64,000 bases of DNA from the NCBI RefSeq assembly GCF_900109075.1, contig NZ_FNYS01000009.1, positions 46,039 to 110,038 on the forward strand, in the 5' to 3' direction. This document shows, in pieces, positions 1 through 64,000 of the stretch; positions within the stretch are counted from its first letter, which is position 1, and each line of letters begins with the position of its first letter. Origin of the DNA: Myroides marinus (GTDB lineage Bacteria; Bacteroidota; Bacteroidia; Flavobacteriales; Flavobacteriaceae). Below the pieces are notes generated by a model, which saw only the letters and a list, made by a program, of their open reading frames with translations, was not told the DNA's origin and ran no database searches. The translations under genes and the position numbers were made by a program.

Positions 1-2
1 TG

Positions 3-76
3 AGCCGATGGAGGGACTCGAACCCACGACCTGCTGATTACAAATCAGCTGCTCTAGCCAGCTGAGCTACACCGGC
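3..76 (-). tRNA. tRNA-Thr (anticodon TGT)
   Basis: Read on the minus strand this folds as a full cloverleaf. The acceptor arm is GCCGGTG paired with CATCGGC (one G-U pair), the T arm contains GGTTCGAGTCC, and the anticodon stem GCTGA/TCAGC closes the loop TTTGTAA with anticodon TGT, which reads threonine codon ACA. The 3' CCA is not encoded. Length is 74 nt. Confidence 0.95.
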
Positions 77-157
77 GACTCATTTTGCGAGTGCAAAGAT
101 AGCATGGTTTTCCAATCTTGCAACACAAAACGTATGTTTTTTTTACTTTTTTTTCAA

Positions 158-421
158 TTACATTGCGTTGATTTTCTCAACTAATTGACCAGCAACATCT
201 TCAAGTTTTTTATAAACTCCTTTAAAATGTGCTTTTTTATTCTCAACATTCTTTGCATTTACATCTCCGATCAATTCGTCGAATGAAACGAATGCTTCTT
301 CAAGTAATGCATTAGTCTCTGGAGTTGGTCCACCTGTTGTCATTTCTTGAATATAAATCGCTTGAATAATATCACCTAATACATAGTGAATATCTTTCTT
401 AAGGTTTTTTACGCTTGCCAT
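158..421 (-). CDS. Small conserved protein of unknown function
   Basis: Predicted 87-residue cytoplasmic protein, mainly helical and charged, with no signal peptide or membrane segment. I do not recognise a named domain; it looks like a small conserved flavobacterial protein of the kind often left hypothetical. The reading frame is supported by a good Bacteroidetes -7 box (TAGATTTG, minus strand) 30 bp before the ATG and by codon use like its neighbours. It stands alone between tRNA-Thr and manA, and both flanking gaps are short. Confidence 0.75.
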   Translation of the reverse strand: MASVKNLKKDIHYVLGDIIQAIYIQEMTTGGPTPETNALLEEAFVSFDELIGDVNAKNVENKKAHFKGVYKKLEDVAGQLVEKINAM

Positions 422-450
422 AATTTCCTTTATTTATTATTAATTTTACG

Positions 451-458
451 CAAATCTA
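451..458 (-). promoter_or_regulatory. -7 promoter box TAGATTTG
   Basis: Exact match to the Bacteroidetes -7 consensus TAnnTTTG on the minus strand, 30 bp before the 87-residue gene. The consensus is established knowledge; use of this site is inferred. Confidence 0.6.
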
Positions 459-486
459 CAATTTAAAAATAGAGTAAACTACTCTT

Positions 487-1455
487 TTAAGAAACAAATA
501 TTTCTAATACAGTAGCCTCTCCTTTTAGTATCACTTCTGATACCACAGCAGGAATAAAGATAGTCTGTCCACAGTGTAGCTCATACTTCTCCTCTCCTAT
601 TATTATCTCACCTTCTCCTTCTGTACATACATATAAATAGAATCTACTCTTATCTTTAACTTTAGTATACATATCAGATAAGGGTATATAATTTACATTA
701 AAGAAAGGGCATTCTAAAATATGATTATCTGTATTAACAACCTTATTATATGTTATCTCTACATTCTTCTTGTCATAGTTAATAGCCTCTAAAGCTAAAT
801 CTATATGTAATTCTCTAGAGTTACCCTGAGCATCTAATCTATCCCAATCATATACTCTATAGGTAATATCAGATGTTTGTTGGATCTCGGCCAATAATAC
901 TCCGCCACCTATAGCATGTACAGTTCCTGTCTCTATAAAAAACACATCTCCTTTTTTAACAGGGATTTCTTTTAAGATTGAAGGCAATGTTTTTGATTCT
1001 AGATGTTTTAGATAGTCTTCTTGACTTACTCCATCTTTAAAGTCTACTACTACTCTAGCTCCTTCATCCGCCTGCATCACATACCACATCTCAGTCTTAC
1101 CAAAAGAACCGTGACGCTTCTGTGCTAATTCATCATTTGGGTGTAGCTGTATAGACAAGTCATCTTTAGCATCTAAGAATTTAAACAATAATGGAAACTG
1201 TTTATCAAAGCGTGCTATTATAGCCTCTCCCAATATCTCATCAGGAAATTTCTGAATTAGATCGTTTAAGTTTAGTCCTGCATACACTCCATTAGCCACT
1301 ACACTAATGTCAGAAGATACACCAGATATCTCCCAACTTTCTCCAACCTCATTCGAATCAATATCTTTTCCTAATATTGATTTTAATTTAGTTCCTCCCC
1401 ATATTCTATCTTTCAGAATTGGATGAAATAGTATCGGATATTGTTTAAAACTCAT
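487..1455 (-). CDS. manA: Mannose-6-phosphate isomerase, class I
   Basis: Interconverts fructose-6-phosphate and mannose-6-phosphate, feeding GDP-mannose and other sugar nucleotides for surface polysaccharides. The 322-residue protein is the short class I (cupin) type: FHPILKDRIWGG near the start, the metal-binding QLHPND around residue 103 followed by KTEMWYV, and HAIGGGVLLAEIQQ then TYRVYDWDR in the second half. These are the hallmark segments of small bacterial ManA proteins. It is monocistronic here; only a weak -7-like TAACTTGC lies about 75 bp upstream. Substrate choice is inferred from family membership. Confidence 0.92.
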   Translation of the reverse strand: MSFKQYPILFHPILKDRIWGGTKLKSILGKDIDSNEVGESWEISGVSSDISVVANGVYAGLNLNDLIQKFPDEILGEAIIARFDKQFPLLFKFLDAKDDLSIQLHPNDELAQKRHGSFGKTEMWYVMQADEGARVVVDFKDGVSQEDYLKHLESKTLPSILKEIPVKKGDVFFIETGTVHAIGGGVLLAEIQQTSDITYRVYDWDRLDAQGNSRELHIDLALEAINYDKKNVEITYNKVVNTDNHILECPFFNVNYIPLSDMYTKVKDKSRFYLYVCTEGEGEIIIGEEKYELHCGQTIFIPAVVSEVILKGEATVLEIFVS

Positions 1456-1563
1456 ATATTAATCACTTCTATTAGAAATAAGCCTAGACTTATTTTATCT
1501 TTCCTTTTCACTTAAAAAAACGAGGGTGCAAGTTACGACTTTTCCTATTAGCATTCCCTATAA

Positions 1564-1977
1564 TTAGTTTTCTCCTTTAAAAGAAACAAAATTTCGAGCT
1601 GTTTCGTACAAGATTATTTCTAACTCTTTGTCACTAGGGATAAAAGGTCGAAGTAACTGCCATATTACGACAGCTATGTTTTCGGCAGTAGGTATCAATT
1701 CAAAAAATTCTGGTACATCTAGGTTTAAATTTTTATGATCAAAACGCTCTTCTACCTCCGATTTTATTAAATCTGATAGTTCCTTTAAATCCATCACAAA
1801 CCCTGTTTCCTGATCTAGTTCTCCTGTTACTTGAACAATTAACTCATAATTATGACCGTGAAAATTAGGATTATTACATTTCCCAAAGATCAATTGATTC
1901 TTCTCATCTGACCATTCTTTTCTATGCAAACGATGAGCTGCATTAAAATGGGCCTTTCTACTAACGGTTAATCTCAT
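1564..1977 (-). CDS. queD: 6-pyruvoyltetrahydropterin synthase / QueD family
   Basis: Zinc enzyme of the PTPS/QueD family, which in bacteria usually makes 6-carboxytetrahydropterin from dihydroneopterin triphosphate for queuosine synthesis. Visible motifs are the zinc ligands AAHRLH near the start and FHGHNY, with the catalytic cysteine region KCNNPNFHG between them, and a C-terminal LYETARNFVSF. I start the gene at ATG 1977 (137 residues) because it begins four bases after the idi stop; the longer frame to 2001 would overlap idi and adds nothing family-like. It is probably co-transcribed with idi. A biopterin-type role cannot be excluded from sequence alone. Confidence 0.88.
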   Translation of the reverse strand: MRLTVSRKAHFNAAHRLHRKEWSDEKNQLIFGKCNNPNFHGHNYELIVQVTGELDQETGFVMDLKELSDLIKSEVEERFDHKNLNLDVPEFFELIPTAENIAVVIWQLLRPFIPSDKELEIILYETARNFVSFKGEN

Positions 1978-1981
1978 AACA

Positions 1982-2509
1982 CTATTGTTTTTGTGCTTCA
2001 ATAAAATGATAAAACTTAGAGAAAATTATTTTAAACCAAGCTGTATATACTTCTGGATGTGCTTCCATATCATTTTTAATACCTTCAATAGACATCCATT
2101 TCCAAGACTCTACTTCTTCTAAATTAATCTTTGGTTCAGCATCATAATACCCAATCATCACATGATCATATTCATGTTCAGTAAGTCCATTGTCAAATGG
2201 TGCTTTATATATAAAACTAAATACATCCTTTAATGGTACCTCAAAGCCCATCTCTTCCATCAATCTACGTCTACCTGCTTCTACGTTAGTTTCTCCTACA
2301 CGTTGATGACTACAGCATGTGTTAGTCCATAATAAAGGTGAGTGATATTTCTCAGAGGCACGTTGTTGTAACATTACCTCATTGTCTTTATTCAATATAA
2401 AAACAGAAAAAGCACGATGTAATAAAGCTTGTTTATGAGCTTCTATTTTTTCCATTACTCCTACTTGTTCATCCTGTTCATTTACTAATATCACTAACTC
2501 TTCTTTCAT
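1982..2509 (-). CDS. idi: Isopentenyl-diphosphate delta-isomerase, type I
   Basis: Isomerises isopentenyl diphosphate to dimethylallyl diphosphate for isoprenoid, quinone and undecaprenol synthesis. The 175-residue protein has the type I layout: QQRASEKYHSPLLWTNTCCSH, where WTNTCCSH holds the catalytic cysteine, then the Nudix-like GRRRLMEEMGFE segment and a C-terminal WFKIIFSKF. The first gene of an apparent two-gene unit with the QueD-like gene, which starts four bases after its stop. A -7 box (TATTTTTG) lies 23 bp before the ATG. Confidence 0.95.
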   Translation of the reverse strand: MKEELVILVNEQDEQVGVMEKIEAHKQALLHRAFSVFILNKDNEVMLQQRASEKYHSPLLWTNTCCSHQRVGETNVEAGRRRLMEEMGFEVPLKDVFSFIYKAPFDNGLTEHEYDHVMIGYYDAEPKINLEEVESWKWMSIEGIKNDMEAHPEVYTAWFKIIFSKFYHFIEAQKQ

Positions 2510-2531
2510 ACCTATAAATTTATATCAACCT

Positions 2532-2539
2532 CAAAAATA
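2532..2539 (-). promoter_or_regulatory. -7 promoter box TATTTTTG for idi
   Basis: Exact TAnnTTTG match on the minus strand close to the idi start. Confidence 0.55.
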
Positions 2540-2740
2540 CAAAAAAGATATGGGATTACTAATCCATTTAGCATATCCATTAACTATAATCAAATATGCG
2601 AACTACTTAACTGATTCACAACACTCTTCCCATCAAAAATTTATCTCTACATTATATATCAAATTATATATATACCCAAAAATCAATACTCCCCCCTCTC
2701 TTCCTTCTCTACATTTATTCTAGCCCATATTATTTTTAAC

Positions 2741-2748
2741 TACTTTTG
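2741..2748 (+). promoter_or_regulatory. -7 promoter box TACTTTTG
   Basis: Exact TAnnTTTG match 20 bp before the ATG of the 78-residue gene at 2768. Confidence 0.55.
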
Positions 2749-2767
2749 TACAAACAATGATTATCAA

Positions 2768-3004
2768 ATGGAAAGACAAATAAAACTAATATGGGATTTC
2801 AAGGGGCCTGCAGGAGAAAGAACTGCAGAACATCATGTCATCCATCTAAAAGAATATGTAGCTATCGAAAAACTACCTATTACTATAATAGAATATAAAG
2901 TATTAGCTCCTGAGCATTCTATCGCTTATATGGTGGTAAACGATGAACAAATGAGACTATTAAGAGATATCTTAAAACCGCATAGAGGAGAGCTTTATGA
3001 ATAA
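2768..3004 (+). CDS. Small protein of unknown function (78 aa)
   Basis: Predicted 78-residue soluble protein beginning MERQIKLIWDFKGP and containing AEHHVIHLKEY. No known domain is recognised. The frame is supported by its own -7 box 20 bp upstream and a strong intrinsic terminator directly after the stop, so it is a compact single-gene transcription unit and very probably real. The histidine pair and the acid/basic pattern give no firm functional clue. Confidence 0.75.
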   Translation: MERQIKLIWDFKGPAGERTAEHHVIHLKEYVAIEKLPITIIEYKVLAPEHSIAYMVVNDEQMRLLRDILKPHRGELYE

Positions 3005-3023
3005 GCTTTACTAATAACAAGAA

Positions 3024-3067
3024 ACAGAGGAGATACAACAACTTAAGTTATATCTCCTCTGTTTTTT
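3024..3067 (+). terminator. Intrinsic terminator
   Basis: 12-bp perfect stem ACAGAGGAGATA/TATCTCCTCTGT followed by TTTTTT, directly downstream of the 78-residue gene. Confidence 0.85.
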
Positions 3068-3412
3068 CTGCACCTTCACTGTGATAACTATCTCTTTATA
3101 ATAACATCTTCTTAAAAAACACCACTACTTCCTTTGTTATAAAAAAACAACTCCTGCTTTTTTAATTTATCCACATTTTACTATACTTCAAAAGTCTTTA
3201 CAGACACATTTTTATCTACTTTTTCCTTATTTAACCTATATAAAGTGTATTTCATAATAAAGATCAAAAAAATGTGTACCACTTTTTTTAAATTCAAAAA
3301 CACCAAAAGAACATATAATATTAAAAAACAACAACTTACAGTTTAAAACAGATAACCTTATAAATATAGTTACATCTCTAAACCCAGTATTTATAAGGGC
3401 TCAATGCCTTTC
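3068..3412. other. Intergenic, nothing recognised
   Basis: AT-rich stretch with no convincing reading frame, promoter or hairpin on either strand. The array of 11-bp units begins just after it. Confidence 0.5.
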
Positions 3413-3483
3413 CTTGGACAATTCTTGGACAATAGCTAGAGATTAGTTGACCTAAGACTATGTTTGCCCATGGATTGTCCTTG
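3413..3483. repeat. 11-bp unit array, locus 1
   Basis: Two direct 11-bp units, CTTGGACAATT (3413-3423) and CTTGGACAATA (3424-3434), then a 27-bp spacer, then two adjoining inverted units. The inverted pair reads CAAGGACAATC and CATGGGCAAAC on the minus strand (3473-3483 and 3462-3472). The same 11-bp organisation with related unit sequence occurs at 39195-39293 and 59418-59498. Function unknown. Confidence 0.65.
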
Positions 3484-3603
3484 TATACTTCACTTATTCT
3501 CCTATAAGTTACTACGTGAGTTCCATTTGTAAACTTTATAGTTTCCAAAAAAAAGACATAAAAAAAGATGCCATTTATAGACATCTACATATTATTTATA
3601 ACA

Positions 3604-4071
3604 CTATTTAGTTAAAGCTAATAATTCGCTTTTAAAGTCTCCATAATTTTTATAATAACCTTCTAAGAGTACAATCTTTTTTGCTCTTTCACTAATAGTG
3701 ATACAGCCTTCTTTATCACTTCCAATTATAGACAGCGTACTAAAATGTATCCTGACTTCATTACTTTCTGTATTAAACACAAAGCGCTTTCCTAATACGG
3801 TTTTTATTATAATCTCCTTTTTATCTATACTTATATGATTAAGATATTTATAACTAATATTAAGGATATAAATCAATAACAGTGTCATGATGGTTATAGT
3901 TAGTATAACAGACTCAATACTCGTCGCCTGTATTATACCTTTTGAGACCATAAAAAACAGACTTATCAAAACAACATCAATAATTGCAATAAGCACAATA
4001 CCAACAATTATCCTAACAATAATACTCTGATTAAAAACTGAACTAAATTTCATTATAAATGCAATTATCAT
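3604..4071 (-). CDS. Membrane protein of unknown function, two transmembrane helices
   Basis: 155 residues: two long hydrophobic helices (about residues 18-43 and 53-75) followed by a soluble C-terminal half beginning YKYLNHISIDKKEIIIKTVLGKRF, which resembles the small PH-like (bPH) domains found after membrane helices. I do not recognise a named family. An alternative ATG at 4053 would remove six residues. Its start lies only about ten bases after the recQ terminator, so it depends either on readthrough or on a promoter I cannot see. Confidence 0.65.
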   Translation of the reverse strand: MIIAFIMKFSSVFNQSIIVRIIVGIVLIAIIDVVLISLFFMVSKGIIQATSIESVILTITIMTLLLIYILNISYKYLNHISIDKKEIIIKTVLGKRFVFNTESNEVRIHFSTLSIIGSDKEGCITISERAKKIVLLEGYYKNYGDFKSELLALTK

Positions 4072-4074
4072 TAC

Positions 4075-4117
4075 GCATAAAAAAATCCTCAGTAGATTTC
4101 TACTGAGGATTTTTTTC
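4075..4117 (-). terminator. Bidirectional-looking terminator after recQ
   Basis: Stem AATCCTCAGTAGA/TCTACTGAGGATT with T runs on both strands. It lies directly after the recQ stop. Confidence 0.85.
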
Positions 4118-4136
4118 TCTTATATATACTTTAATA

Positions 4137-6332
4137 TTAGTTTGCCTCTTTACTGATAAACTGAATACGCATTAATCTTAATTCTTCGGTATCAAAGTCT
4201 CCATCAAACTCTGCCATGGCAGACTTGATATTATCGGTTTCCGAATCCATAAAGTAATCATAGATTTCCTCCTGTTGATCTTCGTCTAATACTTCATCTA
4301 TCCAATATGATATATTAAGTTTAGTCCCTGAATATACGATTTGCTCCATTTCTTTTAGTAGCCCATCCATATCTAGTCCTTTAGCACTAGCAATATCAGG
4401 TAAAGATAACTTTCTATCCACACTCTGAATAATATAAAGTTTTAACGCAGAATTAGCTCCTGTAGATTTAACGACTAGATCATCTGGTCTAATAATATCG
4501 TTATCCTCTACATATTTACTAATAACATCTACGAATTCCTTACCATACTTTTTCGCTTTACCTTCACTTACACCTATTATATTAGACATCTCTTCTAAGT
4601 TAACAGGATACTTAAGTCCCATCTCTTCTAATGAAGGGTCTTGGAAAACGACAAAAGGAGGTACACCATATTTTTTGGCAACTTTCTTACGCAAATCTTT
4701 TAGTATACTAATCAAAGCTTCGTCTATCACAAGACTTGCTTTACTAGCGACAACGTCTAATTCATTTTCTGTATCAGAGTATTCATGATCTTCTGTCATC
4801 ATAAATGACGATGGATTATCAATATACTTCAGCCCAGACTCTGTCAATTTTAGTACTCCATAAGCTTCAATATCCTTGCGTAATAAATCAGCAACCAGAA
4901 CCTGTCTTATTAAAGCAACCCAATACTTCTCTTCATGTGACTTACCACATCCAAAGAAGTCTAGAGTATCTGTCTTATTTACTTTAAGTAATGCATTTAC
5001 CTTACCTAATAAAGTAAAGACTACTTCTTTCGTTTTATATACTTGTTTAGTGTCTCTAATTACTTTTAATAATTCAACAACACTATCTTTAGCTTCAACT
5101 TTAGTTTTTGGGTTACGAATATTGTCATCCATATCCGCTCCTTCACCATTAACTTCATCAAACTCTTCTCCGAAATAATGTAGGATAAACTTTCTTCTAG
5201 ACATCGATGTTTCTGCATAAGCTACCACTTCTTGAAGTAATGCGAATCCTATCTCTTGTTCCGCTATAGGCTTACCTGCCATAAACTTCTCAAGCTTCTC
5301 AATATCTTTATATGAATAATAGGCTAAACAATGTCCTTCTCCGCCATCACGTCCAGCTCTACCAGTCTCCTGATAATAACTCTCTAATGATTTAGGTATA
5401 TCATGGTGTATTACATATCGTACATCTGGCTTGTCAATTCCCATACCGAAAGCAATAGTAGCTACTACTACATCTACATCCTCCATTAAGAACATATCTT
5501 GATGCTTAGCACGAGTCTTAGCATCTAACCCAGCATGATAAGGAACAGCACTAATTCCATTCACTTGTAATACATGTGCAATTTCTTCAACTTTCTTTCT
5601 ACTTAAACAATAGATCACACCTGACTTACCTTGGTGTTGTTTAATAAAACGAATAATATCTGTCTCTACATTTTTAGTCTTTGGACGTATCTCGTAAAAC
5701 AAGTTAGGTCTATTAAAAGACGCTTTAAATGTATTGGCATTTGGAATTTCTAGGTTCTTTAAGATATCCTCTTGTACTTTAGGAGTTGCCGTAGCAGTAA
5801 GTCCTATAATTGGTATATCTCCAAGACTTCTTATAATATTACGTAGATTTCGATATTCTGGTCTAAAGTCATGTCCCCATTCAGAGATACAGTGAGCCTC
5901 ATCAATAGCTACAAAAGATAATTTTTCTCCTTGTAAAAAGCTAACATATTCCTCTTTAGTTAAAGATTCAGGAGCTACATAAAGTAACTTAGTGACTCCG
6001 CTTTTAATATCTTCCTTTACCTGAGCTATTTCAGTTTTAGTTAAAGAAGAGTTAAGTACATGCGCTACACCATGCTCTGAAGATAAACTTCTAATAGCAT
6101 CTACTTGATTCTTCATCAATGCAATCAATGGTGATACAACAATCGCAGTTCCCTCTAACACTAATGCAGGCAATTGATAACAAAGAGATTTACCTCCTCC
6201 AGTTGGCATAATTACAAAAGTATTGTGTCCTGAGATTATACTTTTGACTACATCTTCCTGAAGACCTTTGAATTGTGAAAATCCAAAATATCTCTTTAAC
6301 TCTTTGTGCAAGTCAATTTCAGTTGATTTCAT
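4137..6332 (-). CDS. recQ: ATP-dependent DNA helicase RecQ
   Basis: 731-residue 3'-5' helicase acting in recombination and replication-fork repair. Motifs in order: Walker A MPTGGGKSLCYQLPAL (about residue 42), DEAHCISEWGHDFR (about 143), TATATP, and motif VI QETGRAGRDG (about 320). A winged-helix (RQC) region and an HRDC domain (ILKDLRKKVAKKYGVPPFVVF, about 545) follow. The zinc-binding cysteine cluster typical of RecQ after YFGE is absent: the stretch reads GEGADMDDNIRNPK, with no cysteines. This may be a lineage trait. It has its own -7 box (TATGTTTG) about 60 bp upstream and a terminator. Confidence 0.95.
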   Translation of the reverse strand: MKSTEIDLHKELKRYFGFSQFKGLQEDVVKSIISGHNTFVIMPTGGGKSLCYQLPALVLEGTAIVVSPLIALMKNQVDAIRSLSSEHGVAHVLNSSLTKTEIAQVKEDIKSGVTKLLYVAPESLTKEEYVSFLQGEKLSFVAIDEAHCISEWGHDFRPEYRNLRNIIRSLGDIPIIGLTATATPKVQEDILKNLEIPNANTFKASFNRPNLFYEIRPKTKNVETDIIRFIKQHQGKSGVIYCLSRKKVEEIAHVLQVNGISAVPYHAGLDAKTRAKHQDMFLMEDVDVVVATIAFGMGIDKPDVRYVIHHDIPKSLESYYQETGRAGRDGGEGHCLAYYSYKDIEKLEKFMAGKPIAEQEIGFALLQEVVAYAETSMSRRKFILHYFGEEFDEVNGEGADMDDNIRNPKTKVEAKDSVVELLKVIRDTKQVYKTKEVVFTLLGKVNALLKVNKTDTLDFFGCGKSHEEKYWVALIRQVLVADLLRKDIEAYGVLKLTESGLKYIDNPSSFMMTEDHEYSDTENELDVVASKASLVIDEALISILKDLRKKVAKKYGVPPFVVFQDPSLEEMGLKYPVNLEEMSNIIGVSEGKAKKYGKEFVDVISKYVEDNDIIRPDDLVVKSTGANSALKLYIIQSVDRKLSLPDIASAKGLDMDGLLKEMEQIVYSGTKLNISYWIDEVLDEDQQEEIYDYFMDSETDNIKSAMAEFDGDFDTEELRLMRIQFISKEAN

Positions 6333-6354
6333 TATTTTTGTATGGTATTTTACA

Positions 6355-6362
6355 TAAATTTG
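6355..6362 (+). promoter_or_regulatory. -7 promoter box TAAATTTG for kdsD
   Basis: Exact TAnnTTTG match 59 bp before the kdsD start. It lies 31 bp from a divergent box for recQ. Confidence 0.5.
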
Positions 6363-6393
6363 CAGTACCTAAAGGTACAAAATTTCTTTAGTT

Positions 6394-6401
6394 CAAACAT
6401 A
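6394..6401 (-). promoter_or_regulatory. -7 promoter box TATGTTTG for recQ
   Basis: Exact TAnnTTTG match on the minus strand, 62 bp before the recQ ATG. Confidence 0.55.
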
Positions 6402-6421
6402 ATATTTAACATTCGCTCATT

Positions 6422-7387
6422 TTGAATACAGTAATCAACATATTAGAAACCGCCAAAAACACTCTATTATCTGAGAGTGAGAGCATTAAAAAACTTATAA
6501 ACTACTTAACACTTGATTTCGAGAAAGCAGTAGAAGCAATTTATAACTGCAATGGGCGAATAATTGTGACAGGAATAGGCAAAAGTGCACTAATTGGAGC
6601 GAAAATAGTAGCTACTTTTAATTCAACTGGTACTCCTTCTATCTATATGCACGCTGCTGAAGCTATGCATGGAGATTTAGGATTAATACAGCCTGGTGAC
6701 TGTATTATTTGTATTTCTAACAGTGGAAATAGCCCAGAAATTAAAGTACTAGCTCCAATATTAAAAAGACACGGTAATAAACTTATAGCAATTACTGCTA
6801 ATGAAAATTCATTTTTAGCGAAGAGTTCTGACTATATCTTGCTATCTAAAGTAGACAGAGAAGCAGAACAAAATAATCTAGCTCCAATGAATAGCACTAC
6901 TGCTCAATTAGTACTAGGTGATGCCTTGGCTGCTTGTCTAATTCAGATGAGACAATTCACAGCAGAAGACTTTGCGATGTATCATCCAGGTGGGGCTTTA
7001 GGTAAAAAATTACTACTTTTGGTCAGAAACATTCTAAAAAGCGAAAACAAACCTTCTGTTTCTCCTGAATCTACAATTCAAGACGTAATCGTAGAAATTT
7101 CAGAAAAAAGATTAGGTGTAACCGCTGTAGTAGAAGATGACAAATTAATTGGAATTATCACTGATGGAGACTTACGTCGTATGCTTCAAAAAAGTGCTAA
7201 TCTAAATGAGTATAAGGCCAAAGACATCATGTCTATCAACCCTAAGTCTATTGACAGTAACGAACATGTTTCTAAAGCTTTATCAATATTAGAAGACAAC
7301 TCAATCACCCAATTATTAGTAACAGAAAACAACAAATATGTAGGTGTAATCCACTTACATGATATATTAAAAGAAGGTATAGTATAA
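6422..7387 (+). CDS. kdsD: Arabinose-5-phosphate isomerase (KdsD/KpsF family)
   Basis: Converts ribulose-5-phosphate to arabinose-5-phosphate, the first step of Kdo synthesis for lipopolysaccharide. The 321 residues comprise a SIS domain (VTGIGKSALIGAKIVATF, about residue 49; ISNSGNSPEIKVLAP, about 98) and two CBS domains in the C-terminal third (GVTAVVEDDKLIGIITDGDLRR and the last 50 residues). The start is a TTG at 6422; no in-frame ATG fits the family's N-terminus. It is followed one base later by tatC and then lptB, forming an envelope-biogenesis operon. Confidence 0.93.
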   Translation: MNTVINILETAKNTLLSESESIKKLINYLTLDFEKAVEAIYNCNGRIIVTGIGKSALIGAKIVATFNSTGTPSIYMHAAEAMHGDLGLIQPGDCIICISNSGNSPEIKVLAPILKRHGNKLIAITANENSFLAKSSDYILLSKVDREAEQNNLAPMNSTTAQLVLGDALAACLIQMRQFTAEDFAMYHPGGALGKKLLLLVRNILKSENKPSVSPESTIQDVIVEISEKRLGVTAVVEDDKLIGIITDGDLRRMLQKSANLNEYKAKDIMSINPKSIDSNEHVSKALSILEDNSITQLLVTENNKYVGVIHLHDILKEGIV

Positions 7388-7388
7388 T

Positions 7389-8234
7389 ATGGCAGACTCA
7401 AAGAAATCTATCAAGGAAATGTCTTTCCTTGACCACTTAGAAGAATTAAGATGGTTATTAGTTAGATCATCAATATTTATCTTAAGTGGTGGTGTAGTCG
7501 CTTTTATTTTTAGCGATTTCATCTTTGACAAGATAATTTTCGCTCCAAAGAAAAGTGATTTCGTTACTTATCAATTCTTCTGTAAACTAGCGCAAAAGTT
7601 TAATTTTGATCGTAGTTTCTGTTTACAAGACCTTCCTTTCGAGATTCAAAACAGAACGATGGATGGTCAATTTTCTGTGTTAATTTGGACTTGTATTTCG
7701 GCTGGTTTCATTATTGCAGTTCCTTTTATCTTATGGGAAATATGGAAATTTATCAGCCCAGCACTATATAAAAACGAAAAGAAATATGCTAGACTTTTTA
7801 TAGTTGTATCATCATTCTTATTCTTCTTAGGAGTAATCTTTGGTTACTATGTAATCACACCTTTATCTATTAACTTCTTAGCAAACCTACAAGTTAGTGA
7901 AATAGTTAAAAATCAAATAGATATAAACTCTTACATAGGATTAGTAAAAACAACTTCGATAGCGTGTGGATTAGTATTTGAACTTCCTATTATCATTTAC
8001 TTCTTATCTGTATTAGGTTTAGTATCTCCACAGTTCTTAAGACAATATAGAAAATATGCTATAGTACTTATTCTAATTATTGCAGCAATCATTACGCCTC
8101 CAGATGTAGTAAGCCAGATTATCGTATCTATACCTCTACTTATCTTATATGAAGTGAGTATTTATATTTCATACTTCGTTACTAAGAAGAAAAATAAAGA
8201 AATAGCTGAAGGAAAAAATAAAGAAGTTCAATAA
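7389..8234 (+). CDS. tatC: Sec-independent protein translocase TatC
   Basis: Core receptor subunit of the twin-arginine translocase in the inner membrane. The 281-residue protein opens with the family signature MSFLDHLEELRWLLVRS and shows about six hydrophobic segments, including WEIWKFISPALYKNEKK in the first cytoplasmic loop and FELPIIIYFLSVLG later. The family's insertion-rich periplasmic loop (YQFFCKLAQKFNF) is present as is common in Bacteroidetes. The gene begins one base after the kdsD stop, so translation is probably coupled. Confidence 0.95.
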   Translation: MADSKKSIKEMSFLDHLEELRWLLVRSSIFILSGGVVAFIFSDFIFDKIIFAPKKSDFVTYQFFCKLAQKFNFDRSFCLQDLPFEIQNRTMDGQFSVLIWTCISAGFIIAVPFILWEIWKFISPALYKNEKKYARLFIVVSSFLFFLGVIFGYYVITPLSINFLANLQVSEIVKNQIDINSYIGLVKTTSIACGLVFELPIIIYFLSVLGLVSPQFLRQYRKYAIVLILIIAAIITPPDVVSQIIVSIPLLILYEVSIYISYFVTKKKNKEIAEGKNKEVQ

Positions 8235-8252
8235 TTTATTACTTAATCAATT

Positions 8253-8993
8253 ATGAAATTAAGAGCAGAAAATCTTATTAAGATATACAAAAAGAGAAAA
8301 GTAGTAAAAGGAGTCTCTGTAGAGGTTAATCAAGGTGAAATCGTTGGTTTATTAGGTCCTAATGGAGCAGGTAAAACCACTTCTTTTTATATGATTGTAG
8401 GTCTAGTAAAACCTAATAGTGGTAATATATATCTAGACAACACTAATATTACAGATTTCCCAATGTATAAACGTGCACAGCACGGTATTGGTTATTTAGC
8501 ACAAGAGGCTTCTATCTTTAGAAAACTTAGTATAGAAGATAATATCTTAAGTGTACTACAACTTACTAACCTTTCTAAAAAGGAGCAAGTAGAAAAAATG
8601 GAATCGCTGATTAGTGAGTTTAATCTAGATCACGTTCGTACCAACCGAGGAGATGTATTGTCAGGTGGTGAAAGAAGACGTACTGAGATTGCAAGAGCAT
8701 TAGCTACTGACCCTAAGTTTATTCTATTAGATGAACCTTTTGCAGGTGTTGACCCTGTTGCTGTTGAAGATATTCAAAGAATTGTAGCCAATCTTAAGAA
8801 TAAAAATATTGGTATCTTAATCACTGACCACAACGTACAAGAAACCCTTGCAATTACTGATAAGACATATCTAATGTTTGAAGGAGGCATCCTTAAAGCT
8901 GGAGTTCCTGAAGAGTTGGCAGAAGATGAAATGGTAAGAAAAGTATATTTAGGACAAAACTTTGAATTACGTAAAAAGAAGATTATTTTCTAA
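8253..8993 (+). CDS. lptB: LPS export ABC transporter ATP-binding protein LptB
   Basis: Cytoplasmic ATPase of the LptB2FGC complex that extracts lipopolysaccharide from the inner membrane. The 246-residue protein has Walker A GPNGAGKTT (about residue 35), the Q-loop, the signature LSGGERRR (about 138), Walker B FILLDEPFAGVDP and the switch histidine in ITDHNVQET. These match LptB rather than other ABC ATPases (GERRR, AGVDP). It is 18 bp after tatC and likely in the kdsD operon, which unites Kdo supply with LPS transport. No strong terminator follows. Confidence 0.95.
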   Translation: MKLRAENLIKIYKKRKVVKGVSVEVNQGEIVGLLGPNGAGKTTSFYMIVGLVKPNSGNIYLDNTNITDFPMYKRAQHGIGYLAQEASIFRKLSIEDNILSVLQLTNLSKKEQVEKMESLISEFNLDHVRTNRGDVLSGGERRRTEIARALATDPKFILLDEPFAGVDPVAVEDIQRIVANLKNKNIGILITDHNVQETLAITDKTYLMFEGGILKAGVPEELAEDEMVRKVYLGQNFELRKKKIIF

Positions 8994-9152
8994 ATACCAT
9001 AGCTTAATCACTTTTATAGATTTACTAAATAAAAAACACTGTTAGTTTTAAAAAGTAAAAACTACTCGTTTTTAACTTATAAAAAAACAGCTTTTAGTAA
9101 CAATTACTTTGATTTTTATAAATCTTTGATTTTAGCTATACTCAGAAAAAGT

Positions 9153-9160
9153 TATATTTG
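9153..9160 (+). promoter_or_regulatory. -7 promoter box TATATTTG, upstream of the export operon
   Basis: Exact TAnnTTTG match 64 bp before the lipoprotein gene start. It has a TTTG at 9125-9128 that could serve as the upstream element, although the spacing is somewhat long. Confidence 0.5.
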
Positions 9161-9205
9161 GCACTTTTAATAAAGGCATGCCTTTTATTCACTATGTAGA
9201 AACTA

Positions 9206-9213
9206 TATATTTG
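9206..9213 (+). promoter_or_regulatory. Second -7 box TATATTTG, next to the start codon
   Basis: A second exact TATATTTG only 11 bp before the ATG at 9225. If used, the transcript would be nearly leaderless. Confidence 0.4.
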
Positions 9214-9224
9214 CAAAAAAAACA

Positions 9225-10010
9225 ATGAAAAATAAAATCGCACTAAAACTATCTCTTATCTTAGGTTGCATGTTCCTTCTAGGATCATGTGCTAACAAGA
9301 AAACGATTGTATACTACCAGAATGTGGAAGATGTTCTACTTAAAGAATCTAATGACAATAAGTTTGAGACTCGTTTAAGAGCAGATGATTTATTAATGAT
9401 TATTGTTTCTGCTGAAGATCCTGAAGCAGCAGCTCCATTCAACTTAATGAATACAATGACTACGAACCCTAATACACCTGCAGCTAGTGGAACGATGACA
9501 CAACAGTTATATCTAGTAGATGGTAATGGTAATATTGAGTTTCCTGTATTAGGTACTATTAAATTAGGAGGAAAAAATAAAGAAGAAGCCGTTAGTCTAT
9601 TGACTAAACAAATAAGCCAATATATCACAAACCCTATTGTTAACATGAGAATCATGAACTTCAAAGTGACAGTTCAAGGTGAAGTTAACAAACCAGGAGT
9701 ACACACTATTAATAGCGAAAGATTGACTTTAGCTGAAGCTATCGCTTTATCTGGAGACTTAACAGTGTATGGTAAAAGAGATAACATTCTTCTAATAAGA
9801 GAAATAGATGGAAGAAGAGTTCCTATCCGCGTAGATATGACTAAAGCTGATTTTATGGTATCACCGTACTACTATTTAAATCAAAACGATATAGTATATG
9901 TAGAACCTAATAAAACTAAAATTAACTCATCTGTAGTTGGACCTAACTTAAGTTTAGCTATTTCTGCGTTATCACTTTTAGTAACTGTAATTGCCCTAGC
10001 TGTAAAATAG
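9225..10010 (+). CDS. Polysaccharide export lipoprotein, Wza-like
   Basis: Predicted outer-membrane lipoprotein that forms the export channel for capsule or exopolysaccharide. The 261-residue protein has a lipoprotein signal ending LLGSC (Cys about residue 22), then the Poly_export domain (FETRLRADDLLMIIVSAEDPE), a SLBB-like segment (VTVQGEVNKPGVHTI, about 150) and a hydrophobic C-terminal helix. It is followed four bases later by the Wzc-like kinase, the usual pairing. No glycosyltransferase genes are adjacent, so the polysaccharide it exports is unknown. Confidence 0.9.
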   Translation: MKNKIALKLSLILGCMFLLGSCANKKTIVYYQNVEDVLLKESNDNKFETRLRADDLLMIIVSAEDPEAAAPFNLMNTMTTNPNTPAASGTMTQQLYLVDGNGNIEFPVLGTIKLGGKNKEEAVSLLTKQISQYITNPIVNMRIMNFKVTVQGEVNKPGVHTINSERLTLAEAIALSGDLTVYGKRDNILLIREIDGRRVPIRVDMTKADFMVSPYYYLNQNDIVYVEPNKTKINSSVVGPNLSLAISALSLLVTVIALAVK

Positions 10011-10014
10011 AACA

Positions 10015-12414
10015 ATGGAAAATAAATTTGACAATCAAGAAAATTCTAATATTAACATCAGAGAGGAACTAGAAAAATACTTAGTTCACTGGAGATGGTT
10101 TGTATTAAGTGTTTTTATCACTGTAGCACTAGCATTTGTTTATTTGCGTTACAGCCAAAAGATCTACTCTATCAGTACATCAATCATTGTAAAAGATGAA
10201 AAAAGAGGTGGTGGTATTGCTTCTGAAATGGCAGCTTTCGCAGACTTAGGTATGTTCTCTGGAGGAAAAAGTAACGTAGAGAACGAAACACAAGTATTAC
10301 AATCAAGAAGTCTAGCAGAAAAAACAGTTAGAAGATTACAATTAAACATTTCTTATATCAACAATGATCGATTTGTAAAATCTGATTTATATAAGAATAG
10401 TCCTATTTCAATCAACTTTGTAGAAAGAGTTTTTGACTTTGACGAATTAGATTATGAGTTTTATATTAAAGATAGAACAGATACTTCATTTACTTTATTA
10501 GATGAAGAAGAAAACGAAATAGGTACATTTAAATACAATGAACCTGTAACTACTATCTTAGGTAAACTTATAGTTACTAAAAATACACCTAAGAAAAAAG
10601 GAACATTAGATGACTTAAAGAAAAAAGTGTCTAATGAAAACGTAAATGAAATACTAGTAAAAATTGCTCCTATCCAAAAAGTAGTTGATTACTATGTAAA
10701 AGAAGTTAAAATTGCTCCTACTGATAAGTTTTCAACTGTATTAGAATTATCATTGCTAAATGCTACTCCGGCTAAAGCTATTGATTACCTTAATACAATG
10801 ATTACTTTATACAACGATGGTGCTATCGCTGATAAACGTTTTGTATCAGAAAAGACATCAGAATTCATTGACTCTCGTTTAGTTCTTATTACAGAAGAAT
10901 TAGGTGATGTAGAGAAAAATGTAGAAGGATATAAAGCTAGAAATAGTATTACTGATATTCCTACTGAATTAAAAATTCACTTAGAAAATGCTAATGTTTA
11001 CGAGAAACAAATTATTGAGAATGAAACAGAATTAAAGGTTGTCTCTTCTCTAATTGATTTCTTGAAAAATAGCAAGCCAAACGAATTACTACCTGGTAAC
11101 ATTGTATCAACTGATATTAGCTCTAACAGCTTAATCAATCAATACAACCAATTAGTATTAGACAGAAACAAACTAAGTACAAGTACAACTAAACTGAACC
11201 CTACTATAGTAAAGTTAGATGATCAGATTAACTCTATGAAAGCTTCTGTATTAGAAAGTCTTTTAAGAGCTCAAAGTAATTTAAAAATTACTCATAGAGA
11301 ACTAGCAGCTAAAGAAGGTGAATTAAAGTCTAAACTATCACTAGTACCTAAACAAGAAAGAGAGTTTAGAATTATAGACAGACAACAAAAAGTAAAAGAA
11401 GCTATCTACTTATACTTATTCCAAAAACGTGAAGAAACAGCTATCGCATTAGCTGCTACAGATCAAAATGCTAAAGTAATAGATATGGCTAAAAGCTCTG
11501 ATAAACCAGTAGCTCCTAAAAAAGCTATTATCTTATTAGCTGCTTTAATTATGGGTGGGTTAATTCCTTTTGCTATTATCTACTTACGTTCATTATTGGA
11601 TACTAAGGTTAAGAGTAGATTTGATATCGAAGAGAATACTTCTGTACCATTCCTTGGAGATATTCCACACTCTAATGACAATTCTAAAATTGTTAATATT
11701 GCGAGTAGAACAAGTACAGCAGAGGCACTTCGTATTATCAGAACCAACCTTGAATTTATGCTTAGTCGCGTAAAAGAAGGTGATGCTAAGATGATCTTCT
11801 TAACATCGACTTTCCCTAAAGAAGGTAAAACATTTACATCTGTTAATATTGCTGCTACTATTGCCTTATCAGGTAAGAGAACATTACTTATCGGATTAGA
11901 TATACGTAATCCTAGATTAGATGATTATATCATGTTACCTACTAAAGGGGTATCTGATTTCTTATTGAAAAAAGAAGATGATATTAATCAATATGTTGTA
12001 AAAATAGACGGATACGAAAATATGTATGCTCTTCCTGCTGGTACTATCCCACCTAACCCTGCTGAATTATTAATGGGTGATAAAATAGGTAATATGTTCG
12101 AAGAACTGAAAAAACAATATGATTACATTATTGTGGATACAGCTCCAGTAAGTTTAGTAACAGATACATTATTAATAGCTAAATATGCTGATACATTTAT
12201 CTATGTAGCAAGAGCAAATTACCTAGACAAACGTATGTTGAAACTTCCAAATGATCTACATAAAGAAGGTAAACTTCCAAATATGTCTATCATATTAAAT
12301 GACACGGAAACTAACAAAGGTTATGGTTATGGATATGGATACGGTTATGGATATGGTCAAGATGCAGAAGAGGATAAACGTCCTTGGTGGAAAAAACTAT
12401 TAAACATAAACTAA
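10015..12414 (+). CDS. Wzc-like polysaccharide co-polymerase / tyrosine autokinase
   Basis: Inner-membrane protein controlling polymer length and export. In the 799 residues: a Wzz domain with a first membrane helix near residues 29-45, a long periplasmic coiled-coil region (about 250-430), a GNVR-like segment (FRIIDRQQKVKEAIYLYLFQKREE), a second helix near 505-525, then a BY-kinase domain. The kinase has Walker A TSTFPKEGKTFTS (about 597), Walker A' LLIGLDIRNPRL and DYIIVDTAPV. The C-terminus carries a tyrosine tail of alternating Tyr-Gly (about residues 769-782), the expected autophosphorylation cluster. Transcribed with the Wza-like gene; a terminator follows. Confidence 0.92.
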   Translation: MENKFDNQENSNINIREELEKYLVHWRWFVLSVFITVALAFVYLRYSQKIYSISTSIIVKDEKRGGGIASEMAAFADLGMFSGGKSNVENETQVLQSRSLAEKTVRRLQLNISYINNDRFVKSDLYKNSPISINFVERVFDFDELDYEFYIKDRTDTSFTLLDEEENEIGTFKYNEPVTTILGKLIVTKNTPKKKGTLDDLKKKVSNENVNEILVKIAPIQKVVDYYVKEVKIAPTDKFSTVLELSLLNATPAKAIDYLNTMITLYNDGAIADKRFVSEKTSEFIDSRLVLITEELGDVEKNVEGYKARNSITDIPTELKIHLENANVYEKQIIENETELKVVSSLIDFLKNSKPNELLPGNIVSTDISSNSLINQYNQLVLDRNKLSTSTTKLNPTIVKLDDQINSMKASVLESLLRAQSNLKITHRELAAKEGELKSKLSLVPKQEREFRIIDRQQKVKEAIYLYLFQKREETAIALAATDQNAKVIDMAKSSDKPVAPKKAIILLAALIMGGLIPFAIIYLRSLLDTKVKSRFDIEENTSVPFLGDIPHSNDNSKIVNIASRTSTAEALRIIRTNLEFMLSRVKEGDAKMIFLTSTFPKEGKTFTSVNIAATIALSGKRTLLIGLDIRNPRLDDYIMLPTKGVSDFLLKKEDDINQYVVKIDGYENMYALPAGTIPPNPAELLMGDKIGNMFEELKKQYDYIIVDTAPVSLVTDTLLIAKYADTFIYVARANYLDKRMLKLPNDLHKEGKLPNMSIILNDTETNKGYGYGYGYGYGYGQDAEEDKRPWWKKLLNIN

Positions 12415-12420
12415 TATAGA

Positions 12421-12451
12421 AAAGGTCACTCCTAATAGGGGTGACCTTTTT
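12421..12451 (+). terminator. Intrinsic terminator of the wza/wzc pair
   Basis: Stem AAAGGTCAC/GTGACCTTT followed by T residues, starting seven bases after the stop. Confidence 0.85.
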
Positions 12452-12575
12452 CATTAATATGATAAAATATTATAGCAAAATATACCAAAACAGAAATATA
12501 CAAAGTCTGAATTATCAAATTCATAATTCAACTCTAAAAAGACTATTAAGCTTTAGCATTAACATTCATATTTAG

Positions 12576-12583
12576 TATATTTG
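12576..12583 (+). promoter_or_regulatory. -7 promoter box TATATTTG for icd
   Basis: Exact TAnnTTTG match about 70 bp before icd, with a TTAG-like element about 20 bp further upstream. Confidence 0.55.
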
Positions 12584-12642
12584 CTATATAAATTTCAAGG
12601 TTTAAACAAAATATATATAACGATAAAATTGTTTTCATTTAA

Positions 12643-14874
<2,232 letters not shown>

Positions 14875-14896
14875 TAATAGAATAGATAGAAAAATA

Positions 14897-14927
14897 AAAA
14901 GGTCATCATTAACTGATGACCTTTTTT
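14897..14927 (+). terminator. Intrinsic terminator of icd
   Basis: Stem AAAAGGTCATCA/TGATGACCTTTT plus T run, 23 bp after icd. It also separates icd from the convergent response regulator. Confidence 0.85.
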
Positions 14928-14934
14928 ATACACA

Positions 14935-15633
14935 TTACTGATCTAATAAAATCTGATACTTACGTCCAATAGGAACTTCGTCTTCGTTAATCAAAACGAC
15001 TTTGCTCATAAAACGTTCTTTTATACACTCTTTATTAATAATAAAAGAACGATGTACCTGTACAAAGTTATCTCCGATTAATTCGGTCTTAAAACCGCTT
15101 AAAGAACCATATACAAAATAACTCTTACGTCTACTCTTTGTAAAAATCTTAATATAATTACCTGCACTTTCTACATATATAATATCAGTCATATCTATGT
15201 AATAGTCAAAGCCATCTTCTTTAATCAATACACTCTGAGGAACACTTTTCTTTTTATTCTCTTTTCTGTCTTTACAGAATATTTTTGCTTTTTCTACTGC
15301 TTTCAAAAACTTACTAAAAGAAATAGGTTTTAATAAATAATCTATAGCATCATTCTGATAGGATTCTAAAGCAAAATCAGAATAAGCCGTCGTAACGATT
15401 GTAGAAGGTTTCACTGGTAACATTTCTAATAATTCTAATCCAGATACTAGTGGCATATTAATATCTAAAAACAAGATATCTATTTCATTATTCTGCAAAA
15501 AAGTTAATGCTTCTTTTCCGCTATAGGCATTGCCTATACATTCTAAATCCTCACATTGTTTAATATGGCTCAACAGCACTTGATGCGCTGGTTTTTCATC
15601 ATCTACTATTAAACATTTGTAGGTAACTCCCAT
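14935..15633 (-). CDS. LytTR-family response regulator
   Basis: Two-component regulator of 232 residues: an N-terminal receiver (CLIVDDEKPAHQVL; phospho-acceptor Asp in ILFLDINMPLVSG, about residue 56; lysine in YLLKPISF) and a C-terminal LytTR DNA-binding domain (YVESAGNYIKIFT, FVQVHRSFIINKE). It overlaps the end of the histidine kinase gene by 25 bp, so the two are translated together. The pair is divergent from the TonB receptor/DUF4249 genes, which are reasonable but unproven targets. Confidence 0.93.
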   Translation of the reverse strand: MGVTYKCLIVDDEKPAHQVLLSHIKQCEDLECIGNAYSGKEALTFLQNNEIDILFLDINMPLVSGLELLEMLPVKPSTIVTTAYSDFALESYQNDAIDYLLKPISFSKFLKAVEKAKIFCKDRKENKKKSVPQSVLIKEDGFDYYIDMTDIIYVESAGNYIKIFTKSRRKSYFVYGSLSGFKTELIGDNFVQVHRSFIINKECIKERFMSKVVLINEDEVPIGRKYQILLDQ

Positions 15634-16601
15634 AATTCTAAAGTGGTTTTATAATAATTCTTTGTTTTGTTTTTCTCAAATCTATATTTCAAACTAGAGA
15701 CTTCTAAGCGCCTCTCTAAATTAATAAGGCCTAACCCTGTTCCCTTTTGTATCAATTCATCAGAAAGGCAACTATTCTCAAGTTCAAAATACAAATGCCC
15801 CTCCACTATATTTCCTCTTAACTTGATATAAGGAAACTCCGTTTGAATAGCAAACTTTACAGCATTCTCCACTAAACTAAAATACAACAATGGAGGTACT
15901 TTATAGTTTCCTGTGTCTCCATCATACTTAATATCAACTACTAAACTATTAGTACGAAATTTATAATAATTAAAATATTCTTTTAAAAATTCTATTTCTT
16001 GATCCAATGTTATAAACTCCTTTTTGGTAGCTTCTAATTGATATCTAAGTAGTAAGGATAATTGAAGGATACGTTCAGGTGTTTCACTAGGATTAGTTAA
16101 AGCTTCGCCATATAAATTATTCATGGCATTCAACAAAAAATGAGGGTTTAGCTGCATCTTTAAAAAATCTAATTCTGCTTCGGTATTTACTAGTCTCTTT
16201 TCTCTGACAGTAATATCATTGAATATCCAAAGGTGGATGAAATAAGCTCCCATCCCTAAAAAGCCAAGAAACAAGACATTTACTACTTCTATAGGCCAAG
16301 AAACGAACTCATCATAGACTTGAGCTAGCTTCCCACAAACAACTACAACAATACTCCAAAAAACGAGTGCTAACGAAAAATATACCTCATACCTTTTGGT
16401 CAATAAATAACGCTTAACCATACATATGTTATGTACACTAATAAAAAAGTACACAAGACAAAAAGTAGGTAACATATCAATTAAAGCACCTACCATAGTC
16501 CTCTCTCCTTCCGTATTTACATAGTTAGCATAAGTAAAAATACTAACTAGAAAAAAGACAGTGGTAACATTTCTTATCCAATAATTAGCATACCATTTCA
16601 T
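15609..16601 (-). CDS. LytS-type sensor histidine kinase
   Basis: Inner-membrane sensor with about four hydrophobic helices in the first 140 residues, then a His_kinase domain with LNPHFLLNAMNNLY (phospho-accepting His) and a C-terminal ATP-binding region with ENAVKFA and GTGLGLINLERRL. I begin it at ATG 16601 (330 residues). The open frame extends to 16694, but a -7-like box TATCTTTA at 16622-16629 (minus strand) lies inside that extension, so the longer start is unlikely. The ligand is unknown. Partner of the adjoining LytTR regulator. Confidence 0.88.
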   Translation of the reverse strand: MKWYANYWIRNVTTVFFLVSIFTYANYVNTEGERTMVGALIDMLPTFCLVYFFISVHNICMVKRYLLTKRYEVYFSLALVFWSIVVVVCGKLAQVYDEFVSWPIEVVNVLFLGFLGMGAYFIHLWIFNDITVREKRLVNTEAELDFLKMQLNPHFLLNAMNNLYGEALTNPSETPERILQLSLLLRYQLEATKKEFITLDQEIEFLKEYFNYYKFRTNSLVVDIKYDGDTGNYKVPPLLYFSLVENAVKFAIQTEFPYIKLRGNIVEGHLYFELENSCLSDELIQKGTGLGLINLERRLEVSSLKYRFEKNKTKNYYKTTLELWELPTNV

Positions 16602-16730
16602 TGAAAAAATAATTAATTGTGTAAAGATAGATTTACTTAAAAGTACATGAAAAAAAATTATTCTAATACCTTTTACATAATAACTGTAACGCAATAAATA
16701 TTTTACGACTAATCACGTTATAATCCTAAC

Positions 16731-16738
16731 TACATTTG
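16731..16738 (+). promoter_or_regulatory. -7 promoter box TACATTTG for the TonB receptor
   Basis: Exact TAnnTTTG match 24 bp before the receptor ATG, in the divergent region shared with the histidine kinase. Confidence 0.6.
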
Positions 16739-16761
16739 TCTCATAAAATGATAAAAAAGAA

Positions 16762-19152
16762 ATGTTAATACAATTCAAACTTAAAGCACGTTCCTCTATT
16801 TGTATGTTGTTCTTACTATTAGGAAACACACTAATATATGCACAACAAAATTACAGACTGAATGGTTTTGTAAAAGATAAAAGCACTCCGTTAATAGGAG
16901 CTACCATCACTATTCAGGAACTTACTAAAGCAGATATGACAGATGAGAACGGACAATTCTCTTTTAGTCTACCTGAAGGAACATATACTATATCAATCTC
17001 CTACCTAGGTTATACTACTCAAAATAATAAGGTAACTCTAACGGATAATAAAACACTAAATATTTCCCTAAAAGAAGATAATTCACAACTAGATGAGCTA
17101 GTTATTATCAAAAACACTACTAAAGCAGAAATTAGAACACCTGAAATGAGTGTAAACAAACTTTCTGTCGAAGATGTAAAGAAAATGCCTGTAGTACTAG
17201 GCGAAACAGATGTACTTAAGTCTATACTAATGTTACCTGGTGTAACTAATGCAGGAGAAGGTGCTGCAGGATTTAACGTTCGAGGAGGTAGTGCTGGGCA
17301 GAATCTAGTACTTCTTGATGACTCTAATGTATTTAGTTCTTCGCACTTGTTCGGTTTCTTTTCAGTTTTCAACTCAGACGCTTTAAAAGATCTAAAACTT
17401 TATAAAGGAGGAATACCTGCTAGATATGGAGGAAGAGCTTCTTCTGTTTTAGAAGTGTTCCAAAAAAATGGCAATATAAACGAATATCACGGTACTGGTG
17501 GAATTGGTGTTATATCTAGTAGATTAATGGCAGAAGGGCCAATACAGAAAGAAAAGTCATCTTTTCTTGTTGCTGGTAGAGCTTCATATGCTCACTTATT
17601 CTTAAAACTTTCTGATAATAAGAATTCAGCTTATTTCTACGACTTAAATACTAAATTAAACTTCAATCTAAACGACAATAACAAGTTGACATTCTCAGGA
17701 TATTTTGGTAGAGATGTATTTAGTTTTGCTGATTTACTAAAAAATAACTTTGGTAATACAGTAATAAATACACAATGGCATCATTTATTCAACGAGACAC
17801 TTTCGTCTAAGCTTACATTGAGCTATAGTGATTATGTTTATGGATTGGATATGGAACTAGCGAAGTTTAAATGGGATTCTGATATTAAAAACTTTCAATT
17901 GAAATATGATTTTACACATGATATTACCCCTGATTTTCAACTAAAATATGGTATCAGTGGTATCTACCATGTATTTTCTCCTGGAATAATCAAACCTACA
18001 AGACCAGATTCTCCAATAAACTATAAAAAAATTGACAACAAATATGCTTTTGAAGGAGGTATATATTTAGAAGCAGAGCAAAACATCGGTCAGCATTTAA
18101 GTTTAAATTATGGAGCGAGATTCTCTACCTTTTCTAATTTAGGAAAAGAGACTATTAATCTATACCAAAATAACCAACCTGTACATTACGATGCTACTTT
18201 AGGAGTCTATAAGATGGCAGATATTATCGGTACTGAATCTTATAATAGCGGAAAGAGTATTCAAAACTATAACAACTTTGAACCAAGATTAGGAATTGCA
18301 TATATAATCAACGATGATCAATCTATTAAAGCAAGTTATAATAGAATGGCTCAGTATATTCATTTAATGTCTAATACAGCAGCGCCTACTCCATTAGATA
18401 TATGGACACCAAGTAGCAAGTACATTAAACCAGAAATAGTTGATCAAGTAGCATTAGGTTACTTTAGAAATTTCAAACAAGGGAAATATAGCTTAGAAAC
18501 TGAAGTATTCTATAAAAAAGGAGACAACAGAATAGATTATATTGATGGAGCACAATTAATAGGTAACGATGCTATTGAAAGAGTTGTCTTAGTCGGAGAA
18601 TCTAGAGCCTATGGCCTAGAGTTAATGGTGCGAAAAAATCTAGGACGCCTAACAGGATGGGTATCTTATACTTTATCTAAATCAGAGCAACGCACTCCTG
18701 GCAGAACTCCAGATGAACCAGGAATCAATAATGGAGATTGGTACAGAACTCCATATGATAAGACACATGACCTTTCTATCACTGGAATATATGAGCTTAA
18801 CAAGAAATGGAGTCTAAGTGCTAGTTTCACATACCAAACTGGACGCCCTACCTCATATCCTGAGGGCAGATATGACTATTTAGGTCAGAGTGTTCCTAAA
18901 TTTGGAGAAAGAGGAGCTTATAGCCTACCTGCATATCATCATTTAGATGTATCAGCTACTTATATTCCTACTAAAAACAGTAACCGTAAATGGCAAAGTG
19001 AATGGGTTTTTGGTATATACAATCTTTATGGACGAGCTAACGCTGCTTCAATTTCTTTTAGAGAGAATAAAGATTACAGAGGACAAAACGAAGCAGTTAG
19101 GATGTCTATTTTTGGCCTAGTACCAAGTGTAACGTACAATTTCAAATTCTAA
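16762..19152 (+). CDS. TonB-dependent outer-membrane receptor with carboxypeptidase-like domain
   Basis: 796-residue outer-membrane transporter. A signal peptide (about residues 1-27, ending IYAQ) is followed by a CarboxypepD_reg-like domain (LNGFVKDKSTPLIGATITI), a plug (LPGVTNAGEGAAGFNVRGGS, about 155) and a 22-strand barrel region ending in the aromatic SVTYNFKF. It is followed by a DUF4249 lipoprotein, a pairing common in Bacteroidetes and analogous to a receptor with a surface accessory protein. The substrate cannot be told from sequence. A divergent LytTR system suggests regulated expression. Confidence 0.92.
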   Translation: MLIQFKLKARSSICMLFLLLGNTLIYAQQNYRLNGFVKDKSTPLIGATITIQELTKADMTDENGQFSFSLPEGTYTISISYLGYTTQNNKVTLTDNKTLNISLKEDNSQLDELVIIKNTTKAEIRTPEMSVNKLSVEDVKKMPVVLGETDVLKSILMLPGVTNAGEGAAGFNVRGGSAGQNLVLLDDSNVFSSSHLFGFFSVFNSDALKDLKLYKGGIPARYGGRASSVLEVFQKNGNINEYHGTGGIGVISSRLMAEGPIQKEKSSFLVAGRASYAHLFLKLSDNKNSAYFYDLNTKLNFNLNDNNKLTFSGYFGRDVFSFADLLKNNFGNTVINTQWHHLFNETLSSKLTLSYSDYVYGLDMELAKFKWDSDIKNFQLKYDFTHDITPDFQLKYGISGIYHVFSPGIIKPTRPDSPINYKKIDNKYAFEGGIYLEAEQNIGQHLSLNYGARFSTFSNLGKETINLYQNNQPVHYDATLGVYKMADIIGTESYNSGKSIQNYNNFEPRLGIAYIINDDQSIKASYNRMAQYIHLMSNTAAPTPLDIWTPSSKYIKPEIVDQVALGYFRNFKQGKYSLETEVFYKKGDNRIDYIDGAQLIGNDAIERVVLVGESRAYGLELMVRKNLGRLTGWVSYTLSKSEQRTPGRTPDEPGINNGDWYRTPYDKTHDLSITGIYELNKKWSLSASFTYQTGRPTSYPEGRYDYLGQSVPKFGERGAYSLPAYHHLDVSATYIPTKNSNRKWQSEWVFGIYNLYGRANAASISFRENKDYRGQNEAVRMSIFGLVPSVTYNFKF

Positions 19153-19157
19153 GAAAA

Positions 19158-20006
19158 ATGATCAATAAAACATTAAAATATATAGGTATACTTTCTTTAG
19201 CGATGTACTTTACATCATGTGAAGAAGTAATTGATTTAGAATTACCTACCGCGCCACCTAAACTTGTTGTTGAAGGTAACATTGACTTTAATACAGATAA
19301 TACTCCTGATACATTAAGTGTTAAGTTATCACTAACTACTGATTTCTATAATCCTACTACACCTAAAGTACACAATGCTATTGTATGGGTAGAAGATGGA
19401 GAAGGTAATAGATACCCTTTTGAAGAGATAAAAAATACTGGACGTTATATAAACACTAAAGTAAAGAAAGACTTCGTTAAAAATCAATATAAACTTCACA
19501 TTGAGTATGATAACGATATCTACGAAGCTACAGATGTACTTTTATCAACACCTGAAATACAACAAGTAGAACAAAGAAGAGAGAAGTTCTTTAACAAAGA
19601 TTATTATACTATCCGCATCTATTATAAAGATACGCCAAGACCAAGTTCAAACTTAAACTACTATTATTCATTCTCTCAGAGAAACAATGAGAAACCTGAG
19701 TTAAAAATTCAAACTAATGAGTATAGTAAAAACAAAATAATAGAATCTATCTTTCTAGACGAAGACTTTGAAGTAGGAGATAAAGTATTAATTGACCTAC
19801 ATCAAATATCAAGAAATTACTACGATTATATGTCCTTACTTATTAGTACAATAAACAACGGTGGCGGGCCATTTGAAACGCCAATTACAAAAATAAAAGG
19901 AAATGTAAAAAACCTTACACGACCAGAAAAAGAAGCACTAGGTTACTTTAGAATTACAGAAAAACAAACAGTAATTCACACCATATACGAACAACCGAAA
20001 CCTTAA
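19158..20006 (+). CDS. DUF4249 lipoprotein, partner of the TonB receptor
   Basis: 282-residue predicted lipoprotein with signal ending FTSC (Cys about residue 21) and the DUF4249 opening CEEVIDLELPTAPPKLVVEG. The rest is mostly beta-type with no catalytic motif. It lies five bases after the receptor gene and shares a terminator with convergent recN. DUF4249 proteins accompany TonB receptors in Bacteroidetes and are presumed to sit on the receptor's outer face; no biochemical role is established to my knowledge. Confidence 0.85.
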   Translation: MINKTLKYIGILSLAMYFTSCEEVIDLELPTAPPKLVVEGNIDFNTDNTPDTLSVKLSLTTDFYNPTTPKVHNAIVWVEDGEGNRYPFEEIKNTGRYINTKVKKDFVKNQYKLHIEYDNDIYEATDVLLSTPEIQQVEQRREKFFNKDYYTIRIYYKDTPRPSSNLNYYYSFSQRNNEKPELKIQTNEYSKNKIIESIFLDEDFEVGDKVLIDLHQISRNYYDYMSLLISTINNGGGPFETPITKIKGNVKNLTRPEKEALGYFRITEKQTVIHTIYEQPKP

Positions 20007-20008
20007 AT

Positions 20009-20039
20009 AAAAAAGCCATCTCTAATGAGATGGCTTTTT
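20009..20039. terminator. Shared terminator between convergent genes
   Basis: Stem AAAAAGCCATCTC/GAGATGGCTTTTT with T runs on both strands, between the DUF4249 gene and recN. Confidence 0.85.
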
Positions 20040-21695
20040 CTATTTTGACAATAATTCTTTAGCATGTACTAATGCCGAATCACTTATATCTTTTCCTGAT
20101 AACATCTGAGCTATTTCACGCACTCTATCCTCATAGTTTAATAATACTAATTGTGATGTGGTCGTTTCATCATCAGAAGTTTTAAATACCTTGTAATGCT
20201 GATTACCCTTTCCAGCAATTTGCGGTAAGTGAGTAATAGCAAATACTTGCATATGTTCACTCATATCTTTCATAATCACCCCCATCTTATCAGCTACCTC
20301 ACCAGATACTCCTGTATCGATTTCATCGAAGATGATAGTAGGTAAATTCGAATATCTAGCTAATATAGCTTTAATAGCAAGCATAATTCTAGATAATTCT
20401 CCACCAGAAGCCACCTTCTTTAATACTCCAAAATCCATTCCTTTATTAGCAGAGAACAACAGTTGTAACTCATCTTTTCCGTTTGCTAAAAAGCTTTTAG
20501 CAGTAGTAAAGTCAAACTTAAAGTTTGCATTTGGTATTCCTACTAAAGAAAGTATTTCTAAAATTTGTTTTACTAAAGTAGGCACAGCTTTTTCTCTAGA
20601 TACAGATAATTCTCCTGCGTATTTATTTAGAATCTCTTCTATTTTAATAATTTCCTTCTCTAAAGTACCAATCTTATCATCTATACCACTAGCTAAATCA
20701 ACGCGTTCCTCTAAATCCCTTCTTATAACTAATAATTCCTCTACAGTTGTCACTTGATGCTTTCTTTGCAAATTATACAAAAGTTGAAGACGTTCATTAA
20801 TTAGATTCAATTGTTCTGGATCAGCAGATACACTTTCTAATTGATTCTCTATCTCATCAGATAAATCTTTTAGTTCTATTTCAACGCTTATAATACGATT
20901 GTATAACTCTTCATAATCTTTAGAAATACCACTCGTTTTTTGTAAAATCTGTTTTACTTCTTTAAGACGATGAACAGCTCCTACTTCGTCATCAGATAAC
21001 AATCCTATAGACTGGCCAAAGCTTTCACGAACAAACTCAACATTATTAAGCTTCTCATATTCTTGCTCCAATTCCAATTGATCTAAACTGTCCAAATTAG
21101 CTTGAACTAATTCCTCTAACAAAAACGCATTATAATCCTGTTCTTTCAATAAATCAGCTTGCTTCTGAATAAGTTCTTTTAATTGAGATTGCGCTTTTTT
21201 ATAAACAATTAGATTCTCCTTGTATTTACTCAATACATTTTCATTATTCGCCACAGCATCTACGATCTGCATTTGATAATTCTCATCAGACAATTCCATA
21301 GTCTGATGTTGAGAATGTATATCAATCAAATGCTCTGTCAATTTCTGCAAATCTGATAGATTTACTGGACTATCATTAACGAAAGCACGTGATTTACCTG
21401 AAGGCAATATTTCTCGTCTTATGATAGTAATATCCTCATACTCTATCTCAAGATCTTTGAATACTTCATTCAGACCGTATTTTGCAACGCTAAAATGTCC
21501 TTCAATAACACATTTAACTTCCTTATCTTTTAGAGAAGATAAGTCAGCACGTTTTCCTTGTAACAAACCAAGCGCTCCTAAAACAATAGATTTACCAGCA
21601 CCAGTTTCTCCAGTAATAATAGAAAATCCTTTAGAAAAATCAATTTCTAACGAATCTATTAATGCAAAATTTCTGATTGTTAATGATATAAGCAT
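20040..21695 (-). CDS. recN: DNA repair protein RecN
   Basis: SMC-like ATPase of double-strand break repair. 551 residues: LISLTIRNFALIDSLEIDF then Walker A ITGETGAGKSIVLGAL at residue about 30, a central coiled coil (about 150-370), and the C-terminal half-site with signature VASGGELSRIMLAIK, Walker B TIIFDEIDTGVSG and FAITHLPQIAG. Length is normal. It ends the minus-strand block bamD-rpoZ-coaBC-DUF4835-recN, in an order frequent in flavobacteria. Confidence 0.96.
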   Translation of the reverse strand: MLISLTIRNFALIDSLEIDFSKGFSIITGETGAGKSIVLGALGLLQGKRADLSSLKDKEVKCVIEGHFSVAKYGLNEVFKDLEIEYEDITIIRREILPSGKSRAFVNDSPVNLSDLQKLTEHLIDIHSQHQTMELSDENYQMQIVDAVANNENVLSKYKENLIVYKKAQSQLKELIQKQADLLKEQDYNAFLLEELVQANLDSLDQLELEQEYEKLNNVEFVRESFGQSIGLLSDDEVGAVHRLKEVKQILQKTSGISKDYEELYNRIISVEIELKDLSDEIENQLESVSADPEQLNLINERLQLLYNLQRKHQVTTVEELLVIRRDLEERVDLASGIDDKIGTLEKEIIKIEEILNKYAGELSVSREKAVPTLVKQILEILSLVGIPNANFKFDFTTAKSFLANGKDELQLLFSANKGMDFGVLKKVASGGELSRIMLAIKAILARYSNLPTIIFDEIDTGVSGEVADKMGVIMKDMSEHMQVFAITHLPQIAGKGNQHYKVFKTSDDETTTSQLVLLNYEDRVREIAQMLSGKDISDSALVHAKELLSK

Positions 21696-21712
21696 ATACT
21701 CTAGTTTAATAA

Positions 21713-22597
21713 CTACAAACTATTCCATTTTAATCCATTAAGAGGTGATAATTTATTCAATAATTCTATCACGCGTCTTTTATTCCTATCTGTTACTCCT
21801 CCGTAAATACCGATTAATTCTTCTGTTTTAGAATCAAAAAAAACACGTCCTAAGAAAGAGTTTGGTCTAGAAGAATTAAGAACATCTAAAGCCTCTAGAG
21901 CTAAAAGAATTCCATCTCTTCCTTCATTTATATTATCACTCATCTTATCCAATCCTACCCTGTGATATTTATATAATGCTTCCTTATAAGGAGTACTAAC
22001 TCCAGATGAAAGATCAGTAATAAACGTAGAACGTGTATTACTACCATCTCCTGGTTTCCATCCGCGATAATTTCCTTGTTGAGCTAATGAAGCTATCGAA
22101 TTAGCTGTTTGAAGATAGCTATTACCTCCTCCTACACTAAAAGTTTCTGCATCTAATCCAATTATAAGATTAGCATAAAAACCTAGTAATGAAGTAAGGT
22201 TTGATTCATATGATGTAGGATTATAATATAAAGATTCAAACTCCACATAATTAAATGTAACATCCTTGTCATTAAACATCAAAACTTGAGTAGAATAACT
22301 AGAATTATACACCGGTCGAGAAGATTTTACTTGTAATGTACCTGATACGGTATTATTACCATATGTAGTCACAGTCAAAAAAAACATACATTCAATCCTC
22401 TCTTGAGGAGAAAACTTCTTAGTTCCCCAACTAGTATTATTAATAAAATCCTTTAGTGATTTTTCTAAAGACTTAAAATAAGCCTGATGAGTATTACCTA
22501 CTTGACTATAATTTACAGTTACTGTTGCATTAAGTTCTTGAGCATAACTACTAAGAACTATAAAAAACGAACCGAAAAGCCAAATAAGTTTATTCAT
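21713..22597 (-). CDS. DUF4835 family secreted protein
   Basis: 294 residues with a signal peptide ending SSYAQ. Family-type opening ELNATVTVNYSQVGNTHQAYFKSLEKSL is visible, and the protein ends LNKLSPLNGLKWNSL. DUF4835 genes lie between coaBC and recN in many flavobacteria; the function is unknown and the protein is probably periplasmic or outer-membrane associated. Its start overlaps the end of coaBC by eight bases, supporting operon structure. Confidence 0.88.
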   Translation of the reverse strand: MNKLIWLFGSFFIVLSSYAQELNATVTVNYSQVGNTHQAYFKSLEKSLKDFINNTSWGTKKFSPQERIECMFFLTVTTYGNNTVSGTLQVKSSRPVYNSSYSTQVLMFNDKDVTFNYVEFESLYYNPTSYESNLTSLLGFYANLIIGLDAETFSVGGGNSYLQTANSIASLAQQGNYRGWKPGDGSNTRSTFITDLSSGVSTPYKEALYKYHRVGLDKMSDNINEGRDGILLALEALDVLNSSRPNSFLGRVFFDSKTEELIGIYGGVTDRNKRRVIELLNKLSPLNGLKWNSL

Positions 22598-23801
22598 AAT
22601 GTTTCACTATCTTATTTATAATATCTTGAGCAACCTCTTCCTTTAATTTTAATTCTTTAGGTTCTATATTAAAATCTTTATCTATAAAGGTAACTTTATT
22701 AGTTGGTTTTCCAAAACCTGCTCCTTCATCTTTTAAAGAATTTAAAACAATCAAATCAAGGTTTTTTTTCTTGATTTTAGCCTTAGCATGTTCTATTTCA
22801 TTTTGTGTTTCTAATGCAAAACCTACTAAGAATTGTTCATTTTTAATAGCGCCTAATGAAGCTAAGATATCTGGATTTTTATCCATTGTAATGATAAATT
22901 CCTCACTATCTTTTTTAATCTTCTCTGTAGCTACTTCTTTTGGTCTATAGTCTGCTACAGCAGCAGCAGCTACCACAACATCTACTTCTGAGAAAACCTT
23001 ATGACAAGCATCATACATTTCTAAAGCAGACAACACTTTCACAACTTCTACATTCTCATGAGAAATCTTTTGATTAGAAGGACCAGAGACTAATACTACT
23101 TTGGCTCCTTTCTTAGCTGCTTCTAATGCGATATCATACCCCATCTTTCCAGAAGAATGATTACCTATAAAACGTACAGGGTCTATTGGTTCGTATGTTG
23201 GACCAGCAGTAATTAGAAGTTTTTTACCTCTAAGCGGAAGATCAGTATTAAGCACATCTCTCACAGACTTAACTATAGTCTCTGGTTCGGCCATTCTTCC
23301 TTTCCCTATAAGTCCACTTGCTAACTCACCATCCTCTGCAGGAATTACAATATTACCAAAGCTTTCTAATAACTCTAAATTTCTATTAGTTGTTGGATGT
23401 ATATACATATCTAAATCCATTGCAGGAGCCACCATTATAGGGCATTTTGCAGATAGATATACAGCCATTAAAAGATTATCACAATAACCATTAGCCATTT
23501 TTGCTAACGTATTAGCAGTAGCAGGAGCTACTACCATAATATCAGCCCATAATGCTAAATCTACGTGATTATTCCATGTTCCTCCTTCACCAGCATCATT
23601 AAAGAAGTTTGTATACGCTGGCTTTTTTGATAGTGTAGATAATGTATAAGGAGTTACAAATTGATGAGAAGCAGGTGTCATGATTACTTGAACCTCTGCA
23701 CCTGCTTTTATAAGTAAACGTACTAAGTGTGCCGTCTTATACGCGGCAATTCCACCAGTTACACCTAGTATTATTTTTTTACCGCCTAGACCTGACATCA
23801 C
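22590..23801 (-). CDS. coaBC: Bifunctional phosphopantothenoylcysteine decarboxylase / phosphopantothenate-cysteine ligase
   Basis: Carries out two steps of coenzyme A synthesis. The N-terminal flavin-binding CoaC half has ILGVTGGIAAYKTAHLVR, the active-site WNNHVDLALWADI and NTLAKMANGYCDNLL; the C-terminal CoaB half starts near residue 190 with LLITAGPTYEPIDPVRFIGN and contains AAAVADYRPK and the lysine-rich ligase end. 403 residues, normal. Lies nine bases after the rpoZ gene. Confidence 0.95.
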   Translation of the reverse strand: MMSGLGGKKIILGVTGGIAAYKTAHLVRLLIKAGAEVQVIMTPASHQFVTPYTLSTLSKKPAYTNFFNDAGEGGTWNNHVDLALWADIMVVAPATANTLAKMANGYCDNLLMAVYLSAKCPIMVAPAMDLDMYIHPTTNRNLELLESFGNIVIPAEDGELASGLIGKGRMAEPETIVKSVRDVLNTDLPLRGKKLLITAGPTYEPIDPVRFIGNHSSGKMGYDIALEAAKKGAKVVLVSGPSNQKISHENVEVVKVLSALEMYDACHKVFSEVDVVVAAAAVADYRPKEVATEKIKKDSEEFIITMDKNPDILASLGAIKNEQFLVGFALETQNEIEHAKAKIKKKNLDLIVLNSLKDEGAGFGKPTNKVTFIDKDFNIEPKELKLKEEVAQDIINKIVKHYE

Positions 23802-23810
23802 TAAGTATTA

Positions 23811-24128
23811 TTAATTTTCTACTTCTTTATAAGAAACTTTACCTTCTAACCACTCTTCTACAGCTAAAGCTTGAGCCTTAGGTAACTTTTCGTAAAATTT
23901 AGAAACTTCAATTTGTTCTTTATTTTCAAATACCTCGTCTAAACTATCATTGTAAGTAGCGAACTCTTCCAACTTATCAACCAATTCATTCTTGATGTCT
24001 GTGTTGATTTGGTTTGCTCTCTTAGCAATTATAGTAATCGCCTCATAAATATTTCCTGTAGGCTCTTCAATCTTACTTTTGTTATAAGTAATTGTGTTTA
24101 CTGGAGCATTTGTTTTCTTTAAATCCAT
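23811..24128 (-). CDS. rpoZ: RNA polymerase omega subunit-like protein (Bacteroidetes type)
   Basis: 105-residue protein with the Bacteroidetes RpoZ/omega-like pattern: IYEAITIIAKRANQINTDIKNELVDKLEEF, where the AKRANQI segment corresponds to the omega motif. It is expected to assist assembly of the RNA polymerase beta' subunit. Position between bamD and coaBC matches the usual flavobacterial arrangement. The C-terminal half is acidic and lineage-specific. Confidence 0.85.
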   Translation of the reverse strand: MDLKKTNAPVNTITYNKSKIEEPTGNIYEAITIIAKRANQINTDIKNELVDKLEEFATYNDSLDEVFENKEQIEVSKFYEKLPKAQALAVEEWLEGKVSYKEVEN

Positions 24129-24142
24129 CTCTTTCGCTTAAG

Positions 24143-24949
24143 TTATTTTGAAAATTTTGCTAATTCTGTATTGATATTTTCAAGCATACTAGTTGCTTGA
24201 TTTTTATATTTTGTCTCAGCGTTAAATCTAATTAATACATCATGCATTGATTTAGCTGTTTTAAGACGCTCTTCCATTTTATATCTCACACTATTCATTG
24301 CTAATTTATAAGCAGAATCAAATTTATAAAATAGAGCATCCTCTTTATATTCTGTTCCAGGGAAATCATATATAAAATTATCTAATGCTACAATTGCCGC
24401 ATTATAATTTCTTGTATACTCCCCTATTGTATTTAATTGTTTTGCATTCTCATAAGCCTTCTTCTCCAATTTCTTATTCAAATCTAACATGATAGTATTC
24501 GCTTCGAACACATAATTTGAACCAGGATATTGGTCGATAAACTTCTGTAGCTTCTCTATTACTTCTAATGTAACTCTTTGATCTAAAGAATACACAGGAG
24601 ACATAGCTAAACCAGATTTAATCTCCATTAACAAAGCCTCTTCTCTTCTTTCACTTCTTGGATATGTCGCAGCAAAGTTTTTAAAACGCGGCGAAGACAA
24701 TTCATAATCTTTTGTCATATAAGTTGCCATAGCGAAATTAAAAAACATATCTTCTGCCTTTGGATTTGCTCTATAAACAGTTTCTAATTGTTCATATAAA
24801 CGAATAGCATTTCTATATTTTTTCTTTTCATAAAACTGATTCGCAACTTCTTTTTTATACTCGTGATCATCAGTTTTCAAAGCCTTTTGCATAGGACCGC
24901 AACTTGCTATTGAAAGCATCAGAATAGATAAACCAATATATTTTTTCAT
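24143..24949 (-). CDS. bamD: Outer-membrane assembly lipoprotein BamD
   Basis: TPR lipoprotein of the BAM complex that inserts outer-membrane beta-barrels. 268 residues: lipoprotein signal ending IASC (Cys about residue 17), then TPR-type helices with KYRNAIRLYEQLETVYR, YELSSPRFKNFAATYPRSERREEAL and KLQKFIDQYPGSNYV. First gene of the minus-strand block, with a -7 box (TAAATTTG) 60 bp upstream. Confidence 0.92.
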   Translation of the reverse strand: MKKYIGLSILMLSIASCGPMQKALKTDDHEYKKEVANQFYEKKKYRNAIRLYEQLETVYRANPKAEDMFFNFAMATYMTKDYELSSPRFKNFAATYPRSERREEALLMEIKSGLAMSPVYSLDQRVTLEVIEKLQKFIDQYPGSNYVFEANTIMLDLNKKLEKKAYENAKQLNTIGEYTRNYNAAIVALDNFIYDFPGTEYKEDALFYKFDSAYKLAMNSVRYKMEERLKTAKSMHDVLIRFNAETKYKNQATSMLENINTELAKFSK

Positions 24950-25008
24950 AAATGTTTTTCGTTGTTTTTGACAAAAGCATTTCCAAGATAGTCCTGTAAA
25001 AGCAAATG

Positions 25009-25016
25009 CAAATTTA
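25009..25016 (-). promoter_or_regulatory. -7 promoter box TAAATTTG for the bamD block
   Basis: Exact TAnnTTTG match on the minus strand 60 bp before bamD. Confidence 0.5.
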
Positions 25017-25055
25017 AATTAATAATTGCATTATACAAAAAGCTTTTTATATTAA

Positions 25056-25086
25056 AAAGAAAAGATGTCTAAAATGACATCTTTTT
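25056..25086 (-). terminator. Terminator after ferritin
   Basis: Stem AAAGATGTC/GACATCTTT; read on the minus strand it is followed by a T run. It lies 25 bp after the ferritin stop. Confidence 0.75.
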
Positions 25087-25111
25087 CTATAAATCATTAT
25101 ATCTTAAACGA

Positions 25112-25627
25112 TTAAATTGCAGCGTTAGTATTCGCTTGTTGGTTAAAGTTTTTGATATCATTATCAAATAAATATAAACCTCCTTTATCATCTCCGATAA
25201 GGTTTATCTTATCTAAAATAGTACGTGCAGTAGCCTCTTCTTCTATTTGCTCAGCTACATACCACTGTAAGAAGTTATGCGTAGCATAATCTCTCTCTTG
25301 TAAAGCTACGTGTACTAATTCATTAATACTTTGTGAAACAAAAACTTCGTGATCGAATAATTGTTTAAACAAAGCTTTAAACGAAGTATGGTCTAATTCA
25401 GGTTTAGTTACAGCTGGTATCACAGCCTCTCCCCCTCTTTGATTCACATACTTTACTAACTTCAACATATGTTGACGCTCTTCATCTGATTGAGCAAACA
25501 TAAAAGTAGCAATTCCTTCAAATCCTTGAATTTCAGCCCAAGAAGCCATCTCTAAGTAAATTTGTGATGAATCCCCTTCTATTTTAATTTGCTCGTTAAG
25601 CGCTTTTACTAAATTTTCTGATAACAT
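25112..25627 (-). CDS. ftnA: Ferritin (non-haem)
   Basis: Iron-storage protein of 171 residues that oxidises Fe2+ and stores it as a mineral core. Four-helix bundle with ferroxidase ligands in place: Glu in NEQIKIEGDSSQIYL (about 17), FAQSDEERQHMLK (Glu/His about 50-53), Glu in the third helix and WYVAEQIEEEATA (about 125). It starts 11 bp after the dapA stop and ends at a terminator, so it may be read from the dapA unit; an unseen iron-responsive promoter is possible. Confidence 0.95.
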   Translation of the reverse strand: MLSENLVKALNEQIKIEGDSSQIYLEMASWAEIQGFEGIATFMFAQSDEERQHMLKLVKYVNQRGGEAVIPAVTKPELDHTSFKALFKQLFDHEVFVSQSINELVHVALQERDYATHNFLQWYVAEQIEEEATARTILDKINLIGDDKGGLYLFDNDIKNFNQQANTNAAI

Positions 25628-25638
25628 AATTTTCTTTT

Positions 25639-26520
25639 TTATTTAAGCGATTTGTATTCTTTCTCTAATCTAGAAGCTAGATCCGCATCTACATTTACTA
25701 AAGGTAAACGCAAAGTATCTTTCATTACTCCCTCTACCTTTAGAATTTCTTTTATTCCTGCAGGGTTTCCTTGCTCAAAAATCATATCAATAATGGGCAT
25801 TAACTGATATTGTAATTCAAACGCCTCTTTTATTTCACCTTTTAACCCTAAACGGATCATATCTGTGAACTTCTGTGGTGTTCCTTGCCCTATTACTGAG
25901 ATAACACCTGCACCACCAGCTAATACTAATGGTAATGCAATAGCATCATCACCAGATATCACTAAGAAATCTTTACGAGTACTTTGACGGATTAATTCCA
26001 TCCCTTGTACAATACTTCCTGCTGCCTCTTTAATTCCGATAATATTGCTGTACTCATTCGCTAAACGAACTACAGTACTTACAGCCATATTACTTCCTGT
26101 TCTTCCTGGAACATTATATAAAATAATAGGCAATGGACTCTTCTCCGCTATCAATTTAAAATGTTGATAGATTCCCTCTTGAGTCGGTTTATTATAATAT
26201 GGAGATACTGATAAAATAGCATCAAATCCTTCTAAATTCTCTTCTGTTAACTCCTCTAATACAGCATGTGTATTATTTCCTCCTACTCCTAACACTAATG
26301 GCAATCGTTGCTTATTAGCCTTTATTACGGTACGCTTGACTAACTGTTTTTCTTCCTTACTAAGTGTTGCAGACTCACCTGTAGTTCCTAATACTACTAA
26401 GTATTCTACCCCTCCTGCTATTGTATATTCTACTAAATTCTGTAATGCCTCTACATCTACAGAGTAATCGCTATTAAATGGCGTTACTAATGCCACTCCC
26501 GTACCAATAAGTGATTGCAT
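25639..26520 (-). CDS. dapA: 4-hydroxy-tetrahydrodipicolinate synthase
   Basis: Condenses pyruvate with aspartate semialdehyde, the first committed step to lysine and diaminopimelate. 293 residues, TIM barrel: [25 protein letters not shown], the catalytic tyrosine in [11 protein letters not shown] (about 133) and the Schiff-base lysine in IIGIKEAAG (about 162). Length and motifs are standard. It follows the 169-residue DUF6913-like gene by 14 bp and precedes ferritin by 11 bp. Confidence 0.96.
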
Positions 26521-26534
26521 AGTTCTTCTAATTA

Positions 26535-27044
26535 TTAATGTTTAAAAACGTTTATATATTTAAATAAATTCTCTATAAAACCTTCGACTTCAAGTGTTTT
26601 TAAAGTCAAGCTAAAGTGATTTAGCTCTGTATTCTCATCCGATACACCTACTTTAAATATTGCATTTGACTTAGCTGTCACCCAGGTTAATGGAGACGTA
26701 GTTACACTGTAATAACTAATTAATAAATCAAACTTTTTATCTATAAAGTCAAGTACCTCGATATTCTCCGTGCCACCCGAAATAGTAAAATCCTTTAATC
26801 CAAAATGACCTTGATCCAACTTCTTCTTATTTTCTGAAGTATAAATTAAAATCTTTATTTTATGACTATTCACCCCTCTTTTCTCAAATGCCTTGATTAA
26901 ATCAGGAATAAAACGAGCATCTGCTTTATCTATAACTATACCTATCTCCTTAAAATCATATTTAAAATCAACAGGTAATGCATTTAACTTTGCCTTTTCT
27001 ACTACTTTTTTGAGTGATCTTTTCTTTAAAGTATTAAACCACAT
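26535..27044 (-). CDS. Conserved flavobacterial protein (DUF6913-like)
   Basis: 169 residues from ATG 27044 ([13 protein letters not shown]). It contains [25 protein letters not shown] and [30 protein letters not shown], a pattern I associate with the DUF6913 family found next to dapA or ligA in flavobacteria; function unknown. The frame is open to 27074, but a -7-like box TATCTTTA at 27062-27069 on the minus strand argues for the downstream ATG. Between ligA and dapA. Confidence 0.75.
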
Positions 27045-27109
27045 ATAAGTTACTGTTTTTGTAAAGATAAACAAATAGCTAAATAGGCAATACCATTTTT
27101 AACATCGAA

Positions 27110-29116
<2,007 letters not shown>

Positions 29117-29121
29117 CTAAT

Positions 29122-29595
29122 TTATAGTTTAAGCATTTCTTTAAACTGATTATACAGATGACCTTCACTTAAGATAGCTCCCTGTTGGATTAAGTTAAAT
29201 ATCTCTTCGTTTCTATCTGTACCAAAGTTCTTACCACCATGTCTTACCTCAACATCATCAGTAAATATTGCATCTGATAACCACTGTAACCCTTCTTTAG
29301 TCAAAAAGTCAATATCAGCTTGTTTTGCTTTGATAACGATAGTTTTAATCTCCTTATCATCAAAACCAAACAAGAATATATAGTTTTTAGAATAATGTTC
29401 TAAGTATTTTGCTGTATTTAGAACACCTTCCCAAATCAAATCAGAAAATATATCTAACTCTTGCTCTGCTACTTCTGGCTTTTCTTCTTTTATCTTATCC
29501 CACTCCGATTTATCTATCTGCTGTGAAGCCAAAAAATTAATAAACTCAGGATGTAACTCTTCAAACTGCTCTTTAGTAAGCCTAGTGTATTTCAT
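29122..29595 (-). CDS. Conserved protein, DUF6495-like
   Basis: 157-residue acidic soluble protein beginning MKYTRLTKEQFEELHPEF, with WDKIKEEKPEVAEQELDIFSD and a C-terminal EEIFNLIQQGAILSEGHLYNQFK. I recall this pattern as a flavobacterial conserved family (DUF6495) near ligA, but the assignment is from memory. It has an exact -7 box (TATCTTTG) 20 bp upstream and is probably the first gene of a unit with ligA, whose ATG lies 14 bp after its stop. Confidence 0.78.
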   Translation of the reverse strand: MKYTRLTKEQFEELHPEFINFLASQQIDKSEWDKIKEEKPEVAEQELDIFSDLIWEGVLNTAKYLEHYSKNYIFLFGFDDKEIKTIVIKAKQADIDFLTKEGLQWLSDAIFTDDVEVRHGGKNFGTDRNEEIFNLIQQGAILSEGHLYNQFKEMLKL

Positions 29596-29615
29596 AATAT
29601 AAATTGCATTTGAAA

Positions 29616-29623
29616 CAAAGATA
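29616..29623 (-). promoter_or_regulatory. -7 promoter box TATCTTTG for the ligA unit
   Basis: Exact TAnnTTTG match on the minus strand, 20 bp before the ATG at 29595. Confidence 0.6.
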
Positions 29624-29656
29624 ATACCTTCATTCCAATTCGTATAATTCGATAAA

Positions 29657-30298
29657 TTAATTCTTAATAATTGCTGCTAACTCTTTCTTCTTAGCCACTG
29701 CATATTTTAGAGGAACATAATCAGCCTCTACCACATCCATTTCATAGAATGATAAAGTTCTAATATCAAAGATAAATGTCCCAACAGTCACAATGCGATC
29801 CTCGTAATTCTCATAAACAGTAAATTGATAGTAATTACCACGTTTATCAGAACCATCCTCACTAGCATTTGGAGAAACATCAACTCTTAACCCCACACCT
29901 TTTCCTCCATTTTCAATAATAGCTTTATTAAACTCGTCACTTAAGTAATCCTTAGCAGCTGTAGTTTTAAGTGCAGCGATAACAGTCTCTAATCCATCCT
30001 TACTAACCTCTACCTTATTAGCCTCACTCATTAACTCTACCGCTTTCTTTTGATCTACTTTTAAGATCTTAGTCGTATTTTTTAAAATAGTAGGTTCTTG
30101 TACATATAAGTTTTCCCAAGGAGCAATACCTTCTGTAGTTTTTAAATCACCACCATCTATAGACTCTACTGGCACTTCTTCTGGTGTTACATTCTCTATA
30201 GTCTCTCCTTCACCATCAGTTGTATTCTTTTCATCCTTACAACTAAACAAAGACAGCCCTAAAACCAAAACTCCTAAAAACTTTACTACTCTATTCAT
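29657..30298 (-). CDS. Lipoprotein of unknown function
   Basis: 213 residues with a lipoprotein signal ending LFSC (Cys about residue 20), then a 40-residue low-complexity acidic linker rich in Glu, Thr and Val. The folded part has ATTKILKVDQKKAVELM-like segments and ends FDIRTLSFYEMDVVEADYVPLKYAVAKKKEL. I do not recognise the domain. It is probably anchored in the outer membrane facing the periplasm. It stands alone, between ligA's unit and rplI. Confidence 0.78.
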   Translation of the reverse strand: MNRVVKFLGVLVLGLSLFSCKDEKNTTDGEGETIENVTPEEVPVESIDGGDLKTTEGIAPWENLYVQEPTILKNTTKILKVDQKKAVELMSEANKVEVSKDGLETVIAALKTTAAKDYLSDEFNKAIIENGGKGVGLRVDVSPNASEDGSDKRGNYYQFTVYENYEDRIVTVGTFIFDIRTLSFYEMDVVEADYVPLKYAVAKKKELAAIIKN

Positions 30299-30473
30299 AT
30301 CTTTTTCTTTTATTTATCGTTCACACCTAATCAAAAAGAACGTAAACATCTCATAGACAATCTATATAAAAGACAACTAAACTCTTTTATTAGGCACATC
30401 CAAGATACAAAAAAGACTATTAACCAAACTAAGCTCCAATATTTTATTTAGCTAAATTATATAGCAAAAAAAA

Positions 30474-30500
30474 AGGCCCTCCATACGGAAGGCCTTTTCT
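30474..30500 (-). terminator. Terminator of the rpsF-rpsR-rplI operon
   Basis: Stem AAGGCC.TCC/GGA.GGCCTT with one mismatch; read on the minus strand it is followed by nine T residues. Confidence 0.8.
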
Positions 30501-30518
30501 ATATATAATCTTTTAAGA

Positions 30519-30962
30519 CTATTCTTGCTCAGCAACTACTTCGTAGTCAACTTCAACGATTACATCACGGTGTAAACGAACGTTAGCAGTATATTTACCT
30601 AAACGTTTGATAACTCCTGAAGTGATGAATTTTTTGTCAACTGATTGACCGTTTTTAGCGAAAACTTCAGCGATATCTGCATTAGTTACAGATCCGAATA
30701 ATTTCTCACCACCAGCTTTAACAGCGATTTTGATCTCTAAAGCTTTTAACGCCTCAGCGATAACTTTAGCATCAGCTACTATTTTAGCTTCTTTGTGCGC
30801 TCTTTGTCTTAAGTTCTCAGCTAAAACTTTTTTAGCAGATGGAGTAGCTAATACAGCCATTCCTTGAGGGATTAAATAGTTACGTCCGTATCCTGGTTTA
30901 ACAGTTACTACGTCATCTTTAAATCCTAACTTTTGAACGTCTTGTTTTAAGATAATTTCCAT
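30519..30962 (-). CDS. rplI: 50S ribosomal protein L9
   Basis: 147-residue ribosomal protein binding 23S rRNA. N-terminal EIILKQDVQKLGFKDDVVTVKPGYGRNYLIPQGMA is the L9 signature region; a long central helix follows, then the C-terminal domain with KLFGSVTNADIAE. Last gene of the conserved rpsF-rpsR-rplI operon, with a terminator directly after it. Confidence 0.97.
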   Translation of the reverse strand: MEIILKQDVQKLGFKDDVVTVKPGYGRNYLIPQGMAVLATPSAKKVLAENLRQRAHKEAKIVADAKVIAEALKALEIKIAVKAGGEKLFGSVTNADIAEVFAKNGQSVDKKFITSGVIKRLGKYTANVRLHRDVIVEVDYEVVAEQE

Positions 30963-31027
30963 TGTTGATGTCCTTTTTTAAAAGAAGTTAGGTTTCACGA
31001 GTGAAAACCAACAACCTTAGTTTTTTA

Positions 31028-31324
31028 TTATTTTAATAAATCAGCTACGTATGGCATTAAAGCTAAGTGACGTGCTCTTTTTACTGCTACAGATACTTTT
31101 CTTTGGAATTTCAAAGAAGTACCAGTTAAACGACGTGGTAAAATTTTACCTTGCTCGTTTACGAATTTTAATAAGAAATCAGCATCTTTATAGTCGATGT
31201 ATTGAATTCCTGATTTTTTGAAACGACAGTACTTTTTAGTTTTGTTTGTTTCAATGTTTAAAGGCGTTAGATATCTGATATCTCCGTCTTTTTTTCCTTT
31301 TGCAGATTGTTCTATACTTGACAT
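31028..31324 (-). CDS. rpsR: 30S ribosomal protein S18
   Basis: 98-residue S18, with the core [25 protein letters not shown] and the conserved [34 protein letters not shown], written here only as a location (about residues 52-90). The N-terminal 25 residues are a lineage-specific extension. Located five bases after rpsF. Confidence 0.97.
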
Positions 31325-31329
31325 AACAA

Positions 31330-31671
31330 TTAAGCTTTTTTAGATTTTAATTTCTCTCTTCTTCTCTCAGCCCAAGATACAGCGTGTTTGTCTAAAGCTA
31401 CAGTTAAGAAACGCATAACTCTTTCGTCACGTCTGAATTCAGTCTCTAAGTTGATGATGATATCAGCTGGTGCTGTGAATTGGAATAAGTGATAAAATCC
31501 ACTTTTCTTGTGTTGGATCTCATAAGCTAATTTTTTTAAGCCCCAGTCCTCTTTAGCTACCATCTCAGCTCCTCTAGAAGTAAGAAATTCTTCGAATTTC
31601 TCTACTGTTTCCTTTATCTGAGTTTCAGATAAAACGGGATTCAAGATGAAAACAGTTTCATAATGATTCAT
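31330..31671 (-). CDS. rpsF: 30S ribosomal protein S6
   Basis: 113-residue S6, opening [15 protein letters not shown] and containing [22 protein letters not shown] and [16 protein letters not shown]. In the 30S subunit it forms a heterodimer with S18, encoded next. First gene of the operon; a -7 box (TATTTTTG) lies 35 bp upstream. Confidence 0.97.
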
Positions 31672-31705
31672 AAATACTAAATTTTATTTGTTACAAAATT
31701 GGGTG

Positions 31706-31713
31706 CAAAAATA
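31706..31713 (-). promoter_or_regulatory. -7 promoter box TATTTTTG for rpsF operon
   Basis: Exact TAnnTTTG match on the minus strand 35 bp before rpsF. Confidence 0.6.
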
Positions 31714-31783
31714 CAACTTTATACATACTATCCAAAACTAATTTGTTCTTTAATGAACTTTTTTTGAACTACATGCCTATTTC

Positions 31784-32323
31784 TTACTCCCTAGAAATTT
31801 TCTTATCCAACAAAGTCTCTGCCTTCACAAACATTTCCTCTATAGACAACACTTCTAAATCAGGATGGTTCTTTAACCATTTTGCATTTAGTTCTACTAT
31901 GTCTTCTTCTAGGTTATAAAAATCATCATTCTTCAGTAGATCTCTAGTTGGATTAGTACCAAAATAATCCGATTCGCAGAACGCTTCTAGCACTGTCTCA
32001 TCTAATCCTTTTAATACCTCAACTTGTTTATTCAATAATGCTAAGTTTTGTACAGCTCCTATCTTTTCTAATCCTTTAGCAATATCATCAAAGAATTCAT
32101 AGTCCGCTTGTGTGTTCCAAACGATCTGAGAGAAGTTTCCATTTTTATATTGTGCTAAATAATAATCTAGATAATAACTCATGATAGCATCTGGGTGAAT
32201 TACCTCTCCCATTACTCCACCTTCGTCTCTTACCAAGTTAATAAATGAGATATTTGAATAAACAATATCATATGCGTCTGCACTTTTAAATGAATCTTCT
32301 GAAACTACAATTTTCAACTCCAT
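31784..32323 (-). CDS. DMP19-like (DUF4375) protein, tentative
   Basis: 179-residue acidic protein. The middle, LDYYLAQYKNGNFSQIVWNTQADYEFFDDIAKGLEKIGA by position (about residues 52-90), resembles the DUF4375 fold of DMP19, a DNA-mimic protein that in Neisseria relieves a repressor. Many DUF4375 proteins are of unknown role, so only the family resemblance is claimed. It starts 26 bp after the priA stop on the same strand and is probably co-transcribed with it. No signal peptide or membrane helix. Confidence 0.6.
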   Translation of the reverse strand: MELKIVVSEDSFKSADAYDIVYSNISFINLVRDEGGVMGEVIHPDAIMSYYLDYYLAQYKNGNFSQIVWNTQADYEFFDDIAKGLEKIGAVQNLALLNKQVEVLKGLDETVLEAFCESDYFGTNPTRDLLKNDDFYNLEEDIVELNAKWLKNHPDLEVLSIEEMFVKAETLLDKKISRE

Positions 32324-32349
32324 AATTTTCTTTCTTTACAAACTTTGAA

Positions 32350-34800
32350 TTAATAAAAATCAACATTAGCCACCACCTTTACTGAGCGATAGGCTCCTAT
32401 TGCCTCAAAGCTTTTTAATATTCTTCTTACGTTTTCTTTTGTTTTTACTAAGGGTACATTCTGAGGAATCTTAATTAGGATTACTCTAATGTACTGATTG
32501 CGTATTCTATTAATCGCAGGTTCTTCTGGCCCCAATACAGGTATTCCTAGTTGTTCCTTCAGATTGTTATATAACCAAAAAGATGCCTCCTTCAACTTCT
32601 CAAACTCCTTATGTCTCAGAGTTAACTTTACCAATCTATAAAACGGTGGATACTTAAAATTATAGCGTTCATACATCTGTTCCTTATACATCCCCATATA
32701 ATCATAGGTAGTCACCTGCTGTATAATATTGTGATAAGGATTAAATGTTTGAATGACTACTTTACCTTTTTTCTCTTTCCTTCCAGCCCTACCCGCTACT
32801 TGAGTCATCATCTGATACGCACGTTCATGTGCTCTAAAGTCAGGATGATACAAACTATTGTCTGCATTCATAATTCCAACCAAATTCACATTGTCAAAAT
32901 CAAATCCCTTCGCCAGCATCTGAGTCCCTACTAAAATATCTATCTGCCGTGCTTGAAAAGCTTCTACTAATTTCTCAAAACCATACTTCCCACGAGTCGT
33001 ATCCTGATCCATACGAGCGATACGCTTATTAGGATAAAGCTCTTTTAACTCCTCTTCTACTTGCTCTGTACCAAATCCTTTCGTATTCAGATCTACACTA
33101 TGACAGCGAAAACACTGCTTAGGCATAGGCAATGTAAATCCACAGTAATGACATCTCAGCTCATTCTTATACTTGTGATAAGTCAAACTCACATCACAGT
33201 GCGGACATTCAGGTACAGCTCCACAAGTCATACATTCTACCACAGGAGAAAATCCCCTCCTGTTTTGAAACAAGATTACCTGTTCTTCTAATGACAACGC
33301 CATATTAATCTCATCGATTAAATAATCGGAGAAATGCCCTGTCATTTGTTTTCGTTTATATTTATCTTTTACATCTACTAAAACAACTTCTGGCAATACC
33401 ACATTTGTATATCGCTTAGTCAGCTCTACTAACCCATATTTACCTTGAGTAGCGTTGTAGTACGTCTCTAAACTAGGAGTAGCTGAACCCAACACTACTT
33501 TAGCCCCGTGTTGTTTAGCTAAGATAATAGCACTATCTCTACCGTGATAACGCGGAGCAGGATCGTGCTGTTTATAATTTCCTTCATGTTCTTCATCCAC
33601 CACAACTAACTGCAGATTCTGAAAAGGCAAAAACACTGATAACCTCGTACCAATAATAACCTTAGCTTTTTCAGATTGGTTCAATACCTGGTCCCACACC
33701 TCTAGACGTTCATTGTGAGAATATTTAGAGTTATACACTGCCACCTCATTACCAAAATAACTCGTCAACCTCATCACTAGCTGTGTACTCAACCCAATCT
33801 CTGGCAATAAGAATAATACCTGCCCGCCTTCTGCTATATACTTCTCGATTAACTTTATATAAATCTCAGTCTTACCTGACGCAGTCACTCCGTGTAGCAA
33901 AGTCACATCCTTCGTCTCAAGTGACTGCCCTATCTCCCACAGTGCTTTACTCTGCTCATCACTTAACTCAATAATATCTTGACTTGCATCACCAAAAATT
34001 ACGCGGTCTTGATTTAAGTAATAATCTTCAAATATCTCTTTATCAATCAAAGTCTTCACCACAGCAGAAGTAGATTCAGACTCTTCCACTAATTGCTTTA
34101 CAGTAATCGGTTTCTTGTGTACAGCCTGCAACTGAAAATACTTTAAGATCATCTCTCTCTGTTTCTCAGATCGAGAGACTATCTCCATCAGATCAGTTAA
34201 CCCATTCTCAGCTAGATACTGCTCAGCTAACTTCACATATCTAATCTGTTTTGGCTTATACTTCTCCACCATCTCTTCTTGTAAGAAGATTACCTTTTTA
34301 TCTAAAAGAGAATTAATAACAGGAAATACCTTTTTTCTATTCAATACAGCTATAATTTCCTCTACCTTTAAGATGGACTGTACTTGCAGCGCCTCATAGA
34401 TTAAATACTCAGCATCGTCTAATTCGTCAGGAGTTATCTTACTCGTAGGATTATACTGTATTAGCGTCTCACTCTCTAACAAGAGTTGAGAAGGCATTGC
34501 ACTCTTATAAACATCTCCTATTGTACACATATAGTAATCCGCTATCCACTTCCACAGTGCTATCTGCTTCTCAGTCACTACAGGTGTCAGGTCGATGATT
34601 TCATTAATCTCTTTTGCTTCATAGTACTGAGGTATTCTATTGTGCTTTTCTATTACCACAGCCGTATATACCTTAGAACGCCCAAAAGGAACAGCTACAC
34701 GCATACCCACTTGGATAAACTCGTATTCTGCCTCACTTACAGCATAAGTAAACGTAGGATCTAAAGCCAATGGAACAATAACCTCAACAAAGTAATTCAT
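32350..34800 (-). CDS. priA: Primosomal protein N' (replication restart helicase PriA)
   Basis: Restarts stalled forks by loading the replicative helicase. 816 residues from ATG 34800 (MNYFVEVIVPLALDPTFTYAV, the usual PriA N-terminus). Contains Walker A LLHGVTASGKTEIY (about 307), VVDEEHEGNYKQHD (helicase DEEH box), GSATPSLE, the zinc cysteine array (CMTCGAVPECPHCDVSLTYH, CHYCGF, CFRCHS) near 530-570, and VAGRAGRKEKKG. The frame is open to 34836, but the exact -7 box TATCTTTG at 34834-34841 rules out the upstream start. Confidence 0.96.
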   Translation of the reverse strand: MNYFVEVIVPLALDPTFTYAVSEAEYEFIQVGMRVAVPFGRSKVYTAVVIEKHNRIPQYYEAKEINEIIDLTPVVTEKQIALWKWIADYYMCTIGDVYKSAMPSQLLLESETLIQYNPTSKITPDELDDAEYLIYEALQVQSILKVEEIIAVLNRKKVFPVINSLLDKKVIFLQEEMVEKYKPKQIRYVKLAEQYLAENGLTDLMEIVSRSEKQREMILKYFQLQAVHKKPITVKQLVEESESTSAVVKTLIDKEIFEDYYLNQDRVIFGDASQDIIELSDEQSKALWEIGQSLETKDVTLLHGVTASGKTEIYIKLIEKYIAEGGQVLFLLPEIGLSTQLVMRLTSYFGNEVAVYNSKYSHNERLEVWDQVLNQSEKAKVIIGTRLSVFLPFQNLQLVVVDEEHEGNYKQHDPAPRYHGRDSAIILAKQHGAKVVLGSATPSLETYYNATQGKYGLVELTKRYTNVVLPEVVLVDVKDKYKRKQMTGHFSDYLIDEINMALSLEEQVILFQNRRGFSPVVECMTCGAVPECPHCDVSLTYHKYKNELRCHYCGFTLPMPKQCFRCHSVDLNTKGFGTEQVEEELKELYPNKRIARMDQDTTRGKYGFEKLVEAFQARQIDILVGTQMLAKGFDFDNVNLVGIMNADNSLYHPDFRAHERAYQMMTQVAGRAGRKEKKGKVVIQTFNPYHNIIQQVTTYDYMGMYKEQMYERYNFKYPPFYRLVKLTLRHKEFEKLKEASFWLYNNLKEQLGIPVLGPEEPAINRIRNQYIRVILIKIPQNVPLVKTKENVRRILKSFEAIGAYRSVKVVANVDFY

Positions 34801-34833
34801 ACTAACCATACTATTTTTAGAAATCAATAAATA

Positions 34834-34841
34834 CAAAGATA
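34834..34841 (-). promoter_or_regulatory. -7 promoter box TATCTTTG for priA
   Basis: Exact TAnnTTTG match on the minus strand, 33 bp before the ATG at 34800; it decides the priA start. Confidence 0.6.
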
Positions 34842-34984
34842 AGTGGTTTAAAACTTATCTCTATATCTCACCCTGCGATTAGCCCTTATTTATCGCAAAA
34901 AGGAAGTATCTACTGACTAGTAAATAAACTTGAAGTATGTATCACATATCTAAGATAAAACATTGTACACATTCTTAATCCCTT

Positions 34985-35104
34985 TAGATATAGCTTACGT
35001 GACACAGATTATCATCTGTCTTTATCACGCGCTTATGTCATGTTGATGAAGGAAACATCTCACTCGTATTTTCCTCTCGTAACCGTAACTCTGAATTCTT
35101 AATT
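34985..35104 (+). repeat. Dispersed intergenic repeat, copy A (full)
   Basis: About 100-120 bp nearly identical in its core to copy C (38844-38973) and, in part, copy B (36979-37040), all in the same orientation. Shared blocks include GATATAGCTT, the hairpin ACAGAT-TATC-ATCTGT (35004-35019) and GGAAACATCTCACTCGTAT. The hairpin module (34998-35030, ends CGTGA/TCACG) is flanked by GCTTA on both sides. The copy lies between priA and the small-gene cluster. Confidence 0.85.
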
Positions 35105-35130
35105 TGAAATTAAGGGTAGTAAGCATATTT

Positions 35131-35661
35131 TTAATCACTAGCGATTTTCTCCAATAGACGCTGAGCATATTTTGCAAACTCTGGATCATCTATCAACTGC
35201 TCTAATATTCTTTTTCTCTTTTCCTTATTTTCTATTTTTTCAATAGCTGACAAAGCACAGTGTCTTAAATTACTATATCTAGTATTATCTAATAAAAGTA
35301 GTATAACTAACTCCTCAATTAAAGGATATGTGATAAAGCTACTAGCACACATCACTGCATATTCTAGCACATCTTCATCTGTAGTATTTTGTATAACCTC
35401 AGCTAAACTATCTGAAAGCTTGTTTTTTAGCAATATAGGCATTGGTGTTACCTCCATGATCTTTAACACTTCAATTCGTGCCAAATCAAAATCACTCTCA
35501 TCACAAAGAATTATATTATACAACTCCCATTTAGAGTCGCCCTCTTCCCATTCTAAATCCGTTATAAATTCTACCTTATCCAAATCAGATAACGTATTAT
35601 AAACCTCATATGTAAATCTATTTTCCTTCATTCTACAATCTATTTTCTCAACACATATCAC
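35131..35661 (-). CDS. Unknown protein with HEAT-like helices, immunity-cluster gene
   Basis: 176-residue acidic, all-helical protein; the C-terminal two thirds (DVLEYAVMCASSFITYPLIEEL, NLRHCALSAIEKIENKEKR) have the spacing of HEAT-type helical repeats. No named family is recognised. The start GTG at 35661 overlaps the preceding gene's stop as GTGA; an ATG at 35631 (MKENRFTYEVYN) is an alternative. It is the last gene of a four-gene run of small acidic proteins that includes an Imm22-like gene, and it is followed by repeat copy A. An immunity role is inferred from context only. Confidence 0.68.
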   Translation of the reverse strand: MICVEKIDCRMKENRFTYEVYNTLSDLDKVEFITDLEWEEGDSKWELYNIILCDESDFDLARIEVLKIMEVTPMPILLKNKLSDSLAEVIQNTTDEDVLEYAVMCASSFITYPLIEELVILLLLDNTRYSNLRHCALSAIEKIENKEKRKRILEQLIDDPEFAKYAQRLLEKIASD

Positions 35662-36101
35662 TTAAATATACTTAATTTACTCTGGATAATTTCTTTATTT
35701 CCTATAATCTCTACATACTCCAGTACATTAGAATCTGAAAGACCTAACACATACAGAAAATTATCATGTAAGTAATAATACTGCGTATTATGCTCTAACA
35801 AACTATTTTTGTATATATGTTGATTAAATTTATCAGACAAACTCTTTAATAAATAGGTTTGTCCAATTTCTAAATCACATTCTAAATGATACAATATTTG
35901 ATTAGAAATTGTTTTAACTCTTAATCCTACATCTATACAATCTAAAGACAAAGCTTCTAACCCATCTCTGTAGAATAGAATTATATGATAACCTACTACA
36001 TCAGCTTTTCCTTTAATACCAGCATAATCAAAATCTTCAATCTTAGAAAAATCAAAACCTATTTCATCTAAATTTAGATTTGCAAAAATGTATTTATCCA
36101 T
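35658..36101 (-). CDS. Unknown small protein, immunity-cluster gene
   Basis: 147-residue soluble protein beginning MDKYIFANLNLDEIGFDFSKI and rich in acidic and aromatic residues; no signal peptide or membrane helix and no recognised domain. Its stop overlaps the start of the next gene by four bases, so the two are translated together. It lies 74 bp after the Imm22-like gene. Size, composition and context resemble immunity proteins of polymorphic-toxin systems, but nothing in the sequence proves this. Confidence 0.65.
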   Translation of the reverse strand: MDKYIFANLNLDEIGFDFSKIEDFDYAGIKGKADVVGYHIILFYRDGLEALSLDCIDVGLRVKTISNQILYHLECDLEIGQTYLLKSLSDKFNQHIYKNSLLEHNTQYYYLHDNFLYVLGLSDSNVLEYVEIIGNKEIIQSKLSIFK

Positions 36102-36175
36102 TGATTATGTATCTAATTTTAATTATAGTTAAATGTTTAAATATTGTAATTTAATATATTCCTGAAGTCAGAACC

Positions 36176-36547
36176 CTAAAGTTCATATTTTCCAATATAG
36201 AAAAGTCCTAATGATAATGAATTATCACTAACAACATCAATATCATCATCAAAATAATATATCATTGCATTCGCTGATACCAATCCCTTACTCAAACAAT
36301 CTTTATATATTTCTTCCAAGGTCTCTTTTGATCCAATAACCTCATCCACAACATGCCGTAATAAATTGTGATCAGAAGTCCAATAAACACCTATGTGATC
36401 ATCATCATACCAATTTATCCCAATATCACGATCAAACTGACTTCCTCCTATTCCCAATTCCACACGTTTTTTATCTATTTCAAAATAGGCGTTAAACTCT
36501 TCTTCTGTTCCAGAAAAGGTACCGATCCATACATGTATTTTTTCCAT
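36176..36547 (-). CDS. Imm22-family immunity protein (probable)
   Basis: 123 residues with the pattern I know from the Imm22 family: MEKIHVWIGTFSGTEEEFNAYFE at the start (cited by position, residues 1-23), SQFDRDIGINWYDDDHIGVYW in the middle and a C-terminal SANAMIYYFDDD. Imm22 proteins are encoded next to polymorphic toxins and are predicted to neutralise them. No toxin gene is present within the window. The gene is seven bases after the 88-residue gene. Family call is from memory of the profile, not a search. Confidence 0.75.
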   Translation of the reverse strand: MEKIHVWIGTFSGTEEEFNAYFEIDKKRVELGIGGSQFDRDIGINWYDDDHIGVYWTSDHNLLRHVVDEVIGSKETLEEIYKDCLSKGLVSANAMIYYFDDDIDVVSDNSLSLGLFYIGKYEL

Positions 36548-36554
36548 CTACAAA

Positions 36555-36821
36555 CTATCCTATTTGCCAGGTATCACCAACACTATTACGAGTAACACAA
36601 GTATCTATTTCCATTTCTGGCAAATTACGTAATGAGGTATCCAATGTCAAAATCTGTTGTATAGATATTACCGCAGCATCCTGTTCTTTTATAGTTTCTC
36701 CGTCAAAGAATTGCCAATCCCCATCCTCATCATAATATACATAACTAATAAATGACTTACCATTAATAATATCTCTTGATGTTATCACAGCTTTATTTTC
36801 TTGTTCGTTTTCTATTTTCAC
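36555..36821 (-). CDS. Small protein, possibly Imm33/DUF2185-like
   Basis: 88 residues: ITSRDIINGKSFISYVYYDEDGDWQFFDGE, then ISIQQILTLDTSLRNLPEM and a final VGDTWQIG (positions about 13-42, 52-70 and 80-88). The layout, a short beta hairpin, a DGDWQF motif and a helix ending in a proline/leucine turn, recalls DUF2185 (Imm33) proteins, but the match is only approximate. It starts at a GTG; a -7-like box TATCTTTA lies at 36843-36850 on the minus strand, making this the first gene of the four-gene run. Confidence 0.6.
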   Translation of the reverse strand: MKIENEQENKAVITSRDIINGKSFISYVYYDEDGDWQFFDGETIKEQDAAVISIQQILTLDTSLRNLPEMEIDTCVTRNSVGDTWQIG

Positions 36822-36978
36822 TTTCTTTATTTTTTATTCATTTAAAGATACTTATTTTTATAATACATTAATTACAAGACAGATATCCTATTTGATTATG
36901 TTTATCATTTTATATTTAATGATATAATTAACGTAGATTCCAGTGAGCCACTCCATCCATAAAAACAACAACCTTTGT

Positions 36979-37040
36979 TGATATAGCTTATGTCATGTTG
37001 ACGAAGGAAACATCGCACTCATATTTCCACCTAGTAAGAA
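36979..37040 (+). repeat. Dispersed intergenic repeat, copy B (lacks hairpin module)
   Basis: Same orientation as copies A and C: GATATAGCTTA runs directly into TGTCATGTTGACGAAGG. Relative to copy A, the 33-bp hairpin module plus one GCTTA is missing exactly. It lies upstream of the immunity-like cluster, so copies A and B flank it. Confidence 0.85.
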
Positions 37041-37073
37041 TTATCCTAAATCTCCATTATTCACCTAAATACA

Positions 37074-37100
37074 TAAAAAAAGACCCTATTGGGTCTTTTC
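37074..37100 (-). terminator. Terminator after the YARHG lipoprotein gene
   Basis: Stem AAAGACCC/GGGTCTTT with loop TATT; on the minus strand it is followed by a T run. Confidence 0.8.
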
Positions 37101-37103
37101 ATC

Positions 37104-38036
37104 TTATCTTCCATACTGCTGATAATAATCTTCAGCATATTTCTCTAATCTCTTAATTAATTTAATATTGCTTTTCTCTACATCAGTTAACTCATTCTCA
37201 ACATTATTGTATAAAGGAATGTACCAATCTACATAGTTAAAAAACTGACGAGCTCCTCTGTTAGCAAAAGTATAGCCATGACGAGCATAGATAGTATTAC
37301 GGATAATTTCTAAATCTAACTTGTGTAAATTCTTTAATTCCTTTTCACTAAGTTTTTTAGTAGAAGCATTGATTCTATAAATCTCTTCAGAAGCAGCTCT
37401 ATTTACACTAGTTACATACTCTCCTCCATCGTATTTTATAATTTTCTCTCTATCATTTATCCAATCTACCATAGTCGATTCCTCTTCATATCCATCTACT
37501 TCTTCTATATAAGGTTTCAACATCACTGTAGGATCATAATTAAAATCTTTCTTCTTAATATCAAACTTTCTAGAGATAACAGGTAAGTCCTTACGATTAG
37601 AATACCAATTACCCTTAATAGAACTCTTGTCAGGAGAAATCGTAAACTTAAATACTCCATCATACTTATGATCTCCAGGTTCTTTAACTACAATGTATTG
37701 TCCAGCAGCTGTAGTCTCTACAACTTCTCCTATGAATGGTCTAACATTACCAGCAGAAACGCTATATCCTTCTACTTTTTTACCTTTAATGCTCTGAACA
37801 ACAATAGTAAAAATGTTCAACGAAGAATATACCCCAGAGTTCTCATGATTCACAACATCTGCTTCAAAATCACCTGACCAAAGCCCATACTTCTTGTCAA
37901 AATCTGATATAATCCCTAAATCACTTTCTTTTGCATAAACTTCCTCTTGATCATTTGTCTCCAACTGATTGACCTTATCCTTCTTACAAGAAGTCAATAA
38001 TATCAACGACAACATTACTAAACCTAACTTTTTCAT
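37104..38036 (-). CDS. YARHG-domain lipoprotein
   Basis: 310 residues with lipoprotein signal ending LLTSC (Cys about 17). The C-terminal part holds the YARHG domain: LHKLDLEIIRNTIYARHGYTF (about 240) and RGARQFFNYVDWYIPLYNNVE. YARHG is an extracellular domain found on peptidase-like or cell-surface proteins in Bacteroidetes and others, with no defined biochemical function. The middle region (GNWYSNRKDLP) is unassigned. Its start overlaps the DUF2306 gene's stop by four bases (ATGA), so the two are coupled. Confidence 0.85.
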   Translation of the reverse strand: MKKLGLVMLSLILLTSCKKDKVNQLETNDQEEVYAKESDLGIISDFDKKYGLWSGDFEADVVNHENSGVYSSLNIFTIVVQSIKGKKVEGYSVSAGNVRPFIGEVVETTAAGQYIVVKEPGDHKYDGVFKFTISPDKSSIKGNWYSNRKDLPVISRKFDIKKKDFNYDPTVMLKPYIEEVDGYEEESTMVDWINDREKIIKYDGGEYVTSVNRAASEEIYRINASTKKLSEKELKNLHKLDLEIIRNTIYARHGYTFANRGARQFFNYVDWYIPLYNNVENELTDVEKSNIKLIKRLEKYAEDYYQQYGR

Positions 38037-38671
38037 CTATTTTCTTTTTTTCGTTTTATTAAATATTCTACCATTATCAAATTAAGTACCCAGCCTAACC
38101 AAGCAACAATGATATAAGCATCTAATGGTCTAGGTTGAAACAGATACACGATAACCACTTTCCACATACGCAATGTCAAAGCAGATAAGGCTAGAGCATA
38201 GCTACGCCACATATCATACTGATGTCCTTCAATATCTTTATTCAATATTCTTCTTACGCTTCGCCCTGTATAGAACAACCAAAGAACTCCTAATAATAAG
38301 AAGGCTATCTGTGCTAACAGCCCTCCATTGGCATAATACCCTATATACAACCCTGAAGGCCCTGCAAAAAACAACAATAAGATTACATAGATATACCCCA
38401 ACACTCTATGCCACCTCATCGGATACAACTTCCAATTGGGAAATACCTGAAAGAATCCTATCAGTAGTACAAAAATGGAAGTGATAACATGTATGTAAAA
38501 GATGGTCAAGTAAGGAGATAATTCATGAACCTCTTCTTGCTTAATCGCTAGAAAAGCTACATCATCCTTAATCGGAAAATAAGCTAATGTTATTTGCAAC
38601 ATCAACACGAAAAAATAGAGCCAACTACTAATGATCAATAATTGACCTATTCTAGATTTTATACTTTTCAA
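38033..38671 (-). CDS. DUF2306-family integral membrane protein
   Basis: 212 residues with about six membrane helices. The loop MRWHRVLGYIYVILLLFFAGPSGLYIGYYA and the later SYALALSALTLRMWKVV match the pattern of the DUF2306 family (HRVLGY, GPSGL). The conserved histidines suggest a haem- or metal-binding relation proposed for similar cytochrome-b561-type proteins, but no function is established here. Upstream gene of the pair with the YARHG lipoprotein. Confidence 0.8.
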   Translation of the reverse strand: MKSIKSRIGQLLIISSWLYFFVLMLQITLAYFPIKDDVAFLAIKQEEVHELSPYLTIFYIHVITSIFVLLIGFFQVFPNWKLYPMRWHRVLGYIYVILLLFFAGPSGLYIGYYANGGLLAQIAFLLLGVLWLFYTGRSVRRILNKDIEGHQYDMWRSYALALSALTLRMWKVVIVYLFQPRPLDAYIIVAWLGWVLNLIMVEYLIKRKKENR

Positions 38672-38843
38672 TATTTCCTAATTAACTATTCCTTATGCCT
38701 TCCAAGTCTAAAAACAATTTAAAACTTCAAAAAACCACACATACTCAAATAACAAAAATAATATTATTTAACAATAATTATCAAATTAAAAACAGACAAC
38801 TCATAAAAAACTCATACTCCTTCCATAAAAGCAAAAAAACATA
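38672..38843. other. Intergenic, nothing recognised
   Basis: AT-rich gap. An open frame on the plus strand that runs from 38695 through the repeat at 38844 lacks codon bias and is judged spurious. Confidence 0.5.
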
Positions 38844-38973
38844 TAGATATAGCTTGCGTGACACAGATTATCATCTGTCTCTACATTCTTTTTTCACGCG
38901 CTTATATCATGTTGACGAAAGAAACATCTCACTCGTATCTTCACCTACTAACCGTTATTTTAAACTCTTAATT
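38844..38973 (+). repeat. Dispersed intergenic repeat, copy C (full)
   Basis: Full-length copy matching copy A: GATATAGCTTG, hairpin ACAGAT-TATC-ATCTGT (38863-38878), then a 9-11 bp longer spacer (TCTCTACATTCTTTTT), TCACGCGCTTA and GAAACATCTCACTCGTAT. Outer stem GCGTGA/TCACGC closes the module. Confidence 0.85.
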
Positions 38974-39194
38974 ACTTACTGTGTATCTCTAAAATGGAGA
39001 AAACACCTCTTTTTTTAAATAAAAAGGGGGTTTACACGTCCAAAAAGTAAAAAAGTAGTTCACTTTTTTCTCGCACTAAAAGACTAAAAAACAACACAAA
39101 ACACTCAACAACAACACCTTATACAAAATAAAATCAAAATACTCCAAAACACTAAACGCTCTCTTATCCCAGTAACCACAGGCTTTCGAAGCAA

Positions 39195-39293
39195 TTCCTT
39201 TCACAGTTCTCCCATGATTCTCCCATTTTGCTCTACTAGAGAGGCGTTTTGTGAAAGAACTGTAAAAGAACTATGGAACTATCCTGGAAGAAA
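39195..39293. repeat. 11-bp unit array, locus 2
   Basis: Three inverted 11-bp units in a row (39195-39205 TTCCTTTCACA, 39206-39216 GTTCTCCCATG, 39217-39227 ATTCTCCCATT), a 22-bp spacer, then four direct units (39250-39260 TGTGAAAGAAC, 39261-39271 TGTAAAAGAAC, 39272-39282 TATGGAACTAT, 39283-39293 CCTGGAAGAAA). On the reverse strand the inverted ones read AATGGGAGAAT, CATGGGAGAAC and TGTGAAAGGAA. No coding frame uses this stretch. Confidence 0.75.
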
Positions 39294-39404
39294 CTATCAC
39301 ACATATTACACTTAAAAACACTCTATACTTCTTATAAATATTTCTGTAGATTTTACTTAAACTTAGACTGAGATTAAAATATTACAAAAGAAAAGACACA
39401 AAAA

Positions 39405-39440
39405 AAGGTCACTAGCTGCTGCTAATGACCTTTATATTTT
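39405..39440 (+). terminator. Intrinsic-terminator-like hairpin without an obvious gene
   Basis: Stem AAAGGTCA/TGACCTTT followed by TATATTTTTT on the plus strand. No plus-strand gene precedes it for 5 kb, so it may end a small RNA or be a relic. Confidence 0.55.
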
Positions 39441-39473
39441 TTAAGAATGTTTTCTGTTTATACTGTTACACTT

Positions 39474-39567
39474 CTGTGAACTGTTAACTGAGAACTAATT
39501 CAAACAGAACTCCTTAATCAATGTATATTAATGCCTGTAAAGGCAAAAAACTGTGAACCGTTAACTG
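39474..39567 (+). repeat. Direct repeat CTGTGAACYGTTAACTG
   Basis: The 17-bp sequence occurs at 39474-39490 and 39551-39567 with one base different, 77 bp apart, in the gap after the DUF2147 gene. A further CTGTGAACC follows at 39572-39580. Confidence 0.7.
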
Positions 39568-39585
39568 TACACTGTGAACCTAACA

Positions 39586-40014
39586 CTAGTCTGCTTTTTT
39601 CCAAGTCTGTGTTCTCCCCATTAATGAGATACCTACATAACCTCTTACATCTAGTTTATCCTTTCCATTAAGCTTCACAGTACATTTGTATTGTTTTCCA
39701 CTCTCTGGATCTGTGATTTTACCTCCTGTATATTCATCCCCTTTTTTCTCTAAACCTTTGATGATTACAAGTCCTTCGATAGGCTTCCCTTTATCGCTTC
39801 CTTCACACTTATCACATTTAGGATTTGGCTTAGATGGATTTAATAACTTCTTCACCTGACCGTAATACTTACCGTCTTTCTCGTAAATTTCGACAATAGA
39901 TTTTTCCTTTCCAGTACTGTCATCTATCGTTTTCCACTTACCTACTATACTCTGTGCTTGTGCTGATATAGACACTGCTAATACCAAAACAATTGCTGTT
40001 AAAAAATTCTTCAT
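39586..40014 (-). CDS. DUF2147 family secreted protein
   Basis: 142 residues with a signal peptide ending AQAQS (about residue 21). The mature part has IVGKWKTIDDSTGKEKSIVEIYEK and YTGGKITDPESGKQYKCTVKL, the DUF2147 pattern: a small periplasmic beta-barrel of unknown function. CDKCEG supplies a cysteine pair typical of the family. A separate -7 box (TATATTTG) 30 bp upstream indicates its own promoter although it sits close behind yihY. Confidence 0.88.
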   Translation of the reverse strand: MKNFLTAIVLVLAVSISAQAQSIVGKWKTIDDSTGKEKSIVEIYEKDGKYYGQVKKLLNPSKPNPKCDKCEGSDKGKPIEGLVIIKGLEKKGDEYTGGKITDPESGKQYKCTVKLNGKDKLDVRGYVGISLMGRTQTWKKAD

Positions 40015-40043
40015 AGATTGGAGTTATTTTAGTCGTTATACTC

Positions 40044-40051
40044 CAAATATA
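40044..40051 (-). promoter_or_regulatory. -7 promoter box TATATTTG for the DUF2147 gene
   Basis: Exact TAnnTTTG match on the minus strand, 30 bp before the ATG at 40014. Confidence 0.55.
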
Positions 40052-40052
40052 G

Positions 40053-40952
40053 CTATTTTTTTGACTTTAATTTATTTATAGCTAAATTTAATTCAAAACC
40101 TAATAATAGAATCATACAGTTAATCCACAAGTAGAACATTACTACTAATAGAGTTCCGATAGATCCATATAATTCGTTATATCTAGCGAAGCGAAGTACA
40201 TAAACACCAAAGAAATAAGAAGTCAAAATATAGAGTATAGTCGTGAATACTGACCCGATAGAGATAAACGACATCTGCTTAGTCTCCTTAGCTCCGAACT
40301 TATATAGTACAGATGTGGTGAATAGTACAACTAGTAATAAGAAAATACTTCTAGACCACTGTATCAACATAAAATTGATATGAAACTTATACATCACAAT
40401 CTCTAGTATTACAAAGAAGGCTACTGAGAAAATCAACATAACTGCTAGACACACGGATAGCACTAATGCTACTAAATACTGTCTAAAAAAATTACGCGAA
40501 ATGGTAATGTGATAAGAAGACTCAAAACCTCCGATAATAGCAAATACTCCATTAGTCATTAAGAAAATGGATAACAAAAATCCGGATGATAGTAAGGAAC
40601 GATAACTGTTATTCATAATATCACTCAGGATGGACTCTATCGCATCAAAGGTATTCGGAGGAACCGAACTAGCGATAAACTGCATAAAGTCTACCTGAAA
40701 GTTATCAATAGGAATATATGGGATAAGGTTAAGGATAAATAAGGCAAAGGGAAATAAGGCCATAAAAAAGCTGAAAGCAATAGATCCTGCTCGGTAGGAG
40801 AACGCTCCTTTAATAATACCTAACAAATACAACTCTACGAGATCATAAAGAGAATACCCTTCTAAAACCTTAAATCGAACACATTTTAGCGCTCTAACTA
40901 TCGTTCTTATAATTGGTATTCTATCTAGTCTTTCTTCAATTTCCTGCGACAT
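40053..40952 (-). CDS. yihY: YihY/BrkB family inner-membrane protein
   Basis: 299 residues, about six membrane helices, with the family segments FSYRAGSIAFSFFMALFPFALFILN (about 58) and GSIGTLLVVMFYLWINCMILLLG near the end. Members were once called ribonuclease BN but are membrane proteins of uncertain role (putative transporter or envelope function). In many flavobacteria yihY is beside nadC; here a three-gene module lies between. Confidence 0.92.
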   Translation of the reverse strand: MSQEIEERLDRIPIIRTIVRALKCVRFKVLEGYSLYDLVELYLLGIIKGAFSYRAGSIAFSFFMALFPFALFILNLIPYIPIDNFQVDFMQFIASSVPPNTFDAIESILSDIMNNSYRSLLSSGFLLSIFLMTNGVFAIIGGFESSYHITISRNFFRQYLVALVLSVCLAVMLIFSVAFFVILEIVMYKFHINFMLIQWSRSIFLLLVVLFTTSVLYKFGAKETKQMSFISIGSVFTTILYILTSYFFGVYVLRFARYNELYGSIGTLLVVMFYLWINCMILLLGFELNLAINKLKSKK

Positions 40953-40975
40953 TACTTCTCTTTTCTTATTTCATA

Positions 40976-41215
40976 TTATTTTTGAGGATGAGCTACATTT
41001 CCTTTTGATGTATCATATCCCTTGTGATTAGCTTTAAAAAAAAAGCTGATAATCAAAATTAAAAGTATAGCCACTACTGCTATAACTCCAATCGTTTTAT
41101 AAGTATTAGTCAAATATTGGGGATCAAAAAGTGAAATATCCCAGAATCCTAATACTATATATAGTGCAGTAGTCAATACGACTACACAAGCGATAAATCC
41201 TATTATATACTTCAT
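40976..41215 (-). CDS. Small two-helix membrane protein
   Basis: 79 residues with two hydrophobic helices (about 4-24 and 43-64) and a basic/polar C-terminal tail. No known family is recognised. It starts four bases from the end of the SPFH gene and is the third gene of that apparent module. Role probably linked to the SPFH protein, by position only. Confidence 0.72.
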   Translation of the reverse strand: MKYIIGFIACVVVLTTALYIVLGFWDISLFDPQYLTNTYKTIGVIAVVAILLILIISFFFKANHKGYDTSKGNVAHPQK

Positions 41216-41218
41216 ATA

Positions 41219-42220
41219 CTAAAGTTTAGACAAGATTTCTTTTTTCTTACTATCGTAATCTTCTTGGCTGATAATCCCCTCCTGCAACAGGATATTTAAC
41301 TTCTTTAGTGTTGTTAAACCATCTGTATCTCCTTGAGACAAGACTTGATTAGAAGCCATACTCAGTTGCTTTCCTAATTCTAATCCTGCTCCCATCTGTA
41401 CTCCTGCTCCTGCTAAACCACCTTGATTACGTGCTGCATCTCTTAGAGCTTTTAATTTCTCTAATTCTTCATAAGATAGACCTGCCACCTCAGCAGCTTT
41501 GACATCAGAAGTAATATCTGACACAGTAGCTATTCGCTTTTGGGTCTGCTTATCGAATACAGTTCCTATCACTTTAAAGTCCGTTAATACTACTCCTAGA
41601 GCACTAAACTCTTCGTTTATTTTACTCTTTAAATCAACAGATATTGTATCTAAGTTACTATCTATTTCTGTATATCCAAAAGATACTGAAGACAAATAAC
41701 TCGTAATTATCTGCGGAATGCGATTAGTAACTATCTCTTTAAAATCATTTGCTGTAAATACACTAGCATTGCTAATAATATCTCGGTACAAGAAATTAAT
41801 ATCCTGTATCTTAAAAGAATAAGTTCCGTTAACTCCTAACTCTACTGGAATATTATACTGCTTATCTACATACTTTATAGCAGATGGTGTACCCCAAGGT
41901 TGGTTTAAGACTTGTGACTGTCTGAAGAAATAAATCTTCAACTTATGCTCACTCTCAAAGTTCTGACGAATATTTAATAACGTAGTAATAAAAGGGTGAT
42001 TAGCTGTAGATAGGCTAAACACGCCTTCTTCTAACAGTACATCCTGTACTTTACCATCATAGACTAATACACATCCCTGACTAGGTGCTACGATTAGCTT
42101 AGAGGCATTCTTAATCTCATCTGTAGGCGATGGAAACTGATACCACAACACATTAGATTGTTGGTCTTTCCACTCAATAACTGATGCTAACTGCTTTTTA
42201 AAAAGATTGAATATTCCCAT
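41219..42220 (-). CDS. SPFH-domain protein with C-terminal SHOCT motif
   Basis: 333 residues: a Band 7/SPFH region (SPSQGCVLVYDGKVQDVLLEEGVFSLST to about residue 215; FGYTEIDSNLD, DFKVIGTVFDKQTQKRIATVSD), a glycine/methionine-rich linker, and a final SHOCT helix pair (LKKLNILLQEGIISQEDYDSKKKEIL). No signal peptide, so it is probably cytoplasmic or membrane-associated. This architecture is often annotated virion core protein-like or used as a scaffold. It lies two bases after the zinc-ribbon gene. Confidence 0.88.
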   Translation of the reverse strand: MGIFNLFKKQLASVIEWKDQQSNVLWYQFPSPTDEIKNASKLIVAPSQGCVLVYDGKVQDVLLEEGVFSLSTANHPFITTLLNIRQNFESEHKLKIYFFRQSQVLNQPWGTPSAIKYVDKQYNIPVELGVNGTYSFKIQDINFLYRDIISNASVFTANDFKEIVTNRIPQIITSYLSSVSFGYTEIDSNLDTISVDLKSKINEEFSALGVVLTDFKVIGTVFDKQTQKRIATVSDITSDVKAAEVAGLSYEELEKLKALRDAARNQGGLAGAGVQMGAGLELGKQLSMASNQVLSQGDTDGLTTLKKLNILLQEGIISQEDYDSKKKEILSKL

Positions 42221-42221
42221 A

Positions 42222-43601
42222 TTATAACTCTTTACCTATTGTCTTAATTTCGTATAAATCAGAAGCCATCTGTATGTCTCCCTCTTTATTAACAACTACA
42301 ATCTTAGTACTATCTAGTCTGACTAAGATATTATCACCTTCTACACTAGAAGAACGCACTTGTGTCCAGTCTGTCTTCTTAGTCCATATGACACTTCCAT
42401 CTAAGCTACTAATCTTTTGTAACGTAATAGTCTCTTTTTCTAAAACTGACATCTTGATAGCGATGATTACAGACTCTGCATCACTTGCTAATATCTTTCC
42501 TCCATCTACATAAGTGTGATTAGGTGTTAGGTCTTTTATAGAAACTATTTTAGCCTTTGCTTTAGTATAAGGCATCACCAAAACTTTTTTATAAGGTGAT
42601 CTCTCTGTGAATATTCCAGATCCTCCATAATCTTTTCTCCATCCAAAGTTGACATTGTACTGTGGATATCCTCGCTGAGTCATATGCTCATATTGTATCA
42701 ACTGTATTTCTTCATCTGGAAAATCATGACTCACGCTAGAAAATTTATACGAAGTAGTCTTCTCAGGATCTGGTAACTGTCTGTCATATATATTAGACAC
42801 CTTATCTATAGGTAGCACTACTCCTATAGAATCATACAATACATACTGTTTTCCCTTATTATTAGTTACTGTTAAGCATCCGTCAAAATTTCTAGATTCA
42901 ACAGCTGCTACACCTCCAGCAAATTCTGGATACTTGACAAAGAAAGTATCTGTTACATTTTCAAACACTTTATGTGATGGATTGTATAAGAATAAATAAT
43001 AGTGGTTAACGATTAAGAATAATTCATCATTCGCTCCTCTATAATAGTCTAGCCTAGTACTCTGTGTCCCTGCTCCTATAACTGATAAATCTACTTCTAT
43101 TGCTTTTCGACTTATTTCTTCTCCTGTCTTAGCGTCTAAGATGACAGTGATCACACTATTCTCCTTGCCTTTTTCTGCAAAAATATCATTAAACCATCCT
43201 GTGTAAACAATAACTTCATTCCCTTTAGGGTCTTTTATCATATCTACTTCATTAATTGAAGCATTTACATATCTTACGTCTCTCGCTGGCGGCGGAGTGG
43301 TATTATAACCAGTAGAATTAACGTTCTCTGGTGTTGAATCTGTCATTAAGAAAGAAGTTACCTGATAAGCAAAATAGACAAAAATAACGATAGATAATCC
43401 TATCATTGCTTTCTTCGCTACTTGTACTCCTTGCTCTGGGTTATAACTTCCTTTATTGTAATTGTGATTAATAGTAATATCATCATTATCTAAAAAGAAC
43501 TGTGTATTACAGCTCCTACAGATATAGTGATCTTTCTTAGTCTCATCGACTTGATTGCTACCACACTGCGGACATACTATTTTCTTGATTGTTTTGGCCA
43601 T
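42222..43601 (-). CDS. Zinc-ribbon, single-helix membrane protein with propeller-like domain
   Basis: 459 residues: a zinc ribbon with CPQCGSNQ and YICRSCNTQF (residues about 9-35), one membrane helix at about 67-85, a low-complexity linker, then a large extracytoplasmic part with repeated beta strands (YDSIGVVLPIDKVSNIYDRQ, LASDAESVIIAIK, DGSVIWTKKTDW) that looks like a WD/PQQ-type propeller. The family is not recognised. Its close spacing to the SPFH gene suggests one complex. Confidence 0.8.
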   Translation of the reverse strand: MAKTIKKIVCPQCGSNQVDETKKDHYICRSCNTQFFLDNDDITINHNYNKGSYNPEQGVQVAKKAMIGLSIVIFVYFAYQVTSFLMTDSTPENVNSTGYNTTPPPARDVRYVNASINEVDMIKDPKGNEVIVYTGWFNDIFAEKGKENSVITVILDAKTGEEISRKAIEVDLSVIGAGTQSTRLDYYRGANDELFLIVNHYYLFLYNPSHKVFENVTDTFFVKYPEFAGGVAAVESRNFDGCLTVTNNKGKQYVLYDSIGVVLPIDKVSNIYDRQLPDPEKTTSYKFSSVSHDFPDEEIQLIQYEHMTQRGYPQYNVNFGWRKDYGGSGIFTERSPYKKVLVMPYTKAKAKIVSIKDLTPNHTYVDGGKILASDAESVIIAIKMSVLEKETITLQKISSLDGSVIWTKKTDWTQVRSSSVEGDNILVRLDSTKIVVVNKEGDIQMASDLYEIKTIGKEL

Positions 43602-43613
43602 GCTTTTGTTTTA

Positions 43614-44474
43614 CTATAGAACTGCTTTTAGGCTTAAGTCCATATTGTGTACTGAATGTGTCAATGCTCCTGAAGAAACATAGTTCACTCCACATAGTGC
43701 ATATTCTCTGACCGTACTCTCATCGATATTACCTGATGACTCTGTCTGACATTGATCTCCGATAAGTGCTACTGCCTCACGTGTCATCTCATAATCAAAG
43801 TTATCTAGTAGAATGCGGTGTACATTATCACATGCTAAGATTTGTCTTACCTCATCGATGCTACGTGCTTCCACGATAATCTTTAGGTCTTTATTATTGT
43901 CTTTTAAGTATTGATTCGTCTTATCGATAGCTTGTTTAATCCCTCCAGCGAAGTCAATATGGTTATCTTTAAGCATAATCATATCGTATAGAGCGAAACG
44001 GTGGTTCTCACCTCCTGCTATCTTCACTGCCCACTTCTCTATAGCTCTGATACCTGGTGTAGTCTTACGTGTATCTAATATCTTAGTACCTGTTCCTTCT
44101 AATAAGTTAACGAATACGCGTGTCTTCGTAGCGATAGCACTCATGCGTTGCATAGCATTAAGCATTAGACGTTCTGCTTTAAGGATAGATTGAGACGATC
44201 CTGATACATATAGTACAACATCTCCTACTTTCACTTCTGCTCCATCCGCTATACATACTTCTACTTCTAAAGTAGGGTCTACATAAGCTAATACCATCTT
44301 AGCAAACTCTACACCTGCTATATATCCGTCTTCTTTTACTAATAACTTCGCTTTACCTGTAGCTGTAGCAGGAATACATGCTAATGAGCTATGGTCTCCA
44401 TCTCCTACATCTTCGCGTATAGCGTTCTTTATAATTATATCTAGTTCTGCTTTAAATTGCTCTTCTGAAATCAT
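43614..44474 (-). CDS. nadC: Nicotinate-nucleotide pyrophosphorylase (quinolinate phosphoribosyltransferase)
   Basis: Makes nicotinate mononucleotide from quinolinate and PRPP in NAD synthesis. 286 residues from ATG 44474 (MISEEQFKAELDIII), with NAMQRMSAIATKTR, DTRKTTPGIRAIEKWAV, NHRFALYDMIMLKDNHI and ILLDNFDY. The open frame to 44540 begins with TTG inside a hairpin and is not supported. The T run of a terminator-like hairpin ends only four bases before this ATG, which is unusual. Confidence 0.95.
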   Translation of the reverse strand: MISEEQFKAELDIIIKNAIREDVGDGDHSSLACIPATATGKAKLLVKEDGYIAGVEFAKMVLAYVDPTLEVEVCIADGAEVKVGDVVLYVSGSSQSILKAERLMLNAMQRMSAIATKTRVFVNLLEGTGTKILDTRKTTPGIRAIEKWAVKIAGGENHRFALYDMIMLKDNHIDFAGGIKQAIDKTNQYLKDNNKDLKIIVEARSIDEVRQILACDNVHRILLDNFDYEMTREAVALIGDQCQTESSGNIDESTVREYALCGVNYVSSGALTHSVHNMDLSLKAVL

Positions 44475-44477
44475 ATT

Positions 44478-44541
44478 AAAAAAAATTTGCGATGCTAAAA
44501 TAAGAAATGTTTTACCAAATCTTATTATAGAACATCGCAAA
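44478..44541 (-). terminator. Terminator-like hairpin abutting the nadC start
   Basis: Perfect 9-bp stem TTTGCGATG/CATCGCAAA (44486-44494 and 44533-44541) with an inner AATAAGA/TCTTATT pairing, followed on the minus strand by eight T residues ending four bases before nadC. It could terminate the PfpI transcript or act as an attenuator. Confidence 0.7.
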
Positions 44542-44595
44542 CTATGAGTTGAGTAGTTGGGATTCTATGTATATCCTAACTATTATTTTATGAGA

Positions 44596-45171
44596 TTATC
44601 CGATAGTTACTCCTAACATTTTATAGAATTCTCTAAGGATATCTGGATGACCTGGCCAAGCTGGAGAAGTCACTAAGTTACCATCTACTACTGCTTTATC
44701 AACGCCTACTTCCTTATATGTGCCACCTGCCAGAGTTACTTCTGGTCCTACTGCAGGATATGCTGTTAAGGTTCTTCCTTTTAATACATCTGCAGGAGTC
44801 AATACTTGTATTCCGTGGCAGATAGCTGCTACTGGTAAGTTCTTCTCAAAGAAGTACTTTACAAAGTCAATCACCTTACTATTAAGACGAATATATTCTG
44901 ATGATCTTCCTCCACAGATATATAGTCCATCGTAATCTGAAATATTCACCTCGTCAAATGATTTATTAATCACAAAATTATGTCCTCTTAGTTCTGCATA
45001 AGTTTGAAATCCTACGAAGTCGTGTACTGCTGTAGCGATTACTTCATTCTTCTTCTTACCTGGGCATACTACATCTACCTGTACACCTACTGATAATAGT
45101 GCTTGATAAGGTACCATCACTTCATAATCTTCTACGAAGTCACCTGCTAACATTAAAACTGATTTTGCCAT
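44596..45171 (-). CDS. DJ-1/PfpI family protein
   Basis: 191 residues of the class I glutamine-amidotransferase-like fold. Nucleophile elbow AAICHGIQVLTPADVLKG places Cys near residue 115 with the following His, and YICGGRSSEYIRLN gives the conserved acidic turn. Members act as glyoxalases/deglycases or peptidases; the activity cannot be chosen from sequence. No clear promoter is seen upstream. Confidence 0.9.
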   Translation of the reverse strand: MAKSVLMLAGDFVEDYEVMVPYQALLSVGVQVDVVCPGKKKNEVIATAVHDFVGFQTYAELRGHNFVINKSFDEVNISDYDGLYICGGRSSEYIRLNSKVIDFVKYFFEKNLPVAAICHGIQVLTPADVLKGRTLTAYPAVGPEVTLAGGTYKEVGVDKAVVDGNLVTSPAWPGHPDILREFYKMLGVTIG

Positions 45172-45325
45172 TTTTATTCTTTTTGATTAATATGCTTCTA
45201 AGATAATTATTTAAATGTATCTTCTGTGTTATCATTCTAAAAAAAGAGGCTAAAAATGCTTATTCACTCATACTTTTTAGTAATTTTAAACAAAATCAAG
45301 AACAACTTAAAATACAATCATCCCT

Positions 45326-45826
45326 ATGAAATCAAAAATTGCCATGTTAGCGCTTGCAGTAACTACATTAGTTAGCTGTAACCAAAAAGTAGCTCCTACT
45401 CAAAATGTAAAAGTTCAAGACCTATATACTATAGAAGTACCTGGTACATTTGCAGCAATGCAAGAACTATATCCTAATGCAGATATACAATACGGAAATA
45501 CATTTAAACAAATGTATCTAGTAACTACACATGAAGATAAATCTAAAACTGCTAACTTCGATGAGTATGTAACGAAGAGTCTAGCTGGATATAATAAAAG
45601 ACCTAATTATGAGATCATCAATCAAGAGGATGTGCGCATAAATGGGATAGCAGGTAAACGCTATGAAATACAAATGTCTCAAGAAAAGGATATGATGTAT
45701 ATGATACAGGTAATGCTAGACGGTAAAAAAGCTAATTATCAATATATTACTTGGACAACTGGAGAGAACAGACAAGCTCAAAAAGATAATTTCTTAAATA
45801 CTTTAGCATCTTTTAAAGAACAATAA
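45326..45826 (+). CDS. Small lipoprotein of unknown function
   Basis: 166 residues with a lipoprotein signal ending LVSC (Cys about 18). The mature part (KVQDLYTIEVPGTFAAMQELYPNADIQYGN, by position 30-59; later YMIQVMLDGKKANYQYITWT) has the alternating pattern of a PsbP/DcrB-type fold, but this is only a structural guess. Next to azurin; no recognised partner. Confidence 0.72.
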   Translation: MKSKIAMLALAVTTLVSCNQKVAPTQNVKVQDLYTIEVPGTFAAMQELYPNADIQYGNTFKQMYLVTTHEDKSKTANFDEYVTKSLAGYNKRPNYEIINQEDVRINGIAGKRYEIQMSQEKDMMYMIQVMLDGKKANYQYITWTTGENRQAQKDNFLNTLASFKEQ

Positions 45827-45867
45827 TATTTTAACAAAGTTTAAACATTAACAGATGGCTTTTGTTG

Positions 45868-45896
45868 TACCTTTATAGTACTCAAAATGAGTGCTT
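45868..45896 (+). promoter_or_regulatory. Azurin promoter region with palindrome
   Basis: A -7-like TACCTTTA (45868-45875) is followed at once by AGTACTCAAAATGAGTGCT, an imperfect palindrome with ACTCA/TGAGT arms. The placement at the presumed transcription start suggests an operator; not proven. Confidence 0.4.
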
Positions 45897-45927
45897 AAAA
45901 GCACTAAATAGTTAAATACAAAATATT

Positions 45928-46440
45928 ATGAAAAAATTAAATTTAGCTTTAGCAGTATTAGCAACAAGTACTATGTTATTCTCTTGTGGTGAGAAAAAAG
46001 CAGATACTACAACTACTCCAACAGAAACTCCTGCTGAGGCTCCTGCAGCTCCAGAAGAAGTAACTGGTGTACAAATCACTATCAATGCTGGTGATGATAT
46101 GAAGTTTGACCAAAGCGAAATCAAAGTTCCTGTAGGAGAAAAAGTTACTTTAACTTTAAAACACACAGGTAAAATGGACAAAGCTGTTATGGGACACAAC
46201 TGGGTATTATTAAAACCAGGTACTGATATGACTGCTTTTGCTACTGACGCTTCTCAAGCTGCTGATACAGATTATATCGCTGCTAAAGATGCAGATAAAG
46301 TAGTTGCTCATACTAAAACTATCGGTGGTGGAGAAACTACTACAGTAGAATTCACAATCACTGAAGCTGGTACTTACGATTTCTTATGTACTTTCCCAGC
46401 TCACTTCGCTATGATGCAAGGTAAATTAATCGCTGAATAG
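45928..46440 (+). CDS. Azurin (blue copper protein), lipoprotein
   Basis: 170 residues: lipoprotein signal ending LFSC (Cys about 20), a Pro/Ala/Glu-rich linker (TPTETPAEAPAAPEE), then the azurin fold. Copper ligands are visible as His in MGHNWVL and the loop C-TFPAHFAMM (Cys, His, Met). An electron-transfer protein tethered in the periplasm or outer membrane. A clear terminator follows. The Asn/Gly-rich region before the copper loop fits the bacterial azurin length. Confidence 0.93.
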   Translation: MKKLNLALAVLATSTMLFSCGEKKADTTTTPTETPAEAPAAPEEVTGVQITINAGDDMKFDQSEIKVPVGEKVTLTLKHTGKMDKAVMGHNWVLLKPGTDMTAFATDASQAADTDYIAAKDADKVVAHTKTIGGGETTTVEFTITEAGTYDFLCTFPAHFAMMQGKLIAE

Positions 46441-46462
46441 TATTATCACATTCAATATTAGA

Positions 46463-46493
46463 AGGAGTTGCTCAATGGGCAGCTCCTTTTTTA
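46463..46493 (+). terminator. Intrinsic terminator of azurin
   Basis: Stem AGGAGTTGC/GCAGCTCCT (one G-U pair) with T run. Confidence 0.8.
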
Positions 46494-46655
46494 TTACCCT
46501 ATTCTTAGAGTGCGACTTTCTCCTCTTAATAGGAATACCCTATATTCTACTATAAAAAAGCATAAAATATGTTAAATATGACGATTTAAGGTCATTTTAC
46601 CTCAAAATATGCAGTCATATTTTTCTGACTAATTGGTTATTCTTATTTAAGCGTG

Positions 46656-46663
46656 TATATTTG
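46656..46663 (+). promoter_or_regulatory. -7 promoter box TATATTTG for the YceI gene
   Basis: Exact TAnnTTTG match 24 bp before the ATG at 46687; it rules out an upstream in-frame GTG at 46663. Confidence 0.6.
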
Positions 46664-46686
46664 TGTTCAACAAATTAGCATATAAA

Positions 46687-47391
46687 ATGAAAAAAATTGT
46701 ATTGTCATTAGCTGTAATCGCTACGTTGACTCTTGCATCTTGTGGAAACAAAAATGCAGATAAGGCAACAACTACTACTGAACAAGAAGTTGCTGTAGAA
46801 CAAGGAGATAAATACTCTATCAACTTAACTGAGAGTAATGTAACTTGGAAAGTAGGTCACAAAGGAGGAGTAAATCCTCGTTATGGTACTTTAACTTTAA
46901 AAGCTGGTGATATCGCTATCGATGCTAATGGGTTAAATGCTGGTTCTTACACTATCGATATGACATCGATCAATGCAGATATCGCTTCTGTAGATAATGA
47001 CGCAACTAAAAAAGGAGATTTAGAAGGACACTTAAAAAGTGCTGACTTCTTTAACGTAGAAGCTAATCCTACTGTTGATTTTAAAATCACTAAAGTAGAA
47101 GATTTCGACGCTGCTAAACATACTAGCAAAGTAGAAGGAGCTAACAAAGTAGTAAGTGGAAACTTAACTATCTTAGGAAAAACTGTAAACATCACTTTCC
47201 CTGCTAAAGTTACTGTAGAAAACGGTAAAGCTGTTATGGATGCTTCATTCGTAGCTGACCGTACAGAATGGGGATTAGTATTCGGTACTACTGATAAAGA
47301 TTCAGGTGCAGCTCTTAACCCAGCTGATTGGGCTATCAGTAAAGATATGGAAATTGGTATTCATTTAGTAGCTGATAAAGTAGCTGAATAA
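46687..47391 (+). CDS. YceI-family periplasmic protein (lipoprotein)
   Basis: 234 residues from ATG 46687; lipoprotein signal ending LASC (Cys about 18). Family segments: SNVTWKVGHKGGVNPRYGTLTLK, DNDATKKGDLEGHLKSADFFNVEANP and VVSGNLTILGKTVNITFP (each cited by location). YceI proteins are lipocalin-like binders of isoprenoid lipids. An AAATATGAC/GTCATATTT inverted repeat lies at 46574-46622 upstream. A terminator follows the stop. Confidence 0.9.
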   Translation: MKKIVLSLAVIATLTLASCGNKNADKATTTTEQEVAVEQGDKYSINLTESNVTWKVGHKGGVNPRYGTLTLKAGDIAIDANGLNAGSYTIDMTSINADIASVDNDATKKGDLEGHLKSADFFNVEANPTVDFKITKVEDFDAAKHTSKVEGANKVVSGNLTILGKTVNITFPAKVTVENGKAVMDASFVADRTEWGLVFGTTDKDSGAALNPADWAISKDMEIGIHLVADKVAE

Positions 47392-47412
47392 TTACTCTAA
47401 AACATACTATAC

Positions 47413-47445
47413 AAAGAGTTACTCAAATGAGTAACTCTTTTTTTA
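47413..47445 (+). terminator. Intrinsic terminator of the YceI gene
   Basis: Perfect stem AAAGAGTTACTC/GAGTAACTCTTT with loop AAAT and seven T residues. Confidence 0.88.
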
Positions 47446-47480
47446 TTGCTAATTCTAAAACGGTTAAAAGAATAAAGCCG

Positions 47481-47488
47481 TAACTTTG
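47481..47488 (+). promoter_or_regulatory. -7 promoter box TAACTTTG for ypdA
   Basis: Exact TAnnTTTG match 26 bp before the start at 47514. Confidence 0.55.
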
Positions 47489-47513
47489 ATAATCTGAATA
47501 GAGATTAAATATT

Positions 47514-48497
47514 ATGAAGCATTTTGACATTATAATTATAGGGGGTGGCCCTATAGGTATAGCTTGTGGGATAGAAGCAAAGAAAAACGGATTGTCTTAT
47601 CTTATCATTGAGAAAGGATGTCTAGTGAACTCACTTTATCACTATCCTGTCAATATGCAATTCTTCTCGTCTTCTGAACTATTAGAATTAGATAAAATCC
47701 CTTTTATCAGCAAGGAGAACAAACCTCGTCGTAGCGAAGCTTTAGAATACTACCGTAGAGTAGTTACTACAAATGAGCTTAACATCAACTTATTTGAGGC
47801 TGTTATAGAAACTCAAAAAGACAAAGAAGGTATATTCCACGTAAAAACGTCTAAGGATAGCTATACAGCTAAAGATGTTATTATCGCTACTGGTTTTTAT
47901 GACATTCCTAATCCGCTAAACATTCCAGGAGAAAACCTTCCTAAAGTATCACACTACTATACAGATCCTCATTACTATGCTGGTATGGATGTAGTCGTAG
48001 TTGGTGCAAGTAATTCTTCTGTGGATGCTGCACTAGAGTGCTACCGCAAAGGAGCTAAAGTAACAATGGTAGTCAGAGATAGTGAGATTAGTTCACACGT
48101 TAAATATTGGGTAAAACCTGATATAGAAAACAGAATTAAAGAAGGAAGTATCACTGCTCTATTCAACAGTAATATTAAAGAAATAACTGATAATTCAGTC
48201 GTAATCAACAATAATAACGAAGAAATCACAATAAAAAACGACTTTGTCCTTGCACTTACGGGATATCGTCCTAACTTTGTGTTTTTAGAACAATTAGGTG
48301 TATCTATTTCTAATGATGAGAATAGAACTCCTACTTACAATACAGAAACTATGGAAACAAATGTGACGAACTTATATTTAGCAGGTGTAGTATGCGGTGG
48401 TTTAAACACGCACACTTGGTTTATTGAGAACTCTAGAATTCACGCTGTTACCATTCTTACACACATCATCTCTAAGTATCGATATTGTCGATTTTAG
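47514..48497 (+). CDS. ypdA: YpdA family (putative bacillithiol disulfide reductase)
   Basis: FAD/NAD(P)-dependent oxidoreductase of 327 residues, with two Rossmann motifs: IIIGGGPIGIACGIEAKKNG at residues about 6-25 and VVVGASNSSVDAALECYRKGAKV near 160, then LALTGYRPNFVFLEQLG. YpdA reduces bacillithiol disulfide in low-GC Gram-positives and is widespread in Bacteroidetes. It is convergent with a Fur-family gene with a 4-bp overlap of stop codons, compatible with a redox/metal stress context. Confidence 0.88.
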   Translation: MKHFDIIIIGGGPIGIACGIEAKKNGLSYLIIEKGCLVNSLYHYPVNMQFFSSSELLELDKIPFISKENKPRRSEALEYYRRVVTTNELNINLFEAVIETQKDKEGIFHVKTSKDSYTAKDVIIATGFYDIPNPLNIPGENLPKVSHYYTDPHYYAGMDVVVVGASNSSVDAALECYRKGAKVTMVVRDSEISSHVKYWVKPDIENRIKEGSITALFNSNIKEITDNSVVINNNNEEITIKNDFVLALTGYRPNFVFLEQLGVSISNDENRTPTYNTETMETNVTNLYLAGVVCGGLNTHTWFIENSRIHAVTILTHIISKYRYCRF

Positions 48498-48910
48498 GAC
48501 TTGCATTCCTTACACACTCCTTTAGCTACAACGTCTATATCATCTAGCTGAAAACCAGCTGGAACTTCTATTTTAGGAATAGACACTTGTGTTAGACAGA
48601 TTGTCTTTTTACAATTGCTACACACAAAATGTAAATGAGTATCGTGATGATGATCTTCATCACACTCCTGAGCACATAATGCATATTGAGTAACATTATT
48701 AGTCGTAATACTATGAAGCAGTCCTTTGCTTTCAAAGGTTTTTACTGTTCTATATAAAGTCACTCGATCAGATTGTTCAAAGCTTGCTTCTATATCGGCA
48801 AGTGATACTGCACCTTTTTGTTTCTTCAGAAACTTCAGCACCAATAAACGCATCGCAGTAGGATTAATCTTTTTAGCTTCTAATTCTTGCTCTAAACTAA
48901 GTGTACTCAT
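48494..48910 (-). CDS. Fur-family transcriptional regulator
   Basis: 138 residues: winged-helix N-terminal domain (NPTAMRLLVLKFLKK, SDRVTLYRTVKTFESKGLLH) and metal-binding C-terminal part with a His-rich ECDEDHHHDTHLHFVCSNC and a second CxxC in GVCKECKS, the structural zinc site of Fur/Zur/PerR proteins. Which metal or signal it senses is not decidable here. A perfect 17-bp palindrome overlaps its own -7 box, suggesting autoregulation. Confidence 0.9.
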   Translation of the reverse strand: MSTLSLEQELEAKKINPTAMRLLVLKFLKKQKGAVSLADIEASFEQSDRVTLYRTVKTFESKGLLHSITTNNVTQYALCAQECDEDHHHDTHLHFVCSNCKKTICLTQVSIPKIEVPAGFQLDDIDVVAKGVCKECKS

Positions 48911-48932
48911 TTTATTTCATTTTGTGTAATAA

Positions 48933-48940
48933 CAAAGATA
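48933..48940 (-). promoter_or_regulatory. -7 promoter box TATCTTTG for the Fur-family gene
   Basis: Exact TAnnTTTG match on the minus strand 23 bp before the ATG at 48910; overlaps the palindrome at 48937-48953. Confidence 0.6.
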
Positions 48941-48953
48941 AACATTGTTTATC
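48937..48953. promoter_or_regulatory. Probable Fur-family operator palindrome
   Basis: GATAAACA-T-TGTTTATC, a perfect 8-1-8 inverted repeat, the usual half-site spacing of Fur/Zur/PerR boxes. It overlaps the gene's own -7 box. A further TTTATC half-site follows at 48964-48969. Confidence 0.7.
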
Positions 48954-49113
48954 GATTGTGCAGTTTATCTCACCGACATTCTATTTAACAACATCTTAGC
49001 TTAAATACAATCAGAATTATTTAATCAAAATAAACATATTTGACTGTTATAGTAGAAAATAAAAACATATATTTATTTTTTCACAACAATCAAACTAAAA
49101 ATATAAACTCAAA

Positions 49114-50319
49114 GTGAATAGTAAACTTATAGGGAGTTCCCTTATTATAGCAGGTACAGCAATCGGTGGTGGAATGTTAGCCATGCCGATTATATCATCA
49201 GGTGTAGGATTTATAGGCATCACAATAGTAATGATACTAATATGGTTAACGATGTGTTATACCGCTATTCTATTAGTAGAAACTTATAAAGACAATAATC
49301 CCGAAGATGGACTAAGCACCATGACATATAAATATCTAGGTAAAGCAGGTTCTATAGTTACTGGAATTAGTATGTTAACGTTAATGTATGCATTAGTAAG
49401 TGCCTATATTGCCGGAGGTAGTGATATTCTACGATTAAATCTAAGCAAATGGCTAGGTGCTGATATTAGCCCACAGATAACAGCCTTTATATTCACCGTA
49501 TTATTTGGAGGTATTGTTGGTCTTGGAGCTCGTATAGTAGATATTGCGACAAAATGGATATTTGTCATCAAACTATTATTTCTATTTGTGGTAATTGTGG
49601 TAATCTTTGGACATGTCAAAATAGACAATTTATTACAAATGCCCTTAGAGAGTAAGCTGTTCTTCTCTTCTATTCCTGTTATATTCACTTCATTTGGTTT
49701 TCATATTGTTGTACCTAGTATGGTAAAATACTTAGATGGAGATATCAAGATGCTGAAAAAGGCTTTTATCTACGGAAGTTTATTACCACTTATCGTATAT
49801 GTTATTTGGCAATTGTCAATCCTAGGTAGTATAGAACCAGAGACGTTCTTCACTATTATCAAAGAGACTAAAGGATTAGAAGCTGTAATCATAGCTGTAA
49901 ATGGAGTATCTGAATCTAAATGGATGAATATACCATTAAACATATTCTTTGCAGCAGCTATCCTTACTTCATTCTTAGGAGTTGCACTGGCTTTATTTGA
50001 TTATGTGAAAGACCTGAGTAAGAAAAAGTCATTTGGAAAAAACACAGTGATTATATACCTAATCACATTTATTCCACCTTTACTATTTGCTTTGTACTAC
50101 CCAAAAGGCTTTGTAATAGCTCTTAGTTATGCAGCGATATCTGTAGTGATCACGTCTCTATTTATTCCTGTACTGATGTACATTAAAGTAAAACAAGAGA
50201 GAAAAGAATCTATAACTTTATTCCAAAAGATAGCTTTTAGCCTGATTTTTGCTTTTGGAACGAGCATCTTGGTAATACAAGTATTAATGACAGCGGGAAT
50301 TCTCCCAATCTTAGATTAA
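49114..50319 (+). CDS. Aromatic amino acid permease (HAAAP family, TyrP/Mtr-like), first copy
   Basis: 401 residues with about eleven membrane helices and the family opening LIIAGTAIGGGMLAMPIISSGVGF. Proton-driven uptake of tyrosine or tryptophan is the family role; specificity is not certain. It starts at GTG 49114 because the first transmembrane helix needs this N-terminus. A paralog follows after 48 bp with the same layout, so the pair arose by tandem duplication. They share the terminator at 51595. Confidence 0.88.
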   Translation: MNSKLIGSSLIIAGTAIGGGMLAMPIISSGVGFIGITIVMILIWLTMCYTAILLVETYKDNNPEDGLSTMTYKYLGKAGSIVTGISMLTLMYALVSAYIAGGSDILRLNLSKWLGADISPQITAFIFTVLFGGIVGLGARIVDIATKWIFVIKLLFLFVVIVVIFGHVKIDNLLQMPLESKLFFSSIPVIFTSFGFHIVVPSMVKYLDGDIKMLKKAFIYGSLLPLIVYVIWQLSILGSIEPETFFTIIKETKGLEAVIIAVNGVSESKWMNIPLNIFFAAAILTSFLGVALALFDYVKDLSKKKSFGKNTVIIYLITFIPPLLFALYYPKGFVIALSYAAISVVITSLFIPVLMYIKVKQERKESITLFQKIAFSLIFAFGTSILVIQVLMTAGILPILD

Positions 50320-50367
50320 TGAAACAAAAACTAATTCAACGAATTAAATAAATTTAAACAAATAGAA

Positions 50368-51567
50368 ATGCAAAAAATTATCGGAAGTATCCTAATTGTC
50401 GCAGGTACGACAATTGGAGCAGGAATGTTAGCAATGCCAATTATCTCAGCAAGTGTAGGCTTTACCTTTATGGCCTTTATCTTGTTCTGTATCTGGTTTG
50501 CTATGTATTATACTGCTATACTTTTGGTAGATGTCTATAAATATAACCCTCCTACTGATGGGCTAAATACACTTACTGTAAAATACCTAGGTAACTCAGG
50601 TGCAGTAGTAACGGCAATCAGTATGTTAGTATTAATGTACGCTTTAGTAAGTGCTTATATCACTGGAGGAGGTGAAATACTTAGAACAAATTTAGAGAAC
50701 TGGTTAGATATAGAGATCTCTTCTCATATATCAGCTTTCTTATTCTCTGCTGTCTTTGGGAGTATTATTGCTTTTGGTACGAGAGTAGTTGACTTTAGTA
50801 ATAAGATTGTTTTCTCTATCAAGCTATTCTTTTTATGTATTGTTATGGCATTACTATTACCAAAAATAGAAGCTATACACTTACAACATATGCCTAGCAC
50901 AAGTATTCCTGTACTAGCGACTATCCCTGTTATCTTTACTAGCTTTGGGTTCTACGTTGTAATACCAAGCTTAGTGAAATACTTAGAGGGTAATATTAAA
51001 CAGCTAAAAATGGTATTTCTGATAGGAAGTATTACTCCTCTAATCTTATACCTAGTATGGGAACTTACATTCTTAGGTAATCTAGACAGTAATACATTCG
51101 TAACTATACTTAACGAAAACTCTAAATTAGACGGTTTAGTAAAAGCAGTAAGACAGGTAAATGATTCTGATATGATACGCGTATCTTTTACACTATTTGC
51201 CTCTGCAGCATTACTAACTTCTTTCTGGGGAGTAGCAATGGCCTTAAAAGATTATATACAAGACTTAGGAAAGAATAAACCATTAATTAAAAACACTTTC
51301 TCTGCAATGTTGTTGACGTTTATTCCACCTTTAGTATTTGCTATATTCTATCCTGATGGTTTTGTCATAGCTCTAGGGTATGCCTCTGTTCCTTTAGTAG
51401 TATTAGCGTTGATTATGCCTATGCTAATGCTCTCTAAAGCTCAAAAACAAGCAGGAGTAAAACAACCTATAACACAGAAAATAGCCTTCTTATTCTTATG
51501 GGCTCTATCTGCTCTTATATTTTTACTTCAAGGTCTTATGGTAGCTGAGATTATACCAGCATACTAA
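50368..51567 (+). CDS. Aromatic amino acid permease, second copy
   Basis: 399 residues, eleven helices, beginning MQKIIGSILIVAGTTIGAGMLAMPI, closely related to the preceding gene: shared segments include YALVSAYI.GGG, SFGF..V.PS.VKYL.G and FAIFYP.GFVIALGYA. Divergence between the two suggests different substrates (for example tyrosine versus tryptophan), which cannot be shown from sequence alone. Downstream member of the tandem pair. Confidence 0.88.
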   Translation: MQKIIGSILIVAGTTIGAGMLAMPIISASVGFTFMAFILFCIWFAMYYTAILLVDVYKYNPPTDGLNTLTVKYLGNSGAVVTAISMLVLMYALVSAYITGGGEILRTNLENWLDIEISSHISAFLFSAVFGSIIAFGTRVVDFSNKIVFSIKLFFLCIVMALLLPKIEAIHLQHMPSTSIPVLATIPVIFTSFGFYVVIPSLVKYLEGNIKQLKMVFLIGSITPLILYLVWELTFLGNLDSNTFVTILNENSKLDGLVKAVRQVNDSDMIRVSFTLFASAALLTSFWGVAMALKDYIQDLGKNKPLIKNTFSAMLLTFIPPLVFAIFYPDGFVIALGYASVPLVVLALIMPMLMLSKAQKQAGVKQPITQKIAFLFLWALSALIFLLQGLMVAEIIPAY

Positions 51568-51594
51568 GCTTAAAACAACTATATACAATATAGC

Positions 51595-51645
51595 AGCCGA
51601 CTTAATCTAGATTAAGAAATTTCTAGATTAAGTCGGCTTTCTTAT
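51595..51645 (+). terminator. Strong intrinsic terminator after the permease pair
   Basis: Perfect 16-bp arms GCCGACTTAATCTAGA/TCTAGATTAAGTCGGC, followed by a T-rich tail. Confidence 0.88.
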
Positions 51646-51665
51646 TTTAAAGCGTTACTCCTCAG

Positions 51666-51673
51666 TACATTTG
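51666..51673 (+). promoter_or_regulatory. -7 promoter box TACATTTG
   Basis: Exact TAnnTTTG match 20 bp before the NAD(P)-binding protein gene. Confidence 0.6.
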
Positions 51674-51692
51674 TACTATAAAACAACGAAAT

Positions 51693-52349
51693 ATGAAAAA
51701 TATAGTTTTGATTGGAGCAACTGGATATGTAGGTTCAGCTATATTAAACGAATTAATTCACCGCCAAAATGAAGTAACTGCTATTGCAAGAAATACTTCA
51801 TCTATCACCAATAATACATTAGTCAAAAAGTTAGCATTAGACATCACTAATCAAGCAGAACTAGTAAAAGCATTAAAAGGTGCAGATGTTGTCATCAGTG
51901 CATTTAACGCAGGATGGAATAATCCTAACTTATACGATGACTTTACAACGGGAGCACAAACTATACACAATGCTGTAAGAGAAGCTAAAGTGAAGCGATT
52001 AATCGTTATAGGTGGTGCGGGAACATTGTATATCAAACCAGGTTTACAACTAGTAGACTCTGCGGACTTTCCTGAGTTTATAAAACCCGGAGCTACAGCA
52101 GTAAGAGACTACTTTGAGAATATACTAAGCAAAGAAGAAAGCTTTGCTTGGACATACTTTAGCCCTGCTATAGAGATGAATTATTTAAACCCTGGTAAAC
52201 GCACAGGACACTTCAGATTAGGTACTAATGCTCCCGTATACGATAGTGAGTGTAGAAGTAGAGTATCTGTGGAAGACGTAGCCGTAACTATCGCAGATGA
52301 AGTAGAGAATGGTCAGTTCTTAAACAGACAATTTACAATAGGATATTAA
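51693..52349 (+). CDS. NAD(P)-binding oxidoreductase, YwnB-like
   Basis: 218-residue short atypical SDR/NmrA-like protein. N-terminal GATGYVGSAILNELIHRQ binds NAD(P); GADVVISAFNAGWNNPNL and VIGGAGTLYIKPGLQLVDS follow, the latter typical of the YwnB/YrkG group whose substrates are unknown. The usual SDR tyrosine/lysine pair is not evident, as expected for that group. Own promoter upstream, shared terminator downstream. Confidence 0.85.
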   Translation: MKNIVLIGATGYVGSAILNELIHRQNEVTAIARNTSSITNNTLVKKLALDITNQAELVKALKGADVVISAFNAGWNNPNLYDDFTTGAQTIHNAVREAKVKRLIVIGGAGTLYIKPGLQLVDSADFPEFIKPGATAVRDYFENILSKEESFAWTYFSPAIEMNYLNPGKRTGHFRLGTNAPVYDSECRSRVSVEDVAVTIADEVENGQFLNRQFTIGY

Positions 52350-52360
52350 TAAATATATAC

Positions 52361-52414
52361 TAAGTCCCCATAAAAGAAAACAACAAATAAGTCCCCACAT
52401 AAGGAAACAACATA
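52361..52414 (+). repeat. 27-bp imperfect tandem duplication
   Basis: Two units of 27 bp starting TAAGTCCCCAYAWAAG (52361-52387 and 52388-52414), directly after the NAD(P)-binding gene. Differences between the units are few. Function unknown. Confidence 0.65.
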
Positions 52415-52447
52415 TCAACAACAAATAATAGCAATTCTTCCTTTACT

Positions 52448-52485
52448 AAAAAAGGCTGTATCACTAACCGATACAGCCTTTTTCT
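52448..52485. terminator. Bidirectional terminator
   Basis: Stem AAAAAGGCTGTATC/GATACAGCCTTTTT between convergent genes, with T runs on both strands. Confidence 0.85.
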
Positions 52486-52487
52486 TT

Positions 52488-53204
52488 TTATTTAGATATA
52501 ATATATCTCACTACTTGTTCTGCTGAGTTTAACCCAAACAATGCTGGCATCCAACTATTCGTACCGAAGAACGACTTTTTAAAGTTAGTACCATCCGTCA
52601 TCTTTAAGCTACTCTCATCTGGTTTCTCTGTTGAGAATACTGCCTTAACTCCAGAAGAAATACCTTCTTTCTTTAGGCGTTTTCTGATTTGTTTAGCTAA
52701 TGGACACACATCTGTTTTACTGATGTCTTTTACCACTATCTTATTAGCCATCATCTTACCACCTGCACCCATCGCACTGATTACTTTTACTCTCTTGCGT
52801 TTAGCCGCTAAGATTAAATTAATCTTAGGTGTGATACTATCGATACAGTCTAACACATAATCGAAGTCCTCTGTTACGATCTCATGTGCACGCTCAGGAG
52901 AGATAAACTCTTCTATACGTATTAAGTTAAGCTCTGGGTTAATATCCATCAGTCTATCTCCTACTATCTTCACCTTTGGCATTCCGATAGTAGAATGTAA
53001 TGCTGGCAACTGTCTATTGATATTCGTTATATCTACCGTATCTCCATCTACGATAGTCATATTTCCTACTCCTGCTCTTGCTAAAAACTCTGCTGCAAAA
53101 GATCCTACTCCTCCCAATCCTACTACTAATACCTTTGCATCTTTTAATTTTTGCAATCCTTCTTCTTTAAAAAGTAATTCTGCTCTTTCTTGCCAAATTG
53201 CCAT
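52488..53204 (-). CDS. tcdA: tRNA threonylcarbamoyladenosine dehydratase
   Basis: E1-like (ThiF/MoeB family) enzyme of 238 residues that cyclises t6A37 in tRNA. ATP-binding segment VVGLGGVGSFAAEFLARAGVGNMTIVDGD at residues about 27-55, then DVTNINRQLPALHSTIGMPKV, and C-terminal VFSTEKPDESS. The compact length and the conserved INRQLPA and CPLAKQIRK segments fit TcdA/YgdL better than ThiF. Followed by a small gap to tatD. Confidence 0.92.
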   Translation of the reverse strand: MAIWQERAELLFKEEGLQKLKDAKVLVVGLGGVGSFAAEFLARAGVGNMTIVDGDTVDITNINRQLPALHSTIGMPKVKIVGDRLMDINPELNLIRIEEFISPERAHEIVTEDFDYVLDCIDSITPKINLILAAKRKRVKVISAMGAGGKMMANKIVVKDISKTDVCPLAKQIRKRLKKEGISSGVKAVFSTEKPDESSLKMTDGTNFKKSFFGTNSWMPALFGLNSAEQVVRYIISK

Positions 53205-53237
53205 TAATTCTATTTTTATATCAATCTAAGACTGATG

Positions 53238-53873
53238 TTATTTATTAAATACTGTTTTATAATTCTGCTCTATAATCGCTTCGATCTCTCTGTCTAAAGA
53301 AGTAGCTACCACATATACCTCATCTATGGTTATATCTTCTGTATCATCTGTCTCTAAGAACACTTGTGTTCTCGGAACATTGACAAAGGTATTTCTCAAT
53401 CCTTCGTTATAAATCAGATGCCTACCAAAAGACAGGTAAAAGCCATTCTTCCAAAGGCTCTCTGCTACTTGCTCCTTCTTATTAAAGCCATGAACAATAA
53501 GAGGAACTGTAATATTCATCTCTTTCTTTATAGCTATAACTTCTTGATAAGCTGAAACGACGTGCAAAATTACTGCTTTTTTATACTTCTCTGCAAGTAG
53601 TAATTGCTTCTTAAATACTTCTACTTGAAGATTTAACGAAATATTGGTTTTCTTATCTAACCCACACTCCCCTAACGCTATACAATTAGGTTGTTGTATC
53701 TGCTGCTCTAATAAGGCTAATTCCTCCTCTACTGTATCTTCATTGATATACCATGGATGGATACCTACAGAATATGCAGGCAAACTATTGTCTAAAGTAG
53801 CAAGGTACTGATTAACGATCTCTACTCCTTTTGACAGTCCTTTAGGATGATGTGTGTGTACATTGATTTTCAT
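53238..53873 (-). CDS. TatD-family metal-dependent hydrolase
   Basis: 211 residues from ATG 53873 (MKINVHTHHPKG). The HxH metal motif is present at HTH, followed by GIHPWYI, ALGECGLDKK and VILHVV, VHGFNKK and the C-terminal LETDD; these are the TatD signatures. TatD proteins are DNases or exonucleases in DNA repair and quality control. The frame extends upstream to 53900 without support. The gene is somewhat shorter than E. coli TatD. Confidence 0.88.
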   Translation of the reverse strand: MKINVHTHHPKGLSKGVEIVNQYLATLDNSLPAYSVGIHPWYINEDTVEEELALLEQQIQQPNCIALGECGLDKKTNISLNLQVEVFKKQLLLAEKYKKAVILHVVSAYQEVIAIKKEMNITVPLIVHGFNKKEQVAESLWKNGFYLSFGRHLIYNEGLRNTFVNVPRTQVFLETDDTEDITIDEVYVVATSLDREIEAIIEQNYKTVFNK

Positions 53874-53923
53874 AAATACGAAGATAAAACCTGATAACAC
53901 ATTAGCCTAATACTATGAATAAA

Positions 53924-53965
53924 AAAAGCTCCTAATTAACTATTGCTAATTAGGAGCTTTATATC
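53924..53965 (-). terminator. Intrinsic terminator of valS
   Basis: Stem AAAGCTCCTAATTA/TAATTAGGAGCTTT with T run on the minus strand after valS. Confidence 0.85.
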
Positions 53966-53979
53966 TGAGAGATTACTTA

Positions 53980-56613
53980 CTATTTCAGTCCAGCTAAGCT
54001 GTGTTCGATAGTAGCTATTTTAGCTAAAGCATCTGCTTCTTTCTTTCTTTCGTTCTCGATAACCTGAGCAGGAGCTCCACCTACGAACTTCTCGTTAGAT
54101 AGTTTCCCTTGTACAGATTTCAAGAATCCTTTTAAGTATTTCAACTCTTCTTCTAACTTAGCGATTTCTTCTTCTAAGTTTACACTTCCTGTTACAGGAA
54201 TGAAGTACTCATTAGATTTCACACGGTAAGATAGCGCCCCGCTTACTTGCTCAGTCACATACTCTATAGAAACGATGTTTCCTAACTTAGAGATGATACT
54301 GTCAAAGTATGAAGACGTTTTCTCGTTATTGATTACTTTTAAATCAATCGTTTCTTTAAACGAAATGTTTTTGTCTTTTCTGATTGTACGGATACCAGCG
54401 ATAACCTCAGTTGCGAATTCGAACTCTTTAATCAAGTTCTCATCGAATGACTTCATCTCTGGCCAAGAAGATACTACTAATGCATCCTCAGCTGTACGCT
54501 CATTAATATGTTGCCAAATCTCTTCTGACAAGAATGGCATAAATGGATGTAACAACTTAAGGTTAGCTTCTAATAACTCGATAGTCTTGTCAAAAGTAGC
54601 TTTGTCAATTGGTTGTTGGTATCCTGGTTTAATCATTTCTAAGAACCAAGAACAGAAGTCATCCCATACTAATTTATAGATAGTCATTAACGCATCCGAA
54701 ATTCTGTATTTAGAGAAGTGATCTTCTATCTCTACTAATGCACTTTGCATCTTAGCTTCATACCATGCTAATGATACTTTAGCAGACTCAGGTTGTGCTA
54801 ATGTTTCAGATACTTCCCATCCTTTGATTAGACGGAACGCGTTCCACACTTTATTAGTGAAGGCTTTACCTTGAGCACATAACTCCTCGTCAAACATAAT
54901 ATCATTACCAGCAGACGCAGATAATAATAATCCTACACGTACACCATCAGCACCGAACTTGTCGATTAATCCTAATGCATCAGGAGAGTTTCCTAATGAC
55001 TTAGACATCTTACGACGTTGTTTATCTCTTACAATACCTGTGAAGTAAACATTCGTAAATGGTTTCTTACCAGTGTACTCATATCCAGCCATAATCATAC
55101 GCGCTACCCAGAAGAAGATAATATCTGGACCAGTCACTAAGTCATTTGTTGGATAGTAGTAGTTATACTCTTCGTTATCTGGCTGTGTAATTCCGTTAAA
55201 TACAGACATAGGCCATAACCATGAAGAGAACCATGTATCTAACGCATCTTCATCTTGCTTAAGATCAGCTGCTGTTAAAGCTGCATTACCAGACTTCACT
55301 TTCGCTAATTCTACAGCTGCTTCGATATTCTCTGCTACTACGAAGTCCTCTTTACCAGCACCATAGTAATATGCAGGAATCTGCTGACCCCACCATAACT
55401 GACGAGAGATATTCCAGTCGCGGATGTTCTCTAACCAGCTTTTATAAGTATTGTTATATCTACTTGGATATAACTTCACATCTTCAGTTTCCATTACAGC
55501 ATCAAGAGCAGGCTTAGCCAATTGCTCCATCTTAAGGAACCATTGGTCAGAAAGTCTTGGTTCAATAACAGCTTTAGTACGCTCAGAAGTTCCTACATTA
55601 TTCACGTAGTTTTCTACTTTATCTAAAGCTCCTATAGATTGTAACTCAGTCTCGATCTCTTTACGAACTACGAAACGGTCTTTACCAACATAGTGTAATC
55701 CTAATTCATTAAGAGTAGCATCAGCATTAAAGATATCGATAATCTCTAAATTATGTCTTTCTCCTAAATCCTTATCATTCACATCGTGAGCAGGAGTAAC
55801 TTTAAGACATCCTGTTCCGAACTCCATATCTACGTATTCATCAAAGATGATAGGCACTACACGATTACAGATCGGTACGATAGCGTTTTTCCCTTTTAAG
55901 TGTGCATAACGCTCATCATTAGGGTTAATACAGATAGCTGAATCTCCTAAGATAGTCTCTGGACGAGTAGTCGCGATAACTAAATAGTCATTAGTTCCTT
56001 CTATTTGGTATTTTAAGTGGTATAGTTTCCCTTGGCGTTCTTCGTAGATTACTTCCTCATCAGATAAAGTAGTCTTAGCCTCAGGATCCCAGTTTACCAT
56101 ACGGTATCCTCTGTAGATTAATCCTTTATTATATAGGTCAACAAATACTTTTATCACTTGCTCAGACATCTCTGGGTCCATGGTAAACTTCGTACGATCC
56201 CAATCACAAGAACATCCTAACTTCTTAAGCTGCTCAAGGATTACTCCACCATACTCTTCTTTCCATTCCCACGCATGTGCCATGAACTCTTCGCGTGTTA
56301 AATCGTTTTTATTGATACCCTGCTCTCTCAATTTTGCGACGACTTTAGCTTCAGTAGCGATAGAGGCGTGATCCGTTCCAGGTACCCAACAAGCGTTAAG
56401 CCCTTTTAAACGAGCACGACGTATTAATACATCTTGAATCGTATTGTTCAACATATGTCCCATGTGTAATACCCCAGTCACGTTAGGTGGAGGGATTACA
56501 ATCGTGTAAGGCTCTCTGTGGTCAGGTGTAGAGTGGAAAAAGTTGTTTTCCATCCAGTACTGATACCATTTTTGCTCTACTTGCTTCGCGTCAAATTGTG
56601 CAGGAATTGTCAT
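53980..56613 (-). CDS. valS: Valyl-tRNA synthetase
   Basis: Class I aminoacyl-tRNA synthetase charging tRNA-Val. 877 residues: HIGH motif in [12 protein letters not shown] (about 44), editing domain, KMSKS loop [13 protein letters not shown] (about 535), an anticodon-binding region and the C-terminal coiled coil ([29 protein letters not shown] by position, about 810-840) that binds tRNA. Length is normal for Bacteroidetes. Its -7 box TATCTTTG is 46 bp upstream. Confidence 0.97.
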
Positions 56614-56659
56614 TTACTTATTAATTTTACTTGTTTTTAACATTATTTAAAGACGTAAT

Positions 56660-56667
56660 CAAAGATA
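56660..56667 (-). promoter_or_regulatory. -7 promoter box TATCTTTG for valS
   Basis: Exact TAnnTTTG match on the minus strand, in the divergent region with the DUF1573 gene. Confidence 0.6.
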
Positions 56668-56713
56668 ACAATACTTTAATCAAATTTTAATTTAAGCACT
56701 ACTTCTTTTTACG

Positions 56714-56721
56714 TATCTTTG
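56714..56721 (+). promoter_or_regulatory. -7 promoter box TATCTTTG for the DUF1573 gene
   Basis: Exact TAnnTTTG match on the plus strand; it predicts an unusually long leader of about 120 nt before the ATG at 56844. Within that leader ACGTAAT is repeated and GGATTAC/GTAATCC form an inverted pair. Confidence 0.45.
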
Positions 56722-56843
56722 TTATATGCAAAAATATGGATTACTACGTAATTACAAAAGATAACACATTACTTTAAATGTTTATTTTTATTTGCACGTA
56801 ATCCTAAAGTTTTTAATTTTACAAAACAACAAATAGAAAAATA

Positions 56844-57233
56844 ATGAAAAACATTTTAGCATTATTAGTTTTGGTTTTGACAAGTGCAGTAACATTCGCA
56901 CAAAAAGGACCTAAAATTCAGTTTAAGGCAGAAAACAACACAATCGATTACGGTACAGTTGTAAGAGGAAAAGATAATGGAGTTAGAACTTTTGAGTTTA
57001 CTAACGTTGGTGATGAGCCATTAATCATTACAGCAGTTAGATCTACTTGTGGATGTACAGTACCTTCTAAACCAGAAGAACCTATTTTACCTGGTCAAAA
57101 AAGTAAAATAGACGTACAGTATAATATGGCTCCTGGTAAGATCAGCAGAACTATTACTGTAGAGTCTAATGCGGTTAACTATACTAACGGTGTAGTAGCA
57201 TTACGCATTAAAGGTGAAGTTGTAAACAACTAA
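56844..57233 (+). CDS. DUF1573 secreted protein
   Basis: 129 residues with a signal peptide ending TFAQ (about residue 19). Mature part KIQFKAENNTIDYGTVVRGKDNGVRTFEFTNVGDEPLII is the Ig-like (ASH-type) DUF1573 domain, with the conserved RSTCGCTVPSKPEEPILPGQK cysteine pair (about 70). Single-domain DUF1573 proteins are common in Bacteroidetes and probably act in the envelope; function unknown. A strong terminator follows. Confidence 0.9.
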   Translation: MKNILALLVLVLTSAVTFAQKGPKIQFKAENNTIDYGTVVRGKDNGVRTFEFTNVGDEPLIITAVRSTCGCTVPSKPEEPILPGQKSKIDVQYNMAPGKISRTITVESNAVNYTNGVVALRIKGEVVNN

Positions 57234-57253
57234 TTACAAAATAGACAGAAAAA

Positions 57254-57286
57254 CAAAAGGGATTGCAAATGCAATCCCTTTTTTAT
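57254..57286 (+). terminator. Intrinsic terminator of the DUF1573 gene
   Basis: Stem AAAAGGGATTGC/GCAATCCCTTTT with loop AAAT and T run. Confidence 0.87.
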
Positions 57287-57311
57287 TAGTACCTCTTTTC
57301 GAGTTATTTTT

Positions 57312-58049
57312 TTACTTCTTAAAGAACACATTATTAGCTATCGCTTTCTCAAAGTTGTTTACTGCTTTGATTTGGATCTTAGCTTCAAATCCTTTTATGT
57401 GTTTTGTATGGTGGATATCTGATCCTACGAAATCTATCATATCATTATTCAATAGATAGTTAGCCGCTTCTAATACATGCCCTCCGTAATATCCAGTAGT
57501 AGATAATAAGTTCATCTGAAACTTACACCCTGCCTTCTTCAATTTCTTATACATCTCTGTATTCTTGTGATAGAAGTTATAACGCTCTGGATGTGCTAGG
57601 ACTATCTCGTATCCATTAGACTTTAAGTGAAACAGGATATCCATCAGTTGTATAGGTGGATTGATGTATGACATCTCTACTAATACATAATTATCTTTTA
57701 ATGTCAATAGCTTCTCTGATTGTAAACGCTGTAAGAAACTCTCATCCATCATATACTCTGATGCTACTCTTAACTGTAGTGACTCAGCCTCTGTAGGCAA
57801 TACATTAAGTACCTCATCATACTTAGCTAAGATACCTTCTTTAGTATTATCCCATACTAGAGGTGTAGTGTGTGGAGTAGCTATAGCCTGCTCAAAGCCT
57901 AATGACTTCATAGACTCGATGATAATCTTCGTATCATCTTTAGTCTGTGCTCCATCATCGATACCAAACATTAAGTGTGAATGTATATCCACATAATTAT
58001 TAGGAATCAGTTTCTTTAACTCAGGTTTAGATTTGAATAATCCGAACAT
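57312..58049 (-). CDS. CpsB/YwqE-type protein-tyrosine phosphatase
   Basis: 245-residue PHP-fold metal-dependent phosphatase. Motifs: IHSHLMFGIDDGAQTKDDTK (metal-binding HSH), ATPHTTPLVW, LAHPERYNFY and DFVGSDIHHTKH, all typical of the CpsB/CapC family that dephosphorylates BY-kinases. The only BY-kinase in the window is the Wzc-like protein at 10015-12414, a plausible partner although 45 kb away. Between the Lnb gene and the DUF1573 terminator. Confidence 0.92.
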   Translation of the reverse strand: MFGLFKSKPELKKLIPNNYVDIHSHLMFGIDDGAQTKDDTKIIIESMKSLGFEQAIATPHTTPLVWDNTKEGILAKYDEVLNVLPTEAESLQLRVASEYMMDESFLQRLQSEKLLTLKDNYVLVEMSYINPPIQLMDILFHLKSNGYEIVLAHPERYNFYHKNTEMYKKLKKAGCKFQMNLLSTTGYYGGHVLEAANYLLNNDMIDFVGSDIHHTKHIKGFEAKIQIKAVNNFEKAIANNVFFKK

Positions 58050-58083
58050 ATATTTATAGTGTTTTTTTGAATTCTTATTCTTC

Positions 58084-59205
58084 TTAACTGTTACGACCCT
58101 TAATTAACCTCATCTCAATAGCTAAACTAATAATCGTTAACAGCACTAAAGGTAAGGTAATTAATAACTTCTGACTAGTAATATTTAATAGAATATAAAG
58201 GATCACACTGATTAAGGTTAGAACTTGTAATCCTCTTGCTAATTTTACTTTCTTTCTTATAAATGGCAATACTAAGAAAATAGGACAGCATAACAATACT
58301 GTATTATTACTCAATAACTCTCCGTGTAAAGAGTAAAACCCTACTCCAAAAAAGAATACTCCCAAGAGTCCTAATAAAACAAAATACACACTTCTTACAC
58401 TTCTCCTAGCCATCAATATTGATAATACTAGCACTACGACACAGAAGAACCACAGAGAGTTAAAACTCATACTAGGAACATCTATTGTCCCTTCTGGTTC
58501 AAATACTGTAATAGTATCTGTCACTAAAGGTTTGCCATTAATCTGAGTTTCAGCAAGCCCTTGCATAAACTTGTCTGGTAAAAACAACAGCGTATTATCT
58601 GCATCAACTTTAGATCCGAAGATTAAGTTAATCCCCAACATCTCAAAATATCTACTGCTCAGATATGAATTTAGTATAGATCTGTATGTACTCGTATTAC
58701 CTGTTACATCTACCTTCACAGGACTAGATATACTACCATTAACAATATCAACTACTTTAGTCGTACAGTTCTGATCAATAAACTTATAGACATAATACTT
58801 ATTATCTTCTTCTAAAGACTTGTTTAACTTATTCCAAATTGCTTCCTTCTGAGCCTGTGTCAAGTCAAGAGGTTGCTCATACACAGCACGATTATCATAG
58901 ACATAGCTAGCTATAAAATTTCGATATGTCGTGTAATCTGCAAAATACAGTAAATCCCCTTTTACAAACTTCCCATAGAAATTAGGAGTTCTAAAGTCAA
59001 ACATTCCATAGTTATACACTCTGTCAATCCCTTCAAACGGATCATTCACTCGGATAGCGGTATGGCCAAATAGTGAATACAACTGATCCCCCACTCCACA
59101 GGTGATCACACTAATCTCTGCTCTATCAGAGAGTGGTCGTTCATTCGAAAAAGCCATCTGCCCTATGAATAAACAGAAAAACAGATATATTATTTTTTTT
59201 GTCAT
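58084..59205 (-). CDS. lnb: Lnb-type lipoprotein N-acyltransferase (DUF4105)
   Basis: 373 residues: signal peptide (about 1-20), a periplasmic DUF4105 domain to about residue 240 and then four to five membrane helices. Candidate catalytic residues are the His in LYSLFGHTAIRV (about 48) and the Cys in DQNCTTKVVDIV (about 146), as in the NlpC/P60-like fold of this family. Lnb proteins N-acylate lipoproteins in Bacteroidetes, which lack Lnt. Assignment rests on architecture and motif; a -7 box lies 44 bp upstream. Confidence 0.85.
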   Translation of the reverse strand: MTKKIIYLFFCLFIGQMAFSNERPLSDRAEISVITCGVGDQLYSLFGHTAIRVNDPFEGIDRVYNYGMFDFRTPNFYGKFVKGDLLYFADYTTYRNFIASYVYDNRAVYEQPLDLTQAQKEAIWNKLNKSLEEDNKYYVYKFIDQNCTTKVVDIVNGSISSPVKVDVTGNTSTYRSILNSYLSSRYFEMLGINLIFGSKVDADNTLLFLPDKFMQGLAETQINGKPLVTDTITVFEPEGTIDVPSMSFNSLWFFCVVVLVLSILMARRSVRSVYFVLLGLLGVFFFGVGFYSLHGELLSNNTVLLCCPIFLVLPFIRKKVKLARGLQVLTLISVILYILLNITSQKLLITLPLVLLTIISLAIEMRLIKGRNS

Positions 59206-59248
59206 TTACTTTAGTCAGTTTATAGCGTAATGCTTAATTTTATACTTA

Positions 59249-59256
59249 CAAAAATA
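59249..59256 (-). promoter_or_regulatory. -7 promoter box TATTTTTG for lnb
   Basis: Exact TAnnTTTG match on the minus strand before the ATG at 59205. Confidence 0.55.
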
Positions 59257-59417
59257 CTTTACTAATCTTTGATTTACAATAAAAAGATGGGCATACCATA
59301 CATTCCTTTTTATTGTCTCGTTATCTACTCTTATATATAGTTTTTCAGTCACTTAATACCTATTTACTTTTAATATCGAGACATATTGCTATGGGGTAAA
59401 TCAATATTGATAGAATA

Positions 59418-59498
59418 ATACAACCATAATGAGTCTATTAAAATCCCATGTTTTAATAGACTCACTATGGACTCATCATGGACTCACTATGAACTCAC
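59418..59498. repeat. 11-bp unit array, locus 3
   Basis: Two inverted units (59418-59428 ATACAACCATA, 59429-59439 ATGAGTCTATT), a 15-bp spacer, then four direct units: AATAGACTCAC (59455-59465), TATGGACTCAT (59466-59476), CATGGACTCAC (59477-59487) and TATGAACTCAC (59488-59498). The inner arms also form a 13-bp perfect stem GAGTCTATTAAAA/TTTTAATAGACTC. No coding frame is involved. Confidence 0.8.
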
Positions 59499-59698
59499 AC
59501 CAACTAAAATCATTATTAATCTGTCACGCCCTACTATAACTGTACAACTATAGTTAATAATCCTATTATTTACTATACAGATAGATAACTGATCTACTTA
59601 TGACTATAGTACACTCATTTAGTCACGCTAAACACATTCTGTAATTACATTCTCTAAAGTAATCCCCTTAAACACTATAAATTTTAGTAACTTTATGA

Positions 59699-59706
59699 TA
59701 CATTTG
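59699..59706 (+). promoter_or_regulatory. -7 promoter box TACATTTG for pssA
   Basis: Exact TAnnTTTG match 58 bp before the ATG at 59764. Confidence 0.55.
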
Positions 59707-59763
59707 TACCAATAAAGACAAATAAACCGTTATAAGGTTTATATAAACAAACAAATTTCAGTT

Positions 59764-60495
59764 ATGAAAAAACACATTCCTAATGCTATCACTTTATTAA
59801 ACTTATTATCAGGGTTAATTGCGTTAGTGTATGCATTTGACGATAATATACATATGGCTTTCTTATGGGTATGTATTGGAATCTTCTTTGACTATTGGGA
59901 CGGGTTCGTAGCGCGTATCCTAAACGTAAAAAGCGAAATGGGATTACAACTAGACTCACTAGCTGATATGGTCACTAGTGGTGTGGTACCTGGATTAGTA
60001 GTTTATAAAATGTTAGCGAATATACAAGAGAACCAAGAGATATATAATCTTACTCCTGAGACATACTATATGGGTGTAGTACCATACTTAGGTTTTATCA
60101 TCACATTAGGGGCTGCGTATAGATTAGCGAAGTTTAATATTGATACGAGACAGACTGACTCATTTATAGGTCTTCCTACTCCTGGTAATGCTTTATTTAT
60201 CTTGAGTATCCCGATGATTATCTCTACTACTTCAAATCAAGCAATCATAGATATCCTTAGTAATCCATATTTATTAGTAGTGATCAGTATTCTGAGTGCT
60301 ATTATTATGAATGCTGAGTTACCTCTGTTCTCATTAAAAGTAAAACCGAATAATCTAGGAGCATATAAATTACAGATAGGTTTCGTAATTCTATCATTAG
60401 TATTGCTGATCACATTACAGTATCTAGCTATTCCTATTATTATTCTAGTTTATATTTTATTGTCTATTATTAAGAATATGACAAGTAAACAATAA
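59764..60495 (+). CDS. pssA: CDP-diacylglycerol-serine O-phosphatidyltransferase
   Basis: Makes phosphatidylserine, the precursor of phosphatidylethanolamine. 243 residues, about six membrane helices, with the CDP-alcohol phosphotransferase motif starting at DYWDGFVAR (residue about 42): D-x2-DG-x2-AR, then G and two further aspartates in QLDSLADM. This is the membrane-embedded archaeal/Bacillus-type PssA. An AT-rich 60-bp leader and a downstream terminator make it a single-gene unit. Confidence 0.95.
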   Translation: MKKHIPNAITLLNLLSGLIALVYAFDDNIHMAFLWVCIGIFFDYWDGFVARILNVKSEMGLQLDSLADMVTSGVVPGLVVYKMLANIQENQEIYNLTPETYYMGVVPYLGFIITLGAAYRLAKFNIDTRQTDSFIGLPTPGNALFILSIPMIISTTSNQAIIDILSNPYLLVVISILSAIIMNAELPLFSLKVKPNNLGAYKLQIGFVILSLVLLITLQYLAIPIIILVYILLSIIKNMTSKQ

Positions 60496-60523
60496 TCGAA
60501 TAAAGATTACCTTTTATAAAATT

Positions 60524-60557
60524 AAAGGCGAAGTATTTAAGATACTTCGCCTTTTTA
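60524..60557 (+). terminator. Intrinsic terminator of pssA
   Basis: Stem AAAGGCGAAGTAT/ATACTTCGCCTTT with loop and T run. Confidence 0.88.
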
Positions 60558-60699
60558 TTTTTACTCCATTAAGACATTCTATTACAAATCAGAACAATTA
60601 CATCTCTAACCCATTTTTATCTGACTACTTTATTATCTCTTAGAACACTGAATATAGTATTTCTCAAAATAAGTTTATACTTCAATATATTATTCGCTA

Positions 60700-60737
60700 T
60701 TTGAGTAATTCGTTATAAAACAAGTACTTTACTCAAA
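60700..60737. repeat. Inverted repeat TTTGAGTAA/TTACTCAAA
   Basis: Perfect 9-bp arms (60700-60708 and 60729-60737) in the gap between pssA's terminator and the minus-strand NTF2-like gene. Purpose unknown; could be an operator for a small transcript. Confidence 0.5.
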
Positions 60738-60813
60738 ATAAAACGGTCATTGGCACACTTATTGAAAACATTATTATAAACTTTTTTTTCATACTACTTT
60801 TTTTTGCCCTATA

Positions 60814-60850
60814 CACCTTACCCCCCCGTATAGGGCTTTTATTTTGTCCT
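60814..60850 (+). terminator. Terminator-like hairpin without an obvious gene
   Basis: Perfect 9-bp stem GCCCTATAC/GTATAGGGC with a loop containing seven C residues, followed by TTTTATTTTG on the plus strand. pssA is already terminated 260 bp upstream, so this may end a small RNA between 60560 and 60850. Confidence 0.6.
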
Positions 60851-60854
60851 TTAT

Positions 60855-61244
60855 TTAAACAACCGAACCGAAGTTAGCATCATCTTCATTTCCTTCTAAG
60901 TGTCTAGTTAACTCGTCACAATACACTATCTTATTATCTTTAATGATAAATGTAGCAATGACTTTCACCTTACTCACACTACCATCATTTTTGACCACTG
61001 TCACAGTATGATTAGTAAAGACGATATCTCCCTCACCTATTATATAGTTAAACTTTAGTGTAAGGCTTCTCGTTAACTCCTTCAACTTCTTAATATGTGT
61101 CATGAATTTAAAGTAATCAAATATTACTCCATCGACACATTGAATATATTCTGCCGAAAAGTACTTCTCTATGACAGCACTGTCATAATTAGATTGTTCA
61201 AATAAGGCTAAAAAACAGTTTTTAACTAGGTCTTTGTTTGTCAT
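60855..61244 (-). CDS. NTF2-like (SnoaL-type) protein
   Basis: 129 residues of the NTF2-like cone fold: DLVKNCFLALFEQSNYDSAVIEKYFSAEYIQCVDG at residues 5-39 and VVKNDGSVSKVKVIATFIIKDNKIVYCDELTR near the end, the usual SnoaL_2 pattern. Such proteins bind small molecules or act as isomerases; the substrate is unknown. A -7 box (TAGCTTTG) lies 26 bp upstream. Stands alone. Confidence 0.78.
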   Translation of the reverse strand: MTNKDLVKNCFLALFEQSNYDSAVIEKYFSAEYIQCVDGVIFDYFKFMTHIKKLKELTRSLTLKFNYIIGEGDIVFTNHTVTVVKNDGSVSKVKVIATFIIKDNKIVYCDELTRHLEGNEDDANFGSVV

Positions 61245-61269
61245 AATACTATCTATTTATTAATGAGTA

Positions 61270-61277
61270 CAAAGCTA
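61270..61277 (-). promoter_or_regulatory. -7 promoter box TAGCTTTG for the NTF2-like gene
   Basis: Exact TAnnTTTG match on the minus strand 26 bp before the ATG. Confidence 0.55.
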
Positions 61278-61669
61278 TAGTCATCAAAATACAGAGACGA
61301 TAACAAATGTTATCAAACCTTAGATTATACATTCAATCTATAAAAACAGAATAACATCATACTCTAGTAGTTTTTTAAAACAAGTGATCTTACAATAAAC
61401 AGGAACTAACTTAGGATATTGAGTTAATATGTACTCTATTCTAAAGGGGGCAAATGTTATTTTTAATTTCTTAAAAAAATTAACATTTCATAACTTCTAC
61501 CACTTATATATCCACCTATTTTATATCACATCACTAATAGTTCTGGCAAAAAACACCCAATTTACAAACCACCTTGCCATTGAAAAAACCTCATTTAAAT
61601 CCATTATTTTGTTTGATTATTGGGATATTTAATTTATTTACATATTTTTAATAAAAAAATAACAACATA
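61278..61669. other. Intergenic, no gene seen
   Basis: AT-rich 390-bp gap before putP. The only open frame (61429-61632, plus) has no matching features and is judged spurious. No clear promoter for putP is visible, although TTATTTTG near 61602 is a weak candidate. Confidence 0.45.
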
Positions 61670-63172
61670 ATGTTCGAGAATTTAGATCCAACTATTATAA
61701 CATTTACCATATATCTAGTGGTAGTGTTAGGAATAGGAGTAATTGCGTATTTACGCACAAAAGACTTTTCTGATTATATCTTAGGAGGTCGTAGTTTTGG
61801 CCCATTGGTGACTGCGTTATCAGCAGGAGCATCAGATATGTCAGGATGGTTATTAATGGGATTGCCTGGTGCTATCTTTGCTAAAGGTTTATCTCAAAGC
61901 TGGATTGCAATCGGGTTAACAGTAGGTGCGTACTATAACTGGAAATTAGTAGCAGGAAGATTACGTGTACACACTGAAATCAATAACAATGCCTTAACCC
62001 TACCAGACTTTTTCCACAACAGATTTGGTAAAGATGGACAATTAGTAAAAACAGTATCTGCTGTGACAATCTTAATCTTCTTCACGATATACTGTGCCTC
62101 TGGTATGGTAGCTGGAGCTAGATTATTCGAAACGCTATTCCACATGGAATACATCAATGCATTATACTTAGGAGCATTAGCTACTATCGCATATACGTTC
62201 ATTGGAGGATTCTTAGCAGTAAGCTGGAGTGATACAATACAAGCATCGTTAATGCTATTCGCTTTAATCTTAACACCTGTGATGATTATCTTATATATGG
62301 GTGGATGGGATGCTATCACTGCTTATACTAATGAAGCTGCTATTGCTAATGATATATCATACTCTAGTCTTACACATAAAGTAAGTTTCGTAGCAGTGAT
62401 AAGTGCAGCGGCATGGGGATTAGGTTATTTCGGCCAACCTCATATATTAGCACGCTTTATGGCTGCTGACAGTGTAAAAACAATGAAAAGCGCTAGACGT
62501 ATAGGAATGTCTTGGATGATCTTATGTCTAGGTGGTGCAGTTACTATTGGTTATTTAGGAATCAGCTACTACTTTAAACATCCTGAAGTAGCTGGTGTAG
62601 TGACAAAAGACAATGAGATGATCTTTATAGAACTGATCAAACAATTATTTAATCCTTGGGTAGTAGGTATATTACTATCAGCGATATTAGCTGCGGTAAT
62701 GAGTACATTAAGTGCACAATTATTAATGTCGTCTAGTACATTAACACAAGATTTCTACAAAGCTTACTTCAGAAGAGGAGCTAGTCAGAAAGAATTAGTA
62801 TGGACAGGTAGATTCGCTGTACTATTAATTGCGTTGATTGCAATCTTTATTGCTTATGATCCTGATAGTAAAATCTTAGCTCTAGTAGCACACGCTTGGG
62901 CAGGTTTTGGTGCTGCATTTGGTCCAGCTATTCTATTCACACTATTCTGGAAGAAAACAACAGGAATGGGTGCTTTCGCTGGGGTACTAATAGGAGCTGC
63001 AACTGTAATCTTATGGCCTATCTTATTTGGAAATGCTTTATACGAAATCATTCCAGGTTTTGCATTCAGTTCAATAGCGATCTACTTAGTATCTAAATAC
63101 GGTAAACAACCATCTGCTGAAATGATAGAAAAGTTCGAAACAGCAGACGCTATCTATCACAAAGAGAAATAA
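61670..63172 (+). CDS. putP: Sodium/proline symporter PutP
   Basis: 500 residues of the SSS family with about 13 membrane helices. Signatures: DFSDYILGGRSFGPLVTALSAGASDMSGWLLMGLPGAIF (residues about 28-66, sodium- and proline-binding region), AYTFIGGFLAVSWSD and FGQPHILARFMAADSVK. These match PutP, which imports proline with Na+. Ends with a clear terminator. Own promoter not identified. Confidence 0.95.
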   Translation: MFENLDPTIITFTIYLVVVLGIGVIAYLRTKDFSDYILGGRSFGPLVTALSAGASDMSGWLLMGLPGAIFAKGLSQSWIAIGLTVGAYYNWKLVAGRLRVHTEINNNALTLPDFFHNRFGKDGQLVKTVSAVTILIFFTIYCASGMVAGARLFETLFHMEYINALYLGALATIAYTFIGGFLAVSWSDTIQASLMLFALILTPVMIILYMGGWDAITAYTNEAAIANDISYSSLTHKVSFVAVISAAAWGLGYFGQPHILARFMAADSVKTMKSARRIGMSWMILCLGGAVTIGYLGISYYFKHPEVAGVVTKDNEMIFIELIKQLFNPWVVGILLSAILAAVMSTLSAQLLMSSSTLTQDFYKAYFRRGASQKELVWTGRFAVLLIALIAIFIAYDPDSKILALVAHAWAGFGAAFGPAILFTLFWKKTTGMGAFAGVLIGAATVILWPILFGNALYEIIPGFAFSSIAIYLVSKYGKQPSAEMIEKFETADAIYHKEK

Positions 63173-63193
63173 TATAGTATAACATTTATATCT

Positions 63194-63232
63194 AACTCTC
63201 CATATTTAGTAAAATATGGAGAGTTTTTTATT
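63194..63232 (+). terminator. Intrinsic terminator of putP
   Basis: Stem ACTCTCCATATTT/AAATATGGAGAGT with loop and TTTTTT. Confidence 0.87.
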
Positions 63233-63282
63233 TGGTGCAATTGACAAAAGCAATAAATATTGTACATCACAATGTAAACCAA

Positions 63283-63290
63283 TAACTTTG
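63283..63290 (+). promoter_or_regulatory. -7 promoter box TAACTTTG for the MFS gene
   Basis: Exact TAnnTTTG match 22 bp before the GTG start at 63313. Confidence 0.55.
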
Positions 63291-63312
63291 TGCACTTATA
63301 AAAATACAATAC

Positions 63313-64000
63313 GTGTCTAGATTTAACTCACATCCTATATATAATACTCAGTTTATACTAGTATGCCTTAGCTCTTTATTATTCTCTGCTAGTTTTAATA
63401 TGCTTATCCCTGAGTTACCAGATTACCTATCTAGCTTAGGAGGAGCTGAATATAAAGGATTAATCATAGGTCTATTTACAATCACAGCTGGTATATCTAG
63501 ACCCTTTAGTGGTAAGCTAACTGATAAGATAGGACGTGTGCCTATTATGGCTATAGGTTCCATAGTATGTTTTGTATGTAGTCTACTCTACCCTATCCTT
63601 ACATCTGTATCAGGTTTCTTATTCTTGAGATTATTACACGGGTTCTCTACTGGATTTAAGCCTACTGCTACTGCTGCTTATGTCGCAGATATTGTCCCTA
63701 GAGAACGCTGGGGAGAAGCATTAGGCCTACATGGTATATGCTTTAGTACAGGTATGGCTATAGGCCCCGCTATCGGTAGTACTATAAAGATGTACACGTC
63801 TATAGACTTTCTATTTTATACATCATCTGCTTTTGCCTTATTATCTATCGTGATCTTAATGAATATGAAAGAGACATTACAGATCAAAGAGAAGTTCTCA
63901 TTCAAACTACTTAAAATATCAGGTAAAGACATCTTTGACCTAGGAGTATTTCCAGCGGCCTTTGTGACTTTTATGTCGTACATCGCTTATGGAGTAATAC
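63313..64000 (+). CDS. MFS transporter, partial (cut by window end)
   Basis: The first 229 residues of a major facilitator transporter run off the window. Start is GTG 63313 because the first helix begins near residue 15; the first in-frame ATG would cut into it. Segments: SLLFSASFNMLIPELPDYL (helix 1), GISRPFSGKLTDKIGRVPIM (the inter-helix 2-3 MFS motif) and FKPTATAAYVADIVPRERWGEALG (helix 4-5 region). This is the pattern of drug/H+ or sugar efflux-type MFS proteins; substrate unknown. Confidence 0.92.
   Translation, partial: MSRFNSHPIYNTQFILVCLSSLLFSASFNMLIPELPDYLSSLGGAEYKGLIIGLFTITAGISRPFSGKLTDKIGRVPIMAIGSIVCFVCSLLYPILTSVSGFLFLRLLHGFSTGFKPTATAAYVADIVPRERWGEALGLHGICFSTGMAIGPAIGSTIKMYTSIDFLFYTSSAFALLSIVILMNMKETLQIKEKFSFKLLKISGKDIFDLGVFPAAFVTFMSYIAYGVI

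Follow-up and report, generated by a model that had tools for sequence, protein, structure and literature searches.

MITEs and other non-autonomous repeats are multicopy noncoding elements with subfamilies. REPs, another kind of repeat, are described as single palindromes of 20 to 40 bp that carry a terminal tag, GTAG or CGTC (PMC3733652), and they are reported as targets of the IS3-family elements IS1397, ISKpn1, and ISPsy8 (PMC1525189). Tandem units are known from two other settings: CarH proteins are described as binding 11-bp direct repeats, three or four in tandem (PMC9304148), and the TAACTGA heptamer repeats are described as intergenic, with a period of 7 nucleotides, a fixed unit, and many sets per genome, including some in Bacteroidetes (PMC4679880).

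Here we analyze arrays of 11-bp units in Myroides. A preliminary description of these arrays knew of no described element of this form, and our search of open-licence papers on 11-bp repeats, interspersed palindromic repeats, and IS-target repeats likewise found no description of the Myroides arrays.

Arrays of 11-bp units at three intergenic loci

The window is the whole stretch of DNA that we analyzed, 64,000 nucleotides from Myroides marinus. The preliminary description placed arrays of 11-bp units at three intergenic loci in the window, and all three are present there. Locus 1 has two direct units, CTTGGACAATT and CTTGGACAATA (positions 3413-3423 and 3424-3434, + strand), and two inverted units (3462-3472 and 3473-3483, - strand). 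Locus 2 has three inverted units (39195-39205, 39206-39216, and 39217-39227, - strand), a spacer (39228-39249, + strand) with a GCTCTA that is common to three orthologues too, and four direct units (39250-39260, 39261-39271, 39272-39282, and 39283-39293, + strand). A 20-bp A-rich tandem repeat lies immediately before locus 2 (39078-39117). Behind locus 2 is a terminator-like stretch (39401-39453), which matches two places in genome G146, one of which is the orthologous site.

At locus 3, the two inverted and four direct units of the preliminary description were correct, but two further degenerate inverted units had been missed. Inverted units -4 to -1 lie at 59396-59406, 59407-59417, 59418-59428, and 59429-59439 (- strand), as placed by the per-unit consensus and by covariation in the stem; the left arm of a 17-bp stem lies inside them, at 59423-59439. 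A spacer or loop of 15 nucleotides (59440-59454, + strand) is followed by four direct units, AATAGACTCAC, TATGGACTCAT, CATGGACTCAC, and TATGAACTCAC (59455-59465, 59466-59476, 59477-59487, and 59488-59498, + strand), and then by an A-rich tail, ACCAACTAAAA, which can be counted as pseudo-unit +5 (59499-59509, + strand). The direct units are matched by R1, a covariance model that we built from an alignment of 15 copies of the locus 3 type. R1 matches positions 59409-59512 of the window (C22:105447-105550) with E = 4.4e-24, this copy being one of the 15 from which the model was built. Positions 59522-59582 (+ strand), 23 nucleotides behind the last unit, contain the relic of an IS3-family transposon's left end.

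We scored the arrays with a measure of our own and compared them to dinucleotide shuffles of each intergenic region. The observed score was reached in 0 of 100 shuffles for locus 2 and in 0 of 100 for locus 3. It was reached in 4 of 100 shuffles for locus 1, which is therefore marginal from the window alone. A tandem-repeat finder picks up the three arrays only partly. When we scanned the window for self-matches at a fixed lag, loci 3 and 2 were the top two intergenic stretches at lag 11 (32/55 and 29/55), and locus 1 did not appear. The best intergenic stretches at other lags also reach 29 to 30, so locus 2 is not proven by the lag scan alone.

Relatives of the arrays decide that they are real. 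Relative to mononucleotide shuffles, the self-match at lag 11 had z = 10.8 for locus 1 with its six dispersed relatives, z = 8.6 for locus 2 with its three orthologues, and z = 31.8 for 37 copies of the locus 3 family from the window's own genome; among the lags compared, only the doubled lag of 22 approaches lag 11. The proposed 11-bp register is thus real: it is kept in relatives, and a transposon sits at one phase of it.

The units of the three loci had been described as related, but the loci belong to three families of 11-bp arrays. R1, which was built on locus 3 copies, does not find locus 1 or locus 2 in the window's own genome, at E ≤ 10. The shared unit that had been proposed, YATGGRnnnAY, fits the locus 3 family but not loci 1 and 2, which belong to other families with other units, and the proposal is weak overall. 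Locus 1 matches six dispersed places in genomes G181, G146, and G320. The intergenic region that corresponds to it also holds an array in each of these genomes, with related but different units (CTCGACAATTC ATGGACAATTC in G146, TAGGACAATAA TAGGAGAATAA TAGGACAATAA in G181, and TAGGACAATTT TAGGATAATAA in G320). Similarly, the region that corresponds to locus 2, which was located from both flanks in G320 and from the right one in G146 and G181, holds an array in all three genomes, with GTTGAAGAAGT or CTTGAAGAGGT among the units. These two loci represent two further families that share the 11-bp period.

Copy number and anatomy of the locus 3 family

The locus 3 family is dispersed across the window's own genome (G000, 4.16 Mb). 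An exact 22-mer pattern of two units had 24 matches in G000 versus none for the reversed control, and if one mismatch was allowed, it had 46 matches versus 5. R1 had 72 matches at E < 0.01, which represent 41 distinct places, most of them matched on both strands. There were 76 matches at E ≤ 10, and the few beyond E < 0.01 were above E = 1. At E ≤ 0.01, the family is found in 15 of 299 sampled genomes of the same genus, including G000, and the named carriers are mostly Myroides. Arrays with the same layout are present in records of Myroides phaeus, M. albus, Myroides sp. NP-2, and Flavobacterium endophyticum.

The consensus layout is four inverted units (the outer ones being degenerate), a spacer of 14 to 15 nucleotides that a 17-bp stem closes, four direct units, and an A-rich tail. 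We parsed 103 arrays from G000, G146, G181, G320, and other genomes (105 loci were started, and two of them, L177 and L095, gave no array). The spacer is 14 nucleotides long in 82 of the arrays, 15 in 20, and 13 in 1, where the finder allowed 11 to 18. In the consensus of the 103 arrays, the degenerate outer inverted units keep a TAT...CA core, which is clearest in G320. Among the first 15 copies, the number of direct units is four in 13, three in 1, and five in 1, a nearly constant number; exactly four units in 13 of 15 copies speaks against the earlier idea that the arrays grow by local duplication.

The sequence of the unit varies by genome. TATGGACTCAC is found in G000, G181, G320, and G282; TACGGACTCAY in G146 and in part of G000; TATAGATACAC in G018; TATGGGAGCAC in G242 and G216; TATGCGATCAC in G020; and further types elsewhere. 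For the window's own genome, we analyzed 37 arrays, which are the 41 places minus L120, L125, L127, and L131 (L125 gave no array and the others were excluded beforehand). Sixteen of the 37 have TATGG units and 21 have TACGG units. Two outliers in this genome, L127 (C38:1745) and L132 (C13:393096, which scored only E = 1.3), have a TATACTTGCAY-like unit and possibly represent another subfamily.

If the longest reading frames are taken as genes, then the left neighbors of the 37 arrays present their 5' end in 21 cases and their 3' end in 16, and the right neighbors present their 5' end in 19 and their 3' end in 18. Thus, these arrays have no preferred orientation relative to the flanking genes. 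A strand rule along the chromosome of G146 was also unclear (26 versus 18 of 44 arrays, with coordinate 1 assumed to be the origin). With neither a preference for gene orientation nor a clear strand rule, no role for the host shows itself.

Two known kinds of element were considered and rejected. In a CRISPR array, unique spacers separate the repeats, but these units are head to tail. As for a CsrA-type GGA motif, the TATAGA and TATGCGA units do not contain GGA (by eye).

Different units at the same sites

We identified seven groups of orthologous arrays by matches between their flanks, some of which are short (the shortest, 215 bp, at 74%). Three candidate groups whose flank matches are short or distant (L048/L170, L047/L182, and L040/L164/L184) were left out of the count. 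In six of the seven groups, the species differ in having TATGG or TACGG through most or all of the units: L053/L137, L050/L154/L174, L079/L136/L181, L114/L159/L187, L059/L188, and L055/L088/L169, in which the G146 array is mixed. The seventh group, L052/L186, has TATGG in both. In L053/L137, the spacer is still recognizable although the units differ. At the site of locus 3 itself, an array is present in G146, and none was seen in G181 or G320.

Where arrays at orthologous sites have different units, each follows the other arrays of its own genome, which is also at odds with growth by local duplication. The concerted change of the unit may have come about through selection exerted by a protein that itself changes, through gene conversion, or because newly spread copies replaced older ones.

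Most of the G320 arrays that we examined have a larger context and sit in the middle of a repeat of about 450 to 465 bp (L135 and L213-L222). Copies of this repeat are about 70 to 83% alike, which is less than the array, and they have TAnnTTTG promoter-like boxes that point inward at both ends. The repeat, with ends that are placed only approximately, is possibly a larger mobile unit. Another repeat, of about 100 to 160 bp and with copies that are 82 to 91% alike, lies near several G320 arrays (L214, at 255-414 relative to the array; L215; L222; and L088).

An IS3-family transposon at one phase of the arrays

Transposons of the IS3 family have TG...CA ends and a target repeat of 3 to 4 bp. At the locus 3 site in G146 (L188), the array is followed by an element in which both ends and two reading frames for transposase are present. 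These match HTH_Tnp_1 (PF01527, E = 1.2e-9) and rve (PF00665, E = 1.3e-18), which identifies them as the HTH OrfA and the DDE integrase OrfB of an IS3-family element. Its ends are TGTCTCGTCCTA...TAGGACGGGTCA, with ACC on both sides (by eye, in this one G146 copy), as expected for the family.

We searched for the end of the transposon (TGTCTCGTCCTACTATAACTGTACAG, with up to three mismatches) and found 36 places, 5 in G000, 20 in G146, and 11 in G320; the reversed control had no matches in these three genomes. Thirty of the 36 left ends were read. Eighteen of these lie 13 nucleotides behind the last unit and 5 lie 2 nucleotides behind it, so 23 of 30 are at one phase of 11. (One of the 23, L368, has a degenerate array.) Four other ends lie 11, 12, 14, and 23 nucleotides behind the array, the last of these being the relic at 59522 in the window, and the remaining three lack an array immediately behind them in that orientation. 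A looser, automatic table of ends also contains many chance matches at other phases.

The phase is kept on four unit sequences: TACGGACTCAY, TATGGACTCAC (in one case, L380), TATGCGACCAC, and CAGCCGACCAC-like units. Outside of the 30 ends, two more in G146 are at phase 2 (2105820, L090, and 2555770, L180), and another (G146:3105577, L427) lies 13 nucleotides behind a TATGCGATCAC unit (by eye). Two other records from Flavobacteriia, which have CACTATCCATA-like units, contain an end of this kind 2 nucleotides (L291) or 35 nucleotides (L331) behind the array; both distances are phase 2.

Some sites have the array in one genome and both the array and the transposon in another: the transposon-free arrays L050 and L154 are orthologous to the transposon-bearing L174, and L055 and L088 are orthologous to L169. 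Behind the arrays L134 and L176 (Myroides phaeus G216, G146), the transposon end has its first 11 bp doubled (TGTCTCGTCCT twice), which would fit insertion of a second copy at the next 11-bp step.

The stem as a probable DNA palindrome

We analyzed the 17 pairs of the stem in the alignment of 15 copies, using shuffles that leave the relatedness of the copies in place. Six pairs have changed on both sides, and 6 of 500 shuffles had as many. The number of paired cells, the number of cells with double changes, and the covariation score were not reached in any of 500 shuffles, while the number of further pair types was reached in 58 of 500.

An RNA that is made from one strand should tolerate G-U over A-C mismatches, while a DNA palindrome sees both strands alike. 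Across 103 arrays, the mismatches in the stem comprise 68 G-T, 67 A-C, and 137 others. Because there is no bias toward G-T over A-C, DNA is favored over RNA. Two positions of the stem hold a large share of these mismatches (28 G-T and 24 A-C), and this concentration reflects a preference of the motif, so the wobble test is suggestive, not final.

Within spacers of 14 nucleotides, pairing is above the expectation under independence at positions 3-12 (62 of 82 versus 45 expected) and 4-11 (60 of 82 versus 41). The pairing of an A-run with a T-run in the spacer is absent from 19 of the 37 own copies. In a search of the window against Rfam, only a tRNA reached the gathering score, and the arrays in the window match no described RNA family at that score.

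Similar arrays in other taxa

A wider scan for the pattern found at least 118 stretches with 11-bp arrays, and Bacteroidales and Cloacimonetes are among the taxa that have them. A copy in inverted orientation next to the array, which was seen in 0 of 60 shuffles, was present among the matches listed in 18 of 18 from Myroides, 2 of 9 from other Flavobacteriia, 2 of 2 from Pedobacter, 2 of 2 from Peregrinibacteria, 2 of 6 from Pacebacteria, 1 of 29 from Bacteroidales, 0 of 11 from Cloacimonetes, and 10 of 41 others (the grouping by taxon is our own). One of the two from other Flavobacteriia, L350 of Flavobacterium endophyticum, has the full layout. Given this distribution among the matches listed, we do not claim a wider class beyond Myroides.

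Several metagenome-assembled genomes (MAGs) have multicopy arrays of another sort. Bacteroidales MAGs (L244, L249, L252, L256, L259, L266, L292, L316, L323, L336, and others) contain CACTAATCACC-like 11-bp arrays with no clear hairpin, and similar multicopy arrays are found in a Cloacimonetes MAG (CACTAGGGGAT) and in a Pacebacteria MAG (CACTAAYGGCC). Viral contigs had 21 matches to the array pattern.

Discussion

The explanation that we put first, which we would credit and doubt in about equal measure, is that the arrays are a REP-like intergenic DNA platform, putatively bound by protein in helical register and used by transposons as a landing site. The arrays would act as DNA and not as RNA. 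The platform would comprise as many as eight 11-bp sites, in two sets of four that point in opposite directions from a spacer of 14 to 15 bp, and the 11-bp spacing would place the sites on nearly the same face of the helix. The most likely occupant of the array is an oligomeric DNA-binding protein, and the inner palindrome may be extruded as a cruciform. Four features, namely the period, the near-constant count of direct units, a constant spacer, and the phase of the transposon, point to a complex that is assembled on the DNA in helical register. The array probably came first, and the transposase or its partner would read it, so that the IS3-family transposon would land at a fixed phase, 2 + 11k nucleotides behind the last unit and usually 13. 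Because the phase is kept on several unit sequences, what is read could be the few letters that stay constant (the CA that closes each unit), a bound protein, or an extruded hairpin, and we favor a bound oligomer as the probable signal; CarH is a precedent for binding of this kind (PMC9304148). A single recognizing protein is disfavored because the window's own genome mixes the 16 TATGG arrays and the 21 TACGG arrays side by side. Two further points weigh against the platform: the palindrome in the spacer is not universal, and a palindrome can persist by template switching without any function.

We regard a further proposal with considerable doubt: that these bidirectional 11-bp arrays occur across the genus, that their unit is rewritten across loci in step with a fast-evolving DNA-binding partner, and that transposons read the helical phase and not the sequence. 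If this were true, then the rewriting of units by a partner would be a bacterial counterpart of the co-evolution of satellites and their binders. The unit differences at shared positions and the phase of the transposon ends make two questions testable: how dispersed noncoding repeats become homogenized in bacteria, and how an IS3-family transposase selects its target from structure or from a bound protein, not from sequence.

The arrays might instead be a non-autonomous mobile element of the REP or MITE kind, spread in trans by a transposase in successive subfamilies (such as TACGG and then TATGG) and with no other role. We consider this possible, if somewhat unlikely. It would account for dozens of dispersed copies, for two subfamilies in one genome, and for the lack of a visible array at the locus 3 site in G181 and G320. 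In addition, the array sits in the middle of the repeat of about 450 to 465 bp in most of 20 aligned G320 copies, and none of 11 long G320 loci that were chosen for this repeat matched the flanks of the 41 G000 loci over at least 140 bp, while L088, L154, and L159, which lack the long-repeat context, did match G000 flanks, as did L164 weakly. However, the Y1 REP-type transposase (PF01797), which is present in 16 of the 22 genomes searched, has no match in G000, G181, G291, G242, or G020, nor in the array-negative G029, and with no match in the window's own genome, we rejected a RAYT/Y1 transposase as the mobilizer. An informal look at the G320 alignments did not show target duplications or terminal repeats for the array. 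Also, arrays are in the same place in several species with differing units, and in L053/L137 the spacer is recognizable, which looks like change in place and not like a new insertion.

Two other explanations invoke a host function. A noncoding RNA family, or a hairpin at the RNA level in which the transcribed array folds and exposes single-stranded units to a protein or RNA, would fit the strong predicted hairpins with compensatory changes and the terminator-like hairpins that, by eye, follow closely on several copies. Nevertheless, we judge it improbable, given equal numbers of G-T and A-C mismatches (68 versus 67), the Rfam result for the window, arrays that have no preferred orientation to genes, and outer inverted units that, going by their consensus, keep the motif rather than complementarity. 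It is more doubtful still, to the point of being very improbable, that the arrays are operators at which an ordinary transcription factor binds tandem 11-bp repeats, as CarH does, and regulates the neighboring genes. Tandem 11-bp sites are described as operators (PMC9304148), and the positions of the arrays are common to several species, but about 40 copies are placed alike at the starts and the ends of genes, and the eightfold head-to-head layout exceeds what an operator needs.

Comparison with known systems

Under the preferred reading, as a DNA platform, the arrays can be set beside four described systems. Like the CarH operator, they line up four tandem 11-bp sites along the same face of the DNA, but CarH sites, as far as they are described, overlap the promoters of few genes, while the arrays are at about 40 places per genome, in two head-to-head blocks, and with another motif. 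Like the TAACTGA heptamers, they are short intergenic tandem units with many sets per genome; however, the heptamers are described as lying mostly just upstream of start codons in the main genome studied, and the account of them predicts no structure for the repeats. The arrays share multiple copies and subfamilies with MITEs but, in our informal look, showed neither terminal repeats nor target duplications.

The arrays also resemble REPs, PUs, and BIMEs, which are likewise dispersed, intergenic, palindromic, and present in many copies, with an IS3-family transposon inside or next to them at a single defined position. REPs as exact targets of IS3-family elements (in the cases reported in PMC1525189) are the nearest precedent for the transposon, and the arrays share with REPs an intergenic location, many copies, and insertion sequences at a fixed point. 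The REP tag is not a feature of the arrays: within 8 nucleotides of the foot of the stem in 103 arrays, GTAG and CGTC occur on the 5' side in 2 and 3 arrays and on the 3' side in 2 and 1. Unlike REPs, the arrays are about 100 bp long and combine a 17-bp stem with direct units and inverted outer units, for up to eight 11-bp units in register. They also have a near-constant number of direct units, a unit that is specific to the genome, and a transposon phase that is kept on four unit sequences. The arrays are a REP-like repeat with an internal ruler.
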